From: Pyruvatibacter sp. HU-CL02332
GTDB lineage: Bacteria; Pseudomonadota; Alphaproteobacteria; CGMCC-115125
Direction: 5' to 3'
Length of the DNA stretch: 64,000 bases
Assembly (NCBI RefSeq): GCF_040362765.1
Contig: NZ_BAABWK010000001.1
Span: 124,001 to 188,000, forward strand
The translations under genes were made by a program, and so were the position numbers. The notes below the pieces were generated by a model. That model worked only from the letters and a program-made list of their open reading frames with translations. It was not told the origin of the DNA and did not search any database. How positions within the stretch are numbered: the stretch's first letter is position 1; each line of letters opens with the position of its first letter. Of the stretch, positions 1-64,000 are shown in pieces.

Positions 1-1
1 C

Positions 2-280
2 AGAAACGAAACCGGCTTCAGCGGCCAGGACATGTATGTGGGCGCAGGCCCTGCCGGGGCGCCCGCTGTGTTGCTATGCGCCCGCGAAGAACCTCTGCTG
101 TGGTGCCGCCGGGAAATACTGCTGAGTGAGAACGTCGTGCTGCGCTACCGCTACAAGCGGGCATTCCTGCAGGACTGGAAAGAGATCGACAATCAGGCGC
201 TGGCCCTGATCGCGTTGTTCCGCGACAGGGCAAAGCCCGCAGAGCCGCCGGAAGAACTCCGGCTTGCTCCTGCGGAGTAA
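2..280 (+). CDS. C-terminal part of an unrecognised protein
   Basis: The frame is open from the window edge to TAA at 278-280, so these are the last 92 residues of a gene that begins outside. I recognise no family. The visible part holds a basic/aromatic stretch (RYRYKRAFLQDWKEID), then an Ala/Leu-rich probable helix and a Pro/Glu-rich tail. An in-frame ATG at 32 could also be a start, but the uninterrupted frame before it suggests the gene is longer. It converges on the DUF3126 gene with 20 bp between them. Confidence 0.5.
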   Translation, partial: RNETGFSGQDMYVGAGPAGAPAVLLCAREEPLLWCRREILLSENVVLRYRYKRAFLQDWKEIDNQALALIALFRDRAKPAEPPEELRLAPAE

Positions 281-300
281 ACGAGCCCTAGTAAATCGAC

Positions 301-519
301 TTAGGAGCCGGTTTCCAGGTCGAACGCGAGAATGGCCATGTTGAAGTCATAGGAGACTTCGCCGTCTTCATCATCGCGGAACAGCACGCCGATAAACTCA
401 TCGCCGATATAGACCTCAACCGAGTCATCCTTGATGGGACGATTGCGGACTTCAATCGTATCCAGCCGGAACTTCTTCCGCAGATAGGTTTCAAGCTGCT
501 TGATTTCTGACTGATCCAC
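301..519 (-). CDS. DUF3126 family protein
   Basis: Small acidic/basic cytosolic protein of 72 residues, typical of the alphaproteobacterial DUF3126 family (function unknown). Core motifs visible are EIKQLETYLRKKF near the N-terminus, DTIEVRNRPIKDDSVEVYIG in the middle and FIGVLFRDDEDGEVSY near the end. I chose the GTG at 519 because a GGAG lies 8 bases upstream and the family starts at this point; an ATG 60 bases further upstream would add a tail of unrelated, low-quality sequence. It lies downstream of, and in the same direction as, the SDR gene, 112 bp away. Confidence 0.85.
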   Translation of the reverse strand: MDQSEIKQLETYLRKKFRLDTIEVRNRPIKDDSVEVYIGDEFIGVLFRDDEDGEVSYDFNMAILAFDLETGS

Positions 520-631
520 GGCGACGGCTCCAGGCTGGCAATGAGGGACGTGATTTCGGGGGATATGATTTGGGCGCAAAGGCCGTGCGCCTCATGTAAC
601 GCCTGAGAGCCCAGACTGCAAACGGGCGGCT

Positions 632-1456
632 TCAGCCTTTGGCAGCCCGCGCCGCCATCATCTTCTCGATCATGCAACCGACGTCATATTCATCGTCGCC
701 GTCATAGCGTGGGGCATAGGTCTCAAAGGCCTTGCTCAGGGCTTCGTAGCGCTTGTTGATGTGCACCATGTTGTAGGCGTGGGAGACCACGTACAGCTCG
801 CCCGCCTTGAGCTGTTTCAGGGTCAGGGCGGTGAACTCGTCTGTGGGCATGCCACCAGGATTACCGGCCGTCATTTCAGACCGCACATAGCCAGGGCAGA
901 TGACCGAGACATCGATGAAGTCCGGCACTTCCTCTGCCAGCTGCTCGGTGATGGCCAGAACCGAGTGCTTGGAGGAGATATAGGCCGACGAGCCCGGCAC
1001 CGCAGGGAAGAAACTGTTTTCCGACCCCACATTATAGATGGCGGCAGGTGTGCCCTGCTCCACGAAGCGTGAGCCAAAGACCTGAATGCCGTGAAGCGTG
1101 CCATACACATTGATGCCCAGAACCGTGTCGAACTCTGCAAGGTCGAGCGACATGACCGGGCCGCGCTTGCCTTGTGCAATGCCCGCATTGTTGAGCAGCA
1201 CATCCGCCTTGCCGAACGTCTCCCAGGCAAAATCCGCCAGCGCTTCCATATCAGACCGCTTTGAGACGTCGCAGGCCGTCCCGGCCGCCTCGTAGCCCAG
1301 ATCCTTGAGAGCCGATACGGCCTCATCCACTCGGTCCTTGCGACGGCTGGCGATGACGAGCTTTGCGCCGTCCGCGCCAAACTGCTTGGCAAAGGAGAAG
1401 CCGATGCCGGTCGCACCACCTGTGATGACGACAACCTTGTTCTTGAAATCCTGCAT
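632..1456 (-). CDS. short-chain dehydrogenase/reductase (SDR)
   Basis: NAD(P)-dependent oxidoreductase of the classical SDR family, 274 residues, cytosolic. The Rossmann motif TGGATGIG is at residues 13-20, NNAG follows near 91, a serine lies in the NVGSENS strand, and YISSK carries the catalytic Tyr and Lys. The C-terminal extension (ETYAPRYDGDDEYDVGCMIEKM) is longer than in many SDRs and hints at a specific substrate, which cannot be read from the sequence. ATG 1456 is supported by GGGAGGGAAG just upstream; the frame remains open further upstream but without SDR homology. It is divergent from the GPH-type transporter gene, so the two may form a substrate-linked pair. Confidence 0.85.
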   Translation of the reverse strand: MQDFKNKVVVITGGATGIGFSFAKQFGADGAKLVIASRRKDRVDEAVSALKDLGYEAAGTACDVSKRSDMEALADFAWETFGKADVLLNNAGIAQGKRGPVMSLDLAEFDTVLGINVYGTLHGIQVFGSRFVEQGTPAAIYNVGSENSFFPAVPGSSAYISSKHSVLAITEQLAEEVPDFIDVSVICPGYVRSEMTAGNPGGMPTDEFTALTLKQLKAGELYVVSHAYNMVHINKRYEALSKAFETYAPRYDGDDEYDVGCMIEKMMAARAAKG

Positions 1457-1481
1457 GGCGCTTCCCTCCCTTGCGGCCCTT

Positions 1482-1498
1482 AATGACCGGCGTTCATT
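1482..1498. promoter_or_regulatory. imperfect palindrome upstream of SDR gene
   Basis: AATGA (1482-1486) and TCATT (1494-1498) form inverted arms around a 7-base GC-rich centre, 25 bases before the SDR start in the gap between divergent genes. It resembles a TetR-type operator in layout and shares its outer arms with the stronger palindrome at 28320-28336. This is a weak call from symmetry alone. Confidence 0.3.
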
Positions 1499-1670
1499 TT
1501 TACAAACAAGAGGTAATCGTCCTGCCGGTGGGGCGCAATCACAAATTTCAGTTTGCGAATTTGGGCCGTCAGTCCCCTGCGGGGGTGACATTTTCGCAAA
1601 TCCCCCCACATGATGAGGTGACATCTGAGAAAATCTGTATGACGGCCCAAACCTGCGCAAAAAAGCGGGA

Positions 1671-3101
1671 GTGGCTGCGGAGGAAACTTTGGCTGACCCC
1701 GCTTCTACCGGCACCACCGGTACCAGTGCACCTGCGGCTGTGCCCGCAGGCGAGCGTTTGAAGAACACCCCGCTGGCAGCCTATGCCGCCCTCACCTTTC
1801 CCATGGGAGGGCTGGGCCTTCCCATCACCGTGTACCTGCCACCGCTCTACGCCACCGAGGTCGGCCTTGGTCTGGCGCTGGTCGGCACGATCTTCATGAT
1901 CACCCGGATCTTCGATGTGGTGACGGACCCCATCATGGGTGTCGTCATTGACCACTACCCCACACGCTGGGGACGGCGGCGTCACTGGATTGCCCTGTCT
2001 GTTCCCCTGCTGCTGGTGTCGGCCTTCTTCATCTACTTCCCGCCCATAGGCGCTGGTGCGTCCTACCTGCTGGTGTGGATGCTCGTTTTGTATGTCGGCT
2101 ACACCATGCTGACCATTGCGCACCAAAGCTGGGGCGCGGAACTCTCCAACGACTATGCCGAGCGTAACCGCATCTATGGCTGGCGCGAAGTGGCGATCAT
2201 TCTGGGCATGGTGTCCGTGCTCGCCCTGCCCGCCATTCTGGAACAAACAGCCGATGTGGATGCCTTTGGCAAGGTCAGCGCCATGGGTTGGTTCCTCATC
2301 ATAAGCCTGCCGATCACAGCCCTTGCTGCCATCCTGTTGGTGCCCGATCGCTCCGCACCCGTGCGCAAGGAGCGCAAGGTCGAGTGGCGTGAAGCCCTGA
2401 AAGTCCTGTTCACCAACTGGAGCATGGCGCGCATCGTTGCCGCCGACATGATGACGAGCCTTGCCATTGGCATCATCGGCTCAAGCTATCTGTTCCTTGC
2501 CCGCTTCGTGTGGGAATTGCCGAACTACTCCAGCCTCATGTTGCTGGGCTACTTCGTGCTTGGCTTTGCGGGGATGCCGTTCTGGATGTGGCTGGCCAAA
2601 CGCATGTCCAAACACCGCGCCCTGTGTGTTGCGCTGATCTGGAGCATTGTCGCCCAGCTCACCTATCTGTTTGTCGGCGCCGGTGATTTCTACCTGGCAT
2701 TGTTTGCAACATTCTTCCTGGGCTTCGCGTTTGGTGCCGGCCCGTTCCTGCTGCGCTCCATGATGGCGGATGTGTGCGACAAGGACCGTCTCGACACCGG
2801 TCACAACCGGACGGCGTTGCTCTATGCCCTGCTGACGACCACCGCCAAGGTTGGCGCGGCAGTGTCCGTCGGCGTGACCTATGCCCTGCTGGCATGGGTC
2901 GGGTTTGATCCGGCGTCCAGCACCAACACGCCTGAGGCCCTCAACGGGCTGAAACTCATTTACGCGCTGCTGCCCCTGGGCTTTCTTGCCGCCGCAATCG
3001 CTTTGATATGGAACTACCCGATTGACCATGCGGCCCAGGCGGACATCCGCCGACGGCTCGCAGAACAGGAAGCGGTAGATCAGGCGCTGACGACGGACTA
3101 A
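1671..3101 (+). CDS. MFS transporter, GPH (sugar:cation symporter)-like
   Basis: Inner-membrane secondary transporter of about 470 residues with roughly 12 hydrophobic segments. The loop after TM2 carries the GPH signature region RIFDVVTDPIMGVVIDHYPTRWGRRRHW, and a second conserved stretch SWGAELSNDYAERNRIYGWRE lies between TM4 and TM5. The substrate is unknown; GPH members move glycosides, pentosides, hexuronides and other small organics. The frame starts at GTG 1671, but TTG 1689 has a better ribosome site (GGAGG five bases upstream), so the true protein may be six residues shorter. Two relatives, at 16290-17645 and 17704-19116, share the same motifs. It is divergent from the SDR gene. Confidence 0.85.
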   Translation: MAAEETLADPASTGTTGTSAPAAVPAGERLKNTPLAAYAALTFPMGGLGLPITVYLPPLYATEVGLGLALVGTIFMITRIFDVVTDPIMGVVIDHYPTRWGRRRHWIALSVPLLLVSAFFIYFPPIGAGASYLLVWMLVLYVGYTMLTIAHQSWGAELSNDYAERNRIYGWREVAIILGMVSVLALPAILEQTADVDAFGKVSAMGWFLIISLPITALAAILLVPDRSAPVRKERKVEWREALKVLFTNWSMARIVAADMMTSLAIGIIGSSYLFLARFVWELPNYSSLMLLGYFVLGFAGMPFWMWLAKRMSKHRALCVALIWSIVAQLTYLFVGAGDFYLALFATFFLGFAFGAGPFLLRSMMADVCDKDRLDTGHNRTALLYALLTTTAKVGAAVSVGVTYALLAWVGFDPASSTNTPEALNGLKLIYALLPLGFLAAAIALIWNYPIDHAAQADIRRRLAEQEAVDQALTTD

Positions 3102-3209
3102 AGCGCGCTTTGAAGCGTCGGGCTGGTGTCGCCTGCGTCATTCCGCGCTTTTATCTGCCCCCACGTTCACGCTAAACCTCATGCAACAAATTGTATGAGG
3201 GAACGCACC

Positions 3210-3725
3210 ATGATCCGCCGCATTCTGTTTGCTCTGACATTGTCGATGCCGCTCGCGATTGCTGCCTGCTCTGATGGCGGCCCCAGCGAGATCAGCGTGG
3301 AAGAGCCGTTTGCCCGTGAGACCATCGGCGCGGGCACAACCGGTGCGGCCTATCTGGTGATCCGCAACACCGGCGGTGCAGACCGGCTGATTGCCGCCTC
3401 AACCACCGCTGCCGCATCAACGGAACTGCACACCCACGAAAAAGACGGTGAGATCATGCGCATGCGCAAGGTCGACGCCATCGACGTCCCCGCCAATGAT
3501 GTTGTGACACTGCAGCCCGGCGGCAAACACATCATGATGTTTGATATCACCGCACCGTTGAAAGACGGCGGTAGCTTCCCTCTCACCCTGACATTTGAGG
3601 ATGCCGGCGACGTGACGGTTGACGTGACGGTTGTCGCGACAGGCGGCAACGCATCCGGCATGGATCACGGCGGGATGGATCACGGTGGCATGGATCACGA
3701 CATGATGGACCATAGCGGCCACTAG
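3210..3725 (+). CDS. PCuAC-family periplasmic copper chaperone (lipoprotein)
   Basis: Copper(I)-binding chaperone of the PCu(A)C family, 171 residues. It begins with a signal peptide ending in a lipobox-like IAAC at about residue 21, so it is probably a lipoprotein. The copper motif is visible as HTHEKDGEIMRM and later GGKHIMMFD. The last 25 residues are a His/Met-rich tail built on repeats of MDHGG, an extra metal-binding segment. ATG 3210 is preceded by GAGGGAA; the frame is open further upstream but that part has no signal peptide. It is the first of three same-strand genes that look like a copper operon. Known PCuAC proteins deliver copper to cytochrome c oxidase. Confidence 0.85.
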   Translation: MIRRILFALTLSMPLAIAACSDGGPSEISVEEPFARETIGAGTTGAAYLVIRNTGGADRLIAASTTAAASTELHTHEKDGEIMRMRKVDAIDVPANDVVTLQPGGKHIMMFDITAPLKDGGSFPLTLTFEDAGDVTVDVTVVATGGNASGMDHGGMDHGGMDHDMMDHSGH

Positions 3726-3752
3726 CACGCACATTTTGGGGCGGGGGCCTTC

Positions 3753-4184
3753 ATGAGATCAGGCGACCAGATACAGCAACGCTTCAGGCGCAGGGGCACA
3801 GCCCTTGCCGGCCTGCTTGCGCTTGTTGTTCAGATGGCAGCCTTCTCTCTTGCGTCCGTCATGCCCATCTCCACGGCCCTTGCTGCCGCTGAAGCTGAGC
3901 CCTTCGAGATTGTTATCTGTACGGTTCATGGACCGGTGGTGATGGATGCCCGTGACCTGGGCATCACCGTGTCAGGCGATGAGACGCCGGACATTCCCCG
4001 CAACGCCTGCGACCTGGCCATGCAGGCCACCGCAGCCTTTGCACTGGACACGACCACGCACGCCATTGTGTGGCCGGTCACCTATGAAGACACCCGCGTT
4101 GTACGGGCAACGGGCAGCGCACCTGCCTATACCGCACCGCTCATGCGGTCCGCGCCGCCGCGCGCCCCTCCCCACAGTTCCTGA
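3753..4184 (+). CDS. exported Cys-containing protein, DUF2946-like
   Basis: Exported protein of 143 residues with an N-terminal basic region and a hydrophobic segment (LAGLLALVVQMAAFSLASVM, residues 19-38) that can serve as signal peptide or anchor. Two cysteines, in EIVICTVHGP and NACDLAM, recall the widely spaced cysteines of DUF2946, a family often next to copper genes; this is a resemblance, not a firm assignment. The C-terminus is rich in Pro and Arg. It lies 27 bp after the PCuAC gene and 99 bp before the outer-membrane protein gene, which supports a metal-related role. Confidence 0.6.
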   Translation: MRSGDQIQQRFRRRGTALAGLLALVVQMAAFSLASVMPISTALAAAEAEPFEIVICTVHGPVVMDARDLGITVSGDETPDIPRNACDLAMQATAAFALDTTTHAIVWPVTYEDTRVVRATGSAPAYTAPLMRSAPPRAPPHSS

Positions 4185-4283
4185 AGCCCACTTCCGTTAA
4201 GTGCTGACTGACCGTCCGCAGGTGCTTTCACCTGCGCGTACAGCAGCACTTGGCATCCTCTATTTTTTTCAGGACCATTTCCA

Positions 4284-5393
4284 ATGACACTGCGTTTTTC
4301 CGCAGGCCGCAACGGCCTGCTTGCAGCAACATGTGTTGCCGCTCTCGCCTTTGCCGTTCCCGCATCAGCCCATGACGGCATCGACCATTCCAAGCCTGCC
4401 GAAATCCGAGCGGACAGCCACGCGCCCATCGGCGTGATGGGCGACCACATGCACAAGGAAGGAGAAATCATGTTCTCCTACCGCTACAAGCGCATGGATA
4501 TGTCTGACGTGCGCGACGGCACCGACGACCTCTCAAATGCGGAAGTGCTGGCAACACCCAACCGCTTCTTCGGCAATCCCGGCCAGCCGCCGCGCCTGCG
4601 CATCATCCCGACCGAAATGGTGATGGACATGCACATGCTCGGCGCCATGTACGCCCCCAACGACTACCTGACCTTGATGGTCATGGGCATGTACATGAAA
4701 AAGGAGATGGACCACATCACCTTCAACCCGGCAGGCACCACACAGATCGGCGGCTTCACCACGGTGACGGAAGGCTTCGGCGACACGCGCATCTCAGGTC
4801 TCGTGCGCATCATCGATGACAACAACGCGAAGGTGCACCTGAACATCGGTGTCAGCCTGCCCACCGGCTCCATCAAGGAAGAAGACACAATCCTGACGCC
4901 CCTGGGCACGACCGCCAATGTCCGCCTGCCCTACCCGATGCAGCTTGGCTCCGGCACCGTGGATATTCTGCCCGGCGTCACCTACTCCGACCGCACCGGC
5001 GACATCTCCTGGGGGGCTCAGGCCATGGCTACCCTGCGCTCGGGCCGCAACAGCGAGGAATACAAGCTGGGCAACATTGCCGAAGCCACCACATGGGCGG
5101 CCTATCAGTTCGCGCCATGGATCTCGACGTCGGTTCGTCTGAAGGCGGAAAGCATCGGCAAGGTGTCGGGGCAGGACGCCCGCATCATGGGTCCCGTCCA
5201 GACAGCCGACCCCAGCAATATCGGTGGTCGTTTTCTTGAAGCAGGTTTGGGCGTCAATCTCGTCGGCCAGGAGGGCTTCATCCGCGGTCACCGGCTTGCC
5301 ATCGAAGCGTCCATGCCTGTCGTGCAGGACCTGAACGGCCCGCAGATGAGGCGCGACTGGACGCTGACAGCTGGCTGGCAATACGCGTTCTAG
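4284..5393 (+). CDS. outer-membrane transporter-like protein, copper-operon associated
   Basis: Protein of 369 residues with a clear signal peptide (cleavage after ASA, before HDGIDHSK) and a mature N-terminus rich in His and Met (DHMHKEGEIMFSYRYKRMDM). The rest is alternating beta sequence and ends in an aromatic residue (WQYAF), as outer-membrane barrels do. Metal-type residues continue (MVMDMHMLGAMY, MVMGMYMKKEMDHITF). It resembles the 'transporter' barrel proteins found with PCuAC and copper genes. Role is inferred: uptake or efflux of copper, or sensing of its load, across the outer membrane. Third gene of the putative copper operon, followed by inverted repeats. Confidence 0.75.
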   Translation: MTLRFSAGRNGLLAATCVAALAFAVPASAHDGIDHSKPAEIRADSHAPIGVMGDHMHKEGEIMFSYRYKRMDMSDVRDGTDDLSNAEVLATPNRFFGNPGQPPRLRIIPTEMVMDMHMLGAMYAPNDYLTLMVMGMYMKKEMDHITFNPAGTTQIGGFTTVTEGFGDTRISGLVRIIDDNNAKVHLNIGVSLPTGSIKEEDTILTPLGTTANVRLPYPMQLGSGTVDILPGVTYSDRTGDISWGAQAMATLRSGRNSEEYKLGNIAEATTWAAYQFAPWISTSVRLKAESIGKVSGQDARIMGPVQTADPSNIGGRFLEAGLGVNLVGQEGFIRGHRLAIEASMPVVQDLNGPQMRRDWTLTAGWQYAF

Positions 5394-5407
5394 GACGTAT
5401 CCGCACA

Positions 5408-5490
5408 TTCTTCGGAGCCGCTGCCCCTCCCCCCGTTAGCGCTCCGAAGAACAAGGAAGGCGCAGGCACCCCAAAATGCTTGCGCCTTCC
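5408..5490. terminator. two hairpins between convergent genes
   Basis: An 11-bp perfect stem (TTCTTCGGAGC at 5408-5418 with its complement at 5441-5451) is followed by a 10-bp perfect stem (GGAAGGCGCA at 5455-5464 with its complement at 5481-5490). Neither has a long T run, so they may be a weak bidirectional terminator or mRNA end-protecting structures for the copper operon and the convergent SDR gene. Confidence 0.5.
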
Positions 5491-5517
5491 GCTAGGGGGC
5501 TCTGATTTCCAGTGCAG

Positions 5518-6345
5518 CTACTGAATGGTGTAGCCGCCATCGACCACAAGCTCTGTGCCGGTGACAAAGCCTGAGCGGCTGCTGGCAAGGAAAACGACGG
5601 CGTCGCCGATGTCGCGCGGGTCACCCAGCTTGCCCAGCGGGTGGGCCATCACCAGCATGTCGATCATTTCATTTGAACTCTGGAACACAGCGTCCGGCCG
5701 CTTGGTGCCCTCTTCCACCGCATCGCGCACAAGCGCTGTGTCGATGAACCCGGGGTGGATGGAATTAACGCGGATGCCGTAGCCAAGTTCAGCGCACTCA
5801 AGAGCTGCCACCTTAGTCATGATCCGCACACCGCCCTTGGCGGCGTTGTAGTCCGCATTGCGCGGAAAGCCGACAATGCCCATGACGGACGAGATGTTGA
5901 TGATCGCGCCGTCGGCCGCTTCCTTGGTGGTGTATTTCTTGATGGTGCGGATGCCGTGTTTGCAGCCAAGAAACACACTGTCCATGTCAATCTCGGTGAC
6001 GCGCTTGTAGTCCTCAAGCTTCAAATCTTCGATGTATTCGCCTGCCGGGGCGACGCCTGCATTGTTGACGAGGATATGCAGCGCGCCGAATTCTTCTTCC
6101 GCTTTCGCGACAGCTGCTTCCCACTGGTCTTCCTTGGTCACGTCATGGGCGATGAACACGGCCTTGCCACCTTCATTGAGGATGGCATCCACAACGACCT
6201 GGCCCTCGTCCGCTCTCAGGTCAGAAACGACGACGCTTGCCCCTTCTCGTGCAAGGCCAAGGGCCGAGGCTGCGCCCAGTCCGCGTGCACCGCCGGTGAC
6301 GAGCGCCACTTTTCCCGCCAGAGCGGGTTGATCCTGTTGAGCCAT
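5518..6345 (-). CDS. SDR family oxidoreductase
   Basis: Classical NAD(P)-dependent SDR of 275 residues. TGGARGLG is the nucleotide loop at about residues 17-24, NNAG is at about 93, ISSVMG carries the catalytic Ser, and YNAAK carries Tyr and Lys. The C-terminus has the common LASSRSGFVTGTELVVDGGY ending, as in 3-hydroxyacyl or 3-alpha-hydroxysteroid dehydrogenase-like SDRs. The substrate cannot be told. An insert around EGTKRPDAVFQSSNEMIDML may form the substrate lid. It is divergent from the small gene at 6453 and converges on the copper operon. Confidence 0.87.
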   Translation of the reverse strand: MAQQDQPALAGKVALVTGGARGLGAASALGLAREGASVVVSDLRADEGQVVVDAILNEGGKAVFIAHDVTKEDQWEAAVAKAEEEFGALHILVNNAGVAPAGEYIEDLKLEDYKRVTEIDMDSVFLGCKHGIRTIKKYTTKEAADGAIINISSVMGIVGFPRNADYNAAKGGVRIMTKVAALECAELGYGIRVNSIHPGFIDTALVRDAVEEGTKRPDAVFQSSNEMIDMLVMAHPLGKLGDPRDIGDAVVFLASSRSGFVTGTELVVDGGYTIQ

Positions 6346-6452
6346 TTGGTCCCTGCTTTCAGTCTTGTTGTTGTTGCGTCAATATCGGTCTTGCGTATTG
6401 TGCCGCCAACAGCGCCAAGCGCAACCACCAATAGCCCCAACAGGAGCAATCC

Positions 6453-6764
6453 ATGGCCAGCGAAACCGCCTTCGTCCATCTCATTACCTTCACAGGGGCG
6501 ACTGACACGGTGGCATCCAACCTGCGCGGTTATCTCGAGCGCGAGCTGGCCCGCTCCGCGCCTAAGGGTTTCTTGTCTGCCGTGGTGATTGAGGCAAAGG
6601 ACGGCGAAAGCGCCGGTCTCCTGTCCTATTGGGAAAGCATGGAAGCCATCGAGGACATCACCGACGCCGCCCCATGGGAAGCCGCCATGGATCTGTGCGA
6701 AGCCGTGTGTGATGAGCGCAAGGAAATGTCCTACGCCATCAGCGGTGCTGCAGCGGCTGGGTAG
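6453..6764 (+). CDS. small protein, possible dimeric alpha/beta-barrel
   Basis: Soluble protein of 103 residues without signal peptide. The order of a first strand (FVHLITFTG), a helix, a strand (GFLSAVVIEAK), a strand (GLLSYWESMEAIEDI) and a helix resembles the ABM/Dabb type of ferredoxin-like fold, but I see no diagnostic motif. The start ATG 6453 has CAGGAGCA upstream. It is divergent from the SDR gene with 107 bp between, and is followed by the first 91-bp repeat copy. Confidence 0.6.
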   Translation: MASETAFVHLITFTGATDTVASNLRGYLERELARSAPKGFLSAVVIEAKDGESAGLLSYWESMEAIEDITDAAPWEAAMDLCEAVCDERKEMSYAISGAAAAG

Positions 6765-6774
6765 CTCGCGCCAT

Positions 6775-6865
6775 CCGTATCCCCGGACTTGATCCGGGGT
6801 CCACTCTCATTGGCTTTGCAGTTGATCGTCCACGAGTAGGCCCCGGATCAAGTCCGGGGCTACGG
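6775..6865. repeat. 91-bp dispersed inverted-repeat element, copy A
   Basis: Starts CCGTAT and ends TACGG; the outer arms are CCCCGGACTTGATCCGGGG and CCCCGGATCAAGTCCGGGG, each itself a near-palindrome, separated by a variable centre flanked by TCCACTCT and GAGTAGGC. It lies between the convergent gene at 6453 and cysE. Six other copies of the same length are in this window. Confidence 0.95.
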
Positions 6866-6879
6866 GTCTTGGGGACGCG

Positions 6880-7719
6880 TTAGATAGAGGACCCGTCTTC
6901 TTCGCCGCAGCCAACCATCTGGTCCATGGAGCGGGCGGGTTCGGGGCAGCCTGATTCACCGATCACTTTGGCAGGCACGCCGGCAACGGTGGTGTTGTTT
7001 GGCACGTCCTTGGTCACCACGGAGCCTGCAGCCACGCGCGAGCAGTCCCCTACATGGATGTTGCCGAGCACTTTGGCACCGGCACCCAGCAGCACACCAC
7101 GGCCGATCTTGGGATGACGGTCACCGTCTTCCTTGCCGGTCCCGCCCAGAGTAACGGAATGCAGCATGGAAACGTCGTCACCAACGACGGCGGTCTCGCC
7201 AATCACGATGGATGTTGCATGATCCATCATCACGCCGCGGCCGATTTTGGCATTGGGGTGAATGTCCACGCCATAGGCTTCAGAAATGCGGCTTTGCAGA
7301 TGATAGGCCATGGCCAGTCGGTCCTGCTCCCAGCACCAATGGGCAACGCGGTAGCACTGCAAGGCCTGGAAGCCTTTGAAGTAGAGCAGCGGCTGCAGGA
7401 AAAAATCGCACGCCGGGTCACGGTCAACCACAGCCATGAGGTCAGCGCGCGCCATGTCGGCAATGTCCGGCGTCGCCTCATAGGCTTCATCAAAGACCTG
7501 CTGCAGCAGCATGGCACCGGCCTGCTTGTTGCCCAGCTCTTCCGCCAGATGATAGGCGAGCGAACTTTCAAAACTGCGATGGTTCAGGATGGCTGCATGC
7601 AGATAGCTTGCAAGGATCGGCTCAGCAGCAGCGGACGCTTCAGCTTCCTGACGCAGACGAGCCCAGACCGGATCCACCTTGCTGAGGTGGCTTGCAGATG
7701 TATCAACTGACTGGGACAT
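6880..7719 (-). CDS. cysE: serine O-acetyltransferase
   Basis: Converts L-serine and acetyl-CoA to O-acetylserine, the first step of cysteine synthesis; cytosolic, normally hexameric. The 279-residue protein has the helical N-terminal SATase domain (about residues 15-130), then left-handed beta-helix hexapeptide repeats from DIHPNAKIGRGVMMDHATSI onward, with the catalytic-region MDHAT and the GGTGKEDGDRHP loop. The C-terminal tail ends in Ser-Ser-Ile, consistent with the usual terminal Ile that docks into cysteine synthase. ATG 7719 has GGGAGGGG upstream. It is divergent from the hydrolase at 7849. Confidence 0.93.
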   Translation of the reverse strand: MSQSVDTSASHLSKVDPVWARLRQEAEASAAAEPILASYLHAAILNHRSFESSLAYHLAEELGNKQAGAMLLQQVFDEAYEATPDIADMARADLMAVVDRDPACDFFLQPLLYFKGFQALQCYRVAHWCWEQDRLAMAYHLQSRISEAYGVDIHPNAKIGRGVMMDHATSIVIGETAVVGDDVSMLHSVTLGGTGKEDGDRHPKIGRGVLLGAGAKVLGNIHVGDCSRVAAGSVVTKDVPNNTTVAGVPAKVIGESGCPEPARSMDQMVGCGEEDGSSI

Positions 7720-7848
7720 GCGCCCCTCCCGAAACGTCAGGCCCGCCGCGTACATGGACAGGGCCTGATTTACTAATGCGCGAATTTACCACATATGGTG
7801 CCTTCAGCGAATTACAATTACCCACACAGTTTACGGATATCAAATCAA

Positions 7849-8670
7849 ATGCCGATCACCCGCGCTGGCGACATTAACGTTTACTGGGAAGAACACGGGC
7901 CGCAGGACGCGTCGCCGGTGTTCTTCATCGGTGGCTCGGGCGGAGACCTGCGCAAGAAACCCAACATCATGGATGGACCGCTGGCCAAATCTGCCCGCGT
8001 CCTCGCCTACGACCAGCGCGGCCTGGGCCAGACCGACAAGCCCGACGCCCCCTACTCCATGGCGCAATACGCAGACGACGCTGCCGCGTTGATGGACGCA
8101 TGCGGCTGGAGCAAGGCGCATGTGATTGGCGTCTCGTTCGGTGGCATGGTCGCGCAGCATCTGGCGCAACGACACCCCGACAAAATCGACAAGCTGGTGA
8201 TGTGCTGCACCTCGCCCGGTGGCGACGGCGGTAGCTCCTACCCGCTGCACACAGTGGCCGCCATGGGAGAGGAAGAGCGCATTCGCTTCATGGCGCCCAT
8301 CTCCGACACCCGCAGCGATGAAACCTGGCAGGCCGAAAACGCGGACCTGTTCGCCAGCCTGATCAAGATGCAGGTGGAAGCAGAAGCACCCTATGCGGAT
8401 GAACATCGCCGCAGCGAAGGCGCCCTGTGGCAACTCGAAGCCCGCAAGGATCACGACGCCTGGGAGGGTCTTGCGACCCTGCCCCATCCAACGCTCATCT
8501 GCGGCGGCAAATATGACGGCATTGCCACGCCGGACACCCAGCAGCGCATGGTGGATCGCATTCCCAATGCCACCCTCAAGATGTATGAAGGCGGCCACCT
8601 GTTCCTGCTGCAGGACCGCGCAGCCTGGGCAGACATCATGGCGTTTCTTGATCTGGACACTGACAAATGA
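7849..8670 (+). CDS. alpha/beta hydrolase
   Basis: Alpha/beta-hydrolase fold enzyme of 273 residues. Visible are the oxyanion region FFIGGSGGD, the strand LAYDQRGLGQTDKP, the nucleophile elbow GVSFGGM (Ser), the acid in CGGKYDGIA and the histidine in EGGHLFL. The substrate is unknown. I chose ATG 7849 (MPITRAGDINVYW) because family members begin here; an in-frame ATG at 7795 would add 18 unconvincing residues. Its stop overlaps the start of the crotonase gene by 4 bp, so the two are translationally coupled and probably act on the same acyl compound. Confidence 0.85.
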   Translation: MPITRAGDINVYWEEHGPQDASPVFFIGGSGGDLRKKPNIMDGPLAKSARVLAYDQRGLGQTDKPDAPYSMAQYADDAAALMDACGWSKAHVIGVSFGGMVAQHLAQRHPDKIDKLVMCCTSPGGDGGSSYPLHTVAAMGEEERIRFMAPISDTRSDETWQAENADLFASLIKMQVEAEAPYADEHRRSEGALWQLEARKDHDAWEGLATLPHPTLICGGKYDGIATPDTQQRMVDRIPNATLKMYEGGHLFLLQDRAAWADIMAFLDLDTDK

Positions 8671-9440
8671 CCATCCGCACTGAAACTGAAGGGACTGTCG
8701 GCTGGATCATCATTGACCGTCCCACGCAGAAAAACGCTCTGACCACCGCCATGTGGGATGACATTCCCCGTGCGGTTACAAAGCTCGATGCAGATGACAG
8801 CGTGCGCGCCATCATTTTGCGCGGTGCCGGGGATGACGCCTTTGCCGCCGGGGCTGACATTCGCGAACTGCATCAAATGGGCGATGACCCAAAGGCGCTG
8901 GCAGACTTTGAAGACAAGTTTGAAGCCGCGCAGGCGAGCCTGGAAGACTGCAGCAAGCCGGTGATCGCGGCCATTCAAGGCCCGTGCATGGGCGGCGGCC
9001 TGGCACTGGCGCTTGCCTGCGACATGCGTATGGCGGCCGTCGAAGCAACATTCGCCATTCCCGCCGCGCGTCTCGGGCTGGGCTATGCAGCCCCCGCCGT
9101 AGCCCGGCTCACCCGCGCTGTGGGACCGACAAACGCGTTTGAAATCCTCGCCACGGCGCGGCGATATGATTCACTGAGTGCGCACCGCCTTGGATTGATC
9201 AACGACCGTTTGCCCGACTGGGACGTGTTTCGCCATGCCGAACAGGTGGCCACCCATATGGGCCGCAACGCGCCCCTCACCCTGCATGCCGCCAAGGCAA
9301 CCATCACCGCCCTCAACCGTCAGGATGGGTCCTTGCAGGCCGCCGAAGAACTGATCATGCGATGCGGCAGCAGTGAGGATTTTGCGGAAGGTCGCAAGGC
9401 ATTCACCGAAAGCCGTGAGCCTAAGTTTCAGGGCCGCTAG
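8667..9440 (+). CDS. crotonase-fold protein lacking hydratase glutamates
   Basis: Enoyl-CoA hydratase/isomerase superfamily protein of 257 residues. The CoA/oxyanion motifs are clear: AFAAGADIREL and IQGPCMGGGLALALACDMR. In rat mitochondrial hydratase the two catalytic glutamates sit in GGGCELA and QPEILLG; here the matching positions read GGGLALA and IPAARLG, so both appear to be Ala. It is therefore unlikely to be an ordinary hydratase; isomerase, hydrolase, lyase or structural roles remain open. Coupled by a 4-bp overlap to the preceding hydrolase and followed by repeat copy B. Confidence 0.85.
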   Translation: MTIRTETEGTVGWIIIDRPTQKNALTTAMWDDIPRAVTKLDADDSVRAIILRGAGDDAFAAGADIRELHQMGDDPKALADFEDKFEAAQASLEDCSKPVIAAIQGPCMGGGLALALACDMRMAAVEATFAIPAARLGLGYAAPAVARLTRAVGPTNAFEILATARRYDSLSAHRLGLINDRLPDWDVFRHAEQVATHMGRNAPLTLHAAKATITALNRQDGSLQAAEELIMRCGSSEDFAEGRKAFTESREPKFQGR

Positions 9441-9452
9441 ACTTACAAGCCC

Positions 9453-9543
9453 CCGTATCCCCGGACTTGATCCGGGGTCCACTCTCGTCTGCTGAGCAGT
9501 TGATCGTTTGCGAGTAGGCCCCGGATCAAGTCCGGGGACACGG
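9453..9543. repeat. 91-bp dispersed inverted-repeat element, copy B
   Basis: Same length, ends and orientation (TCCACTC arm first) as copy A; the centre contains AGTTGATCGTTTGCGAGTAG, shared almost exactly with copies D and G. It lies between two convergent genes. Confidence 0.95.
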
Positions 9544-9554
9544 ATGGTGGGTGT

Positions 9555-10130
9555 TTACGGGAGTCTGGGCTCGCCTGGAGCCACTGTCAGCGGCGTGTGC
9601 TTTTCGCAGTCAAAATTATCTGCCGTTGTATCTGCAATCTGCTGTGCGACTGCATTGGCATCTGTGACGGCCTTGGCATCCACATAGCCGATGTGACAGG
9701 AGCGTTCGCCCGGCGTGGCGGGTACCTTGGTGACGACCAGCACATTGCCCTTGCCGCTCTCTTCACCCATGCCGCTATCGGTGAAGTAGCGCAGGATCAT
9801 GGCGTAGGGTTCAAACGAACCCGCCGCCACTTCGCCGCGCCATTCAGCTTTTGTGTGCACGTTGTTGAAGGATGAGAGTGTCTGGAAATGCGTCTCGGTC
9901 TGCTCGCCTGCGCGGCGCGGCTCAACCCAGAACCGCAAATCGCCCTCCATCACCCGCAACTCCCAGCCATCGGGGCCCGGGCAAATGGCTTCATACGCGG
10001 GCTCGTCGCCAAAGTCCTGACCCTGCGGGCAGGTATCGAGATTGATGTCGGAGTATTTGCTGACCGGTTCGGCGGATGCAGGTGCCGCAAAGGCCGCAAC
10101 AAACACTCCGGCGATGATGAGATGGCGCAT
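9555..10130 (-). CDS. exported protein of unknown function
   Basis: 191-residue protein with a clear signal peptide (MRHLIIAGVFVAAFAAPASA, then EPVSKYSD), so periplasmic. The mature part has four cysteines (DTCPQG, EAICPGPDGW, RSCHIGYVD, FDCEKH), consistent with disulfides, and acidic/aromatic strands. I do not recognise the family. ATG 10130 begins the signal peptide; the upstream extension to 10160 is unlikely. The DUF427 gene lies 38 bp upstream on the same strand, so they may be co-transcribed. Confidence 0.75.
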   Translation of the reverse strand: MRHLIIAGVFVAAFAAPASAEPVSKYSDINLDTCPQGQDFGDEPAYEAICPGPDGWELRVMEGDLRFWVEPRRAGEQTETHFQTLSSFNNVHTKAEWRGEVAAGSFEPYAMILRYFTDSGMGEESGKGNVLVVTKVPATPGERSCHIGYVDAKAVTDANAVAQQIADTTADNFDCEKHTPLTVAPGEPRLP

Positions 10131-10168
10131 GACTTGTCCCTCAATGGATGCCCGCTGCAATGACGGGT

Positions 10169-10567
10169 CTAGTGTTCTTCGACCTTAATGCGATCCGTGT
10201 AGAAAGCCAGATGGTCCTTGATGTCGGCCCATTCGGCAAACGGGTCCTCATAGGTCCAGACCGCGTTCACGCCCGGCTCCCCTGCCGCCGTCACGGAGTA
10301 ATAGGAGGCAGCCCCCTTGAGCGGACAATAGGTTGTGTGATCGGTCTTGGTCAGGCCGCTGAAATCCGTATCCGTCGCCGGTACATAGATCATCGGCGTG
10401 TAGTCGCCTTCATGCAGGCGAATGGCATTGCGGGTGCGGGCGATCTGGATGTCGCCCATGGTCACCACCACCTCACCAGAAACAGGTTCCAGTCGGATGC
10501 GGCCCGGCGCTTCCGCCAGCCGGGATGGAAGCTCTGCGCCGGATACCGTCTTTGATGTCGCTGTCAT
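10169..10567 (-). CDS. DUF427 domain protein
   Basis: 132 residues, soluble. The DUF427 pattern is visible: IARTRNAIRLHEGDYTPMIYVP followed by TYCPLKGAASYYSV and AVWTYEDPFAEWADIKDHLAFY. The family is a small beta-fold of unknown biochemical function. It precedes the exported protein gene (38 bp) and is divergent from the SDR gene at 10666. Confidence 0.88.
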   Translation of the reverse strand: MTATSKTVSGAELPSRLAEAPGRIRLEPVSGEVVVTMGDIQIARTRNAIRLHEGDYTPMIYVPATDTDFSGLTKTDHTTYCPLKGAASYYSVTAAGEPGVNAVWTYEDPFAEWADIKDHLAFYTDRIKVEEH

Positions 10568-10665
10568 GTCGCGCTCCTTAATTTCGTCGGTCTGGGCTTG
10601 AAGTCATCGTCCATCCCCGCCTTATTGGGTGCAACAAGATAAAGCACCAGCGAGGGAGACCATTC

Positions 10666-11454
10666 ATGCGTATCGACGGACTGACCGCCATTGTCACAGG
10701 TTCCGCCACCGGCCTTGGCGCGGCCATTGCCATCAAGCTGGCAGAACGTGGCGCCAATGTGGTGATCAATTTTACAAAAAGTAAGACCGAAGCCGAAGAA
10801 ACAGCGGAAGCATGCGAAGCAGCAGGCGGCAAAGCCGTGCTGGTGCAGGCGGATGTCTCCAAGGACGAAGACTGCCGCCGCATGGCCCAGGAGACGGTTG
10901 ATGCCTTCGGACGCATCGACATTCTGGTCAACAACGCAGGCGGCACCAAGTTTGCCGACCACAACAAGCTCGACGATCTGGATGCCGAAGACTTTCACTG
11001 GATCTACGGCCTTAACGTGGTTGGCCCCTACCAGATGATCCGCGCCTGCCTGCCGCACCTGAAAGAACACGGCAAAGGCAAGGTCGTGAACGTCTCTTCC
11101 ATTGCCGGTGTCGCGGGCATCGGCTCGTCGGTGGCCTATGCAGCCTCAAAGGGCGCACTCAACACCATGACGCTGTCCCTCGCCCGCTCACTGGCACCGG
11201 AAGTCCGCGTCAATGCCATCTGCCCCGGCTTCATCGGCACACGCTGGTTCAAGGACAAGTTCGGCGACAACATGTTCCAGCAGATCGTGGCGGATCAGGA
11301 AGCCACCATGCCGCTGAAGCAGGCCGGCACCCCGGAACTGGTGGCAGATGCCGCCGTGTTCTTTGCCTGTGAAGGCGGCGAACACATCACCGGCGAGACA
11401 CTCATTACAGATGCCGGTATGCATATGGGATACGCGCCACAAGTCGCCCGTTAG
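10666..11454 (+). CDS. SDR family oxidoreductase (FabG-like)
   Basis: Classical SDR of 262 residues with TGSATGLG, NNAG, VSSIAG and YAASK in the usual order, and the C-terminal ITGETLITDAG ending typical of FabG-like enzymes. The substrate is unknown. Ribosome site GAGGGAG is 9 bases before ATG 10666. The last codons (Lys-less end QVAR) form the first unit of a 28-bp tandem repeat. A Rid-family gene follows 67 bp downstream, suggesting one transcript that ends at the terminator at 11957. Confidence 0.87.
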   Translation: MRIDGLTAIVTGSATGLGAAIAIKLAERGANVVINFTKSKTEAEETAEACEAAGGKAVLVQADVSKDEDCRRMAQETVDAFGRIDILVNNAGGTKFADHNKLDDLDAEDFHWIYGLNVVGPYQMIRACLPHLKEHGKGKVVNVSSIAGVAGIGSSVAYAASKGALNTMTLSLARSLAPEVRVNAICPGFIGTRWFKDKFGDNMFQQIVADQEATMPLKQAGTPELVADAAVFFACEGGEHITGETLITDAGMHMGYAPQVAR

Positions 11455-11516
11455 GGCGCCGACCAGATAAGTCGCCCGCTAGGGCGCCGAGAAAACAAGT
11501 CGCGCGATAGGGAGAA
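11441..11516 (+). repeat. 28-bp tandem repeat, 2.7 units
   Basis: Units begin at 11441, 11469 and 11497 with AAGTCGCCCG or AAGTCGCGCG followed by (T/C/A)TAGGG. The first unit covers the end of the SDR gene including its stop codon; the third unit ends at the ribosome site of the Rid gene. Units 1 and 2 differ at one position in the first 22 bases. Confidence 0.8.
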
Positions 11517-11521
11517 GCAGA

Positions 11522-11917
11522 ATGACAATCACGAAACACAACCCCGACACCATGCCGGACGCGGGTGCCATGGGCTACACACAGGTAACAACCACACCAC
11601 CGGGCGAAATGATCTTCCTGTCCGGTCAGGTGGCATGGAGCCGCAATGGCGACCCGATACCCGAAGCCCTGGCGGATCAGTCCGCCATCGCCGTTGGCAA
11701 TGTTAAGAAAGGCCTTGAGGCTGTCGGCGCAAGTGCTGCCAACATCACCTCCATGCGCATCTATGTGGTGGGCCTCACTGACGACAATGCAGGCCAGGCC
11801 TATGCGCCCCTGCCTGAGTTCTTTGGCGGACAGGCCCCCTGCGTCACCATGATTGGGGTTTCATCACTGGCATCCCCGGAACTGAAGATCGAAATCGAGG
11901 TTATGGCGGTCAAATAG
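11522..11917 (+). CDS. Rid (YjgF/YER057c/UK114) family protein
   Basis: 131 residues, small trimer-forming Rid fold. The N-terminal MIFLSGQVAW and the C-terminal VSSLASPELKIEIEVMAVK are family hallmarks. The Arg of RidA that binds the substrate carboxylate (in the ARSxV strand) is not present: the same strand reads CVTMIGV. It may therefore not be a canonical enamine/imine deaminase. It follows the SDR gene, probably in one transcript, and is followed by a strong terminator. Confidence 0.85.
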   Translation: MTITKHNPDTMPDAGAMGYTQVTTTPPGEMIFLSGQVAWSRNGDPIPEALADQSAIAVGNVKKGLEAVGASAANITSMRIYVVGLTDDNAGQAYAPLPEFFGGQAPCVTMIGVSSLASPELKIEIEVMAVK

Positions 11918-11956
11918 AGGGCCGGGCCTCTCGCATCACATCTTCAGATGACGATG

Positions 11957-11987
11957 GAAAAACCGCCGCTTTCGGCGGTTTTTTTGT
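11957..11987 (+). terminator. Rho-independent terminator after Rid gene
   Basis: AACCGCCG pairs with CGGCGGTT around a 4-base loop and is followed by a run of seven T. The preceding A run also makes it work on the other strand. Confidence 0.9.
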
Positions 11988-12193
11988 TATGTGACATTTT
12001 TATTGCCCAAAAATGACGCACCGCCTGCAGACATCTGACGGGCGCACTGCAGCGCAATATCTAGGCATTCGCACTTGCAGCAAAAAATCTGTGCAACTCC
12101 AACATGGCCTTGGTTATTCCTTGAGCGAAATCCCTAAAAACTCAACACGTTAGAGCCTTTGACGGCCGCGCATTTCGCTGATAGCGAGGAGAT

Positions 12194-12312
12194 ATATCGG
12201 GTCTTTCGGCGTTGGCTGCGTGTTCTAGAAGCGAAGCTGACACCACAAAAGGAGCTCGTCCCTCCTTGCGCGGGCCGGATCACTTGGGGGAGTGATCCGG
12301 CCCGTTTGTTTT
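12194..12312 (+). ncRNA. candidate small RNA with own promoter and terminator
   Basis: No protein gene ends here, yet a perfect 14-bp terminator stem (12271-12284 with 12291-12304) is followed by TTTGTTTTT on the + strand. Just before it, AAGGAG (12249-12254) pairs with CTCCTT (12262-12267), exposing CCTCC, the anti-Shine-Dalgarno sequence. A possible promoter is TTGACG (12159-12164), 17 bases, TAGCGA (12182-12187). The start is therefore a guess. Between the Rid terminator (11987) and this promoter I see no gene. It could also act as a trailer for the opposite-strand hydrolase gene, which ends at 12313. Confidence 0.5.
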
Positions 12313-13071
12313 TCAATCAGCAGTGGTGAGAAAACGAATGACCTCGGCTTTGGTCACCTTGTCACCCACCGCGCGCATGTGATCACGGCGGGGCACCACC
12401 ACGCAGTCAGCACCGGGAATGAGCGCCGCCAGGGGCGCCGGATCACGCGCCACATCATCCGCCTCACCTGCAATCACCAGTGTTGGCGCTGAGATCGCAC
12501 CAAGATCATCCGCTGTAAAAGCCTTGCCGATGCCGCGAATGCAGGCGGCCAGTGCTCGCTTGTCGGCGCCGGTCTGGTCCGCAAACAGGCGGAAGCGGCG
12601 CGGCACTTCCTGACTTTGAGGCGGCACATCGTCCTGCAGCAGGCCTTGCGCAATCTCTTCATTGCGATGGCCCGTCTCCCGCAACATGTTTTCGCCCACG
12701 CCCGCCAGCACGAGGCGGGACACAAGCTCCGGCCGCTGTACCGCAAGCACGGCGGAGGTGAAGGCACCCATGGAATACCCCATGACCATCACCGGTCCTG
12801 AGTCGAGCGTCTCGATCACAGCGGCAACGTCAGCCGCCAGCTCCTCAAGGGCATAGTCCGCTGGATCATAGAACTTGGTGCTGCTGCCATGCCCCCGCAG
12901 ATCAGGCGCGAGGGCACGAAAGCCAACGTCAGCAAGCGGCGCAATCCAGCCCGGCGCCACCCAGTTGGTGACATGGTCTGACGCGAAGCCATGGACCAGC
13001 ATTATGGGCGCACCGCCATCGTCGCCTTCATACACGTGAATATGCGCATCACCGCGCGTTACAAGATCCAT
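12313..13071 (-). CDS. alpha/beta hydrolase
   Basis: 252-residue alpha/beta hydrolase. Visible are MLVHGFASDH (oxyanion region), LAPDLRGHGSS, the nucleophile elbow GYSMGAF, GEADDVARD with the acid, and RRDHMRAVGD with the histidine. No signal peptide, so cytosolic. Substrate unknown. The stop abuts the terminator of the candidate small RNA on the other strand. Confidence 0.85.
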   Translation of the reverse strand: MDLVTRGDAHIHVYEGDDGGAPIMLVHGFASDHVTNWVAPGWIAPLADVGFRALAPDLRGHGSSTKFYDPADYALEELAADVAAVIETLDSGPVMVMGYSMGAFTSAVLAVQRPELVSRLVLAGVGENMLRETGHRNEEIAQGLLQDDVPPQSQEVPRRFRLFADQTGADKRALAACIRGIGKAFTADDLGAISAPTLVIAGEADDVARDPAPLAALIPGADCVVVPRRDHMRAVGDKVTKAEVIRFLTTAD

Positions 13072-13127
13072 GTCATACCTGTCAGTCTGCGGGCCGTTGA
13101 GCGGACTTCATCATCATATCGTGTCCA

Positions 13128-13160
13128 CAAAAAAGGGGCACACCCTGCGGTGCGCCCCTT
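13128..13160 (-). terminator. Rho-independent terminator of the beta-trefoil gene
   Basis: Reading on the - strand, GGGGCGCAC and GTGTGCCCC pair around a short loop and are followed by a run of six T. It lies 20 bp after the stop of the gene at 13181-13717. Confidence 0.88.
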
Positions 13161-13180
13161 CAAACTGCTACGTGTCGAAT

Positions 13181-13717
13181 TTAGTTCCCTGCAGGAACGA
13201 ACTTCCACAGCTGTCCAGACACGTTCTGGCAATTGTCCATGAAGGCTGCGCCTCCAAGGGTAGAAGCCGGGTCAAACTTGTTGCCTTCCAGGCACTTGTT
13301 GTTGCCCTGGAACACTGTCTTCAGCTTGTACCAGCCATTGCCGGCAGGCTCGAACTTCCAAAGCTGACCAGACACATTCTGGCAGTCATCAAGGAAGGCC
13401 GCGCCACCAAGAGTTGATGACCGATCAAACTTGTTACCTTCAAGGCACTTGCCTTCGGGCATCTGGAAGGCTGTGGACAGCCGGTAGCGGCCCTGTCCTG
13501 CTGGAATGACGATCCAAAGCTGACCGGTGACATTCTGACAGTCATCCATGCGCGCAGCACCGCCCAAAGACAAAGACGGGTCGACGCGGCTGCCTTCAAA
13601 GCACTTGTTTTCCGGTGCCTGGAACTGCGTCTGCATCCGATAGAATCCAGGAAAGTCCTTTGCAGCCAGTGGTGTTGTGATCATCGCCGCCAAAAGGCCG
13701 GCCAATAGATACTTCAT
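13181..13717 (-). CDS. exported ricin-type beta-trefoil protein
   Basis: 178 residues with a signal peptide (MKYLLAGLLAAMITTPLAA). The mature part is three tandem repeats of about 50 residues, each with a Cys at the start (KCFEGS, KCLEGN, KCLEGN), a LGGAA turn, DDCQN or DNCQN, and QLW, as in ricin-B beta-trefoil lectins. Repeats 2 and 3 are nearly identical, suggesting recent duplication. Likely a secreted or periplasmic carbohydrate-binding protein; no enzymatic domain is attached. It ends at its own terminator and is monocistronic. Confidence 0.82.
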   Translation of the reverse strand: MKYLLAGLLAAMITTPLAAKDFPGFYRMQTQFQAPENKCFEGSRVDPSLSLGGAARMDDCQNVTGQLWIVIPAGQGRYRLSTAFQMPEGKCLEGNKFDRSSTLGGAAFLDDCQNVSGQLWKFEPAGNGWYKLKTVFQGNNKCLEGNKFDPASTLGGAAFMDNCQNVSGQLWKFVPAGN

Positions 13718-13870
13718 ATTCGATGTCCAGTTCGCGTGTGTTTATCTGGGCGGAAGCAGCCCAATTATTATTGCCCCCAGCGCCACGTGACCCACTTAGT
13801 CCCGCTCTGTCAAACACCACATGCGTCGTTTATGCTCGTGCCAACCAAATAGCGCATTGGAGCCTGAGCT

Positions 13871-15127
13871 GTGAGTGATCTGGACGCCCTCAAACGCGAG
13901 ACCTGTGACCGTATTGATGCGATGGCGCCTGAGCTGATCGACATCAGCCACCAGATCCACGCAAAACCGGAATTGGCCTTTCAGGAGCATTTTGCAGCGG
14001 GGCTATTGGCAGACACGCTCGACAAGCATGACCTGCCCGCAACCCGCAATGCCTTCGGGCTCGACACAGCCTACGCGGCGTCATTTGGCGAAAGCGGCGC
14101 GGAAGTCGGTATCTTGTCCGAGTACGACGCCCTGCCCGGCATCGGCCATGCCTGCGGACACAACATTATCGCAACCACAGGCCTGGGCGCGGCGCTGGGC
14201 CTTGCAGCCCTTAACGGCAAACTGCCGGGCCGCATTCGCTATCTCGGCACACCGGCAGAAGAAATGGGCGGCGGCAAGGAACTGATGGCGCAGGAAGGCG
14301 CGTTTGACGGACTGGATGCAGCCATGATGGTGCATCCCGCAGGCATCGACCTTGAGACCATGCCGTGCATCTGCGTCAGCGAAGTGCGTGTGACCTATCA
14401 CGGCAAATCCGCTCACGCCTCCGCCATGCCACATGCAGGCCTCAACGCGCTGGATGCGCTGGTCACCGCCTATCAGACACTCGCACAGCTGCGGCAGCAC
14501 ATTCGTCCGACAGAACGCATCCACGGCATCTTTACGGAAACGGGCCTTGCGCCAAACATCGTGCCCGATAGAGCCGCTGGACTGTTCTACGTGCGCGCGA
14601 AGAACGCAGGCGATCTGGCTGACCTCAAGGTGCGTGTTCAGGCGTGCTTTGACGCAGGCGCATTGTCGTCTGGCTGCCGCGCAGAAGTGGAATGGGCCAA
14701 GGCGGATTATCTCGACATGAAGACAAGCTTCGCGATCTCGGAAGCCTACGTCAAAAACGCCGAGACCCTGGGCCGCAACTTCGTTGACCTTGCAATGCTG
14801 CCATCAAGTTCCGCCGGCTCAACGGACATGGGCAACGTGTCCCACCGCGTGCCGTCCATCCACCCGATGATTTCCTGCGCGCCTGCCAATGTCGTGATCC
14901 ACAATCCCGAGTTTGCAAAATGGGCGGGCTCTGACCTGGGCGACAAGGCCGTGGTAGATGGCGCCAAATCCCTCGCCATGACAGCACTTGATTTCCTGAT
15001 GTCGCCGGACATGCAGCGGCAGGCAAAGGCGGACTTTGAGGCAAGCGCCGACGTGTCTCGCGATGCTGTGTCCCGCGCCTACAATCCGGATGGCCTCGCC
15101 GACATTGGCGGCTGCGGCTGCTGCTGA
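13871..15127 (+). CDS. M20 family amidohydrolase/peptidase
   Basis: Metal-dependent amidohydrolase of the M20D (AbgB/hippurate hydrolase) group, 418 residues. The metal site is visible in SEYDALPGIGHACGHN, the catalytic Glu in GTPAEEMGGGK, and further ligands in MMVHPAG and the distal histidine region SIHPMISCAP. The dimerisation domain is around residues 180-290. It probably removes an acyl or aminobenzoyl group from an N-acyl amino acid. The start is GTG. The extreme C-terminus GGCGCC is Cys-rich, an oddity. Confidence 0.87.
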   Translation: MSDLDALKRETCDRIDAMAPELIDISHQIHAKPELAFQEHFAAGLLADTLDKHDLPATRNAFGLDTAYAASFGESGAEVGILSEYDALPGIGHACGHNIIATTGLGAALGLAALNGKLPGRIRYLGTPAEEMGGGKELMAQEGAFDGLDAAMMVHPAGIDLETMPCICVSEVRVTYHGKSAHASAMPHAGLNALDALVTAYQTLAQLRQHIRPTERIHGIFTETGLAPNIVPDRAAGLFYVRAKNAGDLADLKVRVQACFDAGALSSGCRAEVEWAKADYLDMKTSFAISEAYVKNAETLGRNFVDLAMLPSSSAGSTDMGNVSHRVPSIHPMISCAPANVVIHNPEFAKWAGSDLGDKAVVDGAKSLAMTALDFLMSPDMQRQAKADFEASADVSRDAVSRAYNPDGLADIGGCGCC

Positions 15128-15215
15128 CGGACCTCATGACGTCTCTTTGATGTTTCCCATCACGCAACCAGCCAAGTAAGGTTGCCGCGAAAACAAAAAT
15201 GATGAGGAAACACCC

Positions 15216-16106
15216 ATGAAAGATTTCAGCGGAAAGATCGCTGTCGTAACCGGCGGCGGCTCAGGCATTGGACGTGAACTGACACGCCAACTGGCAGAAG
15301 CTGGCTGCAGCATCGCCATTTGCGACGTCTCCGAAGAGGACATGGCGGAAACCGTCGAGATCGCTATGACGGGTGCACCACAGGGTGTGAAGGTCACAGC
15401 CTTCAAGGCAGATGTCAGCAACGAAGATCAGGTCAACGCGTTCCGCGACCATGTGCGCGACGCCCACGACATTGATCACATCCACCTGCTCTTCAACAAT
15501 GCGGGCATTGGCGGCGGCAGCAGCTTCATCACCACCCCGCGCGAAGGCTGGGAACGCACATTCAATGTGTGCTGGTTCGGCGTCTACAACAACGCCCGCG
15601 CCTTCATGCCCCTGCTCCTTGCTGCTGACGAAGGACACATCGTCAATGTGAGTTCGGTCAATGGCTTCTGGGCAAGCCTTGGGTCAGATACCGCTCACAC
15701 GGCGTACTCCGCCGCAAAGTTTGCGGTAAAAGGGTTTACCGAAGCGCTGGTCAACGATCTGCGCCTCAATGCGCCCCACGTCAAATGCAGCGTCGTGATG
15801 CCCGGTCACATCGGCACCAACATTGCCCGCAGCACATTCCGCGAGTTCAGTGATGCAGAAGAAGCGCTGAGCCCGGAAGAAGCAGCCGCCGTCAACGATC
15901 ACTTCCGCACCAGTGCAACGACAACTGCAGCGCAAGCCGCCACCGTCATTCTGGATGGTGTGAAGGCTGAGACATGGCGCATTCTCATCGGCCCGGACGC
16001 TGTTGCTCTTGATAAAGCTGTGCGTGCCACACCCGAAGCTGCCTATGACGGTGATTTCGGCATGGAGATTTTTGCCAACCTGCGCTCGGCAACGGACAAC
16101 GCCTGA
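15216..16106 (+). CDS. SDR family oxidoreductase
   Basis: 296-residue classical SDR: TGGGSGIG, then NNAG, NVSSVNG with the catalytic Ser, and YSAAK with Tyr and Lys. The C-terminal part (residues 215-296), after MPGHIGTNIA, is longer than in FabG and resembles SDRs that act on large hydrophobic substrates. AGGAAAC lies upstream of ATG 15216. It lies 88 bp after the M20 gene, possibly in the same transcript. Confidence 0.87.
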   Translation: MKDFSGKIAVVTGGGSGIGRELTRQLAEAGCSIAICDVSEEDMAETVEIAMTGAPQGVKVTAFKADVSNEDQVNAFRDHVRDAHDIDHIHLLFNNAGIGGGSSFITTPREGWERTFNVCWFGVYNNARAFMPLLLAADEGHIVNVSSVNGFWASLGSDTAHTAYSAAKFAVKGFTEALVNDLRLNAPHVKCSVVMPGHIGTNIARSTFREFSDAEEALSPEEAAAVNDHFRTSATTTAAQAATVILDGVKAETWRILIGPDAVALDKAVRATPEAAYDGDFGMEIFANLRSATDNA

Positions 16107-16120
16107 CACCTGCAGACCAT

Positions 16121-16151
16121 ATGGATCCCCAGGTCAAGCCGGAGGATGGCG
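16121..16151 (+). repeat. 31-bp short repeat, copy 1
   Basis: Starts ATGGATCCCC and contains GGTCAAGCCGGAGGATGGCG. The same 31 bases with one change occur at 43126-43156. The core GGTCAAGCCGGAGG also forms the arms of the element at 39989-40076. Confidence 0.8.
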
Positions 16152-16183
16152 TTTGTAAAACGGCATTACGCCCCCACCACATT

Positions 16184-16274
16184 CCGTATCCCCGGACTTG
16201 ATCCGGGGTCCACTCTCATATGCTGCGGTTTGAAGCGTCTGCGAGTAGGCCCCGGATCAAGTCCGGGGCTACGG
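16184..16274. repeat. 91-bp dispersed inverted-repeat element, copy C
   Basis: Same ends, length and orientation as copy A; the centre differs (contains CATATGCTGCGGTTTGAAGC). It lies between the convergent SDR and GPH transporter genes. Confidence 0.95.
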
Positions 16275-16289
16275 ATATAATGGTGTCGC

Positions 16290-17645
16290 CTACTCGAATG
16301 GAACGATGGGTGGTTCGCGCTCGGTGCGCTCCATGATGCGGCGGCGGTTTTCTTGCTGCTGGGCTTCGTCCAGCGGGAACGACCACATGATGGCACCGAC
16401 GGCAAAATACATGACCGTCGGGAGCCACACGAATGTGGCGCGCACGCCATCAAGCGCCGCCTGTGTGTTGTCACCGCGCGGGACGAACCCGAGCGTATCA
16501 ATGAGGTAGTAAGTCAGGCCCACCGCAAGCGCAGCACCGACCTTGCTGGTCATGGTCAGCAGCGAGAAGAAAAGACCGGTCCGCTGATTGCCGGTCTCTA
16601 CTTCGTCGTGGTCTGCCACATCGGCCATGACCGAGCGAAGCAGAAATGAACCCGCGCCCAGATTGATGCCGAACATGGCGGTGAAGATCACCATCATCAA
16701 CACGTCGCCCGGGCCAACGATGTAGATCAATGGCAGGCCAAGACCGTTGAGAACAGCAGAGGCTGCCAGCGTTTGATGCTTGCCGAAGATGTATGACAGC
16801 TTGATCATCAGCGGCACGAAGATGACGCCCGCACCGAAGTAAGCAAGCAGAATGGCGCTCGACCAGGCACCCATTTGCAGGACGTCTGCCGCAACGAAGA
16901 TAAACAGCGCAGCCATGGTGCCCGAGCCAATGCCGTTGGCGAGGTCAGCGGCCAGCAGGCGGCGCAGCGGGCTATTGCGCAGCAAGACGCCAATCGCTTC
17001 GCGGAATGGCACGTGCTTGGGCTCCGGCACCTCGCGCTCGCCCACAAGCGAGACGGCGGCCAGAACAGCAATCGGCAGCAGAATGATTACAAACCAGCCC
17101 ATGGCCGCGACACGCGCTGTGCCAACGTCCTCAGGTCCGATGTAGTCAATGACGGCAGGGGTGATCAGCACGAGGAGCATGCCGAGGATCAGCGATCCTT
17201 CGCGCCAGCCCTGCACCAGGGATCGTTCATTGTAGTCCGGTGTCAGTTCCGCTCCCCACGACATGTGCGACAGGGTAAGCAGCGTCCAGCCGATATACAG
17301 GATCACCATCCACATTAGCAGATAGGTTGCCGTCACCGGGGCTGTAGGAATGAACAGCATGTAGGTGGCGACCAGCATCACCGGTAGTGATGCCACGATC
17401 CAGTGCCGCCGCCTGCCCCACCGCGTGCGGTATTTGTCAGAGAGCAGACCAAGCACCGGGTCAGTGAATACGTCCCAGAAGCGCGCAATCATGAAGACCC
17501 AGCCGACGGTAGCCAGGCCGAGGCCCATTTCCGTTGCATAGAATGGTGGCAGATAAACCGCGATGGGAAGCCCCATGGCAGCAATGGGGGCTGCCGGTGA
17601 GGCAAACGCCAGCAGGCGAAGCGGTGTCAGTTTCAGACTGGCCAT
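16290..17645 (-). CDS. MFS transporter, GPH-like (second paralogue)
   Basis: 451-residue inner-membrane protein with about 12 hydrophobic segments. Conserved stretches match the genes at 1671 and 17704: LPIAVYLPPFYATEMGLGLA, FWDVFTDPVLGLLSDKYRTRWGRRRHW and SWGAELTPDYNERSLVQGWRE. Substrate unknown; probable Na+- or H+-coupled symport of a small organic compound. It follows its neighbour at 17704 with 58 bp between them, so the two are tandem paralogues likely transcribed together. Confidence 0.87.
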   Translation of the reverse strand: MASLKLTPLRLLAFASPAAPIAAMGLPIAVYLPPFYATEMGLGLATVGWVFMIARFWDVFTDPVLGLLSDKYRTRWGRRRHWIVASLPVMLVATYMLFIPTAPVTATYLLMWMVILYIGWTLLTLSHMSWGAELTPDYNERSLVQGWREGSLILGMLLVLITPAVIDYIGPEDVGTARVAAMGWFVIILLPIAVLAAVSLVGEREVPEPKHVPFREAIGVLLRNSPLRRLLAADLANGIGSGTMAALFIFVAADVLQMGAWSSAILLAYFGAGVIFVPLMIKLSYIFGKHQTLAASAVLNGLGLPLIYIVGPGDVLMMVIFTAMFGINLGAGSFLLRSVMADVADHDEVETGNQRTGLFFSLLTMTSKVGAALAVGLTYYLIDTLGFVPRGDNTQAALDGVRATFVWLPTVMYFAVGAIMWSFPLDEAQQQENRRRIMERTEREPPIVPFE

Positions 17646-17703
17646 TAGAAATTACGCTCTAACCGGGGATACCAAGCATCAACACGATATGGGCACGGAG
17701 GTG

Positions 17704-19116
17704 CTAGTTTGCACCCCCGATAGGCGCAACGGAGGCGCCGGCATTTCCGCCGGCTCCCTCAGCCATGGACTGACGCTCCTGCAGGATGCGCCGGTTCTTC
17801 GACTGCTGGTCTTCGTCGATGGGGAAGTTCCACATCACCCACGCCACAAGAAACCCGATTGCCGCAGGCGGCAGCACGTAAACGAGCTTGAGCCCCAGTT
17901 CAGCGGAGGCCGTGTTCTCAATGCCAGGCACAAAGCCGATGAGTTCAAGGGCGGGATAGGTGAAGCCAATCGCCAGTGCCGCACCAATCTTGTTGGTCAT
18001 GGTCAGCAGTGAATAGAAAAGCCCGGTGCGCTGATTGCCGCCTTCCACGTGATCGTGGTCAGCCACATCAGCCATGATGGAGCGGAACAGGAACGGGCCT
18101 GCGCCCATGTTCACGCCAAGGCAGATCCACACCGCAATGGCAAACCACAGATCGCCCGGCTCAATCAGGAAGATGAGCGGCACCGTCACAGCTGAAAACA
18201 GCGACGAGTAGGCCAGGGTGCGGTGCTTGCCCCACATATGCGACAGGCGAACCATGATGGGCACAAAGATGCAGCCCGCGGTCAGGTAAACGAGAATGAG
18301 AAGGCTGGCGAATTGCAGCTTGAGGACGTCAGCTGCCAGGAACAGGAACAGCGCCGTCACAATGCCGCCGGAAACACCGCCCAGCAGGTCCGCAATCAGC
18401 AGACGCAGCAATGGCCGGTTCTTGATGAGAATGCGCAGCGCTTCGCGCCACGGCACATGGGTCGGGTCCGGCACCTTGCGCTCAGGCACAGCCCACACAG
18501 CGATCAGGACCGTGATGGGCAGCAGGATCAGCACATACCAGCCCATGGAGGCGACACGCGCTGCCGCCACATTTTCCGGCTGCATGGCTTCAATGAAAAC
18601 AGGAACCAGCAGTACAAAGATCATGCCCGCGATGAGAGCGACTTCACGGAACCCCTGAATGGTCGAGCGCTCATTGTAATCCGGCGTCAGTTCTGCGCCC
18701 CACGACATGTGCGAGATCGTGAGCAGCGTCCAGCCGATATAGGCAATCACCATCCACCACAGGAGATAACTGCCGGAGACCGGTGCCGTGGGCATGAACA
18801 GCATGTAGACCGAGACCAGCATGATGGGCACGGAGATGACGATCCAGTGCCGCCGACGGCCCCAGCGGGTTTTGACCCGGTCAGACATGACGCCCAGCAC
18901 GGGGTCAGTGAACACATCCCAGAAGCGGGTGATCATGAAGATCGCGCCAACGAGGGCCAGACCAAGGCCCATCTCCCCTGCGTAAAACGGTGGCAGGTAC
19001 ACAACGATGGGAAGACCCATAGCGGCAATCGGGGCAGCAGGAAGCGCAAAACCAGCAATGCGCCAGCGGCTTAGTCCTGACGCCCGTCCGTTTGCGGGAA
19101 TCTCTGTTTGGCTCAT
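17704..19116 (-). CDS. MFS transporter, GPH-like (third paralogue)
   Basis: 470 residues, about 12 hydrophobic segments. Shares LPIVVYLPPFYAGEMGLGLA, FWDVFTDPVLGVMSDRVKTR and SWGAELTPDYNERSTIQGFRE with the adjacent paralogue. The N-terminal 20 residues are polar and the C-terminus (GNAGASVAPIGGAN) is Gly/Ala-rich. Upstream gene of the tandem transporter pair; its promoter lies in the 320-bp gap before the NYN-like gene. Confidence 0.87.
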   Translation of the reverse strand: MSQTEIPANGRASGLSRWRIAGFALPAAPIAAMGLPIVVYLPPFYAGEMGLGLALVGAIFMITRFWDVFTDPVLGVMSDRVKTRWGRRRHWIVISVPIMLVSVYMLFMPTAPVSGSYLLWWMVIAYIGWTLLTISHMSWGAELTPDYNERSTIQGFREVALIAGMIFVLLVPVFIEAMQPENVAAARVASMGWYVLILLPITVLIAVWAVPERKVPDPTHVPWREALRILIKNRPLLRLLIADLLGGVSGGIVTALFLFLAADVLKLQFASLLILVYLTAGCIFVPIMVRLSHMWGKHRTLAYSSLFSAVTVPLIFLIEPGDLWFAIAVWICLGVNMGAGPFLFRSIMADVADHDHVEGGNQRTGLFYSLLTMTNKIGAALAIGFTYPALELIGFVPGIENTASAELGLKLVYVLPPAAIGFLVAWVMWNFPIDEDQQSKNRRILQERQSMAEGAGGNAGASVAPIGGAN

Positions 19117-19437
19117 ACGTTACTCTTCGGACCCTGGCACCCATCCACATGGATGTGTGCAGTGGGCCCGCGTCCTCCTTGGGTCACCTGCCTGATGTTG
19201 CCGCTGACAAAAGCCCTAGCGCAACGTGATTGTGGTGGCTGATTTTTTATCACTTCATGTGATGAAGCGGTCGCACTCACATTGTTGTTGGGTGCATGAT
19301 ACGCACAAAATTGTAAGTCGAGAAGCCACGATCCCTTACAAACTGGTGACTTTTACAACCAACCCGCGGTCATATTCCCAAACCGCCCGCGTTGCGGGTA
19401 TGCAAAGAAGCCCGCACCACGCTGTTTACAGGACCAG
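19117..19437. other. divergent intergenic region with a palindrome
   Basis: No gene is visible in this 321-bp gap. It holds the promoters of the divergent transporter and NYN-like genes. CTTCAT (19253-19258) and ATGAAG (19262-19267) form a perfect interrupted palindrome around GTG, next to an AT-rich run; it is a candidate operator. Confidence 0.5.
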
Positions 19438-20304
19438 ATGACCGCAAACGCACCAGATGACGATACAAAGGCAGGAGATACCCCTCCTCCCAGTGTGGTT
19501 GTGCTGTGCCATGCAGCGCCGTTTCGCGACGGCCTGGCCCATGCCTTCGGCCCGACGAGTGCAGACATTGACCCCGCCGCCCTGGCAGATCGGCTGGCGG
19601 CGGAACGCGGATGGTTGATCGCCAGAACAAACATCTACCACTCCAGTGATGAGCGTCTGGACGATGACCACCGCACCTGGATTGAAAAACTAAAGGGCAC
19701 CCCATCAACGCTGGTGACCCAGCCCGGCGACATTCGCGTGCGCATGGCCCTGGACGGCATGCGGGCGCTTCGCGAACGACAGGCGGACATTCTGCTGGTC
19801 ATGGGCGGTGACACATCCTTCATGGCGCTGGCGCAGGACACACGCACAGCCGCCCGCGAGCAGAAGAGAAACATCAGATTCGCCAGCGCGTTTGCGCCCT
19901 CGTCGCATCCATTGGGACAAACCATTCCGTCTGCTGATCATTCCATCACCATCGACCGTGACGTGGCTGAAAAGTGTCTTGTGTCGGCCACTTCCCCTGC
20001 GCCGTCGCGCCGGATCGATGCCGGGCGGTCAACGGACACGACATCAGCTTCATCCGCTAGACCTCAGGCCCCGCCACCCCGTCGTGCGAGACGGCGATTG
20101 ATGCCTGCCATTTACAGCATTGGCCTGATCGCCAGCATGATGGCGCTGATGTGGGAGGATGTGGTGGCATCCGGCGGAGCTGACGCCCTGGACTGGCCAG
20201 CGGAGCGCTGGGGCGTGTCCACACTGCTGGCCCTTGGCAAATCAGTTGTTTGGCCGCTCTACTGGCTGGCCCGAGCCTTTGGCATCGACGCGGGCGGCGC
20301 ATAG
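19438..20304 (+). CDS. NYN (PIN-like) domain protein with C-terminal hydrophobic segments
   Basis: 288 residues. Residues 90-160 follow the LabA/NYN pattern: a GDIRVRMALDGM segment, DILLVMGGDTSFMALAQ and a later FASAFAPSSHPLG segment, which suggests a PIN-like ribonuclease fold. The usual N-terminal Asp strand is not obvious (VVVLCHAAPFRDG), so activity is doubtful. A basic Pro/Arg linker (about 195-220) leads to one or two hydrophobic segments (MPAIYSIGLIASMMALMW, and VVWPLYWLARAFG), so it may be membrane-attached. AGGA is four bases before ATG 19438. It is followed 29 bp later by a hydrolase gene. Confidence 0.65.
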   Translation: MTANAPDDDTKAGDTPPPSVVVLCHAAPFRDGLAHAFGPTSADIDPAALADRLAAERGWLIARTNIYHSSDERLDDDHRTWIEKLKGTPSTLVTQPGDIRVRMALDGMRALRERQADILLVMGGDTSFMALAQDTRTAAREQKRNIRFASAFAPSSHPLGQTIPSADHSITIDRDVAEKCLVSATSPAPSRRIDAGRSTDTTSASSARPQAPPPRRARRRLMPAIYSIGLIASMMALMWEDVVASGGADALDWPAERWGVSTLLALGKSVVWPLYWLARAFGIDAGGA

Positions 20305-20333
20305 GCCATGGACATTCAAGCGGAGACGACCCA

Positions 20334-21284
20334 ATGAACTGGATAGTGCTGATCATCGCCGTCGTGCTGACCGTTGGCTATATCACCTATGTAGCGCTCG
20401 ATATGGGCCTGCGCCCGCTCACCGAGGCGGAACAGGAAAAGGCCCCCGGTGACTTCATCACCGTGACAGGCGGCAGGCTGCACTATCGCTGGGACGGTCC
20501 AGCGGCAGGACCGGTTGTGGTGATGGTGCACGGCTTCTCCACGCCGCACTTCATTTTTGAGCAGAATGTGTCCGCCCTCACCTCTCAGGGATATCGCGTG
20601 CTGCGCTATGACCATTTCGGCCGCGGATGGTCTGATCGTCCACGCACCGCCTATACGGTGGATTTCTATGACACCACATTGATGGAACTGCTGGACGGGC
20701 TGAACATCACAGCACCCGTGGGCCTGGTCGGCCTCTCCATGGGCGGTCCGATTGTGGCTGAGTTTGCAGGACGTCATCCAGACCGGGTGAATGCCGTGTT
20801 TCTTTTCGTGCCTGCGGGCCTCGACGTTGCAGGCGGGGATGATCTTGCGGCCAAGATCGTCCGCCTGCCCGGCATCGGTGACCTGATGTGGCGCATTGTT
20901 GGTCGCGGCGTGCTGCTGGGCGACCCACAATATGACGAGAGCGGCCTGGCTGAAGAAAACCGGCTGGTCGGTGATATCCGCATACAGATGGATTATCGCG
21001 GCTATCTGGATTCGCTGCTGTCCACCTTGCGCAACACGCCGATGACGTCCCGCACCGAAACCTACCGCCAGCTGGCAGCCACCGGCATGCCCGTTGCGGC
21101 CGTCTTTGGCGCGGACGATCCAACCGTCCTGCCTTCGAGCGCCGACAGATTGCGCGACCTGATGCCTGAAGCCTCCATCCACATGTTGGAGAATGCCGAC
21201 CACGGCCTCAACTATAAGCGTCAGGATGCCACAAACCCGCTTCTGGCGGACTTCTTCAGCCCCAAAAACGAGCCCGCCAGCTAG
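20334..21284 (+). CDS. membrane-anchored alpha/beta hydrolase
   Basis: 316 residues. An N-terminal hydrophobic segment (IVLIIAVVLTVGYITYVAL) acts as signal anchor. The hydrolase domain has MVHGFSTPH, LRYDHFGRGWSDRP, the nucleophile elbow GLSMGGP, GADDPTVLP with the acid and NADHGLN with the histidine. ATG 20334 has GGAG upstream; the longer frame from 20250 overlaps the preceding gene. Substrate unknown. Confidence 0.85.
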   Translation: MNWIVLIIAVVLTVGYITYVALDMGLRPLTEAEQEKAPGDFITVTGGRLHYRWDGPAAGPVVVMVHGFSTPHFIFEQNVSALTSQGYRVLRYDHFGRGWSDRPRTAYTVDFYDTTLMELLDGLNITAPVGLVGLSMGGPIVAEFAGRHPDRVNAVFLFVPAGLDVAGGDDLAAKIVRLPGIGDLMWRIVGRGVLLGDPQYDESGLAEENRLVGDIRIQMDYRGYLDSLLSTLRNTPMTSRTETYRQLAATGMPVAAVFGADDPTVLPSSADRLRDLMPEASIHMLENADHGLNYKRQDATNPLLADFFSPKNEPAS

Positions 21285-21353
21285 CGCTTGCAGCCTACCC
21301 GCTGCCAGCGGTAGAAGATGGCACCAGCAGTTACACAGACAGGGAATCTCAAG

Positions 21354-21614
21354 ATGGCCGGAGCTGTCGTACCCAAGTTCAAAAACGACGATGCCGTCGC
21401 GATCATTGAGGTCGGGGTGAAGGAATTTCACTGCACCGGCGCAAGCGCACCCCACGATCACCCGCATGTCTATCTCGACATGGGGTCGGACGATGAAATC
21501 ATCTGCCCGTACTGCTCCACTCTTTATCGGCTGAACACCTCTCTTGAGCCGACCGAGAGCATCCCGCCAAGCGCCATCCTGATCCCCGAGCTGACAGGCT
21601 CGGACCGGCGCTAA
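21354..21614 (+). CDS. zinc-finger (zf-CHCC) protein
   Basis: 86-residue protein of the zf-CHCC family, related to the C-terminus of complex I subunit NDUFS6. The zinc ligands are visible as EFHCTGA, HDHPHVYLDMG and EIICPYCSTLYR. Bacterial members are found in alphaproteobacteria, probably linked to respiratory complex I or as small zinc proteins. ATG 21354 has AGGGA 8 bases upstream, better than the in-frame ATG at 21318. It converges on the amidohydrolase with 9 bp between stops. Confidence 0.85.
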   Translation: MAGAVVPKFKNDDAVAIIEVGVKEFHCTGASAPHDHPHVYLDMGSDDEIICPYCSTLYRLNTSLEPTESIPPSAILIPELTGSDRR

Positions 21615-21623
21615 GCCAACAAG

Positions 21624-22814
21624 CTAGGCTGCAACCAGATGGGCGGGACGGCGCAGATCTTCCGCCAGCCCCTCACCCATCAGGTCGATGAAGTTCTCAG
21701 CATAAAACCCGTCAATCGCTGTCTGCGGCATGCCTTCAAGGCTCGCATCAAACCGCTTGAGCGGATTGCGCCCCCCTTCCACATGCGGGAAGTCGGTGGA
21801 AAACAGGCATGTCTCCTCGCCTGAATTAGCGATGATCCAGCCCGCGTCTTCGTGCGGATAAGGCGCAACGCGCAATTGACGCCGCACAATCTCCGACGGT
21901 TTGTCTGACAGGTTTTGCAGCCGCTCTTCATTGCGCATGAAGGCATGGGCCGCCGAATCCATGGACCGCATCCAGCCAGGAAGCCACGCGGCACCCAACT
22001 CGATGGCGCCCCATTTGAGGCTTGGGAAACGGTCAAACACCCCGTCAAAAATCAGTGTCGCCAGCGTCTGCATTGCTGACTGGGGAATGGGCATGTAGCT
22101 CACGGACGTGAAATTGTCGTCGCCGCCGTGAAAGTCGGGCACCGGCGGCAGACCATTTTGCTTGTAGGTCGGGTTGAGTTTGTCCTCGCCACCCACGTGC
22201 ATGAGAACGGGAATGCCCGCCTCCTGCGCCATCGCCCAGACCGGGAAGAGACCCGTATGGCTGGGGCTGTGGCGTTGCGGGCACCAGGACGGGATGAGCA
22301 AAGCCTTGGCACCAAGCGCGATGGCATCTTTTGCAATGGCTTCCGCGCGGGCAAAATCTTCAAGCGGCACATAGGCTGTTGCCAGCAAGCGGCGATCCAC
22401 CTTGCAGAAATCGGTCATCATGCGGTTATGGGCATGCGCGACCGCGTAACACAGTTCCATGTCGTTGCTCTGGTCGAGATCAAAATTGCCAAGACAGAAG
22501 GTCGTGAACACAAGCTGGCTTGCAACGCCAAGCAGATCGACAGCACGCGGGCGATCGTCCGCAATGAACGACCCCATGCCTTCATAGTTCTTGCGCGCCA
22601 TGATGTTGGCGTCGGCCTCGGCACGAAAAGCGTTATCCGCCTGGGTCGCGCGCGCGGCATCGGCCCACGCATTGTTACCAACCTTGGTGCGGTAGATATC
22701 CAGCGCGTGATAGCGGTCCAGCAGACGCTTTTCGAGATAGGGATCCAGACAGTCCCCAAGTTCCATCAGGTGACTGTCCGCGTCATGAACGAGACGTCCG
22801 TCAATATAGGCCAT
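21624..22814 (-). CDS. amidohydrolase-2 family metal-dependent hydrolase
   Basis: 396-residue TIM-barrel hydrolase or decarboxylase of the Amidohydro_2 (COG2159) group. The N-terminal metal motif reads VHDADSHLMEL, a mid-barrel ligand is in VLMHVGGED, and the late Asp in CLFSTDFPHVEGG. The family acts on cyclic amides, imidazolones or as aromatic decarboxylase; the substrate here is unknown. ATG 22814 has GGGAGGACAGC upstream, so I did not use the longer frame to 22985. Confidence 0.87.
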   Translation of the reverse strand: MAYIDGRLVHDADSHLMELGDCLDPYLEKRLLDRYHALDIYRTKVGNNAWADAARATQADNAFRAEADANIMARKNYEGMGSFIADDRPRAVDLLGVASQLVFTTFCLGNFDLDQSNDMELCYAVAHAHNRMMTDFCKVDRRLLATAYVPLEDFARAEAIAKDAIALGAKALLIPSWCPQRHSPSHTGLFPVWAMAQEAGIPVLMHVGGEDKLNPTYKQNGLPPVPDFHGGDDNFTSVSYMPIPQSAMQTLATLIFDGVFDRFPSLKWGAIELGAAWLPGWMRSMDSAAHAFMRNEERLQNLSDKPSEIVRRQLRVAPYPHEDAGWIIANSGEETCLFSTDFPHVEGGRNPLKRFDASLEGMPQTAIDGFYAENFIDLMGEGLAEDLRRPAHLVAA

Positions 22815-23021
22815 GCTGTCCTCCCCTCGGCGTGCGCAGCTTTGATGCTGCTTTTGGTGCCGGTCTTCTTCATGCAGCAAGAGTGGCCCCACAAATCGAA
22901 GCTGTCCAGCATCGAGCGCTTCCGGCTGCTTACGTACCAGGTAATTGGTCCACCGACCTCCCGCGCCCATTTTGAGCCCACGCACCGCAGCCCGACCAAC
23001 TCGGAAATGGGAGACATCTCA

Positions 23022-23336
23022 ATGTCACGCAAACACCTGTATCTCGCCCTCACCATCATCGGCATCATCATGCCGTATTCCTATTTCGTCCCGTGGTTTC
23101 TGGAGAATACTGGCGACGTGGCCGGTTTCTTTGCCCTGGCAACAGCCAACCCGATTGCCACCATGCTGACCTGGGACATCGGCATCTCGGCGCTGGTGCT
23201 GGTGGTTTTTGCCCTCGCCCACCTCACGCAGCTTGGCGTCGGCAAGATCGTTGCTGTCATTGCCGGCACATTTCTCATCGGCGTGTCCTGCGGCCTGCCG
23301 TTGCTTCTTTACTTCCGCGAAAGCGACGCCACATGA
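23022..23336 (+). CDS. DUF2834 membrane protein
   Basis: 104 residues with three hydrophobic segments, in the DUF2834 pattern LTIIGIIMPYSYFVPWF, then DIGISALVLVVFALA and IVAVIAGTFLIGVSCGLPLLLYFR. Function unknown. ATG 23022 has GGGAG upstream. Its stop overlaps the next start (ATGA), so translation is coupled to another small membrane protein. Confidence 0.8.
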   Translation: MSRKHLYLALTIIGIIMPYSYFVPWFLENTGDVAGFFALATANPIATMLTWDIGISALVLVVFALAHLTQLGVGKIVAVIAGTFLIGVSCGLPLLLYFRESDAT

Positions 23337-23794
23337 CTGCGCGCTCCGTCCTCGGCGTCTTTTCAATCGCGTTCGGCGTCATGGGTCTGCTCTTTGTCCT
23401 GCTGCCTGGCCTGACGCTGAGCTTCTTCGACTGGATGGTCTATGGCGGCTATGACGCAAGCCCCGTGCAGTCAGGCTTGATGGATGGCGAAACCCGCCGC
23501 TATGCCGGGTTCATCTATCAGGTGCTTGGCGCTGTGCTGTTCGGCTGGGCCGTGCTGTTGACGCTGGTAATACGCGGGCCACGGCTTGAGACAGACAGCG
23601 CCACCACCGCCACACAGGTGTTGGATGCATGGACATGGCGCGTGTTCGCAACGTCATTTGTCGCGTGGTACGTCCTCGACACCACCATGTCGCTCGTCAT
23701 GGGCTTCTGGCAGAACGCTGTGTTCAACACCCTGTTCGGCATCGTCGTTGCGGTCCCCCTGATCCTTGGCTGGAACAAAGCGACGCAGAGATAG
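23333..23794 (+). CDS. four-helix membrane protein of unknown function
   Basis: 153 residues with four hydrophobic segments (SVLGVFSIAFGVMGLLFVLLP, FIYQVLGAVLFGWAVLLTLV, VFATSFVAWYVLDTTMSLV, NTLFGIVVAVPLILGW). No cysteines or charged motifs of note. Overlaps the DUF2834 gene by 4 bp, so both probably act in one membrane complex or pathway. I do not recognise the family. Confidence 0.7.
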   Translation: MTARSVLGVFSIAFGVMGLLFVLLPGLTLSFFDWMVYGGYDASPVQSGLMDGETRRYAGFIYQVLGAVLFGWAVLLTLVIRGPRLETDSATTATQVLDAWTWRVFATSFVAWYVLDTTMSLVMGFWQNAVFNTLFGIVVAVPLILGWNKATQR

Positions 23795-23859
23795 GGCTGG
23801 TGACCCCAATGTGGTGCAGCTAGGCTAGCCGCAACAACAAATGCGGGGGAACAAAGCGG

Positions 23860-24546
23860 ATGGAAAACGTCAAACGGCACTGGTTGCATTGTGTGCTGGC
23901 AGGTCTGGCGGTGTTGCTGATCGCCATCTTCCTGATGCCGAAATTTCCAACAGACAGCGCAGGCATTGAGCCGGGATATGGTTCGCCGATCATTGCGTTT
24001 GAAATGGCCCGCTCTGTTGCTGACCTCCATGCCGTATTCGGCACGCCCGATGATCCCGAACGTGCCCGTCGCATTGCCATGATGGACGACGGCAACATCT
24101 GGGACTTCCCCTTCATGATTGCCTATGGCCTGTTCATCGCGCTGTTCCTGCGCGCCGCGGGCAAGGCGACCGGCAACACGATCTGGTACCTGCTGGCCAT
24201 GCTCGGCATTGTCGCCGGTGCCGCAGACGCCATTGAGAACAACATTCTGCTGGGCCTGACCGCCGACATTGAAGGCGCACCCGATATCGGATTGCTGGCC
24301 TATCCTGTCTGGACCAAATTCCTGAGCATCATGATCACCGGCGTTGCTGGTGGCATCGTCATCGCCACCCAGGGCCGCCACTTCTGGCGCATCCTCGGTG
24401 TGGTTGCCGCAGCAAGTGCATTACTTACGCTGCCCGCTTTCTACGACCCTGCAACATACGGCGCCCTGCTGACGCTTGGCGTCACCATCTGCTGGGTCAT
24501 CATGCTGATCTTCGCCATCACCCGCTGGCGGCAGGCGGCGGCGTAG
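23860..24546 (+). CDS. multi-pass membrane protein of unknown function
   Basis: 228 residues, about six hydrophobic segments. The first loop (FPTDSAGIEPGYGSPIIAFE) is periplasmic-looking and polar. The motif ADAIENNILLGL in the middle may be a family mark, but I cannot name the family. It lies 65 bp after the two small membrane proteins and may be the last gene of that operon. Confidence 0.7.
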   Translation: MENVKRHWLHCVLAGLAVLLIAIFLMPKFPTDSAGIEPGYGSPIIAFEMARSVADLHAVFGTPDDPERARRIAMMDDGNIWDFPFMIAYGLFIALFLRAAGKATGNTIWYLLAMLGIVAGAADAIENNILLGLTADIEGAPDIGLLAYPVWTKFLSIMITGVAGGIVIATQGRHFWRILGVVAAASALLTLPAFYDPATYGALLTLGVTICWVIMLIFAITRWRQAAA

Positions 24547-24594
24547 AGCTAGCACAACACTACGCCCTGCCGGCCGACCGCCTCACACAGCGCG

Positions 24595-25122
24595 TCAGTC
24601 AAACCACATGCGCCCGATCAGGCCATCTTTCTTGATGAAGTGGTGATAGAGCGCAGCCCCGATGTGAAGGAAGAGCAACGCCACCATGAAGCGTGCACCA
24701 AGCCCGTGCGGCAGGCGGGGCGCGTAGTCATGAAAATCCGGAAGCGACGCAGAGGCGCCGGCGAACAGGCTCTGCCCTGCCCCGGAAAGAACGACCATGC
24801 CAATTCCGCTGGCGGCCATCCCAAGGATCACCACGTAAAAAAGAACGTGGACAGCCTTGGCGCTGGCAGTCTGCCAGGCGGGGTCGCCTGCGACCGGCTT
24901 GGGCTTGGTATCACCAAAGCCCCACCATACGAGACGCGCCAGAGTGAGGACGAGAATGGCAACCCCCAAGGGCACATGCACTGACAGAAGGGATGCCTTG
25001 GCAGCGCTGTCCGCAAGTCCAGCCGCGCGGAAACCCGGGCCCAGAAGAGCAAGAATGAGCAGCGCACTGATCCAGTGAATGGTGACCGCGACCGTACCGT
25101 ATCGGGTGGACGTACTTTTCAT
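24595..25122 (-). CDS. cytochrome b561 family membrane protein
   Basis: 175 residues with four hydrophobic segments and the heme-ligand histidines of the bacterial cytochrome b561 family: VTIHWISAL (helix 1), LSVHVPLG (helix 2), AVHVLFYV (helix 3) and LLFLHIGAALYHHF (helix 4). The family moves electrons between quinol and periplasmic acceptors, such as superoxide for E. coli CybB. Downstream of the exported EF-hand/ABM gene by 12 bp and likely co-transcribed. MarR-type operators lie upstream of the pair. Confidence 0.9.
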   Translation of the reverse strand: MKSTSTRYGTVAVTIHWISALLILALLGPGFRAAGLADSAAKASLLSVHVPLGVAILVLTLARLVWWGFGDTKPKPVAGDPAWQTASAKAVHVLFYVVILGMAASGIGMVVLSGAGQSLFAGASASLPDFHDYAPRLPHGLGARFMVALLFLHIGAALYHHFIKKDGLIGRMWFD

Positions 25123-25134
25123 GCGCTTTGCCCC

Positions 25135-25902
25135 CTAGTCCCGAGCCACGACGGTGTAGAGACCAGGCGTGAAGCTGAGCCCTTCGATTTCAGGTGCCTT
25201 GCCATTGGCATTCATGGCCGCCGACGCAGACTTGAAGGCGTCCGCACTTTCCCAGACGGCAACATTGATCAATGCAAATTTTGCATCCGGCGTGATGGAC
25301 TGATGAAGCGCTGTGGAGACATAGCCCGGCTGCGTTTGCAGGAAGTCCCGGCTCTTGGTCCACATGGCGATTGCCTGATCAAGCGCACCGTCTGTCACTT
25401 CAAAGACATTGATGAGGGTCACCTCGGTGCTGACGTCAATTGCATCATTCATGTCCGCTATCATCCTTATGTTTGATTTGAAGGCTGCGAAAGTGAGCGG
25501 CGTGTCGCTGTTGCTTGCCGCCACATAGAGGTCTTTGGAGTTGGACAGGCTCTGCTCGGCTGCATCGAGCGCACCATCGCCATTGACGTCCCAGGCTTCA
25601 AAGATGCGGGTGCGCACCTGGAGGTATTGGTCAAAGAGGCCCCGCTTTTCTGCAAGGTGGCCCCACCCGACACCCCACCCGAGATGTTCCTCGGCCGTCA
25701 CGACGCCATCATCGTCCACGTCCTGGGAAATCATCACGTCCTGCCGGAACACATCCATTTCCCGCGGTGACACCACAGCGTCCCCATTGAGATCAATCGA
25801 CTGGAACAGCGTGCGGTTCACATCATCCAGTTCACGGTCCAGCGCATGGGCGGGTGCCAGTGACAGACACAGAGCAGCGCAGGTCAGCAGGAGAGTTTTC
25901 AT
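25135..25902 (-). CDS. exported EF-hand / ABM monooxygenase fusion protein
   Basis: 255 residues. A signal peptide (MKTLLLTCAALCLSLAPAHA) sends it to the periplasm. Three EF-hand loops follow: DLNGDAVVSPRE at about 37-48, DVDDDGVVTAEE at about 61-72 and DVNGDGALDAAE at about 104-115. The C-terminal 95 residues resemble an ABM (antibiotic biosynthesis monooxygenase/heme-degrading) domain: VTLINVFEV, MWTKSRDFLQTQPGYVSTAL and FALINVAVWESADAFKSA. The calcium-binding half plus ABM half is an unusual arrangement. First gene of an operon with cytochrome b561; the promoter overlaps MarR-type palindromes. Confidence 0.8.
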   Translation of the reverse strand: MKTLLLTCAALCLSLAPAHALDRELDDVNRTLFQSIDLNGDAVVSPREMDVFRQDVMISQDVDDDGVVTAEEHLGWGVGWGHLAEKRGLFDQYLQVRTRIFEAWDVNGDGALDAAEQSLSNSKDLYVAASNSDTPLTFAAFKSNIRMIADMNDAIDVSTEVTLINVFEVTDGALDQAIAMWTKSRDFLQTQPGYVSTALHQSITPDAKFALINVAVWESADAFKSASAAMNANGKAPEIEGLSFTPGLYTVVARD

Positions 25903-25930
25903 TTTGATCGGTCCCTACAGTGTTTTTTTC

Positions 25931-25989
25931 ATAGCAAGCTATGCTTAAGATGGATAGCAAGCTATACTTTTTGATAAATAGCAAGCTAT
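25931..25989. promoter_or_regulatory. three identical palindromes, likely MarR operators
   Basis: The 12-base sequence ATAGCAAGCTAT (ATAGC-AA-GCTAT) occurs exactly three times: 25931-25942, 25954-25965 and 25978-25989. Spacing of starts is 23 and 24 bases, about two helical turns. The third copy lies in the spacer of a possible promoter for the marR-type gene (TTGATA 25971-25976, TATCTG 25993-25998). The array lies between the divergent EF-hand/ABM and MarR genes. Confidence 0.88.
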
Positions 25990-26034
25990 TTATATCTGTA
26001 TCGCGAACCCGGCAGTACGCTGCTAGATAAACAC

Positions 26035-26463
26035 ATGGACTTTAATCACATGGATTCTGCCGGATATCTGGTGAACCACATCGCGCGGCTGTTTGCAGAC
26101 GGCCTGCGGCGGCGGGTGGAACCGCTTGGCATTGTGCCGGGTCAGTTCCCCGCCCTTCTGGAGCTCTGGATCGAAGACGGGCAGACCCAAAAGCAGCTCG
26201 TCGAGAAGCTGGACATCGAGCAGGCAACCCTCGCCTACACACTTGGGCGCATGGAACGCGACGGCCTCATCACCCGTGAGGAACATCCCGATGACCGGCG
26301 GTCCCGCATTGTCTATTTGACCGACAAGGCAAAGGCGATCCGCGATGACGCCTACGCAGCGGCCCACGAAACCAACACCATTGCCATGTCCACGCTCTCC
26401 AAGAGCGAGCAAAAGCAGTTTGTGGATTTCATGCAGCGCATCATCAAGGTGATGCGGGACTAG
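26035..26463 (+). CDS. MarR family transcriptional regulator
   Basis: 142-residue winged-helix regulator. The DNA-binding segment reads QKQLVEKLDIEQATLAYTLGRMERDGLITREEHPDDRRSRIVYLTD, a typical MarR recognition helix and wing with the DDRRSR motif. Dimerisation helices lie at both ends. Start could be ATG 26035 or ATG 26050. It is divergent from the EF-hand/ABM operon across three identical palindromes, so it most likely controls that operon and itself. The ligand is unknown. Confidence 0.9.
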   Translation: MDFNHMDSAGYLVNHIARLFADGLRRRVEPLGIVPGQFPALLELWIEDGQTQKQLVEKLDIEQATLAYTLGRMERDGLITREEHPDDRRSRIVYLTDKAKAIRDDAYAAAHETNTIAMSTLSKSEQKQFVDFMQRIIKVMRD

Positions 26464-26555
26464 GCGGCGGACGCGGGATTGCTCCCGCCCGCTTCTGCGT
26501 TAGCGGACGGTCACATCCCGGCTGCGGACGAGCCAGCGTGGGTTAGGCCGGCTCT

Positions 26556-28298
26556 TTATTCAGCTGCTTGAAGCTGTTCGACGGTCTGTGGCCCACGAAC
26601 CAAACCACCCGGACGCTTGTCAGTCACAACGCCGCCCTTGAAGGTCACCTGCCCCGACTTGATGGTGTAGTCATAGCCATCGGCCTTTTGAAGCAGGCGC
26701 TTGCCACCCGCTGGCAGATCAAAGGCCAGCCAGGGCTTGCCAAGTTTGATCTGGTCCATGTCGATGACGTTGACGTCTGCAAGGTAGCCCGGCTTCAGCA
26801 CGCCGCGATCATTGAGGCCGTAGAGGCGCGCCGTATCCAGACACTGCCGCTTGATGGCGTGCTCGATGCTGAGCGTTCCACGCGACCGGTTCTTGACCCA
26901 GTGCTCGAGCATGAAGGTCGGGCTGGCCGCATCACAAATGGTGCCGCAATGGGCGCCACCATCAGACAGACTGTTCACCGTGTCGTCGGCCTGCTGCAAT
27001 GCTTCGAGGAAATCGAGATTGCCGTCCATGTAGTTGAGCAGCGGCAGGTAGATGAAGCCTTTGCCGTCATCGCCCATCATCAGGTCATACGCATATTCTG
27101 CGCCCGATTTTCCGGCGGCTTCAGCGCGGCTGGCAATACTTTCGTCTGCCTGCGGCTCATAGTTGAAGTCTTCATCCATCTCGAACTGCATCGCCCAGCC
27201 CTGGGTCACCACCATGAACACCGGCACCAGATCAACTTCTTCGGGCATTTCACTGGTTTCGCTCAGCAACTGCGCCTTGAATGCTGGATCCTTGAGCTTG
27301 GCGTATTTTTCGTCCCAGCTCAGATCTTCCATCGCGACCCAGCTTGGATGACGAACGAAAGGATGAACCGTCCCCTGCCACGCCATCACGATGCCATTCC
27401 CGCGCAACGCAATCTGGGCAACAATGTTGGCCCCGTTGTCATTTTCAGCGCGCATATTGGCAATCTGCTCATCCAGCGACTGATCCTTGGCAATCGACTG
27501 GAGAGCCGCAAACGTCACCGGCATTCCGGTTTCGCGGCTCAGATCACCCATCCACTCGAACTCGTTCCATTCCTTGTTGAGATCGCTGGCCATTTCAAAC
27601 ACGCCATAGCCGACGCGACCCATCGCGCGGCCAATGCCGATAAGCTCTTCCTTGGTCGCCGTCGTGCCGGGCACCAGTTCGCCATCAATCGACCGGTGCA
27701 GGATCGTCCGCGATGTCGAGAAACCAAGCGCGCCGGCTTTCAAACCGTCCTCGACGATATCCGACATTTGCTGAATTTCTTCTTCCGTGGGAACAGCGCC
27801 GGGTTTTTCCTTGTCGCCCAGCACATAGGCCCGCACGGCACCGTGGGGGACATGGGTTGCCACATCGACAGTCCGTGGAAGCTTCTCAAGCTCATCGAGA
27901 TATTCGGGGAACGTTTCCCAGTTCCAGCTCATGCCTTCGGCCAATGCAGTGCCGGGAATATCTTCCACGCCTTCCATCAGACCAATCAGCCAGTCATGGC
28001 GATCAGGCCGGGCGGGCGCAAAGCCAACGCCGCAATTGCCCATCACCACCGTGGTGATGCCGTGCCAGCTCGAAGGCGCCATTTCGTCGTCCCACGTGGC
28101 CTGGCCATCATAGTGGGTGTGCACATCCACAAAGCCGGGGGTGACGACTTTACCGGTCGCGTCAATCTCTTCGCGCCCTTGCGCCTTGACCTCGCCCACG
28201 AGGGTCACACGGTCGCCATCAATGGCAACATCCGCTGTGAAGGGCGCAGCGCCCGTCCCATCAACAATTGTCCCGCCACGAATTACTAGATCATGCAT
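26556..28298 (-). CDS. N-acyl-D-amino-acid deacylase-like amidohydrolase
   Basis: 580-residue amidohydrolase-superfamily enzyme. N-terminal strand [14 protein letters not shown] and metal motif [15 protein letters not shown], then [20 protein letters not shown] and late motifs [16 protein letters not shown] and [19 protein letters not shown] belong to the D-aminoacylase group. It probably removes an acyl or carbamoyl group from a D-amino acid or related amide; the substrate is inferred. GGGAAAAAG lies upstream of the ATG. A perfect palindrome at 28320-28336 indicates a dedicated repressor, though no regulator is adjacent. Confidence 0.87.
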
Positions 28299-28319
28299 CG
28301 TCTTTTTCCCGCCCTGTCG

Positions 28320-28336
28320 AATGACAAACTGTCATT
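28320..28336. promoter_or_regulatory. perfect palindromic operator
   Basis: AATGACA, AAC, TGTCATT: seven-base perfect arms, 17 bases in all, centred 30 bases before the start codon of the deacylase-like gene. The TGACA-N3-TGTCA form is common among TetR-family operators. No regulator gene is next to it. Confidence 0.65.
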
Positions 28337-28398
28337 AAGGTAACGAGTTTGGCGAGCGGATCAAGGTGAGGACATGCTGCAGTGCAGTGCTGTCGACA

Positions 28399-28441
28399 GG
28401 CTGCCGGGCTTGAACCAGCTTGGACGTTATTGTCCGAGGGA
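28399..28441 (-). repeat. duplicated 3' part of tRNA-Leu (attachment-site-like)
   Basis: These 43 bases match 29010-29052 of the intact tRNA-Leu gene at 38 positions. The match covers the 3' anticodon-stem strand, the variable arm, the T arm and the first acceptor bases, and stops before the CCA end. The copies are in direct orientation 611 bp apart, as produced when an element integrates at a tRNA 3' end. The last codons of the kinase gene (Ser-Leu-Gly-Gln-stop) lie inside this copy. Confidence 0.85.
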
Positions 28442-28978
28442 CTTCTTGGCAGCTTCTCGCAGTATATCGTCGACCACCGTCTCGAGCGGTGCAGCAGCAT
28501 CAATCACGATGGCATTATCAGGCATGTCTTCTTCGGTGCGGTGTAGGCGCGCAACAAGGTCTTTTTCTTCTGGTCTGCCGCCAAAATCAGTCGGGTCTAT
28601 TGCCACTCTCTCATCAAGTCGTCGATGTATCGTTTCGATATCATCGACCTTGAGAACAAAGACCCCGTCGAGCAGATCAATAAAGTGATCGACATTCCGG
28701 CAGCCGCCGCAAAAGAAAGAAACCTGGACACCATGGTCAGCGATGACGGATTTCACTTTGTCCGTGTCCCACAATAGATGCGTGTGCCGCCATAGGGTTT
28801 TGTCTTTTGCACTCGCGTGAACAGGTTCTTCCACCGGCTCGCCGGTCTTGGGATCGCCTCGATACTTAAGCTCCCGGTCCCCGTGCAAAACGTGATACCC
28901 GCGCCGCTGCAATTCTTCAGCTACGGTCGTCTTGCCGGTGCCCGATACGCCTTCGATCAAAAAGTTTTTGATGCCCAT
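28427..28978 (-). CDS. P-loop nucleotide kinase-like protein (possible cassette cargo)
   Basis: 183 residues. Walker A is GVSGTGKTT at residues 9-17, followed by a kinase-like helix and HGDRELKYRGDP; RRLDERVAIDPTDFGGR may be the lid. It resembles small AAA-type nucleoside or shikimate-like kinases with unknown substrate. ATG 28978 (MGIKNFLIEG) is chosen; the longer frame enters the tRNA gene region. The gene lies between a tRNA-Leu gene and a degenerate copy of its 3' half, and its final codons are derived from that copy. It may be cargo of a small integrated element without a visible integrase. Confidence 0.82.
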   Translation of the reverse strand: MGIKNFLIEGVSGTGKTTVAEELQRRGYHVLHGDRELKYRGDPKTGEPVEEPVHASAKDKTLWRHTHLLWDTDKVKSVIADHGVQVSFFCGGCRNVDHFIDLLDGVFVLKVDDIETIHRRLDERVAIDPTDFGGRPEEKDLVARLHRTEEDMPDNAIVIDAAAPLETVVDDILREAAKKSLGQ

Positions 28979-29002
28979 TTTTCTGCAAAACATAGAAGGC
29001 AA

Positions 29003-29091
29003 TGGTGCGGGCTGCCGGACTTGAACCGGCATGGACGTTACCGTCCGAGGGATTTTAAGTCCCTTGTGTCTACCAATTCCACCAAGCCCGC
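29003..29091 (-). tRNA. tRNA-Leu (anticodon UAA)
   Basis: On the - strand the gene begins GCGGGCTTGGT and ends AGCCCGC-A-CCA, a perfect 7-bp acceptor stem with encoded CCA. The anticodon loop CTTAAAA lies in an AGGGA/TCCCT stem, with the anticodon TAA at 29055-29057. There is a long variable arm (CGGACGGTAACGTCC), as in class II tRNAs, and a standard T arm with GGTTCAAGTCC. Its 3' half is duplicated at 28399-28441. Confidence 0.97.
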
Positions 29092-29170
29092 AGCTTCAAG
29101 GAATCAATCCTGAGGCGACCATAGTGATGGAATGCGCCAAGACAACAAGAACGCGCGCAGGGCGCGGGCT

Positions 29171-30370
29171 CTAGTCACTTTGTTGATTAGTGTGTTGGCG
29201 GATGTGGTCCGCCACCGCCCGCGCGGCCACGTCATGGCCATAGGCGTTCCAGTGATTGTCCACATCATGCTCGAAACGCTGCTGATGGGCGTCCCAGTCC
29301 GCTGAAAACACCGGCTGCAGATCAAGAAAGGCAATGCCGAGCTTGTCCGCCTCGCGGGCCGCCATCTCATTGAGCACCAGGGCCGGGCCATTCTTGTTGC
29401 CCTCGCGCAGACTGCGGCGATCGCCATCCATCACCAGCAACAGATTGGCACCCATATCCGTCGCAGCGCGTTGCAGCTGGTCAAAGCCATAGCTGGTGGC
29501 GGCTTCTACATCGCTGCGGGCATTGAGCAGATCGGTCAGATTGACGTTGGCTGCAAATTCCGGTGCTGACCCAGTCTCTGCCGGTGGGCCATCTGCAGGC
29601 TGGGTTGTAGCGTCAGATGGCGCAGCAAGCGGTTCAGCGGGCGATGAGGAAAACAGATTGGCAAGAATGACGTCCGGCCGCACCTGCCAGCGATAAACCA
29701 GAAAACGGAGTGTCGCGAAGTTGCGAAACCACCCATAGGGCGACGGCCGCAGCGGCTGAGGCGCAATTTCACCAACCACAGCCCCCTTCTCCACATCAAA
29801 TTTCAGGAAGCTGCTGGCATAGCGACCGGCCTGAAAGCGGAATGACTCGTCAAAATCATTGTGGATGAGCAGCACCACCAGCCAGTCCGGCTTGTAGTCA
29901 GCCACCTCGTGCCGCGCCATATGCACATACTGGCTTAGCGGCGCGCCGGACATGCCGAAGCGATAGACCTCGCCGGGTTTGTCCGCTGCGACATACAGGG
30001 TTTCAGAAAGGCGCTCGGCCATGCTGGCGTCGGGCGGCACCTGAAGCGCTTCCACATAGCTGTCGCCCACAACCGCAATGCGCGGCACACCGGGGGTGCG
30101 GGCTTCGGTGTAGCCATCAAGGCCGGAGTTCCATCCTTGCGCGTTGATGGCATAGGGCGCTGCGATCTCGTTGCGCACCCGCCAGGTGCCCGTCTGGCCC
30201 GGCTCATACCGCACAACATCATCGATATAGGCATTATCCGGTGTCGACCCGGACGGCAGGATGGCCCGAAACACCAGCAACTCGCAGATGAGCAAAAAGA
30301 CAAAGACGCTCACAGCAGAGACCGCGAGATTTGTCAGCAGATCACGAAGGCGGGGTGAGAGACGGTCCAT
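29171..30370 (-). CDS. membrane-anchored SGNH/GDSL-like protein
   Basis: About 399 residues with one N-terminal hydrophobic segment (LAVSAVSVFVFLLICELLVF) and a periplasmic SGNH-like domain. The first catalytic block reads IAVVGDSYVEALQV (Ser of GDS), the Asn-type block may be LIHNDFDESFRF, and the last is HDVDNHWNAYGHDVAA, with the DxxH pair. Such proteins are acyl-esterases or acetylation helpers for polysaccharides. The linker at about 265-300 is Pro/Ala-rich. ATG 30370 is used; a GTG at 30409 is also possible and neither has a good ribosome site. Confidence 0.75.
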   Translation of the reverse strand: MDRLSPRLRDLLTNLAVSAVSVFVFLLICELLVFRAILPSGSTPDNAYIDDVVRYEPGQTGTWRVRNEIAAPYAINAQGWNSGLDGYTEARTPGVPRIAVVGDSYVEALQVPPDASMAERLSETLYVAADKPGEVYRFGMSGAPLSQYVHMARHEVADYKPDWLVVLLIHNDFDESFRFQAGRYASSFLKFDVEKGAVVGEIAPQPLRPSPYGWFRNFATLRFLVYRWQVRPDVILANLFSSSPAEPLAAPSDATTQPADGPPAETGSAPEFAANVNLTDLLNARSDVEAATSYGFDQLQRAATDMGANLLLVMDGDRRSLREGNKNGPALVLNEMAAREADKLGIAFLDLQPVFSADWDAHQQRFEHDVDNHWNAYGHDVAARAVADHIRQHTNQQSD

Positions 30371-30573
30371 AAGAGGGATGCAATGAATCCTGAGCAGGAG
30401 AAGTGTCACCCCGGTTTAGGCGACGCCTCCCCTGCTTACAAGCAACTCGCAAAGATTTGGTAAGAGCCTCGGCCGGCTCACCTTCCCACAGCGATTCAGA
30501 GCTTTGTGGATAACGATTCAACCGCCTGAAAAGACTCACACAAATGAATCGATCCCCGTTATTGCGCGGACAG

Positions 30574-30975
30574 CTAAAGGATCATTTGCGTCTGGCTGGT
30601 GAGCGCCACGAGCTTGCCGTCGGCGCGCTCAATGCGGGTCTGCCACATCTGCGTGCGGCGGCCGCGGTGCACCGGCGTTGAGGTCGCTGTCACCTTCTGG
30701 CCCGCGGGGCACGCCGCCAGGAAGTTCGTCTTGCTCTCGACTGTTGTGGTGCCGCCGGCCCCTTCAGGAAGGTTCAAAAAGGTGGCCACCGCCCCCACCG
30801 TATCGGCCAGCGCCATCGCCGTGCCGCCATGCATGATATTGCCGGAGGTGCACAGATCGTCGGTGATCTCGAGTTCCGCCACCACCGCGTCAGACTCGGC
30901 GGAGACAAACTGGATGCCCAGATGCTTGGCGAGGGGGAGTGGGTTGGCGTTGAGCTGGTCTGCGGTGTTGGACAT
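30574..30975 (-). CDS. PaaI-type hotdog thioesterase
   Basis: 133 residues, hotdog fold. Visible are the N-terminal LAKHLGIQFVSAES strand, NIMHGGTAMALADTVGAVA (the HGG core helix), GTTTVESKTNFLAACP and the last strand ALTSQTQMIL. It hydrolyses an acyl-CoA, most often phenylacetyl-CoA or hydroxybenzoyl-CoA-like substrates; the exact one is unknown. GGAGG is 9 bases upstream of ATG 30975, so the longer frame to 31140 is not needed. Confidence 0.88.
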   Translation of the reverse strand: MSNTADQLNANPLPLAKHLGIQFVSAESDAVVAELEITDDLCTSGNIMHGGTAMALADTVGAVATFLNLPEGAGGTTTVESKTNFLAACPAGQKVTATSTPVHRGRRTQMWQTRIERADGKLVALTSQTQMIL

Positions 30976-31097
30976 GGAAGGTGCCTCCTGAGGTGAGTGT
31001 CTGTCTGGCGGATAGGTACCCAGCCCACCGCCGACAGAACCATTACCTGTCAGGTAGGATAGCCAGCCAAGTCTGCCCTTCCGCATCCCCCGAAACG

Positions 31098-31130
31098 CAA
31101 AAACGGCGCCCTTCGTTTCCGAAGACCGCC
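31098..31130 (-). terminator. terminator after the small exported protein gene
   Basis: On the - strand GGCGGTCTTCG pairs with CGAAGGGCGCC, with one mismatch and one G-U, around GAAA-type loop bases, followed by a GTTTTTG tail. It lies 48 bp after the stop at 31178. Confidence 0.65.
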
Positions 31131-31177
31131 GCTTTGCCACTCAATGAAGAGTGTTTGGATACGCGTGTGACCCGTCT

Positions 31178-31429
31178 TTAGTTGACGAGGCCCTGCCAAA
31201 CTGGCTTGCAAGTTCCGCCTACGGAACCCTGCACAGATGCCATGGCTTCTTCCATGTTGGCACCATCGGCAGTTGTTTCGCTGTCAGCAGCGCCCGTGCA
31301 CCAAACGTAGAACTGGTGCGTGCCAGCCTTGCTCTGTGCTTCGTAGCTGGAGTCCAGCGCGAATGCTGAGCCGGTCATGATGAGCGCGGCAGCGGCAACA
31401 CCGAATGCGCCTGCGAGAATCTTTTTCAT
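31178..31429 (-). CDS. small exported protein of unknown function
   Basis: 83 residues with a signal peptide (MKKILAGAFGVAAAALIMTGSAFA). The mature protein of about 58 residues has two cysteines (YVWCTGAAD and GGTCKPVW), which may form a disulfide, and is acidic. I do not recognise the family. It is monocistronic, with a terminator after it. The coding start has GGGAGAC upstream. Confidence 0.72.
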   Translation of the reverse strand: MKKILAGAFGVAAAALIMTGSAFALDSSYEAQSKAGTHQFYVWCTGAADSETTADGANMEEAMASVQGSVGGTCKPVWQGLVN

Positions 31430-31789
31430 ACTTAGTCTCCCTCGAGAGGTTTCCCCGCCCCCGTTAAAATCGGAGGTGATGTCCCTGAATGACAGTTCCG
31501 GTTTCTACGTTATGCAGATCCGTCCTGCCGGTCGCTTATTTGGACGGCAGATGCTCCGTTCCGGTGAAAACGAAACGATCTCCTGAAAGACCGTCGATCC
31601 CCTCACCGGGCCGATGCGCATCGCGCCGCCCTTGTTTCCGGGCAGAACGATAACCGCTCCTGAGACTCATACTAATGGATTCCGCGCGGAATGACCTGAA
31701 ATCTTCGTAATGTTGAGGGGGGTGTTGCCAAACTGTCACGAAATCGCGGTTAACGCAGCAATTTCAGACGGTTGAGACCGCTCAAGGCC
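31430..31789. other. intergenic region, no gene seen
   Basis: About 360 bp between the small exported protein gene and the CinA-like gene. I see no convincing coding sequence. A perfect 14-base palindrome ATTCCGCGCGGAAT is at 31679-31692. The region near the exported gene should hold its promoter. Confidence 0.5.
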
Positions 31790-32557
31790 TCAGGTGCCAT
31801 CCCCGACAACCGGCTCGACACCCAGCGCTCGGACCATCTCAATGGCCTCATCCTGCACTTTGGCAAGCAGGTCAGCATCCGTTGTGCGGAACACCAGATT
31901 CGCGCCGAACGTGCCGTCCTTGTAGTAGGGATAGCTGCCCATGGAGACCTGCGGATACTTGTCCTGCAGCACGCCCAAAGGCTCCGCAATCACCCCTTCG
32001 GCAATCTGTCCGGCGACGGAGCATGCCAGCATCCTGGCACCGCCCGTGAGGCGATCCTCGATGCCGGTGATCATCGCCTGCATGACCGAGGGAATGCCCG
32101 CCATCACAAACACATTGCCGATCTGAAACCCCGGGGCCTTGGACACCGGGTTGTCGATCAGGGTCGCTGTGTCCGGTATCCGCGCCATCCGCTTGCGCGC
32201 GTCATTGAACTCGATGTCCGACGCATCGTAATGGGCCTGCAGTCGCGCCATCGCTTCAGGGTGATGACCAATAGGCACGCCGAACGCCACGGCAATCGAG
32301 TCAGCAGTAATGTCATCATGGGTCGGGCCGATGCCGCCGGAGGTGAAGACATAGTCAAACTTCGCCCGCAGCGTGTTCACCGCGTCAACGATCTCTTCCT
32401 CGATGTCAGGCACAACCCGGGCTTCCATCACCCGGATGCCCCGCTCCCCCAGCCAGGTGGCAATGAACCCCAGATTCTTGTCCTGGGTCCGCCCGGAGAG
32501 GATTTCGTCACCAATCATGATGACGGCGGCAGTTACTTTTTTGTCTGACGTGCTCAT
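31790..32557 (-). CDS. CinA/MoaB-type molybdopterin-binding domain protein
   Basis: 255 residues, corresponding to the N-terminal MoaB/Mog (MPT-binding) domain of CinA; the C-terminal amidase domain of full CinA is absent. Motifs: AAVIMIGDEILSGRTQDKN at the start, FDYVFTSGGIGPTHDDITAD, and VFVMAGIPSVMQAM. CinA-family N-domains act as NAD-recycling ADP-ribose pyrophosphatases or remain uncharacterised. ATG 32557 begins the domain but has no clear ribosome site. It is divergent from sfsA across repeat copy D. Confidence 0.87.
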   Translation of the reverse strand: MSTSDKKVTAAVIMIGDEILSGRTQDKNLGFIATWLGERGIRVMEARVVPDIEEEIVDAVNTLRAKFDYVFTSGGIGPTHDDITADSIAVAFGVPIGHHPEAMARLQAHYDASDIEFNDARKRMARIPDTATLIDNPVSKAPGFQIGNVFVMAGIPSVMQAMITGIEDRLTGGARMLACSVAGQIAEGVIAEPLGVLQDKYPQVSMGSYPYYKDGTFGANLVFRTTDADLLAKVQDEAIEMVRALGVEPVVGDGT

Positions 32558-32613
32558 GGCGGGGGATATAGCACGGCAGGATGCAAGGGACAGTATCGGT
32601 GTGGCCATGAATC

Positions 32614-32704
32614 CCGTAGCCCCGGACTTGATCCGTGGTCCACTCTCAGTCGCCGTGCAGTTGATCGTTTGCGAGTAGGCCCCGGATCAAGTCCGGGGAT
32701 ACGG
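32614..32704. repeat. 91-bp dispersed inverted-repeat element, copy D
   Basis: Same length and orientation as copy A. The left arm has one change (CCGTGGTCC in place of CCGGGGTCC). A spurious frame reading out of the element makes the sfsA frame appear open about 90 bases too far upstream. Confidence 0.95.
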
Positions 32705-32758
32705 GTTGTTGCGGGACTTGTCTTGACCACTTTTGCCGGTGCGGCGATACACACTCCC

Positions 32759-33457
32759 ATGAAACTCCCCCCTCTCGTGCCCGGCACGCTTCTCAAGCGC
32801 TACAAGCGGTTCCTCGCGGATGTTGAACTCGACACCGGCGAAACCATTACGGCCCACTGCGCCAATCCCGGCGCGATGATGGGGTTGAATGATCCCGGCA
32901 ACCGGGTGTGGCTATCCAAGTCGGATAACCCCAAGCGCAAGCTGGCCTACTCCTGGGAGCTGGTGGAAGTGGACGGCACGCTCATCGGCATCAACACCTC
33001 CATGCCAAACAAGCTGGCTGAAGAAGCCATTGCAGCCGACCGCATTAAGGAGCTGACCGGCTACGACACCATGCGCCGGGAAGTGAAGTACGGGCAGAAC
33101 AGCCGAATCGACATCCTTCTGGAAGACGCCAAAAAACCGCTTACCTATGTGGAAGTGAAAAACGTCCACCTGATGCGCGAACCGGGGCTGGCCGAGTTTC
33201 CCGACAGCGTGACCGCCCGCGGCGCCAAACACCTGGTGGAGCTGGGCGACATGGCCGAACAGGGCCACCGCGCGGTGATGCTGTATCTTGTGCAATATCC
33301 CGGCACCCAGCGGTTCAAGCTGGCGGACGACATTGACCGCAAATACGCGGCCGCCCTTGAAATTGCCCGGGGTCGCGGTGTGGAAACACTATGTTATGGT
33401 TGCGACATCACCACCGACGCCATTGAGCTGACCTATCAGCTCAAGATTGAGATTTGA
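32759..33457 (+). CDS. sfsA: sugar fermentation stimulation protein homologue
   Basis: 232 residues, nearly exactly the family length. Core motifs: LVPGTLLKRYKRFLADVEL, TAHCANPGAMMGL, VYLSKSDNPKRKLAYSWELVE in variant form (VWLSKSDNPKRKL), INTSMPNKLAEEAI and NSRIDILLED with a nuclease-like active site, then YVEVKNV. SfsA was found as a maltose-gene activator in E. coli and has a restriction-nuclease-like fold. ATG 32759 begins the family pattern; the upstream extension reads into repeat copy D. The stop lies 16 bp before the map start. Confidence 0.92.
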   Translation: MKLPPLVPGTLLKRYKRFLADVELDTGETITAHCANPGAMMGLNDPGNRVWLSKSDNPKRKLAYSWELVEVDGTLIGINTSMPNKLAEEAIAADRIKELTGYDTMRREVKYGQNSRIDILLEDAKKPLTYVEVKNVHLMREPGLAEFPDSVTARGAKHLVELGDMAEQGHRAVMLYLVQYPGTQRFKLADDIDRKYAAALEIARGRGVETLCYGCDITTDAIELTYQLKIEI

Positions 33458-33473
33458 GAAAGCACGAACGCCG

Positions 33474-34295
33474 ATGAATTACGTGGATGCCTTTGACGCG
33501 CCGCTCGTCAACACCGGAGCCATCAAGCTGCATGGCCCGGCTGACTTTGAAGGCATGCGCAAGGCCGGGCAGATGTCTGCCGCCGCCCTCGACATGCTGG
33601 TGCCCCACGTTGTGCCCGGCGTGACAACGGCTGAGCTGGACAAACGCGTGCTCGAATTTGCGCTGGACCATGGCGTGGTACCCGCGACCTATGGCTATCG
33701 CGGTTACCGGCACTCCTCCTGCACCTCCATCAACCACGTGGTGTGCCATGGCATCCCCGGCGACAAGGCGCTGAAGAACGGCGACATCGTCAATATTGAT
33801 GTGACCCTGCTGGTGGACGGCTGGCACGGCGACACGAGCCGCATGTTTGGTGTCGGTGACATCAACCGAAAAGCAGAACGCCTCATCGACGTGACCTATC
33901 AGGGCATGATGCGCGGCATCGAAGTCGTGAAGCCTGGCGCAACCCTTGGCGACATAGGCGCAGCCATACAGACATACGCGGAAGCGGAACGCTGCGGCGT
34001 CGTGCGGGACTTCTGCGGCCATGGTCTGGGCAAAGTGTTTCATGACGCACCCAACATTTTGCACTACGGCAAGGCGGGCGAAGGTCAGGAACTCAAGGCG
34101 GGCATGTTCTTCACCATCGAGCCGATGATCAATCTGGGCCGTCCCCATGTGAAGCTGCTGTCAGATGGCTGGACTGCCGTCACCCGTGACCGGTCCCTCT
34201 CCGCCCAGTTCGAGCACTCCATCGGCGTGAGCGAAAACGGCTACGAGATTTTTACAAGTTCACCGGCCGGGCTCGACTGCCCGCCCTACGCGTAA
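33474..34295 (+). CDS. map: type I methionine aminopeptidase
   Basis: Removes the initiator Met from new proteins; cytosolic metalloenzyme of 273 residues. The five metal ligands are visible: Asp in NIDVTLLVDGWHGDTSRMF (two), His in GHGLGKVFHDAPN, Glu in FTIEPMI and Glu in AQFEHSIGV. HGIPGDKAL precedes them. ATG 33474 is the chosen start; an in-frame TTG at 33447 overlaps sfsA. It sits between sfsA and radC, 12 bp before the latter, and the three likely form one transcript. Confidence 0.95.
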   Translation: MNYVDAFDAPLVNTGAIKLHGPADFEGMRKAGQMSAAALDMLVPHVVPGVTTAELDKRVLEFALDHGVVPATYGYRGYRHSSCTSINHVVCHGIPGDKALKNGDIVNIDVTLLVDGWHGDTSRMFGVGDINRKAERLIDVTYQGMMRGIEVVKPGATLGDIGAAIQTYAEAERCGVVRDFCGHGLGKVFHDAPNILHYGKAGEGQELKAGMFFTIEPMINLGRPHVKLLSDGWTAVTRDRSLSAQFEHSIGVSENGYEIFTSSPAGLDCPPYA

Positions 34296-34307
34296 GGCGC
34301 ATCCGGA

Positions 34308-35099
34308 ATGTCGGGCTTTGAGGATTCAGGCGGCAAGCCGCTCCCCAAGCTGCAACCTGAATCGCGCACTGGTGAGTCCGTAAAGGCAAAGGCCGAAACT
34401 GCCCCCAAAAGCAGTCCAAAGAAGGACCCGCCCTCGCACACCGGCCACCGCCAGCGCCTGCGCGAGCGGTTCATTCAGGGCGGAGCCGATGCCCTGCCCG
34501 ACTATGAGCTGCTGGAAATGATCCTGTTCCGCGCCATCCCCCGGCGCGATACCAAGCCGCTGGCAAAGGACCTTCTCAAACGCTTTGGCGGCTTCAACGA
34601 AGTCATCACCGCACCCATGGAACGGCTGATTGAAGTACCCGGTGTGTCAGAAGGCGTGGCCACCGAACTCAAGCTCGTGCAGGCAGCGTCGCTCAGACTG
34701 GCAAAGTCAAAAGTCATGGACCGCCCGGCGATCTCCAGCTGGTCATCGCTGGTGGACTACTGCACCGCCGCCATGGCCTACGAGTCGACCGAGCAGTTCC
34801 GCATTCTGTTTCTTGATCGCAAGAACATTCTGATTGCGGACGAAGTTCAAAGCCGCGGCACCATCGATCACACCCCGGTCTATACCCGCGAAGTGGTGAA
34901 GCGCGCTCTTGATCTTGGCGCCAGCGCCATCATCCTCGTCCACAACCACCCGTCGGGTGATCCGACACCCAGCCGCGCTGACGTGGACATGACCAAGAAG
35001 ATCGAAGACGCCGCCAAGCCAGTTGGCGTTGCCCTGCATGACCACCTGATCATCGGCAAAGGCAATCACGCAAGCCTGCGGCAGCTCGGGTTGCTGTGA
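34308..35099 (+). CDS. radC: RadC family JAB-domain protein
   Basis: 263 residues. After a polar, low-complexity N-terminus (residues 1-45), the UPF0758 helix-hairpin-helix-like region reads [22 protein letters not shown] and [15 protein letters not shown]. The C-terminal MPN/JAB domain has the metal motif [14 protein letters not shown]. Named for DNA repair in E. coli, but that role is disputed; in mobile elements it aids anti-restriction or recombination. Its stop overlaps a GTG of the next small gene. Confidence 0.93.
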
Positions 35100-35488
35100 A
35101 CAAGAACACGCAGGAGATGATCTCTCGGATTTTGAGGCGGATATTTGGCGGCAGGCTGGCGTTCAAAATCGACGTTTGGATGGACGGACGCAGACGCACT
35201 TCCTTGACTGAAGCCGAGGCTGCAAAGCAGGGCAAAAAACCGATCTTTGTTGGGATAGACTACAAGCACGCTTCAGTTTGGTGCGTCATCTACGCCCGAT
35301 CATTCGAGGAAGTCAGGCGGATTTACGCTGACTATGTCTTTGTGTTGGAGACACACGATCCCAATCGATGGCCATCGTTCACGGAAGAACAAAAGAGCAA
35401 TCTGAAGCTCACCAACGCATATGACATAGACGAACCGCAAAACCTGCCGTTCGATGACGACAAACGTCCGCATGCAATGACAGGATAG
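35096..35488 (+). CDS. protein of unknown function
   Basis: 130 residues from GTG 35096, overlapping the radC stop by 4 bp; alternatively it starts at ATG 35117 (MISRILRR). Soluble, with a basic N-terminus, a likely beta stretch ([27 protein letters not shown] in two strands) and an acidic tail. I recognise no family. Tight coupling to radC suggests co-expression. Cys is single. Confidence 0.6.
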
Positions 35489-35540
35489 GTGGGGCATTCG
35501 TCCTTTCTGAGCGCACATCAGATCCGGCACAGTCGCCCCC

Positions 35541-35960
35541 ATGACACGCCTCTACGACAAGCCCTTGCTGCGCTGGTACCTGCTGTTGATTGCAGCCTTC
35601 TATGCCTATGGCGCTGCAGTCCATGTGGCCAATATGGCAAGCCTGACAGGCTTCGACTGGCTTGCCGCGCCGCGCCTCTGGCAGGCTCTGGATATTGTGT
35701 ATCTGGTGCTGGACATTGCCGTTGTTGTAGGGCTTTTGCTCAGGCACGCATTCGGGCTCGGCGCATTCATTGTTGCGGCAACAAGTCAGATTGTTCTGTA
35801 TACGGTGTTTCGGGACCACGTGGCGATGCTGGGAACGCCCCATGCACTGGGCCCTGAGCAGATGGCGTATCTCACCACGCTGGTGGCGTTCCATTTGGCA
35901 ACATTTGTGCTGTTCGCCCTGCTGGCTGTCTTCGCGCCAACCAGAGCGCAAGCAGCTTAA
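35541..35960 (+). CDS. small four-helix membrane protein
   Basis: 139 residues with four hydrophobic segments (WYLLLIAAFYAYGAAVHVA, ALDIVYLVLDIAVVVGLLL, LGAFIVAATSQIVLYTV, YLTTLVAFHLATFVLFALLA). I do not recognise the family; no metal or catalytic motif stands out. It converges on the LysR gene with 9 bp between stops. Confidence 0.65.
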   Translation: MTRLYDKPLLRWYLLLIAAFYAYGAAVHVANMASLTGFDWLAAPRLWQALDIVYLVLDIAVVVGLLLRHAFGLGAFIVAATSQIVLYTVFRDHVAMLGTPHALGPEQMAYLTTLVAFHLATFVLFALLAVFAPTRAQAA

Positions 35961-35969
35961 GCCCAGCAC

Positions 35970-36884
35970 TCACTCAAACGCATCCCATGGCGGCACGGGC
36001 CCAAAACGCTCTGCCAATAAGTCAATCAGTAGACGGACCTTTGCAGACAAGACCTTGCCCGGCGGATAGACCGCATACATGGCGATTGTCGGCGCACACC
36101 ACTCCGGCAGCACGCGCTCCAGAGCGCCGGACTTCAGGTCCTCGCCGATGATGAAGGTCGGCAGGCTGGCGATGCCGCAATCGGCCAGCATGGCATTGCG
36201 TATCATGTCGCCATTATTGACCCGCAGAGCGCCCGTCGACCGGATCTGTGCCGCCACAGCGCCGGGCGTGGCTTCCCGCTCGAGGTCCAGCGTGTCGCCG
36301 CCAATCGAATAGCGCAGACACCACTCGCCATTTATGTCAGCGGGTGTCTGGGGTCGGCCGACCTTGTCGAGAAAGCCCGGTGACGCCGCGAGCACCCGGC
36401 GCACCGGCGCGATGCGGCGGGCCTTGAGGCTCGAATCCGCCAGCGTCCCGATGCGGATGGCCACGTCGAACCCTTCATCCACAATGTCCACGAACCGGTC
36501 ATTGAGCACGAGATCAACTTCCAGCCTGGGGTGCGCCGCCATGAACTCGGACAGGACAGGCGACAGATGCCGAAGGCTGAAGGAAAACGGCACCGAGAGC
36601 TTGAGCAGGCCGCGGGCCTCGTCGTGCAGACTGGCCGCCGCCGCATCCGCCTCCTCAAGATCAGCCAGCACACCCCGCGCCCGCTCCCAATAGGCCTGCC
36701 CTACATCGGTAAGACTGACCCGCCGGGTCGTGCGGTTGAGCAGCCGGGCGCCGAGCCGGTCCTCAAGGGCAGCCACCTGTTTGGAGACCGCCGAGTTCGA
36801 CAGCCCCAGATCCTCCGCCGCCTTGGAAAAGCTGCCCCGCTCCGCCACCGCAACAAAGACTTCCAGGGTCGATAACCGGTCCAT
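35970..36884 (-). CDS. LysR family transcriptional regulator
   Basis: 304 residues. The winged-helix N-terminus shows AVAERGSFSKAAEDLGLSNSAVSKQVAAL and LLNRTTRRVSLTDVG; the rest is the periplasmic-binding-like effector domain from about residue 90. It belongs to the CrgA/DmlR-like subgroup by its SFSL and DVAIRIG motifs. It is divergent from the DoxX gene, which it probably regulates, through AT-rich sequence around 36900-36935. Effector unknown. Confidence 0.92.
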   Translation of the reverse strand: MDRLSTLEVFVAVAERGSFSKAAEDLGLSNSAVSKQVAALEDRLGARLLNRTTRRVSLTDVGQAYWERARGVLADLEEADAAAASLHDEARGLLKLSVPFSFSLRHLSPVLSEFMAAHPRLEVDLVLNDRFVDIVDEGFDVAIRIGTLADSSLKARRIAPVRRVLAASPGFLDKVGRPQTPADINGEWCLRYSIGGDTLDLEREATPGAVAAQIRSTGALRVNNGDMIRNAMLADCGIASLPTFIIGEDLKSGALERVLPEWCAPTIAMYAVYPPGKVLSAKVRLLIDLLAERFGPVPPWDAFE

Positions 36885-37006
36885 CTGATTTATCCCATTC
36901 AGGAAACAATATTATTCTTATCTACCCGATTATCCCACCTTGAGGAACACCTACCTTCATCTCCATCGACACATACAGACATCAATCACCCATCTGGAGA
37001 TGACCC

Positions 37007-37447
37007 ATGTTCAAGACCCTTCTGGCTCAAAACGAGCTTCACACCCCCACCGCACCCCTCGCCGCCACGCTGCTGCGCATCACGTTGGGGGTCGCATTCC
37101 TCGCCCACGGCCTTTTGAAAGTGCTGGTTTTCACCCCCGCCGGCACAGTGGCCTTCTTTGAGAGCCAGGGGTTTCCCGGTGTCACGGCCTACGCTGTGAT
37201 TTTCGCGGAGATCGCCGGCGGGCTGGCCTTGATCCTCGGCCTGCACACCCGCGCCGTAGCGCTTGGCTTGGTGCCGGTTTTGATGGGCGCCGCCCTCGTT
37301 CACCTGCCCAATGGCTGGGTGTTCTCCAATCCGGGCGGCGGCTGGGAATTCCCGGTTTTCTGGATCTTCGCCAATCTCGTGCAGGCGCTTCTGGGCGACG
37401 GCGTGTTTGCCCTGCGCTCCCCCCTTGCGTCAGGTGATGCCCGCTAG
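37007..37447 (+). CDS. DoxX family membrane protein
   Basis: 146 residues, four hydrophobic segments, with the DoxX mark LLRITLGVAFLAHGLLKV at the first helix and AGGLALILGLHTRAVALGL, GAALVHLPNGWVFSNPGGGWEF, then FWIFANLVQALLGDG. DoxX-type proteins act in membrane redox processes, for example in quinone or thiol electron transfer; function here is inferred. GGAG lies 7 bases before ATG 37007. Divergent LysR regulator next to it. Confidence 0.88.
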   Translation: MFKTLLAQNELHTPTAPLAATLLRITLGVAFLAHGLLKVLVFTPAGTVAFFESQGFPGVTAYAVIFAEIAGGLALILGLHTRAVALGLVPVLMGAALVHLPNGWVFSNPGGGWEFPVFWIFANLVQALLGDGVFALRSPLASGDAR

Positions 37448-37600
37448 GGTCGTCTCCATTCCTGATGGCGGGCCGACCCGCCTCGACGCAACCTCAGCCC
37501 CGCATGCCTCATTTCCGTTAATCGCGGTGGAAGTGTGCGGGGCCTTGGCGTATCAACACCCGCAACGAACAGACTCACGCAGGTTTTGGAGCCGCCGCAC

Positions 37601-38896
37601 ATGATCCCCCGTTACAGCCGCAAGGAAATGGCCGATATCTGGTCACCCGAAACCAAGTTCCGTATCTGGTTCGAGATCGAGGCCCATGCCTGCACAGCGC
37701 TGGCAAAGCTGGGTGTAATCCCAGAGGACGCCGCCAAGAACATCTGGGACAAGGGCTCAAAGGCTGAATTCAACGTGGAGCGCATCGACGAGATCGAGCG
37801 CGAAGTGAAGCACGACGTCATCGCCTTCCTCACCCACCTAGCCGAATTCATCGGCGAAGACAGCCGCTTCGTCCATCAGGGCATGACCTCTTCAGACGTG
37901 CTGGACACCTGCCTCTCCGTCCAGCTCACCCGCGCCGCCGACCTGCTGCTGGCCGACATGGACGCCCTCCTGGCGGCTCTCAAGAAGCGCGCGATTGAAC
38001 ACAAGAACACGGTCACCATTGGCCGCTCCCACGGCATCCATGCGGAGCCGACAACCTTCGGCCTCAAGCTGGCCCAGGCCTATGCTGAATTTGAGCGCGG
38101 CAAGATGCGCCTGGAACAGGCCCGTGCCGACATCGCCACCTGCGCGATCTCCGGTGCCGTCGGCACCTTCGCCAATATTGATCCAAGCGTCGAAGAGCAC
38201 GTGGCGCTGGAAATGGGCCTTGTGCCCGAGCCTGTCTCGACGCAGGTCATCCCCCGCGATCGCCACGCGCAGTTCTTTGCAACCCTGGGCGTCATCGCCT
38301 CATCAGTTGAGCGTCTGGCAACAGAAGTCCGTCACCTTCAGCGTACGGAAGTTCTCGAAGTTGAAGAGTTCTTCTCCGAAGGCCAGAAGGGTTCGTCGGC
38401 GATGCCGCACAAGCGCAACCCGATCCTGACCGAAAACCTCACCGGCCTCGCCCGCCTTGTCCGCGGCATGGCTATGCCAGCGATGGAAAACGTCGCCCTG
38501 TGGCACGAGCGCGATATCTCGCACTCCTCTGTTGAGCGGATGATTGGCCCGGACGCGACAGTGACACTCGACTTTGCCCTCGTGCGCCTCACCGGCGTGA
38601 TGGACAAGCTGCTGGTGTACCCGGAAAACATGCAGGCCAACATGGACAAGCTGGGCGGCCTCATGCACTCCCAGCGCGTTCTGCTGGCCCTGACGCAAAA
38701 AGGCGTCAGCCGCGAAGACAGCTATCGCCTCGTCCAGCGCAACGCCATGCCCGTCTGGCGCGGCGAAGGCGTGTTCCTTGATCTGCTGAAGGCGGACGAA
38801 GAGGTCGTGCTGTCAGACGCCGAACTCGAAGACCTGTTTGATCTGGGCTACCACACCAAACACGTCGACACGATCTTCAAGCGGGTGTTCGGGTAA
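37601..38896 (+). CDS. purB: adenylosuccinate lyase
   Basis: Splits SAICAR and adenylosuccinate in purine synthesis; homotetrameric cytosolic enzyme, 431 residues. Signature [12 protein letters not shown] is clear, with catalytic regions [13 protein letters not shown] and [11 protein letters not shown] before it. The end [15 protein letters not shown]-like ([18 protein letters not shown]) is the family C-terminus. ATG 37601 ([10 protein letters not shown]) fits homologues. In related genomes purB is near DUF1476 and purC; here 7.7 kb of accessory genes separate them. Confidence 0.96.
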
Positions 38897-38904
38897 CCAC
38901 ACCC

Positions 38905-39348
38905 ATGGCAGTGCAGATTGAACACCTTCATGACGCACTGCCCGCGGGCATCGACGCGCTTGCGACCGCCAGCCGTGCCGAGGGGATACGCAACATCTCC
39001 CTGCTGGTGGAGCAGTGGCAGTCTGGCGCGCAACGGTTTGATCAGCACGACGCAGCGCTGTTTGCAGCGTTTCGCGATGGCGAGCTAGCCGGCATCGGCG
39101 GCATCACCCGCGAAGACGGCCTCGACGAACCCGCCATGCGCGTGCGGCGGTTCTACGTGCTGCCACAGTTTCGCCGGTCCGGCATTGCCACTGCGCTCGC
39201 CAAGGCGTGCATGGCGCACGGTCTCAGAATCTGCCCCATCCTCACCTGCAATGCACAAGCAAGCGATGCTGCCGGTGTGTTCTGGGAAGCGATGGGGTTT
39301 GAGGCGGTTGAATTGCCGACAATTACGCATGTTTTCCGACGCCACTAA
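38905..39348 (+). CDS. GNAT family N-acetyltransferase
   Basis: 147 residues with the acetyl-CoA-binding motif A: VRRFYVLPQFRRSGIATALAKA (R-R-S-G-I-A loop), then motif B around GVFWEAMGFEAVELPT. Substrate unknown. Follows purB by 8 bp and is probably translated from the same transcript. Repeat copy E starts 5 bp after its stop. Confidence 0.85.
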   Translation: MAVQIEHLHDALPAGIDALATASRAEGIRNISLLVEQWQSGAQRFDQHDAALFAAFRDGELAGIGGITREDGLDEPAMRVRRFYVLPQFRRSGIATALAKACMAHGLRICPILTCNAQASDAAGVFWEAMGFEAVELPTITHVFRRH

Positions 39349-39352
39349 CATC

Positions 39353-39443
39353 CCGTGTCCCCGGACTTGATCCGGGGCCTACTCGCGGACACTTCAGGGT
39401 ACAGCGGATGAGAGTGGACCCCGGGTCGAGCCCGGGGATACGG
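39353..39443. repeat. 91-bp dispersed inverted-repeat element, copy E
   Basis: Same length but opposite orientation to copies A-D and G: the GGCCTACTCGC side comes first and GAGAGTGGACCCC last. The right arm has changed bases (GGTCGAGCCCGG). Confidence 0.92.
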
Positions 39444-39988
39444 ACGGCTTTTAAAAAAATTCAAAAACTTATCCCCGGTCCTCAAACCTCGCGGATAATG
39501 CTCGTATCTCCTGCCACAAGGGCATCCGGGCCGTCCGGACTTGGGTGGGAGGTGCGAATGCCTGGAAGGCAGTGCGAGTGGCGGGTCCTTGGGAACGTGG
39601 ACCCTGCGCGCGGTGCCGGAGCACGCAAGTAACGGGTGCGTGCTGCAAGGGCAGCGATGGATCGGGCCTGGTCACGCCGTGGAAAAGCTGGCCCCGTATC
39701 CAACCGTGCCGTTCCAAAGTGCGGGATGCGGACGAAAGGCTCGCGGTGATCAAGGTCGAGGGTAATGCCCGATCGGTCACCGTCAAAGTCCATCGCTGAA
39801 GACATTTGCGTGTGGAGCGCCCGGGAACCGGCTCTCTCGTGACTGATATCGCCATGAGACCTGCGCACGAGCAGGCCCCAGGCGCTCCCACTCCCCTTCT
39901 TTGGGGACAAGACGGAATGAATACCCGTGGCGAGGTTTCGCTTGCGGCGGTGGGCGGCTGTCTTGGCGGACGCGGCTCGGAGTCAGAT
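39444..39988. other. 545-bp region with small ORFs on both strands, unresolved
   Basis: No recognised gene. On the + strand a frame from GTG 39545 to TGA 39799 encodes 84 residues with CARC and CC cysteine pairs and ends DADERLAVIKVEGNARSVTVKVHR-like, which reads as plausible protein or as conserved structured RNA. On the - strand a frame overlaps it. Several short hairpins occur (GGGTCC with GGACCC; GTGGAGCGCC near 39812 with GGCGCTCCCAC). I cannot decide between a small protein and a structured RNA. Confidence 0.35.
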
Positions 39989-40076
39989 GGCCCCTCCGGT
40001 CAAGCCGGAGGGAAAGCGGACAAGGGTGAGGTGGTGCATTCAACCACTCGCTCTCCCTCCGGCTTGACCGGAGGGC
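39989..40076. repeat. 88-bp inverted repeat related to the 31-bp repeat
   Basis: GGCCCCTCCGGTCAAGCC-type left arm (39989-40013) pairs with the right arm (40054-40076); each arm contains CCGGTCAAGCCGG, itself a palindrome. Similar layout to the 91-bp element but of different sequence. Confidence 0.8.
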
Positions 40077-40185
40077 CTATCCGAGGTCGCGATCATGTGG
40101 AAAACCGCCGCGCCCGTCACACAAATGGTGCCGAAGGCCTATACTGAGTGCCAAACACAAAACCCCAGTCCCGGAGTTCCCCTAC

Positions 40186-40950
40186 ATGACACCTGAACCA
40201 CGTATTGCCTTTGACGGTGCCTTGCGCCGCCGCGTCTATCTGTTCCGCCATGGCGACGTGGCCTATGTGAGCAAGGACGGTTCGATCGTGGCAGACCCCC
40301 GCGCGGTGCATCTGACGCCACAGGGACAAGCCGAAGCCGACGCCATGGGCGGCATGATGGCAGACGTGCCGCTGGACAAGGCAGTGAACTCCGGCCTGCC
40401 GCGCACCAGGCAGACGCTGGCGCGCATTCTCAATGGCCGTGACGTCCCCACCGAAGAAGTGCCGGATCTCGAAGAGCTGCGGTCAGATCGCGCGCAGGCT
40501 GCCTATGAGCAGGGTGGCGCGCCGGACCCTGTTCCCCTGCCTGATGATCTGGACGAAGTGGCCTATGCCTTTTTGAACGCCCACGAGCCGGGCATGCGCT
40601 ATCGCAACGGCGAAGCCTTTGAAGATTTTCAGGCCCGCGTGGTGCCGGCCTTCGAAGGTCTGCTGAAAAAGCCGGACTGGAACCACATGGCCCTGGTGGC
40701 CCATGGCGGCGTCAACCGCATCATTCTGGGCTGGGCGCTCGGCACCGGCCTCAGGACCTTTGGCCAGTTCGAACAGGACACCTGCTGCCTCAACGTGCTG
40801 GACGTGGATCAGGACCCCGACGACCTGTCGATCCGCCGGGTGCTCGTGCGCGCCGTCAATGCCACGACGTATGACCCGCCGAAAAAGGACCGTCACCTGA
40901 CAACGCTGGAAGGCCTGGCGCACAGGCTTCGGGAGGCACGGAGCAAGTAA
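40186..40950 (+). CDS. histidine phosphatase family protein
   Basis: 254 residues of the phosphoglycerate mutase/acid phosphatase superfamily. RHG motif VYLFRHGDVAYV carries the phospho-acceptor His, then HLTPQGQAEADAMG, SGLPRTRQTLARIL with the Arg, and the second His in ALVAHGGVNRI. Probably a phosphatase of a small phosphoester; substrate unknown. It is preceded by the unresolved repeat region and followed by repeat copy F. Confidence 0.87.
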   Translation: MTPEPRIAFDGALRRRVYLFRHGDVAYVSKDGSIVADPRAVHLTPQGQAEADAMGGMMADVPLDKAVNSGLPRTRQTLARILNGRDVPTEEVPDLEELRSDRAQAAYEQGGAPDPVPLPDDLDEVAYAFLNAHEPGMRYRNGEAFEDFQARVVPAFEGLLKKPDWNHMALVAHGGVNRIILGWALGTGLRTFGQFEQDTCCLNVLDVDQDPDDLSIRRVLVRAVNATTYDPPKKDRHLTTLEGLAHRLREARSK

Positions 40951-40963
40951 GACCTGTCAGTCA

Positions 40964-41054
40964 CCGTATCTCCGGACTTGATCCGGAGCCTACTCGCCGA
41001 TGCTGCAGACCGAAGCAGTCGAGAGTGGACCCCGGATCAAGTCCGGGGATACGG
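40964..41054. repeat. 91-bp dispersed inverted-repeat element, copy F
   Basis: Same length, inverted orientation like copy E. The left arm has CTCCGG in place of CCCCGG. Lies between the phosphatase gene and the P450 promoter. Confidence 0.92.
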
Positions 41055-41079
41055 CAGGCACAGAGCCTTGACTGCCTCC

Positions 41080-41108
41080 TTGATTGTTAACTCAGTAAAC
41101 AATATACT
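41080..41108 (+). promoter_or_regulatory. P450 promoter with palindromic operator in its spacer
   Basis: TTGATT (41080-41085), 17 bases, TATACT (41103-41108) is a good sigma-70-type promoter. The 21 bases 41083-41103 form a near-perfect palindrome with ATTGTT and AACAAT ends and ACTCAGT in the middle; only one symmetric pair and the centre break symmetry. A repressor bound here would block RNA polymerase. The start codon of the P450 gene is 65 bp downstream. Confidence 0.8.
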
Positions 41109-41172
41109 GCGTCAATAATGAGGGAGGCGAAAAGACCTCCCGCACATCCCGATGTTCCTGGGGAGGAATTCT

Positions 41173-42429
41173 ATGGCTGACGATATTGCGGCGCTCGTTG
41201 CCGCTTTGCCCAGCGGCGACACGATCGCCAACCCTTATCCGCTCTATACAAAGCTGAGGCCACACGCACCGGTGCAGGGCTACAGAGACTACCCGCCCGG
41301 CACAGTGCCCGGCGAAGACGAAGCCGTGAATGCGTGGGTGTTGCTGGACTATGACCAGGTGTCCAAGGCAGCCCGCGACCACCGCACATTTTCGTCCCGC
41401 GATCCTTTGCAGGAAGGCTCCTCGGCCCCGACGCTGATGCTCGTCAACCACGACAACCCGGAACACGATCGCCTGCGCAACATCGTCAACCTCGCCTTCT
41501 CCCGCAAACGCATCGAAGAGCTGTCCCCACACGTCAGCCGCATGGTGCACACGCTGCTGGATGAAGTGGAGAGCGCGCGCGGGTCCGACATAGAGGCCAT
41601 GGGCGATATCTGTGCGGCTTTGCCTGCCCGGGTGATGGTGCATCTGCTGGGATTGCCAAACGAGATCGCCGCCAAGTTCCGTCACTGGGGCACAGCGTTC
41701 ATGCTGTCCGCAGACCTGACGCCGGAAGAGCGCCAGACATCCAATGTGGAGCTGTACACCTACTTTGTGGAACAGGTGACAGCGATGGACGAAGCGCTGG
41801 CCGCTGGCAAGGATGTGCCGGACAGCCTGATGCGCGCGCTCCTGACCGCAGAAGCTGACGGTGAAAAACTCACCCGCGATGAAGTCATCCGCTTCTGCCT
41901 GACGCTGGTGGTTGCCGGTGCCGAGACGACAACCTTCCTGCTCGGCAATCTGCTGCATCACCTGGCCACCATGCCGGAGATGACTGAGCGTCTACGCGCC
42001 AACCGGGACGACATCGAAGGCTTCATGAATGAAAGCCTGCGCCACTCCGGCCCGCCGCAACGCCTGTTCCGCATTGCAGAAGCGGACGTTGAAGTCGGTG
42101 GACAACAGATCAAGAAGGGAGACTGGGTGGCGCTGTTCTTTGCAGCGGCAAACCACGACCCGGCGATGTTCCCGGATCCTGAGACCTTCGACATCGACCG
42201 CACAAACCTCAACAAGCAACTGACCTTCGGCGTCGGCGTGCATCACTGTCTGGGGTCCGCCCTTGCCAAGGCCGAAGCCCGCGAGCTGATGAATGCCCTG
42301 CTGGATCGCTACGGCGCCATCACTGAAACCGGCAGCGGGTCTGAACCCCAGCGCGCCAGCCTGCTCAACCATGGGCTGGCAACGCTCAACATTCACCTGA
42401 CACCCAAGATCAAGGATGCCGCACAATGA
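41173..42429 (+). CDS. cytochrome P450
   Basis: Heme monooxygenase of 418 residues, soluble bacterial type. I-helix oxygen-binding segment [14 protein letters not shown], ExxR-type motif NESLRHSGP, and heme loop [16 protein letters not shown] with the thiolate Cys. It probably hydroxylates a hydrophobic compound with electrons from ferredoxin; no ferredoxin is adjacent. ATG 41173 is decided by GGGGAGGAATTCT upstream, not the ATG at 41152. Its stop overlaps the SnoaL-like gene by 4 bp. Confidence 0.93.
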
Positions 42430-42830
42430 GCCTTCAAGAAGATAACATCGCCGCCACCCAGCAACTTTTTGCAGCGTTCGGCGCCGGCGACATTCCCGCG
42501 ATCCTGTCTCACTGCAATGACGACATCCGCATTGAGTTTTACGGGCCCGACGACATCATTCCCTATGCAGGCATGTATGACGGCATGGACGGGGCACGGA
42601 CGTTTTTTGAAACCGTGCTGTCATCGGTAGACATTCACGTCTTTGATCCGCTGGAGTTTCTGTCTGACAAGGACAAGGTGATTGTGACTGGTGTGCTGCA
42701 CCTCACCGCCAAGTCTACCGGCCGGGACATCAAGTCAGACTTCGCGCATGTCATCACCATGCGGGACGGCAAGTGGCTGAAGTTCCGCGACTTCATGGAC
42801 ACCAATCAGGCCGTAAAGGCGTTCTCCTAG
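42426..42830 (+). CDS. SnoaL/NTF2-like protein
   Basis: 134 residues of the cone-shaped NTF2/SnoaL fold: [54 protein letters not shown], then [21 protein letters not shown]. Such proteins act as small isomerases, cyclases or dehydratases. Coupled to the P450 gene by an ATGA overlap, so it probably acts on the P450 product or substrate. Confidence 0.85.
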
Positions 42831-42959
42831 ATCACCTCACGACATGTCATTCCGCGCCCTTATCGCGGAATCCAGCTAAAGCAGGCGGAGGGGCTCCGCC
42901 TGCGCCCTGGGCCCCGCGACACCGTCGCGGGGTGACGTGTTTTGGCAAGCAAATACTGG

Positions 42960-43050
42960 CCGTATCCCCGGACTTGATCCGGGGTCCACTCTTGGTCGCT
43001 GTGCAGTTGATTGTTTGCGAGTAGGCCCCGGATCAAGTCCGGGGACGCGG
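42960..43050. repeat. 91-bp dispersed inverted-repeat element, copy G
   Basis: Same length and orientation as copies A-D; the centre is close to that of copies B and D (GCAGTTGATTGTTTGCGAGTAG-type). It ends GACGCGG in place of the usual GATACGG. Confidence 0.95.
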
Positions 43051-43125
43051 GTTTCGTGACCCGACCATCACCCTTTGGTGCCATTGTCCGGTTTAACCGG
43101 ACAATCCATAGATGGCAGATGCTGC

Positions 43126-43156
43126 ATGGATCCCCCGGTCAAGCCGGAGGATGGCG
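43126..43156 (+). repeat. 31-bp short repeat, copy 2
   Basis: Matches 16121-16151 except one base in the CCCC run (CCCCC here, CCCCA there). Confidence 0.8.
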
Positions 43157-43188
43157 TCGTTGGGAAAAGACGACGGACAACGAAGGCC

Positions 43189-43746
43189 TTACGACTTATC
43201 CCCGCTCTCCATCATCACGATAGAATTGGTGATGGCCTGGAAAAACTTGATGCCTTCGCGGATCGTCGCTTCGTCCATTGGTTCCATCATCTCTTTGATG
43301 ACGTCGACGCCACGATCCATCATGGCGGCAATATGCTTGGCACCCTTGGGTGTCAGCCGAACGATTTTTTCGCGTGCCGAGTTGGGATCTTCTTCCTGCA
43401 CCACAAGTGACAGCGGCGGCGATGCCATGGCGCGAATGGCCTTGGTGATGGCCGCACTGGAAATATCGAACCACGAGCGCAACGACTGCTCAATGTCCTT
43501 GCGGCGCATCATTGTGCCGTTCTCGCCTGCCGAGTGGATATGCCAGAGGACCGCCACCTGATGGCGGCCAAGTTCACCCGTGACACCCTTGTCGCGCAGG
43601 GCGTCTTCCACCTTGATGCCGGCCTTGTAGTGGATGGGATAAAAGAAGCCGAGCAGCGCCAGTGCGGCAGCAGGCCGGTCAAAGCCTTTGCCGTCTTTAA
43701 GGCTGGGCCCAGACTTAGGCGCAGTTTTGGATTTTGCAGGCGGCAT
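43189..43746 (-). CDS. MarR-type winged-helix regulator
   Basis: 185 residues. After a basic N-terminus (PPAKSKTAPKSGPSLKDGKG), a helix-rich part with ELGRHQVAVLWHIHSA, the recognition region RRKDIEQSLRSWFDISSAAITKAIRAM and a wing LVVQEEDPNSAREKIVRLTPKG identify a MarR-like fold. ATG 43746 has GGAG 8 bases upstream; an upstream GTG is unlikely. It lies between the P450/SnoaL and the PQQ dehydrogenase genes and could regulate either; the P450 palindrome is a candidate site. Confidence 0.82.
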   Translation of the reverse strand: MPPAKSKTAPKSGPSLKDGKGFDRPAAALALLGFFYPIHYKAGIKVEDALRDKGVTGELGRHQVAVLWHIHSAGENGTMMRRKDIEQSLRSWFDISSAAITKAIRAMASPPLSLVVQEEDPNSAREKIVRLTPKGAKHIAAMMDRGVDVIKEMMEPMDEATIREGIKFFQAITNSIVMMESGDKS

Positions 43747-43818
43747 GGGCAGCACTCCGATTCTTCCAGTGCCCCATCCTACCGCGAGTTATGCCATGCC
43801 ACCTATGGCGGCAATTTC

Positions 43819-45759
43819 CTATGGCAGCGCGAAGGCGACAACCCGGTCATTCAACGTCGTTGTCGAGCGCGAATGACCGCCTGCAGAAATCACCACATAC
43901 TGCCTGCCCTGCCATTCATAGGTCATGGGTGTCGCCTGTCCGCCACCGGGCAAACGGCCTTTCCACAGCTCTTCGCCGGTCTTGGCATCAAAGGCGCGCA
44001 GATAATCATCCATCGCCGCGCCGATGAAAACGAGGCCCCCGGCCGTCACAAGTGGACCGCCGAAATTGGGCGTGCCCAGCTCCCAGGGAATAGGCACGGG
44101 CGCCAGATCGCGCACGGTACCCAAAGTGGACTCCCACGCAATTTCACCGGTCGACAGATCAATCGCGTGCAAAACACCGAACGGTGGCTTGTTGCAGGGC
44201 AGACTGATCGGCGACAGCAGCAGGTCGCGCTTCATGCCATAACGCGTCCCCGCCTGGGCGCTGATCTCCTTGTTGGGCTCGGCTTCCTTGGCGGCAGCAA
44301 ACTCATCACGCGGAATAAGCTTCACCACATGCAGCGCGCGCGACGTGTTGACGTACATGAGCTGGGTCTGCGGGTTGAACGCCATGCCGCCCCAGTTGGC
44401 ACCACCGCCGGAGAACGGGAACATCAGCGTCCCCTGCTCGCTGGGCGGGGTGAAGAGACCATCGTTCCTGTACTGAGCAATCATGTCGCGGCAGGCCCCG
44501 CGATCCCAGAAGGTAAGCCCCCAGGCATCGTCCGGGCTGATGCTGTGGGGCACCAGCGCCGGCGGCTTTTGCGGCATTGGCTGGGTGGGCGACAGCACTT
44601 CACCCGGTGCGCCATCCTGCGGCACGGGCACTTCATCAACCGGAAACACGGGCTCGCCCGTGTCGCGGTCCAGTACGAACACAAAGCCGGTCTTGGCGAC
44701 CTGCACCACGACGTCGCGCGGGCCATCGCCCTTGTTGATGGTTACAAGGCTTGGCTGTGCGGGAAGGTCATAGTCCCACACATCATGGTGCACGGTCTGA
44801 AAATGCCAGCGCACCTTGCCGGTCTCGCCTTCGAGCGCCACCACGGAATTGGCGTAGCGATTGTCCCCCGGTCGCGCGCCACCATAAAAGTCCGGCGACG
44901 GAGACGAGGTGGGCAGAATGACCAGACCGCGCTCATGGTCGACGGACATCGGGGCCCACACATTGGCATGGCCGGTCCTGGCCGCATCTTCAGCCCGCCA
45001 GTTGCCCGGTTGCTCCGCAGCACCGCGGGCCACCGCATCAAACTCCCAGCGCGGTGCGCCGGTGCGGATGTCAAACGCACGCACCGCACCCTTGGGCGCA
45101 TCCGCACGGGCATTGTCACCGATCGCGGAACCCACAACGACGACATCACCCACGGTGACCGGTGGAGAGGTAATCTGAAACTCACCGGGCCACCACAGAT
45201 CCATGCCTGGATTGATTTTGACCTGCCCCGCCTCGCCGAACTGCGCACAGGGTTGACCGGTTGCCGCATCAACGGAGATCACCCGGCTGTCCGCCGTCCC
45301 CAAAAAAATGCGCGCGGCGCACGCAGCACCCGCCTCCGCCTGTGGGTCTTCCCAATGGACAACCCCGCGGCACAGATACTGGTTGGCGGGCTCGTAGTCC
45401 GTGGCAATGCCCGGGTCATACCGCCAAAGCTCCGCACCGGTGCCGGGATCAAGCGCAATGATTTCGTTGAAAGGTGTGCAGTAGGTCAGGCGACCATTGG
45501 CCAGAATGGGCGTGCCTTCCGACGCGCTCTTTGCCACCGCCTCAGGGCGCGCCTCCATGTCGCCGGTGGAATAGTCCCACACCAGTTCGAGATCGCCGAC
45601 CGTGTCTGCGGTTATCTCCACCGCCGGGCTGTACCGGCTGCCGCCCGCGTCACCCCCATAGTGAGACCAGTCAGCTTCCTGAGCCTGAGCGCCTCCCGCG
45701 CCAAGCAGAACACCTGCACCCATCAGCACGGTTTGTCGGATCAGTCGGGACAAGGTCAT
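43819..45759 (-). CDS. PQQ-dependent dehydrogenase (glucose-dehydrogenase-like)
   Basis: 646 residues with a signal peptide (LIRQTVLMGAGVLLGAGGAQA), so periplasmic. The eight-bladed propeller pattern of quinoproteins is visible: DWSHYGGDAGGSRYSP, ILANGRLTYCTPFNEIIALDP, FQTVHHDVWDYDLPAQPSL and VLHAIDLSTGEIAWES. It resembles the PQQ glucose/quinate dehydrogenase type rather than methanol dehydrogenase. It oxidises an alcohol or sugar and passes electrons to quinone or cytochrome c. ATG 45759 is preferred because the longer start at 45786 would lie against the palindrome at 45787-45813. PQQ synthesis genes are not in the window. Confidence 0.87.
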   Translation of the reverse strand: MTLSRLIRQTVLMGAGVLLGAGGAQAQEADWSHYGGDAGGSRYSPAVEITADTVGDLELVWDYSTGDMEARPEAVAKSASEGTPILANGRLTYCTPFNEIIALDPGTGAELWRYDPGIATDYEPANQYLCRGVVHWEDPQAEAGAACAARIFLGTADSRVISVDAATGQPCAQFGEAGQVKINPGMDLWWPGEFQITSPPVTVGDVVVVGSAIGDNARADAPKGAVRAFDIRTGAPRWEFDAVARGAAEQPGNWRAEDAARTGHANVWAPMSVDHERGLVILPTSSPSPDFYGGARPGDNRYANSVVALEGETGKVRWHFQTVHHDVWDYDLPAQPSLVTINKGDGPRDVVVQVAKTGFVFVLDRDTGEPVFPVDEVPVPQDGAPGEVLSPTQPMPQKPPALVPHSISPDDAWGLTFWDRGACRDMIAQYRNDGLFTPPSEQGTLMFPFSGGGANWGGMAFNPQTQLMYVNTSRALHVVKLIPRDEFAAAKEAEPNKEISAQAGTRYGMKRDLLLSPISLPCNKPPFGVLHAIDLSTGEIAWESTLGTVRDLAPVPIPWELGTPNFGGPLVTAGGLVFIGAAMDDYLRAFDAKTGEELWKGRLPGGGQATPMTYEWQGRQYVVISAGGHSRSTTTLNDRVVAFALP

Positions 45760-45786
45760 GGCATCAATTCCAGATTGGTTGCGCAT

Positions 45787-45813
45787 TAATTGAATGAATG
45801 ATTTATTTAATTA
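45787..45813. promoter_or_regulatory. 27-bp imperfect palindrome, candidate TetR operator
   Basis: TAATT at 45787 and AATTA at 45813 delimit a 27-base palindrome with the inner repeats GAATGAATGATTTATT; matches hold at 17 of 27 positions or more, with the centre excepted. It lies between the divergent PQQ dehydrogenase and TetR genes, 28 bp from the former's start. Confidence 0.6.
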
Positions 45814-45865
45814 TTGCGCGCCGTCAAGGGGTAAGATGCACCTGACGTGACATCAGTGAGTCGAC

Positions 45866-46585
45866 ATGCCAGCCAACAGACCGCCCTCCCGCCGCTCGAA
45901 GAGAGGCGAAACCCCGCAGGAACGCTTGGAAGTTGTGGCTAGGGCCGCCTTTGAGTGCATCAGCCGCACGGGCTATTTGCGCACCCAGATGGCGGACGTG
46001 GCAAAAGCCGCTGATCTCTCACCGGCGGCGCTGTACAGCTACGCCAAGGGCAAGGAGGGGCTTCTTACCCTCGCGGTTCTTCATGCGCTGGGAGATGGCC
46101 TGCCGGACGGGCCATTGCCGATCACCCCCATGACGCCCGACGAGATTGTTGATCTGAGCGAGAAGCGGATTGCCCAGCTTGCCCGCTGGGACACACTGAC
46201 CGCAGCCCTGAAGGCCAAGACACCGCCGACCCTTGCGACGCTCCGGCAAATAGGGGCTGAGGCGTATGACCTGCAATCCACCAACCGCAAGGGCATTTGG
46301 CTGATCGACCGGCTGTCGCTTGAACTACCTGAAATTGAAAAGATGCAGGCCACCCGGATGCACGGGGCCTTGATGAGCGACCTGACAAAACTCATCGCCA
46401 AATGGGCTGAACCGGGAATCGTGCCCGATGTCGCAGCCCGCAACGCCGTTGAAATGCTGGCCTGGCCGTCCATGCACCGCCATCGCGATGCCTGGCTCAA
46501 GCCAAGCGCAGATGAGGCCCAGATACGCGAAACAGCGCTGCGTCAGTACGCAGCGCTGCTTGCTTCAACGATTCGAAAAAAGTAA
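45866..46585 (+). CDS. TetR family transcriptional regulator
   Basis: 239 residues. N-terminal HTH: LEVVARAAFECISRTGYLRTQMADVAKAADLSPAALYSYAKGKEGLL is the TetR pattern, followed by an all-helical ligand domain. It is divergent from the PQQ dehydrogenase gene over a 27-bp palindrome, so control of that enzyme is the most likely role. Ligand unknown. Confidence 0.87.
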   Translation: MPANRPPSRRSKRGETPQERLEVVARAAFECISRTGYLRTQMADVAKAADLSPAALYSYAKGKEGLLTLAVLHALGDGLPDGPLPITPMTPDEIVDLSEKRIAQLARWDTLTAALKAKTPPTLATLRQIGAEAYDLQSTNRKGIWLIDRLSLELPEIEKMQATRMHGALMSDLTKLIAKWAEPGIVPDVAARNAVEMLAWPSMHRHRDAWLKPSADEAQIRETALRQYAALLASTIRKK

Positions 46586-46601
46586 GGAGGGCGCCTTAGC
46601 C

Positions 46602-46925
46602 TTAGCCTTCAGTTGAGACCTGCTCGCGGGCTTTGGCCATCAGTTCCTGCATGGTGCGGCGGATCTGGTGCTCTGACTTGTCCACACCGCGCGCTTCAAG
46701 ATCGCCGGAAACCTTGCGGTACACGTCTTCTTCGCCAGCCTCTTCGAAGTCGGCTTTCACCACTTCCTTGGCATAGGCATCCGCATCGTCACCGGTCAGG
46801 CCCATGGCCTCTGCGGCCCACAGGCCAAGCAGCTTGTTGCGACGGGCAACAGCCTTGAATTCGAGTTCCTGATCATGGGCAAACTTGTTCTCAAAGTCCT
46901 TGCCACGCTTGTCTAGTGAACTCAT
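46602..46925 (-). CDS. F1-ATPase zeta inhibitor subunit (DUF1476)
   Basis: 107 residues of the DUF1476 family, the zeta subunit that inhibits the F1 ATPase of alphaproteobacteria. The N-terminus LDKRGKDFENKFAHDQELEFKAVARRNKLLGLWAAEAMG is diagnostic; the rest is a helical bundle ending HQIRRTMQELMAKAREQV. It is divergent from purC, the usual neighbour in alphaproteobacteria. Confidence 0.93.
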   Translation of the reverse strand: MSSLDKRGKDFENKFAHDQELEFKAVARRNKLLGLWAAEAMGLTGDDADAYAKEVVKADFEEAGEEDVYRKVSGDLEARGVDKSEHQIRRTMQELMAKAREQVSTEG

Positions 46926-47157
46926 CTCGAAACGCCTCTTGCCAAATGGGTGCCATGCTGTGGGGCATCAGTCCCACGAACAGACAGAAAACTGCCAAAT
47001 TTCAGGGATTTTGACCATATGCCAGCCCTGAACTTCGGCTAGGCATAGCCCCCAATTTCCGCTAAAGCAACACGTGTGCACGGGCGCGCTTGAGGTCAAG
47101 TGGTCGCACCGCACAATCCGCCAGTTTTGGCGCCAATCCAAGATGGATTCCCAATCG

Positions 47158-47925
47158 ATGACTCGCCGCAGAAAAATCTACGAAGGCAAGGCCAAGATTC
47201 TCTATGAGGGCCCCGAGCCAGGCACGCTTGTTCAGCATTTCAAGGACGACGCGACCGCCTTCAACAACAAGAAACACGACCTGATCGAGGGCAAGGGCGT
47301 CCTCAACAATCGTATCTCCGAATACGTGTTTACGCGCCTGGGCGAGATCGGCATCCCCACCCACTTCCTCAAACGCGTCAACATGCGCGAACAGCTGGTG
47401 AAGGAAGTCGAGATCATCCCCATTGAAGTGATGATCCGCAATGTGGCCGCAGGCTCCCTGGCTAAGCGCCTTGGCATTGAGGAAGGCACACCCCTGCCCC
47501 GCTCGATCATCGAGTTTGCCTACAAGTCCGATGAACTGGACGACCCGCTGGTCACCGAAGAACACATCACGGCCTTTGCCTGGGCAACGCCTCAGGAAAT
47601 CGACGACATGATGGCCATGAGCCTGCGCATCAACGATTTCCTCTCCGGCCTGTTTCTGGGGATCGGCATCAAGCTCGTCGATTTCAAGATCGAGTTTGGC
47701 CGTCACTTCGAAGGCGAAATGATGCGCGTCATTCTTGCCGACGAGATCAGCCCGGACTCATGCCGCCTGTGGGATACCGCAACAAACGAGAAGCTCGACA
47801 AGGACCGGTTCCGCCGCGACCTGGGCGGGCTGATGGATGCCTATCAGGAGGTGGCCCGCCGCCTCGGCATCCTGATGGAAAACGAAGATCAGACACCCCG
47901 CACGGGACCCGTGCTTGTGAAATAA
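47158..47925 (+). CDS. purC: phosphoribosylaminoimidazole-succinocarboxamide synthase
   Basis: SAICAR synthase, 255 residues, ATP-dependent step of purine synthesis. Visible are [57 protein letters not shown]-type ([17 protein letters not shown]) and the late motif [15 protein letters not shown] 47158 gives the usual length; an in-frame ATG at 47143 is possible. The hairpin at 47972-47996 separates it from purS. Confidence 0.95.
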
Positions 47926-47971
47926 GCCTGGTCACGTAGCTGCCATGCGCCCACCAGTGGGCACGCCGGTG

Positions 47972-47996
47972 GGGTCCCTGATATTTTCAGGGACCC
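47972..47996 (+). other. 10-bp perfect hairpin between purC and purS
   Basis: GGGTCCCTGA and TCAGGGACCC pair around five T/A bases. No T run follows, so it is not a classical terminator; it may protect mRNA ends or reduce read-through. Confidence 0.5.
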
Positions 47997-48095
47997 GCCA
48001 ACCCGATTCGAAACCTCGCCCCCGCGCCCGTCACTCCTGACACGCATGCGGCGAGCACCAAGGAGCTCCGCCAGAACAGGCCGGAGAACATGTCC

Positions 48096-48341
48096 ATGAA
48101 GGCACGCGTTCACGTCACGCTTAAGAACGGCGTTCTCGATCCCCAGGGCAAAGCCATCGAAAAGACGCTCGGCAATCTGGGCTTCTCAGGTGTTGGTGAT
48201 GTCCGTCAGGGCAAGGTCATTGAACTGGACCTCGACGAAACCGATGCCGCCAAGGCAGAAGCCGCCGTCAAGGACATGTGCGAACAGCTCCTCGCCAATA
48301 CGGTGATCGAGAACTACACCATCGAACTGGATGCTGCGTAA
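48096..48341 (+). CDS. purS: phosphoribosylformylglycinamidine synthase subunit PurS
   Basis: 81-residue small subunit that bridges PurL and PurQ in FGAM synthase. The PurS pattern [21 protein letters not shown] and [18 protein letters not shown] is clear. ATG 48096 is preferred over 48090 because GGAG at 48083-48086 is too close to the latter. The final TAA overlaps the purQ ATG by one base. Confidence 0.94.
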
Positions 48342-49033
48342 TGAAGGCAGCAGTTGTGATCTTCCCTGGCTCCAACTGTGACCGGGATACGCTGGTGGCG
48401 CTGGAACGCATCACCGGACGTAAACCCACACAGGTGTGGCATACGGAAACCGAGCTTCCCGCGTGTGACCTTGTGGTCCTGCCCGGCGGCTTCACCTATG
48501 GCGACTATCTGCGCGCCGGTGCCATGGCGGCCCGCTCACCTGTGATGGCCGCGGTCAAGAAGCGCGCCGAGGATGGCGCGCATGTGCTGGGCATCTGCAA
48601 CGGCTTCCAGATGCTGACCGAAACGGGCCTGCTGCCCGGCGCATTGATGCGCAATGCGGACCTCAAATTCCTGTGCAAGGACGTGCATCTCAGCGTCGAG
48701 CGCAACGATACGGCCTTTACCCGCAAATACCCGACCAGCAAGCCGATCCGCATTCCCATTGCCCATCATGACGGCAACTATTTTGCAGACGACGAAACCC
48801 TGGCCCGTATTGAAGGCGAAGGCCGCGTGGCATTCCGCTATGTCACCAAGGACGGCGCGCCTAGTGACGCTGCCAACCCCAATGGCTCGCGCGGTAATAT
48901 TGCAGGCATCTATTCAGACGATCTACGGGTGCTCGGCATGATGCCTCACCCCGAGCGGCTGATTGAACCCGCCCTTGGCGGCAGCGATGGCCGCCCGATG
49001 TTTGAAGGTCTTCTGGAGGCCCTTTCCTCATGA
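48341..49033 (+). CDS. purQ: phosphoribosylformylglycinamidine synthase subunit PurQ
   Basis: 230-residue class I glutamine amidotransferase subunit that supplies ammonia for FGAM synthesis. Nucleophile loop [11 protein letters not shown] with the catalytic Cys, N-terminal [13 protein letters not shown], and the His/Glu pair in [11 protein letters not shown] are visible. It overlaps purS by one base and purL by four. Confidence 0.95.
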
Positions 49034-51294
49034 GTGAAGCTGTTTCAAACGAGCAGGAACTCCCGCAGGCGGACCCCGGCGTCCATGAGCCGGAGATCAC
49101 ACCGCAGATCGTCAAGGAGCACGGCTTCTCTGAAGAAGAGTATGCCCGCGTGCTGCGTGCCCTGAACCGCACGCCGACCATGACCGAGCTTGGCGTTTAT
49201 TCCGTCATGTGGTCCGAACACTGCTCTTACAAGTCGTCGCGCGTGTGGCTGAAACAGCTGCCCACAACCGGTGAACAGGTGATCTGTGGTCCCGGCGAAA
49301 ACGCAGGCATCGTGGATATTGGCAATGGCCTGGCCGCCGTCTTCAAGATGGAAAGCCACAACCACCCGTCTTTCATCGAGCCCTATCAGGGCGCGGCCAC
49401 GGGCGTTGGTGGCATCATGCGTGACGTGTTCACCATGGGTGCACGCCCCATCGCCAATCTCAATGCGCTGCGCTTCGGCGCACCGGAACACGAAAAGACC
49501 CGCCACCTTGTGGAAGGCGTGGTCTCCGGCATTGGCGGCTACGGCAACTGCTTCGGCGTGCCGACCGTGGGCGGCGAGGTTGAGTTTGACCCGGCCTACA
49601 ACGGCAACATCCTGGTCAACGCCATGTGCGTTGGCCTCGCGCCGGCAGACAACATTTTTTATGCGGCGGCATCCGGCATCGGAAACCCCGTCGTCTATGT
49701 GGGCTCCAAGACCGGCCGCGACGGCATTCATGGTGCCACCATGGCATCCGCCGAGTTTGACGATGACAGTCAGGAAAAACGCCCGACCGTGCAGGTGGGT
49801 GATCCGTTTACGGAAAAACTCCTGCTGGAAGCTTGCCTAGAGTTGATGGCCGAAGACGCCATCGTCGCCATTCAGGACATGGGCGCTGCTGGCCTCACAT
49901 CCTCATCCGTTGAGATGGCGGGCAAAGGCAATGTGGGCATCGAGCTGAGCCTCGATGACGTGCCGTGCCGCGAAGAAGCCATGACGGCCTATGAAATGCT
50001 GCTGTCTGAAAGCCAGGAGCGCATGCTCATGGTGCTGAAGCCGGGCCGCGAAGACAAAGCCCGTGCCATCTTTGAAAAGTGGCAGCTGGACTTTGCCGTT
50101 ATCGGCACCATCACCGATACCGGCCGCATGGTCGTGCGCCACAAGGGTGTGATGGTGGCAGACTTGCCGCTGGACAGCCTCAATGATGACGCGCCCATGT
50201 ATGAGCGTCCGTATGAGTTCACCAAGCCGCCGGCACCCTTTGAGACGGCCAGGGCATCCGCACCGGACAACGCGGCAGAAACACTTGTGAAGATGGTGGG
50301 GTCACCCGCCCTCTCTTCACGCCGCTGGATCTATGAGCAGTACGACCACACCATCATGGGCGACACCATTCAGCGTCCCGGTGGCAACGCAGGCATTGTG
50401 CGTGTGCACGACACCAATACGGCGCTCGCCACAACCGTTGATGTGACACCGCGCTATTGCAAAGCCGACCCCAAGGAAGGCGGCAAGCAGGCTGTGGTAG
50501 AAACCTGGCGCAATCTGGTCGCCACCGGCGCCAAGCCTCTGGCCATCACCGACTGCATGAACTTCGGCAATCCCGAGCGCCCTGAGATCATGGGCCAGTT
50601 CGCAGGCTGCATCCTCGGGATGAAGGAAGCCTGCGAGGCGCTGGACTACCCGGTCGTCTCCGGCAATGTGTCGCTCTACAACGAAACCAACGGCACCGGC
50701 ATTCTGCCGACCCCTGCCATTGGCGGCATCGGCCTCATTGAAGACGCCCGCATCTATGCCCGCACCGACGGCATGAAGGACGGCGACGAGCTGATCCTGA
50801 TTGGTGACGAGAACGGCTATCTGGGCCAGTCCCTGTACATCCGCGATGTGCTGGGCATGGACCTGGACAAGGATGGCGGTGCACCGCCCCCCATCAACCT
50901 GGAGATTGAACGCCGCAACGGCGACTTCGTGCGAGGGCTCATCGGCACCGGGCGTTTGTCCGCCGTGCATGATCTGTCAGATGGCGGCCTCTATGTGGCG
51001 CTGGCGGAACTCTGCGTCTCCAGCAATGTGGGTGCGGACGTAACGCTGCCCGACGGCATCGAGGCTCATGCGGCTCTCTTTGGTGAGGATCAGTCCCGCT
51101 ACATCATTGCCCTGCCCGCCAACCTGGTTCAGCAGGCGCTGAAGGCCGCTGGCAAAGCTGGCGTGACGGCCCGCCATCTGGGCAAGGCGGGTGGCACCCA
51201 ATTGACGGCGCAGGGGTGTGACCCCATATCTGTCGAGACATTGCGCGAGGCCCACGAGGGCTGGTTCCCGACCTATATGGATGCTACCCATTAG
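49030..51294 (+). CDS. purL: phosphoribosylformylglycinamidine synthase subunit PurL
   Basis: 754-residue synthase subunit, typical for separate-subunit type. Motifs: [14 protein letters not shown] near the N-terminus, [34 protein letters not shown] and [15 protein letters not shown]-like ([13 protein letters not shown]) with the second ATP-grasp-like half. It is the last of the three coupled purS-purQ-purL genes and is followed by bolA. Confidence 0.96.
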
Positions 51295-51347
51295 GCTTCA
51301 TAAAGCGGGAAAACCGCAAAGAAACTAAGAGTTTAGGAGCGTAACCC

Positions 51348-51581
51348 ATGGCCATGGCCGCAGCAGAGATCGAAAAACTGATCCGCGAGGCATTGCCTGA
51401 CGCTGAAGTCGTGATTGAGGATCTGGCAGGCGACGGAGACCACTACTCCGCCGTCGTCAAGACACCGGCCTTTGCCGGCCTCACCCGCGTGCAGCAGCAC
51501 AAGATGGTTTACGACGCGCTGCAGGGCCGCATGGGCGGCGAACTGCATGCTCTGGCGTTGCAGACATCAGCGCCGAAATAG
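51348..51581 (+). CDS. BolA family protein
   Basis: 77-residue BolA-like protein: [32 protein letters not shown] and [29 protein letters not shown]. BolA proteins pair with CGFS glutaredoxins in iron-sulfur handling and iron sensing; the grxD gene follows 25 bp later, which fits that partnership. Start could be ATG 51348 or 51354. Confidence 0.92.
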
Positions 51582-51606
51582 GCTTAGGAACGTGAAGGAC
51601 ACCACC

Positions 51607-51954
51607 ATGAGCGACATTCCCGCATTCGACAAAATCGACGCCGCCATCAAGTCCGACGACGTGATGCTGTTCATGAAGGGCACGCCTGTGTTCCCGCAAT
51701 GCGGCTTCTCGTCCACCGTCGTGCAAATTCTCAGCTATCTCGGCGTGAAATTCTCGTCGATGAATGTGCTGGAAGACGACGACGTGCGCGAAGGCATCAA
51801 GCAGTTCTCAAACTGGCCGACCATTCCCCAGCTCTACGTCAAGGGCGAGTTCGTCGGCGGCTGCGACATCCTCCGCGAGATGTTTGAAGAAGGCGAGCTG
51901 CGCGACTACTTCGCCGGCAAGGGCATCGCCATGGAAGCGCAGGCTGACGCCTAG
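51607..51954 (+). CDS. grxD: monothiol glutaredoxin (CGFS type)
   Basis: 115 residues with the CGFS active site in [15 protein letters not shown], plus [19 protein letters not shown] with the glutathione-binding residues. Monothiol glutaredoxins carry Fe-S clusters with BolA partners. A strong terminator follows at 51984. Confidence 0.95.
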
Positions 51955-51983
51955 GCTGATTTCCCTGCCCCACAGCACACGAG

Positions 51984-52020
51984 AACAACGCCGCGACTTG
52001 ATCGCGGCGTTGTTGTTTCA
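51984..52020 (+). terminator. Rho-independent terminator after grxD
   Basis: A 13-bp perfect stem (51984-51996 with 52002-52014) with a 5-base loop is followed by GTTTC. Confidence 0.85.
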
Positions 52021-52075
52021 AGACTCGGCGCGCGGCACTAAGGTCAGCGTCTGAAGCGCAAACCGGCCTGGCACA

Positions 52076-52624
52076 TTGAAGCAAGCACTGGTCATAAGCG
52101 GGTTACCCGCCAGCGGAAAAACCACACTGGGCAAACAGCTTGCGCAGTCTCTGGGATTTGATTTCCTGGACAAGGACGACTTCCTCGAACAACTTTTTGA
52201 CGACCAGGGTGTTGGCGACCTCGCCTGGAGACAAAAGCTCAGTCGGCAAAGCGACCATGATTTTCAGGACGTCGCTAGAAATCTTGATTCAGCCGTGCTG
52301 ATTTCCCACTGGCGCCCACCGGGCACAGACGGATCTTCGGGAACACCCACAGAGTGGCTGAAGGACACATTTCAAAAGGTTGTTGAGGTCTTTTGCGATT
52401 GCCCGCCCGAAGAAGCAGCAAGGCGCTTTGCCACACGCTCAAGGCACAAAGGGCATGGCGATGGCTTCCAGACCGGGGACGAGATCAACGCAAGAATGTC
52501 CGCCTGGGCAAAAGGCCTGCCACTGGGTGTTGGTCCCTTGATACGCATCGACACAACGTCGCCTGTCAGTATCGATGACGTCATGAAGCAGGTTGAAAGA
52601 CACCTGGGCTCAACAGCCTCCTGA
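52076..52624 (+). CDS. P-loop kinase-like protein (AAA family)
   Basis: 182 residues. Walker A is ISGLPASGKTTL at residues 7-18; FLDKDDFLEQLFDD and VFCDCPPEEAARRF follow, as in small AAA_33/gluconate-type kinases. The start is TTG 52076 with no strong ribosome site; MKQALVISG is where homologues begin. It is not closely related to the kinase at 28427 beyond the P-loop. Substrate unknown. It converges on the TetR gene. Confidence 0.75.
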   Translation: MKQALVISGLPASGKTTLGKQLAQSLGFDFLDKDDFLEQLFDDQGVGDLAWRQKLSRQSDHDFQDVARNLDSAVLISHWRPPGTDGSSGTPTEWLKDTFQKVVEVFCDCPPEEAARRFATRSRHKGHGDGFQTGDEINARMSAWAKGLPLGVGPLIRIDTTSPVSIDDVMKQVERHLGSTAS

Positions 52625-52652
52625 ATTCGCACAGGTTGGGCCAGTCAGCCGA

Positions 52653-53234
52653 CTACGCCGGCGTCATCGCCTTTACCTGAGCAGACAACAGGGAGGCTGC
52701 GGTCTTGATTGCCACGTCTTTCTTCTCGACCCGTGCAATCATCATGGCGCCCTCAAACGCCGCGAGGGTGTGTGTGGCAAGGGCTGTCGCATCCTTGCGC
52801 GACAGACCATCGGCCAAAAATTTATCCCCGGTCACCTGGCGCCACCTATCATAAGCCGCATGACCTTGCGCTCGTATCTTGTCGCTTTCCCCCGCCATCT
52901 CCAGCAACACGGTGGAGATCGGGCAGCCTTCTTCGTAGCGAGAGTTTTCCAGCCAGCCGATCAACAGACGCGCAAAGCCGCGCAGATAGGCCGGGCTGTC
53001 CTTGGTGGACGCCCCAAGCTCTTCCAACGTCTGCCCCACCATGATGCCCCCGGCCTTCACCGTGGTTTCCGCCAGTTGTTCCTTGCCTTGCGGAAAATAG
53101 TGATAGAGCGACCCCTTGGGGGCACCGGATGCCGCCAGAATGTCATTGAGCCCGCTGGCCCCATAGCCGCGCCGCCGGAACAGTCGCGCCGCTGCGTGGA
53201 TCAATGCCTGTTTATGTTCTGCTGCCCGGGGCAT
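52653..53234 (-). CDS. TetR family regulator (LmrA/YxaF-like)
   Basis: 193 residues. HTH: KQALIHAAARLFRRRGYGASGLNDILAASGAPKGSLYHYFPQGKEQL is typical of the LmrA/YxaF group; the helical C-domain includes GCPISTVLLEMAGESD, a group mark. Divergent from the alcohol dehydrogenase gene with a palindrome TAGAC-TG-GTCTA (53307-53318) between, so likely its repressor. Confidence 0.9.
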   Translation of the reverse strand: MPRAAEHKQALIHAAARLFRRRGYGASGLNDILAASGAPKGSLYHYFPQGKEQLAETTVKAGGIMVGQTLEELGASTKDSPAYLRGFARLLIGWLENSRYEEGCPISTVLLEMAGESDKIRAQGHAAYDRWRQVTGDKFLADGLSRKDATALATHTLAAFEGAMMIARVEKKDVAIKTAASLLSAQVKAMTPA

Positions 53235-53306
53235 GTCTCTGGCCTTGTTTTCTGGTTCCGCAAACCGTTTTGCGTGAAAACCTCATAGCACAGGATCAAA
53301 ATTATA

Positions 53307-53318
53307 TAGACTGGTCTA
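53307..53318. promoter_or_regulatory. TetR operator palindrome
   Basis: TAGACTGGTCTA: perfect five-base arms around TG. The TAGAC-N2-GTCTA form is the known operator type of LmrA/YxaF-like TetR proteins. It lies 23 bp before the dehydrogenase start. Confidence 0.8.
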
Positions 53319-53341
53319 AATCAATTTGAGAAAGAGACCAG

Positions 53342-54382
53342 ATGCAGCAACTCAACTACATGGGCACCCGCGACGTGCAATGGCGCGATGTGCCCACTCC
53401 CTCCCTGCCCGGCGCGGATGGTGCCCTCGTCAGACCGCTTGTCGTATCCACCTGCGATATGGATGGTGCGGTTATTCAAGGAGCCGTGCCCCTGAAGGGT
53501 CCCGTGCCTTTGGGCCATGAAGGCGTAGGCGAAGTCCTCGAGACTGGCCCGGATGTAACCCACCTCAAACCCGGCGACCGGGTCATCATGCCGTGGAAGA
53601 TCGCTTGCGGGCATTGCACCCATTGCGGCCGGGGCCATACAGCCCAGTGCATTTCCGTGCCCCGCGAAGCCGCCTATGGCTGGGCCCCTACTGCCCCTGA
53701 ATGGGGTGGCTTTTTGCAGGACGTGGTGCCGGTCCCCTGGGCAGACGCCATGCTCACCGCCCTGCCCGCGGGCATGGACCCGCTCAAGGCCTCAGGTCTG
53801 GGCGACAATATCCCCGATGGCTACCGCACCATCGCGCCCCACATCATGGAGCGCCCCGGAGCAGATGTTTTGGTGTGCGGCGGCATGGCGCCGGGATCCA
53901 TAGGTCTTTTCGCCGTCCGCTTTGCCAAGGCATTGGGAGCTAGCCGCGTAGTGTTCGCGGACTTTGACAAGACCCGCCTGGCCATTGCTGAAAGCTATGG
54001 AGCCGAAGTCTGGGAACTCACCGATACATGGCTGGATGGCATCAAGCAGCGCTTTGACATCACGGTAGATGCCAGTGGTCGGGCTCAGACCGTGCCTGAA
54101 CTGCTCCGCATGACCGGTCGGGCCGGTGTCTGCACCTCCGCCAGCGCTGCTGTCTACATTGGCGGCGACGTGCCGGTGCCGATGTTCCACATGTATCGGA
54201 ACTCGATTTCGCTGCACACCGGTTGGGTCCACACCCAGTCCATCCTTGAGGAGCCCATGGCCCTCATTCAGTCCGGCGCGTTTGACCCAACGCCCGTCAC
54301 GTCAAACGTCGTCTCCTGGGAGGACGCAGCTGATGCTCTGATCGAGCCTTTCACCAAGCTTATCATTTCCCGCGCCGACTAG
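53342..54382 (+). CDS. zinc-type alcohol dehydrogenase-like protein
   Basis: 346 residues, medium-chain dehydrogenase. GHEGVGEVLETGPDVTHLKPGDRVIMP is the zinc-domain pattern, structural-zinc cysteines appear as ACGHCTHCGRGHTAQC, and the Rossmann part shows VLVCGGMAPGSIGLFAVRFAKALGA with VVFADFDKTRL. The catalytic first cysteine is in VVSTCDMDGA. Substrate unknown; probable aldehyde or alcohol detoxification controlled by the divergent TetR repressor. A bidirectional terminator follows. Confidence 0.87.
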   Translation: MQQLNYMGTRDVQWRDVPTPSLPGADGALVRPLVVSTCDMDGAVIQGAVPLKGPVPLGHEGVGEVLETGPDVTHLKPGDRVIMPWKIACGHCTHCGRGHTAQCISVPREAAYGWAPTAPEWGGFLQDVVPVPWADAMLTALPAGMDPLKASGLGDNIPDGYRTIAPHIMERPGADVLVCGGMAPGSIGLFAVRFAKALGASRVVFADFDKTRLAIAESYGAEVWELTDTWLDGIKQRFDITVDASGRAQTVPELLRMTGRAGVCTSASAAVYIGGDVPVPMFHMYRNSISLHTGWVHTQSILEEPMALIQSGAFDPTPVTSNVVSWEDAADALIEPFTKLIISRAD

Positions 54383-54390
54383 CTGAAACG

Positions 54391-54421
54391 AAAAAGGGCC
54401 GCTCGAATGAGCGGCCCTTTT
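54391..54421. terminator. bidirectional terminator between adh-like gene and rpsD
   Basis: AAAAGGGCCGCTC and GAGCGGCCCTTTT form a 13-bp stem with a four-base loop, flanked by A and T runs, so it serves both convergent genes. Confidence 0.92.
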
Positions 54422-54442
54422 GATCTTTGGTATGAAACCGGA

Positions 54443-55060
54443 TTAGCGGGAATAAAATTCCACCACCAGGTTTGGTTCCATTGTGACCGGGTAAGGCACA
54501 TCCATCAGCTGAGGGATACGCACATAGGTTGCGGTCATCTTGTTGTGGTCAACGTCCAGATAGTCCGGCAGATCACGCTCGGGCGAGCCAACGGCTTCAA
54601 GCACCAGCGGAAGCTGCTTTGACTTTTCGCGGACTTCAATCACGTCGCCTTCCTTGACGCGGTAGCTGGGGATGTTCACCCGCTTGCCGTTGACCTTGAT
54701 GTGGCCGTGATTGACGAACTGACGGGCCGCAAAAACGGTCGGCACGAACTTGGCGCGATACACAACCGCATCCAGACGACGCTCGAGCAGGCCGATCATG
54801 TTTTCGCTGGTGTCACCACGCAAACGCACAGCTTCTTCGTAAGTCGCGCGGAACTGCTTTTCGGTGACGTCGCCGTAATAGCCCTTGAGCTTCTGCTTGG
54901 CGCGCAGCTGGATACCAAAGTCAGAAACCTTGGACTTGCGGCGCTGGCCATGCTCGCCCGGACCATAGGAACGGGTGTTGAACGGGCTCTTGGCACGACC
55001 CCAGATGTTTTCACCCATCCGGCGGTCGATCTTGTATTTGGCGCTTGTGCGCTTGGTCAT
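54443..55060 (-). CDS. rpsD: 30S ribosomal protein S4
   Basis: 205 residues, as usual for S4. Diagnostic motifs: [14 protein letters not shown] near the N-terminus, [60 protein letters not shown] (S4 RNA-binding domain) and a C-terminal VVEFYSR. Primary rRNA-binding assembly protein of the 30S subunit. Monocistronic. Confidence 0.97.
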
Positions 55061-55272
55061 GTGCAGCCTCTAGGTTGCTAGGTGTTGCCGGTTGCCCGTC
55101 GCACCCCCGAAATATGAGGGAAAAAGCGCCGAAAACTGCCGGAAATTAAAGGCGGGCCCGACCGATTCCGGTTGAGCCCGCTTGATGGCGCCGGAGTATA
55201 GCCACGCGCCCCTTTGTGTCAAACGCTTAAAACACCCCGCAAGTGCCCGGCCACGCTGGGATTTTTGGCCCG

Positions 55273-56571
55273 TCACGCCGGAGTGTCGGACGGATCAATC
55301 GGCGGCATCTTGTTGGGATTGGGAAAGCGCACAAAAAGTGCCCCGGCAAGAATGATCGTGAGGGCCACAAGACCAAAATAATGCGGCAGATCCGGCGACA
55401 GCGTGTAGCCGCCGGGGCCGACAAGACTGCCGATCATGAAGCCCGTGGCGCTCATGGAGGCATTGAGGCCAGCCGCACTCCCCTGCTCGTTCGGGGTCAC
55501 TGACAGCGAGATGGCAGCCGAGATGCCCGGGTTGGCCATACCGAAAGCAATGCCGACCATGACAAGGCCTGTGGTGAGCATCCAGAACGACGCCGCCATG
55601 GTGAGGATAGTGTAGGCCGCAACCGCCAGCACAAGCCCGCCATAGATCAAAACCGGCGGCGCCAGCCGGAAGCGCTGGACGATGGCTGTCTGCACAAACA
55701 AAGTCGCCCCGGCCATCATCATCAGCGCAGCACCGGTCGCCCGCGCGGTGCCTGCAGCGTCCAGTCCCAGAATGTCCTGAAAGTAGAAGGCGGAGGTCTG
55801 TTGGGTGACGGCCACCATCATCGAGATCGCCATAGAGATGGGCATCATGGCGATGATGCGTCTGTCGCGAAGCTGGAGCTTTGGCCGCGGTGTATCCTTC
55901 TGCGCCTGGGTGCGCGGCGGCTCGGGCAGCAGACGCCACGCCATGATACCGCCGATGATGCCGAGAGCCGCCGCCAGGTACATCGGTGCCAGCAACTCAT
56001 ACGCCGACATGAGCCCCGCGATGCCCGGCCCGGAGATGAGACCAAAGCCCATGGCAGCCGCGACCATGGACGTGCCGGACGTGCGGTCTCGCGCAGACGT
56101 GGTGTCCGCCACATAGGCCTGTGCTGCGGGAAACACTCCGGCAGACGCCGCCGCGGAGGCCACACGCGGCACGAACATCAACAGGAAGATCGCCCATAGT
56201 GGCAGAGCGACCGCGAGCCCCGTCGCGACGGCTAGCGTGAACAGCATCATGAACACACCAAAGCCTGTAAGCCCCAGGGCAATGACACGCACCCGCCCCA
56301 CCCGGTCCGACAACCGTCCCCATAGGGGCGAGGTAATGGCGAACATGCCCGCTGCCGCCGCAAACATTAGCCCGACGAGTACTTCCGTGAACCCAAGCTC
56401 ACGCGCGATGGGCGGCAGAACCGCAAACAGCATTGACCGGGAAATGCCGACCGTGACCAGCGCCAGAAAAAGGATTGCCAGCGGACTGCGCCAGAAGGCT
56501 GCACTCAGTATCTGAGGCGCTTCGGTACTCGTTGAACTGTCGGTTTCACTGTCGGCGCGCGGGTCACTCAA
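55273..56571 (-). CDS. MFS efflux transporter (TCR/Tet38-like)
   Basis: 432 residues, about 12 hydrophobic segments. The DHA1 signature AAAAGMFAITSPLWGRLSDRVGRVRVI lies after TM2, and DRTSGTSMVAAAMGFGLISGPGIAG in TM5 is the antiporter motif C. Probable drug or metabolite:H+ antiporter in the inner membrane. The gene overlaps the trmJ stop by 4 bp, so it is translated together with trmJ, an unusual coupling that need not mean a shared role. Confidence 0.85.
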   Translation of the reverse strand: MSDPRADSETDSSTSTEAPQILSAAFWRSPLAILFLALVTVGISRSMLFAVLPPIARELGFTEVLVGLMFAAAAGMFAITSPLWGRLSDRVGRVRVIALGLTGFGVFMMLFTLAVATGLAVALPLWAIFLLMFVPRVASAAASAGVFPAAQAYVADTTSARDRTSGTSMVAAAMGFGLISGPGIAGLMSAYELLAPMYLAAALGIIGGIMAWRLLPEPPRTQAQKDTPRPKLQLRDRRIIAMMPISMAISMMVAVTQQTSAFYFQDILGLDAAGTARATGAALMMMAGATLFVQTAIVQRFRLAPPVLIYGGLVLAVAAYTILTMAASFWMLTTGLVMVGIAFGMANPGISAAISLSVTPNEQGSAAGLNASMSATGFMIGSLVGPGGYTLSPDLPHYFGLVALTIILAGALFVRFPNPNKMPPIDPSDTPA

Positions 56572-57416
56572 GAGGCATCATCACTCTTCGTGCGCTCAGC
56601 TTTGCCTGCTTTGCCTTTATTGGGCCGCTCCTTATAGGGCACCCGCTCGCGCGGCGGCCGCACCAGCGCTGTAACGATGCCACGCAGGGTGCGCACCTCT
56701 TGCAAGGTCAGGTTGGCGCGCTGAAACAGGTTGCGGATATTGCGCACCATGGCCGGACGCTTTTCCGGCGGGTAGAGGAAGTTGTGCGTATCAAGCTCAC
56801 GCTCCAGCTGCTCGAAGAACCCGACAATTTCGCCTGTGGGCGCCATCTCCTGATCCTGCGTCGCCTCAATGCGGGGCTCTGCCTCCTGCGTCTGCCGAAA
56901 GTACTCATAGCCCAGCAGCAGCACAGCCTGCGCCAGGTTGATCGAGGCAAAGGATGGATTGACCGGCACCGTCAAAATCGAATGCGCCAACGTCACATCA
57001 TCATTGTTGAGGCCGGACCGCTCGCCGCCGAACAGAACACCCACCCGGGCGCCGCTCTCCTCAATGCCACGCGCTTCCGCCATCGCAGTCTGAGGCGTCA
57101 CGGTCGGCTTGATGAGGTCGCGGCGACGGGCTGTCGTCGCATAAACCCGATCGAGGTCGGCGATGGCGTCCTCTGTCCGGTCAAACAGCCGGACGGTCTT
57201 GATCTGGTCAAACGCCCCCGAAGATGCCTTGACCGCATAGGCATTGGGCCAGCCATCGCGGGGCCGCACGAGGCGCAAATCAGTCAGGCCGAAATTCAAC
57301 ATGGCCCGGGCAGCCGTGCCGACATTCTCGCCTAGTTGCGGTGCAACAAGAATCACAGCCGGGCCCGAATGTGCTTCCACGACAGTTTGTTGCTTCGTCC
57401 GGTCCGTTCCAGCCAT
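56568..57416 (-). CDS. trmJ: tRNA (cytidine/uridine-2'-O-)-methyltransferase
   Basis: SPOUT-family RNA methyltransferase of 282 residues, forming the 2'-O-methyl at position 32 of tRNAs. Visible are VILVAPQLGENVGTAARAMLNFGLTDLRLV and VLFGGERSGLNNDDV, and NPSFASINLAQAVLLLGYE, which are the three SpoU motifs. The C-terminal extension of about 60 residues is basic. Confidence 0.93.
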   Translation of the reverse strand: MAGTDRTKQQTVVEAHSGPAVILVAPQLGENVGTAARAMLNFGLTDLRLVRPRDGWPNAYAVKASSGAFDQIKTVRLFDRTEDAIADLDRVYATTARRRDLIKPTVTPQTAMAEARGIEESGARVGVLFGGERSGLNNDDVTLAHSILTVPVNPSFASINLAQAVLLLGYEYFRQTQEAEPRIEATQDQEMAPTGEIVGFFEQLERELDTHNFLYPPEKRPAMVRNIRNLFQRANLTLQEVRTLRGIVTALVRPPRERVPYKERPNKGKAGKAERTKSDDAS

Positions 57417-57658
57417 GAAATACTGCTATTTCCATCAACCACGCAGCCGCCGCTGCTTTAATCGTTAACGATGGGGTGCTATACGAAAACACCAGCCGAC
57501 GCCAACTTTGCGCCGTCGGCACCCCACATATGGCGCGGCCTCGCTTTGGCCTCGCGCCTCCCACTTTCAGCGCAGCGTCATATATGCGCGATGTCCGTGT
57601 GGTTCCATTCTCCCGGAATCACTAAAGGCAACACATACAGACCGGGTCAGAGGATTAC

Positions 57659-58882
57659 ATGTCGAAAATCAAGGTGGATAACCCCGTTGTAGAACTTGAT
57701 GGGGACGAGATGACCCGGATCATCTGGCAACTCATCAAGGACAAGCTGGTCCACCCCTATCTCGACCTCGACCTTGAATATTACGACCTGGGCATGGAGT
57801 ACCGCGACAAGACCGACGATCAGGTCACGATCGACGCGGCTGAAGCCATCAAGAAGCACGGCGTCGGCGTCAAATGCGCCACCATTACCCCGGACGAAGC
57901 CCGCGTTGAGGAATTCGGCCTCAAGAAGATGTGGCGCTCGCCCAACGGCACCATCCGCAACATCCTCGGCGGCACAGTGTTCCGTGAACCAATTATCTGC
58001 AAAAACGTGCCTCGCCTCGTGCCGGGCTGGACAGACCCCATCGTCATCGGTCGTCACGCTTTTGGTGACCAGTATCGCGCAACGGACTTTCTGGTGCCCG
58101 GCGCCGGCAAGCTGACCATGAAATGGGAAGCCGAAGACGGTTCAGATTCCAAGGAATTTGAAATCTTCAATTTCGAGGGCCCCGGCATCGCCATGGGCAT
58201 GTACAACCTCGACGCCTCCATCATCGACTTCGCCCGCGCCTGCCTGAACTACGGCATCCAGCGCAAATGGCCTGTCTACCTCTCCACAAAGAACACCATC
58301 ATGAAGGCCTATGACGGCCGCTTCAAAGACCTGTTCCAGAAGGTCTATGAGGAAGAGTTCAAGGCGGAATACGACAAGCTCGGCATCACCTATGAACACC
58401 GCTTGATTGACGACATGGTGGCGTCATCCATGAAGTGGTCGGGCAAGTTCATCTGGGCCTGCAAGAACTACGATGGCGATGTGCAGTCTGACTCCGTCGC
58501 CCAGGGCTTTGGCTCACTCGGCCTTATGACTTCCGTGCTGCTGACGCCGGACGGGAAGATCTGTGAATCTGAAGCAGCGCACGGCACCGTCACCCGCCAC
58601 TACCGCCTGTGGCAGGACGGCAAGGAGACCTCGACCAACTCCATCGCGTCCATCTTTGCGTGGACCCGTGGTCTCTCCTTCCGCGCCGAGCTCGACAACA
58701 ACGACGCCTTGGCCAAATTTGCCAAGACCCTTGAGAAGACATGTGTGTCCACGGTTGAAGGCGGCTCCATGACCAAGGACCTGGCCCTGCTGGTGGGTGC
58801 GGAGCAGAAGTGGCTCTCAACCGAGGCCTTCCTCGACAAGGTCTCTGATAACCTGGAAAAAGCGATGTCGAAGGCCTCCTAG
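57659..58882 (+). CDS. icd: NADP-dependent isocitrate dehydrogenase
   Basis: 407 residues of the eukaryote-like homodimeric type found in alphaproteobacteria. Visible: [72 protein letters not shown] and [15 protein letters not shown] with the substrate-binding residues. TCA-cycle enzyme producing 2-oxoglutarate and NADPH. Ribosome site AGAGG upstream of ATG 57659. Confidence 0.97.
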
Positions 58883-58916
58883 GAGGCGCTTCGGCGTTTG
58901 CCGCCCGGCAGGCCGC

Positions 58917-60152
58917 TCAATCGTTCCTGAGGGCCTCTTCGATTTCTTCGTCTTCTGTAAAGGCAGTCGCATCGCCTGCGCGCTCGCGGGCGACCTTCAG
59001 CACGGCCTCGCGAATTTCCGGATGGCGTCGTGCCAGCATCGTGAAATCGTCGGACGCCAGCTTCAACAGATCGCAGTCAGCTGAAACCGTCAGCTCATGC
59101 TGCCGGGTGGAATTGCGCAGCAGCGCCATCTCGCCGAAGAAGTCCCCTTCGCGCAGATAGATCGACTCTTCGGGATGGCGCTCCACCAGCACTTCACCAC
59201 TGACGATAAAATACATGGCGTCCGCTGGATCCCCGGCGTGGGCGATGTGGGACCCGCGTGGCAGTGACACAGCTTCAAGCCTGCCCATGATGGCAAAAAT
59301 CTGCTCGGCCTCGAGTTCCGAGAACAGGGGTACGCGCGCCACCATGCCCCAGGTGATGGCAAATTCCCGACGGTGAATCTCCTGGGAGAAGCCGGTGGCA
59401 ATGATACCGATGGGCAAGGCAAACATGCCAAGGCCAAACAGCATGACCAGCGCACCAACAAGCCGACCCGCCGCCGTTATAGGCACCACATCGCCATAGC
59501 CAACCGTCGTCAATGTCGCCATGGACCACCACATGGCGGCCGGCACACTGCCGAAGGCTTCGGGCTGTTCATGACGCTCAATGAAGTAGAGCAGCGTTGA
59601 AGAGACAAGCAGCGCTCCGCTCATCACAATCATGGCCGCACCCAGCGCTCGCCGCTCCTGCCACAGCACCCGGCTAAGCGAGGACAGCGCCGGTGAATAG
59701 CGAGCCAGCTTGAAGAAGCGCAACAGTCGAAAGACCCGCAACACCCGCAGATCAATCGCCAGAAAGAATGCAAGGTAAAACGGTGCGATGGCGAGAAAGT
59801 CCACAACCATCATTGGCGTCCGGACGAAGCGCACGCGCGCGGTCAGACCGTGCAGCCGCCGGTATGGCCCGTGCTCTGTGCACACCCAGATACGCACCAG
59901 ATATTCGATGGTGAATATAGCGACCGACGCAATATTGAAGGCTTCAAGCAGGTCGCCATATTGCGCGGCAATGCCCGCGACAGTTTCAAGCGAGAAGGCC
60001 ACCACATTGGCGATGATCAGGATGGTCATCGACACATCAAAGATCAGACTGGCCCGGTCGCTGGTCTTGCCAGCTTCAAGAACATGATAGAGCCGTGCCT
60101 TAAGGCCCTTACGGGCAGGTCGCGGATCAGGAACGGTTCCAGCCTGCGGCAC
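58917..60152 (-). CDS. voltage-gated-type potassium channel with cNMP-binding domain
   Basis: 411 residues. About six hydrophobic segments with an arginine-rich S4-like helix (DLRVLRVFRLLRFFKLARY), the K+ selectivity filter TLTTVGYGDVVP, and a C-terminal cyclic-nucleotide-binding domain starting near residue 285 (FSELEAEQIFAIMGRLEAVSL, GDFFGEMALLRNSTRQHELTVS). Resembles MloK1-type bacterial cNMP-gated K+ channels. Located in the inner membrane between icd and alaS; the stop of this gene is close to icd's end (34 bp, convergent). Confidence 0.92.
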   Translation of the reverse strand: MPQAGTVPDPRPARKGLKARLYHVLEAGKTSDRASLIFDVSMTILIIANVVAFSLETVAGIAAQYGDLLEAFNIASVAIFTIEYLVRIWVCTEHGPYRRLHGLTARVRFVRTPMMVVDFLAIAPFYLAFFLAIDLRVLRVFRLLRFFKLARYSPALSSLSRVLWQERRALGAAMIVMSGALLVSSTLLYFIERHEQPEAFGSVPAAMWWSMATLTTVGYGDVVPITAAGRLVGALVMLFGLGMFALPIGIIATGFSQEIHRREFAITWGMVARVPLFSELEAEQIFAIMGRLEAVSLPRGSHIAHAGDPADAMYFIVSGEVLVERHPEESIYLREGDFFGEMALLRNSTRQHELTVSADCDLLKLASDDFTMLARRHPEIREAVLKVARERAGDATAFTEDEEIEEALRND

Positions 60153-60160
60153 GCCTCACC

Positions 60161-62842
60161 TCACGCAGCGCTTGCAGGCTCAGCCACCTGCGAGGTGATG
60201 GCGGCAAGCGCTTCATCTGCCTTGTCCACATCAGGCCCACCAGCCTGCGCCATGTCAGGTCGGCCACCGCCGCCCTTGCCTCCAAGCGCAGCAGACCCTG
60301 CCCGCACCAGATCAACCGCGCTGAGCTTGCTCGTCAGATCATCCGTCACCCCAACGGCAACAGCTGCCTTGCCGTCGGCGATGGCCACAACAGCCACGAC
60401 ACCGGACCCGATTTCCTTCTTGCCGTCATCGACAAGGCCCCGCAGTTCCTTTGCTGGAACGCCATCCAGACGACGCGCCATGACCTTGATGCCCGCAATT
60501 TCCTGAACGGCAGGAGCTGCAGCGCCGCCGCCGCCACCAGCACTGGCAAGAGCTGCCTGCTTACGGGCTTCGGACAGCTCACGTTCCAGCTTCTTGCGCT
60601 CATCCACCAGCTGCGCAACGCGGCCAGGCAAGTCATCAATGCTGGTCTTGAGGGCGTCAGCTGCTGCCTTCGCCTTGGCTTCCTGTGATGCCATGTGCTG
60701 GCGTGCTGTCTCACCAGTAAGCGCTTCAATGCGGCGCACACCTGAGGAGACTGCGCTCTCGGAAAGAATCTTGATCAGGGCAATGTCGCCCAGACGGCGC
60801 ACATGGGTGCCGCCGCAAAGCTCTGTCGAGAAAAAGCCTGCCCGGTCCTGTGGTCCGGAATGCCCCATGCTCAGCACACGGACTTCATCGCCGTATTTTT
60901 CGCCGAACAACGCCAGCGCCCCGGCCTCGATTGCTTCGTCCGGTGTCATCAAACGCGTGGTGACGTCACTGTTGTCGCGCACCACGGAATTGACGATGAC
61001 TTCGACTTCAGCGAGTTCCTCTGCCGTGATGGCCCGCGGGTGTGAAATGTCAAAGCGCAGCCGGTCCTGCGACACCATGGAGCCCTTCTGGGTGACATGA
61101 TCGCCAAGCACGCGGCGCAGTGCTTCGTGCAACAGGTGGGTTGCCGAGTGATTGGCCCGCAGCCGCGAGCGGCGCTCGCCATCAACCCGAAGTTCAACAA
61201 TGCCGCCTGTGGTCAGGCCACCCTTGGCGACCTTGCCCACATGCACATGCAGGTCCCCGCCCCGCTTGGCGGTATCCGTCACGCAAAACTCAATACCCTC
61301 AGCACCAATCATGATGCCGGTGTCACCCATCTGGCCACCGGACTCCGCATAGAACGGTGTCTGGTTGACGATGACGGAGCCTTCGTCTCCTTCACCAAGC
61401 GCATCGACCAGTTCACCATCTTTGAGCAGTGCAACGATCTTGCCCTCTGCCACTTCCGTGTCGTAGCCAAGAAACTCAGTCGAGCCGTGCTCGTCACGCA
61501 GTTCCAGCCAGATGACTTCCGTCGCAGCATCACCGGAGCCCGACCACGCCGCACGCGCTTCCGCCTTCTGACGTGCCATGGCCGCATCAAAACCGTCCGT
61601 ATCCACCTCAATGCCCTTGGTCCGCAGGGCGTCCTGGGTGAGGTCAAGGGGAAAACCATAGGTGTCATAGAGCTTGAAGGCCGCTTCGCCGGCGAGCGTC
61701 TTGGCGTCGCCAAGCTGTGCCACTTCGTCGTCCAGCAACTTGAGACCGCGATCAAGGGTGACGCGGAAGCGCTCTTCTTCCAGCTTCAGAGTTTCTGTCA
61801 CCAGGGCCTGAGCACGCTGCAGCTCCGGATAAGCCTGACCCATCTGGGTCACAAGTGCCGGCACCAGCCTGTGCATCAACGGGTCTTTTGCGCCAATGAT
61901 GTGCGCATGGCGCATGGCCCGGCGCATGATCCGGCGCAGCACGTAGCCCCGGCCTTCATTGGACGGCAGCACGCCGTCAGCAATCAGGAAGCTTGTGGCG
62001 CGCAGATGATCTGCAATCACCCGATGGCTCACCGCATGGTCACCATCTGCTGCAACACTTGAGGCGTCAGCGGATGCTTCAATCAGCGCGCGCATCATGT
62101 CCGTGTCGTAATTGTCGTGCTTGCCCTGCAGCACGGCCGCAATGCGTTCGAGGCCCATGCCGGTGTCAATGGATGGCTTGGGCAGGGCGACCTTCTCGCC
62201 GCCTGCCTGCTGGTCGAACTGCATGAAGACCAGGTTCCAGATTTCGATGAACCGGTCACCGTCTTCGTCCGGCGAACCGGGAGGACCACCGGGCACCTTC
62301 TCGCCATGGTCAAAGAAGATTTCAGAGCACGGACCGCACGGGCCGGTGTCGCCCATGGACCAGTAATTGTCCGCAGTGGCGATCTTGATGATCCGGTCGT
62401 CTGTCAGGCCTGCGATCTTCTTCCACAGGACCGGCGCCTCTTCGTCTTCGTGATAGACGGTGACGGTCAGCTTGTCCTTGGGCAGGCCGTAGTCTGTGGT
62501 GAGCAGTTCCCAGGCATAGGCAATCGCTTCTTCCTTGAAGTAGTCCCCAAAGGAGAAGTTGCCGAGCATCTCAAAGAAGGTGTGGTGGCGCGCCGTGTAG
62601 CCCACATTGTCCAGATCATTGTGCTTGCCGCCCGCCCGCACGCATTTTTGCGATGAGACCGCGCGCACATAGTCGCGTTTCTCAGCACCGGTAAACACGT
62701 TCTTGAACGGCACCATGCCCGCATTGTTGAACAGCAGTGTGGGGTCATTGCGCGGCACCAGTGGCGCCGATGCGACGGGGGTATGCCCTTTGCCATCGAA
62801 GAAATCGATAAACGTCTGGCGGACTTCATTGACGCTCGTCAT
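60161..62842 (-). CDS. alaS: alanyl-tRNA synthetase
   Basis: 893 residues. Class II core: [37 protein letters not shown] and [12 protein letters not shown]; editing domain [19 protein letters not shown] and zinc motif [17 protein letters not shown]; coiled linker and the C-Ala domain [15 protein letters not shown] 62842 (MTSVNEVRQ) is taken because homologues start there; a GTG at 62857 is also open. Its downstream neighbour, the K+ channel, starts 8 bp from its stop. Confidence 0.97.
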
Positions 62843-62947
62843 AGCCTGAACCTGCACTCTTATTCGTTAGCTGCGGATAGGGAGACAGAAGGACACCCGC
62901 AGATTCGCGCGGGGCCCCTCACCCTTTATATAGGCCCTTATACAGAC

Positions 62948-62980
62948 AAAGGGCGCATGGAAGTACCATGCGCCCTTCAT
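62948..62980 (-). terminator. hairpin terminator after recA
   Basis: On the - strand GGGCGCATGG pairs with CCATGCGCCC around a 5-base loop, followed by TTTG; short T run, so moderate strength. It lies about 80 bp after the recA stop. Confidence 0.6.
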
Positions 62981-63058
62981 GACTGATATCAGCCATATTT
63001 CTATCTGTGACAGCAGGGCCTCGTCATCGCCGAGATAGCCTGCCTGTGGACGAAAAGC

Positions 63059-64000
<942 letters not shown>

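Follow-up and report, generated by a model that had tools for sequence, protein, structure and literature searches.

Results

A kinase gene lies between tRNA-Leu(UAA) and a copy of its 3' half

The window, by which we mean the whole 64-kb stretch of DNA that was analyzed, contains a sole tRNA gene according to ARAGORN. This is an intact tRNA-Leu(UAA) on the minus strand (29003..29091; anticodon loop at tRNA positions 33-39), which scores 58.6 bits against RF00005 (Rfam). In the direction of the tRNA it is followed by a 24-nt spacer leading from the tRNA 3' end to the start codon of a kinase gene (28979..29002, minus strand), by the kinase open reading frame (28978 to 28427) and by a copy of the tRNA 3' half (28444 to 28399). 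The initial annotation had described the 3' part of the tRNA as directly repeated with 38 of 43 identical bases (28399-28441 versus 29010-29052) at a distance of 611 bp, and both figures turned out to be exact. The repeat can be extended to 46 nt at 87% identity. The proximal copy (29010..29055, minus strand) covers the tRNA from the anticodon loop to the T arm, and the distal copy (28399..28444, minus strand) runs from the same loop to a point 7 nt before the tRNA 3' end. A short match is also present upstream of the start of the distal copy, so that the core itself is not clearly duplicated. The local alignment of the repeat reaches a score of 62. The best of 2000 dinucleotide shuffles of the flank scored 25, as did the best alignment in the rest of the window, used as a control. 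These controls rule out a chance similarity.

The kinase open reading frame (28427..28978, minus strand) alone fills the 611 bp, as had been proposed for the unit from the start. It encodes a P-loop small-molecule kinase of 183 aa that matches PF13238 (AAA_18) with 31.6 bits. Its last four codons and its stop (28427..28441, minus strand) fall within the tRNA-derived copy: TCC CTC GGA CAA TAA, read as SLGQ-stop, is the anticodon-stem and variable-arm sequence of this copy, which bears out the early observation that the kinase ends in it. A longer version of the gene, with an ATG at 29032 that falls within the tRNA, was discarded since all full-length homologues begin at the internal Met. A simple scan detected no sigma-70-like promoter site for the kinase, including in the 24-nt spacer. 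Because the gene starts 24 nt behind the tRNA and no promoter of its own was detected, it is probably transcribed from the tRNA promoter. The kinase fold is predicted with confidence (pLDDT 92.3), the SLGQ tail being its least confident part (pLDDT 57). The nearest folds are those of gluconate, adenylate and nicotinamide-riboside kinases and no PDB entry matched by sequence; by its fold, the model can be assigned only to small-molecule kinases in general.

The kinase family is patchy and mostly found away from tRNA genes

Homologues of the kinase are rare, being found in 6 of the 385 genomes of a class sample and in 6 of the 398 genomes of a phylum sample. Relatives with 67-75% identity occur in Chloroflexota, in other alphaproteobacteria and in one contig binned as Gracilibacteria, which may be a misbinning, and relatives with 50-60% identity are carried by Rhizobium and Sinorhizobium plasmids. 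The latter, annotated as nucleoside kinase or AAA family ATPase, belong to the same kinase family but, judging by the protein match, are not fused to a tRNA copy as the window kinase is. A phage origin of the kinase was rejected since none of 50,697 phage records matched it. No tRNA gene or fragment lies beside the other kinases at loci L003, L005-L014 and L038, nor did ARAGORN find a tRNA at loci L079-L082 and L084; at L083 a tRNA-Met (1168-1244) is located ~260 bp before the kinase. The C-termini of 14 homologues with no tRNA-Leu copy joined to them differ from that of the window kinase. The same C-terminus in unrelated contexts would speak against the att pair put forward by the initial annotation, and the kinases found elsewhere end differently. 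Judging from these comparisons the family crosses phyla with a patchy distribution and is generally a horizontally moving gene, mostly without an adjoining tRNA. We found no further copies of the kinase unit in its own genome.

The unit is shared with a sister species

The window genome (G000) was compared with three other species of the genus (G001, G002 and G003). In G003 a kinase whose protein is 88% identical to the window kinase is located at the same place, its frame also ends in the tRNA copy (SLGR-stop) and the size of the unit is nearly equal to that of G000. Between the two species the kinase has a dN of 0.07 and a dS of 0.63 (dN/dS about 0.11), and the neighbouring amidohydrolase a dS of 0.48 and a dN of 0.009. 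These values indicate that the kinase is under purifying selection. As the dS of the kinase is close to that of the amidohydrolase, the unit most likely predates the split of G000 and G003 and has been vertically inherited since.

The tRNA copy is better preserved in G003, where it is identical at 45 of 47 positions and extends into the acceptor stem, although the two kinase genes differ by 15% in DNA. Such conservation might mean that the distal fragment is kept for a function, for instance to signal processing or termination of the kinase mRNA. We find this hardly credible, since the G000 copy has changed at 5 of 43 positions and lost its acceptor end, obtains no tRNA score in Rfam and overlaps a single terminator-like match, on the opposite strand.

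Past the distal copy, G000 and G003 differ by rearrangements, and window positions 24543-26485 are missing in G003. The amidohydrolase adjoining the distal copy is inverted there (window 26485-28367 versus L032 2434-4312). A zone that varies between species extends 3' of the tRNA (21613..29002), G001 regaining collinearity with the window only at 21613.

tRNA-Leu(UAA) is an insertion hot spot in the genus

The native tRNA 3' half has no kinase behind it in G001 and G002; the tRNA-Leu(UAA) of both species carries other insertions and the flanks differ from those of the window. The initial annotation expected an empty site in close relatives, with a single tRNA and no kinase at this locus. G001 and G002 lack the kinase, but a clean site without insertion was found in none of the four species compared. 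A kinase present at this spot in all relatives with no tRNA copy would have been difficult to reconcile with an att pair; instead, it is absent from two of the three species, and the third has the better kept copy. Two decayed fragments of the kinase family are found in G002 at contig ends (L005 and L006), away from any tRNA.

The insertions in G001, G002 and G003 all interrupt the native tRNA-Leu(UAA) within its anticodon stem-loop, and 11-17 bp occur on both sides of the insertion. The G001 insert (L031 5062-6369) contains an intact foreign tRNA-Leu(UAA) and, 15 nt further on, a DUF4145 gene with a PADLOC PD-T7-4 match. The G003 insert (L032 4943-6140) contains a related foreign tRNA-Leu(UAA) followed 13 nt on by an AbiV-family gene. 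Both inserts are 1.1-1.2 kb long, have no integrase and carry one defence-like gene each, and all 11 copies of TGTTGC/GCAACA are located in their non-coding arms. In viral contigs this arm motif gave only apparent chance matches without tRNA-Leu, and no AbiV-type insert like that of G003 was found elsewhere in the class (385 genomes). The two element tRNAs are 90% alike and both differ from the native tRNA. In genome searches, from which the tRNA counts per genome are taken, the other long-arm tRNAs examined in G001 and G003 were Leu(CAA, TAG, CAG, GAG), Ser or Tyr, so that the element of each species provides the only tRNA-Leu(UAA) found there.

In G002, whose assembly is fragmented, a tyrosine integrase and then a tRNA-Leu come after the native 5' half (L034 460-2216). 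This tRNA-Leu is interrupted by a group I intron-like sequence, which at 42.8 bits stays below the gathering score of RF00028. The native 3' half was found on a different contig, where it lies behind a HipAB-like pair. In G012, a genome of another family, an integrase 80% identical to that of G002 likewise precedes a tRNA-Leu with a group I intron (L044 4380-6130; RF00028, 56 bits, above the gathering score). In both integrase elements the replacement tRNA-Leu(UAA) is interrupted by a group I intron or intron-like sequence and the native tRNA-Leu is cut or mangled. Among the papers searched, none reported group I introns in proteobacterial tRNA-Leu elements. G012 also has a related integrase (65%) between two complete tRNA-Met genes (L042 1139-2857), the second of which is followed by a stretch resembling a decayed group I intron.

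These inserts invite a broader and, in our opinion, rather doubtful generalization: the tRNA-Leu(UAA) of the genus may be a docking site for tiny satellites without integrase, each made up of a single gene of defence or kinase type, set 13-24 nt after a tRNA-Leu so that this cargo is expressed from the tRNA promoter. Some would carry a whole replacement tRNA, now the only tRNA-Leu(UAA) of the host, which would make the element hard to lose, and the kinase unit would be the most reduced of them.

A similar arrangement is found at tRNA-Leu(CAA) in another family

The search for similar units beside other tRNA genes, suggested with the initial annotation, was successful in G012, where tRNA-Leu(CAA) is followed by a kinase homologue that lacks its N-terminal third and whose end falls within a degenerate copy of the 3' half of that tRNA. 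This copy scores 53 versus a maximum of 25 in the control and of 27 in shuffles. The layout was present in no other genome among 40 searched in that taxonomic order, and support in the kinase tree is too weak to tell a single acquisition of the G012 and window copies from separate ones. Beyond the kinase scar, G012 encodes a protein of 523 aa that weakly matches PDC-M28C of PADLOC (L035 6996-8567) and may belong to the same decayed island.

It is difficult to see why one gene family should recur in this layout at a second leucine isoacceptor if such elements did not target the leucine anticodon arm. Together with the identical anticodon-loop cut in three species, this recurrence strengthens the interpretation of the repeats as an att pair. 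It also bears on whether site-specific recombination was involved at all, as a segment ending in the tRNA 3' half could have been duplicated, or joined at the tRNA by illegitimate or homologous recombination. The zone downstream is indeed much rearranged, including the inverted amidohydrolase, and the element's own recombinase is missing. However, the kinase units of G000/G003 and of G012 and the insertions of three species all have their break in the anticodon arm, which is not what random joining predicts, and we regard this explanation as very unlikely.

Discussion

Proposed origin of the kinase unit

We consider it likely that the kinase unit is what remains of an integrative element that inserted into tRNA-Leu(UAA) through site-specific recombination of the tyrosine-recombinase type, with a crossover in the anticodon stem-loop. 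The attP of such an element would have carried a tRNA 3' half, so that the target gene would have been restored beside the kinase, on the attL side. The original 3' half would have been pushed to the far, attR side, and this displaced fragment would now provide the last codons and the stop of the kinase. Integrase, arm sites and all other cargo would later have been lost, leaving the tRNA, the kinase and the tRNA scar. The insertion would have taken place before the G000/G003 species split and been inherited vertically afterwards, with the kinase kept by purifying selection because it is useful and possibly also because it lies just behind a tRNA promoter. We infer both the larger ancestor and the type of recombinase, the latter from the neighbours only, given that one of the insertions breaking the same tRNA carries a tyrosine integrase. 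Several points count against integration, namely the missing integrase, arm repeats and clean empty site, the rearranged outer flank and a core that is not clearly duplicated.

The unit contains no integrase and no arm-like repeats and has no room for integrase arm sites. Its lack of arms makes an old, CIME-like scar the best reading, and the unit is probably immobile. The initial annotation had left the choice between a fossil and a trans-mobilised element. For the second, the 611 bp would be a truly minimal mobile cassette, made of a tRNA 3' half and one gene. It would never have been larger and would owe its movement to the integrase of a different tRNA-Leu element acting in trans. The nearly equal size of the unit in G000 and G003 fits this idea, as do the recurrence of this layout at another tRNA-Leu in a different family, the integrases of tRNA-Leu elements in G002 and G012 and the small G001 and G003 inserts, likewise devoid of integrase. 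However, a cassette of this kind is at odds with the lack of space and motifs for arm sites, with vertical inheritance since the species split and with the lack of further copies in its genome; moreover, the G002-type integrase is absent from G000 and G001 and its best match in G003 is 26% identical. We therefore judge the minimal cassette improbable and favour the fossil.

As a probable remnant of an integrative element, the kinase unit shows how far integrated elements can decay with a cargo gene surviving, and how a tRNA fragment can turn into coding sequence. At 611 bp and without integrase, it falls below the filters of the Islander survey, and such units may thus be undercounted. The hot spot as a whole forms a natural series of intact, kinase-scarred and split-and-replaced tRNA that bears on the dependence of an essential tRNA gene on mobile DNA.

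Comparison with known systems

Islands in tRNA genes have an intact tRNA at one end and a same-orientation 3' fragment at the other, as catalogued by Islander (PMC4383910). The anticodon loop, the T loop and the T/acceptor junction are the known break sublocations, and an anticodon-centred attP with a restored tRNA and a displaced fragment makes up a standard island class (PMC4383910). The kinase unit resembles these islands in its intact tRNA, its displaced same-orientation 3' fragment and its anticodon-arm break, located in the loop. It differs in being 611 bp long, with one gene and no tyrosine integrase gene inside, whereas Islander demands an integrase and rejects candidates <2 kb (PMC4383910). 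It is an extremely small case of this known kind.

Cis-mobilizable elements (CIMEs) are flanked by att sites and have lost their integration and transfer genes but kept their cargo (PMC5704250). The kinase unit shares these three traits with them but is far smaller, with a single gene, and has no known related intact element: our searches found no ICE or IME that could be its intact ancestor.

In the tRNA-dependent lysogeny of mycobacteriophages the host tRNA is split and not rebuilt, and the element brings along a complete tRNA of that isotype (PMC10865867). The kinase unit, with its one intact native tRNA, instead rebuilds the tRNA and does not belong to this class. The hot-spot inserts match its logic, and those of G001 and G003 show the arrangement of tRNA-dependent integration although they are only ~1.1-1.2 kb long, non-phage and without integrase. 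These tRNA-replacing mini-elements are a more novel part of the locus than the kinase unit.
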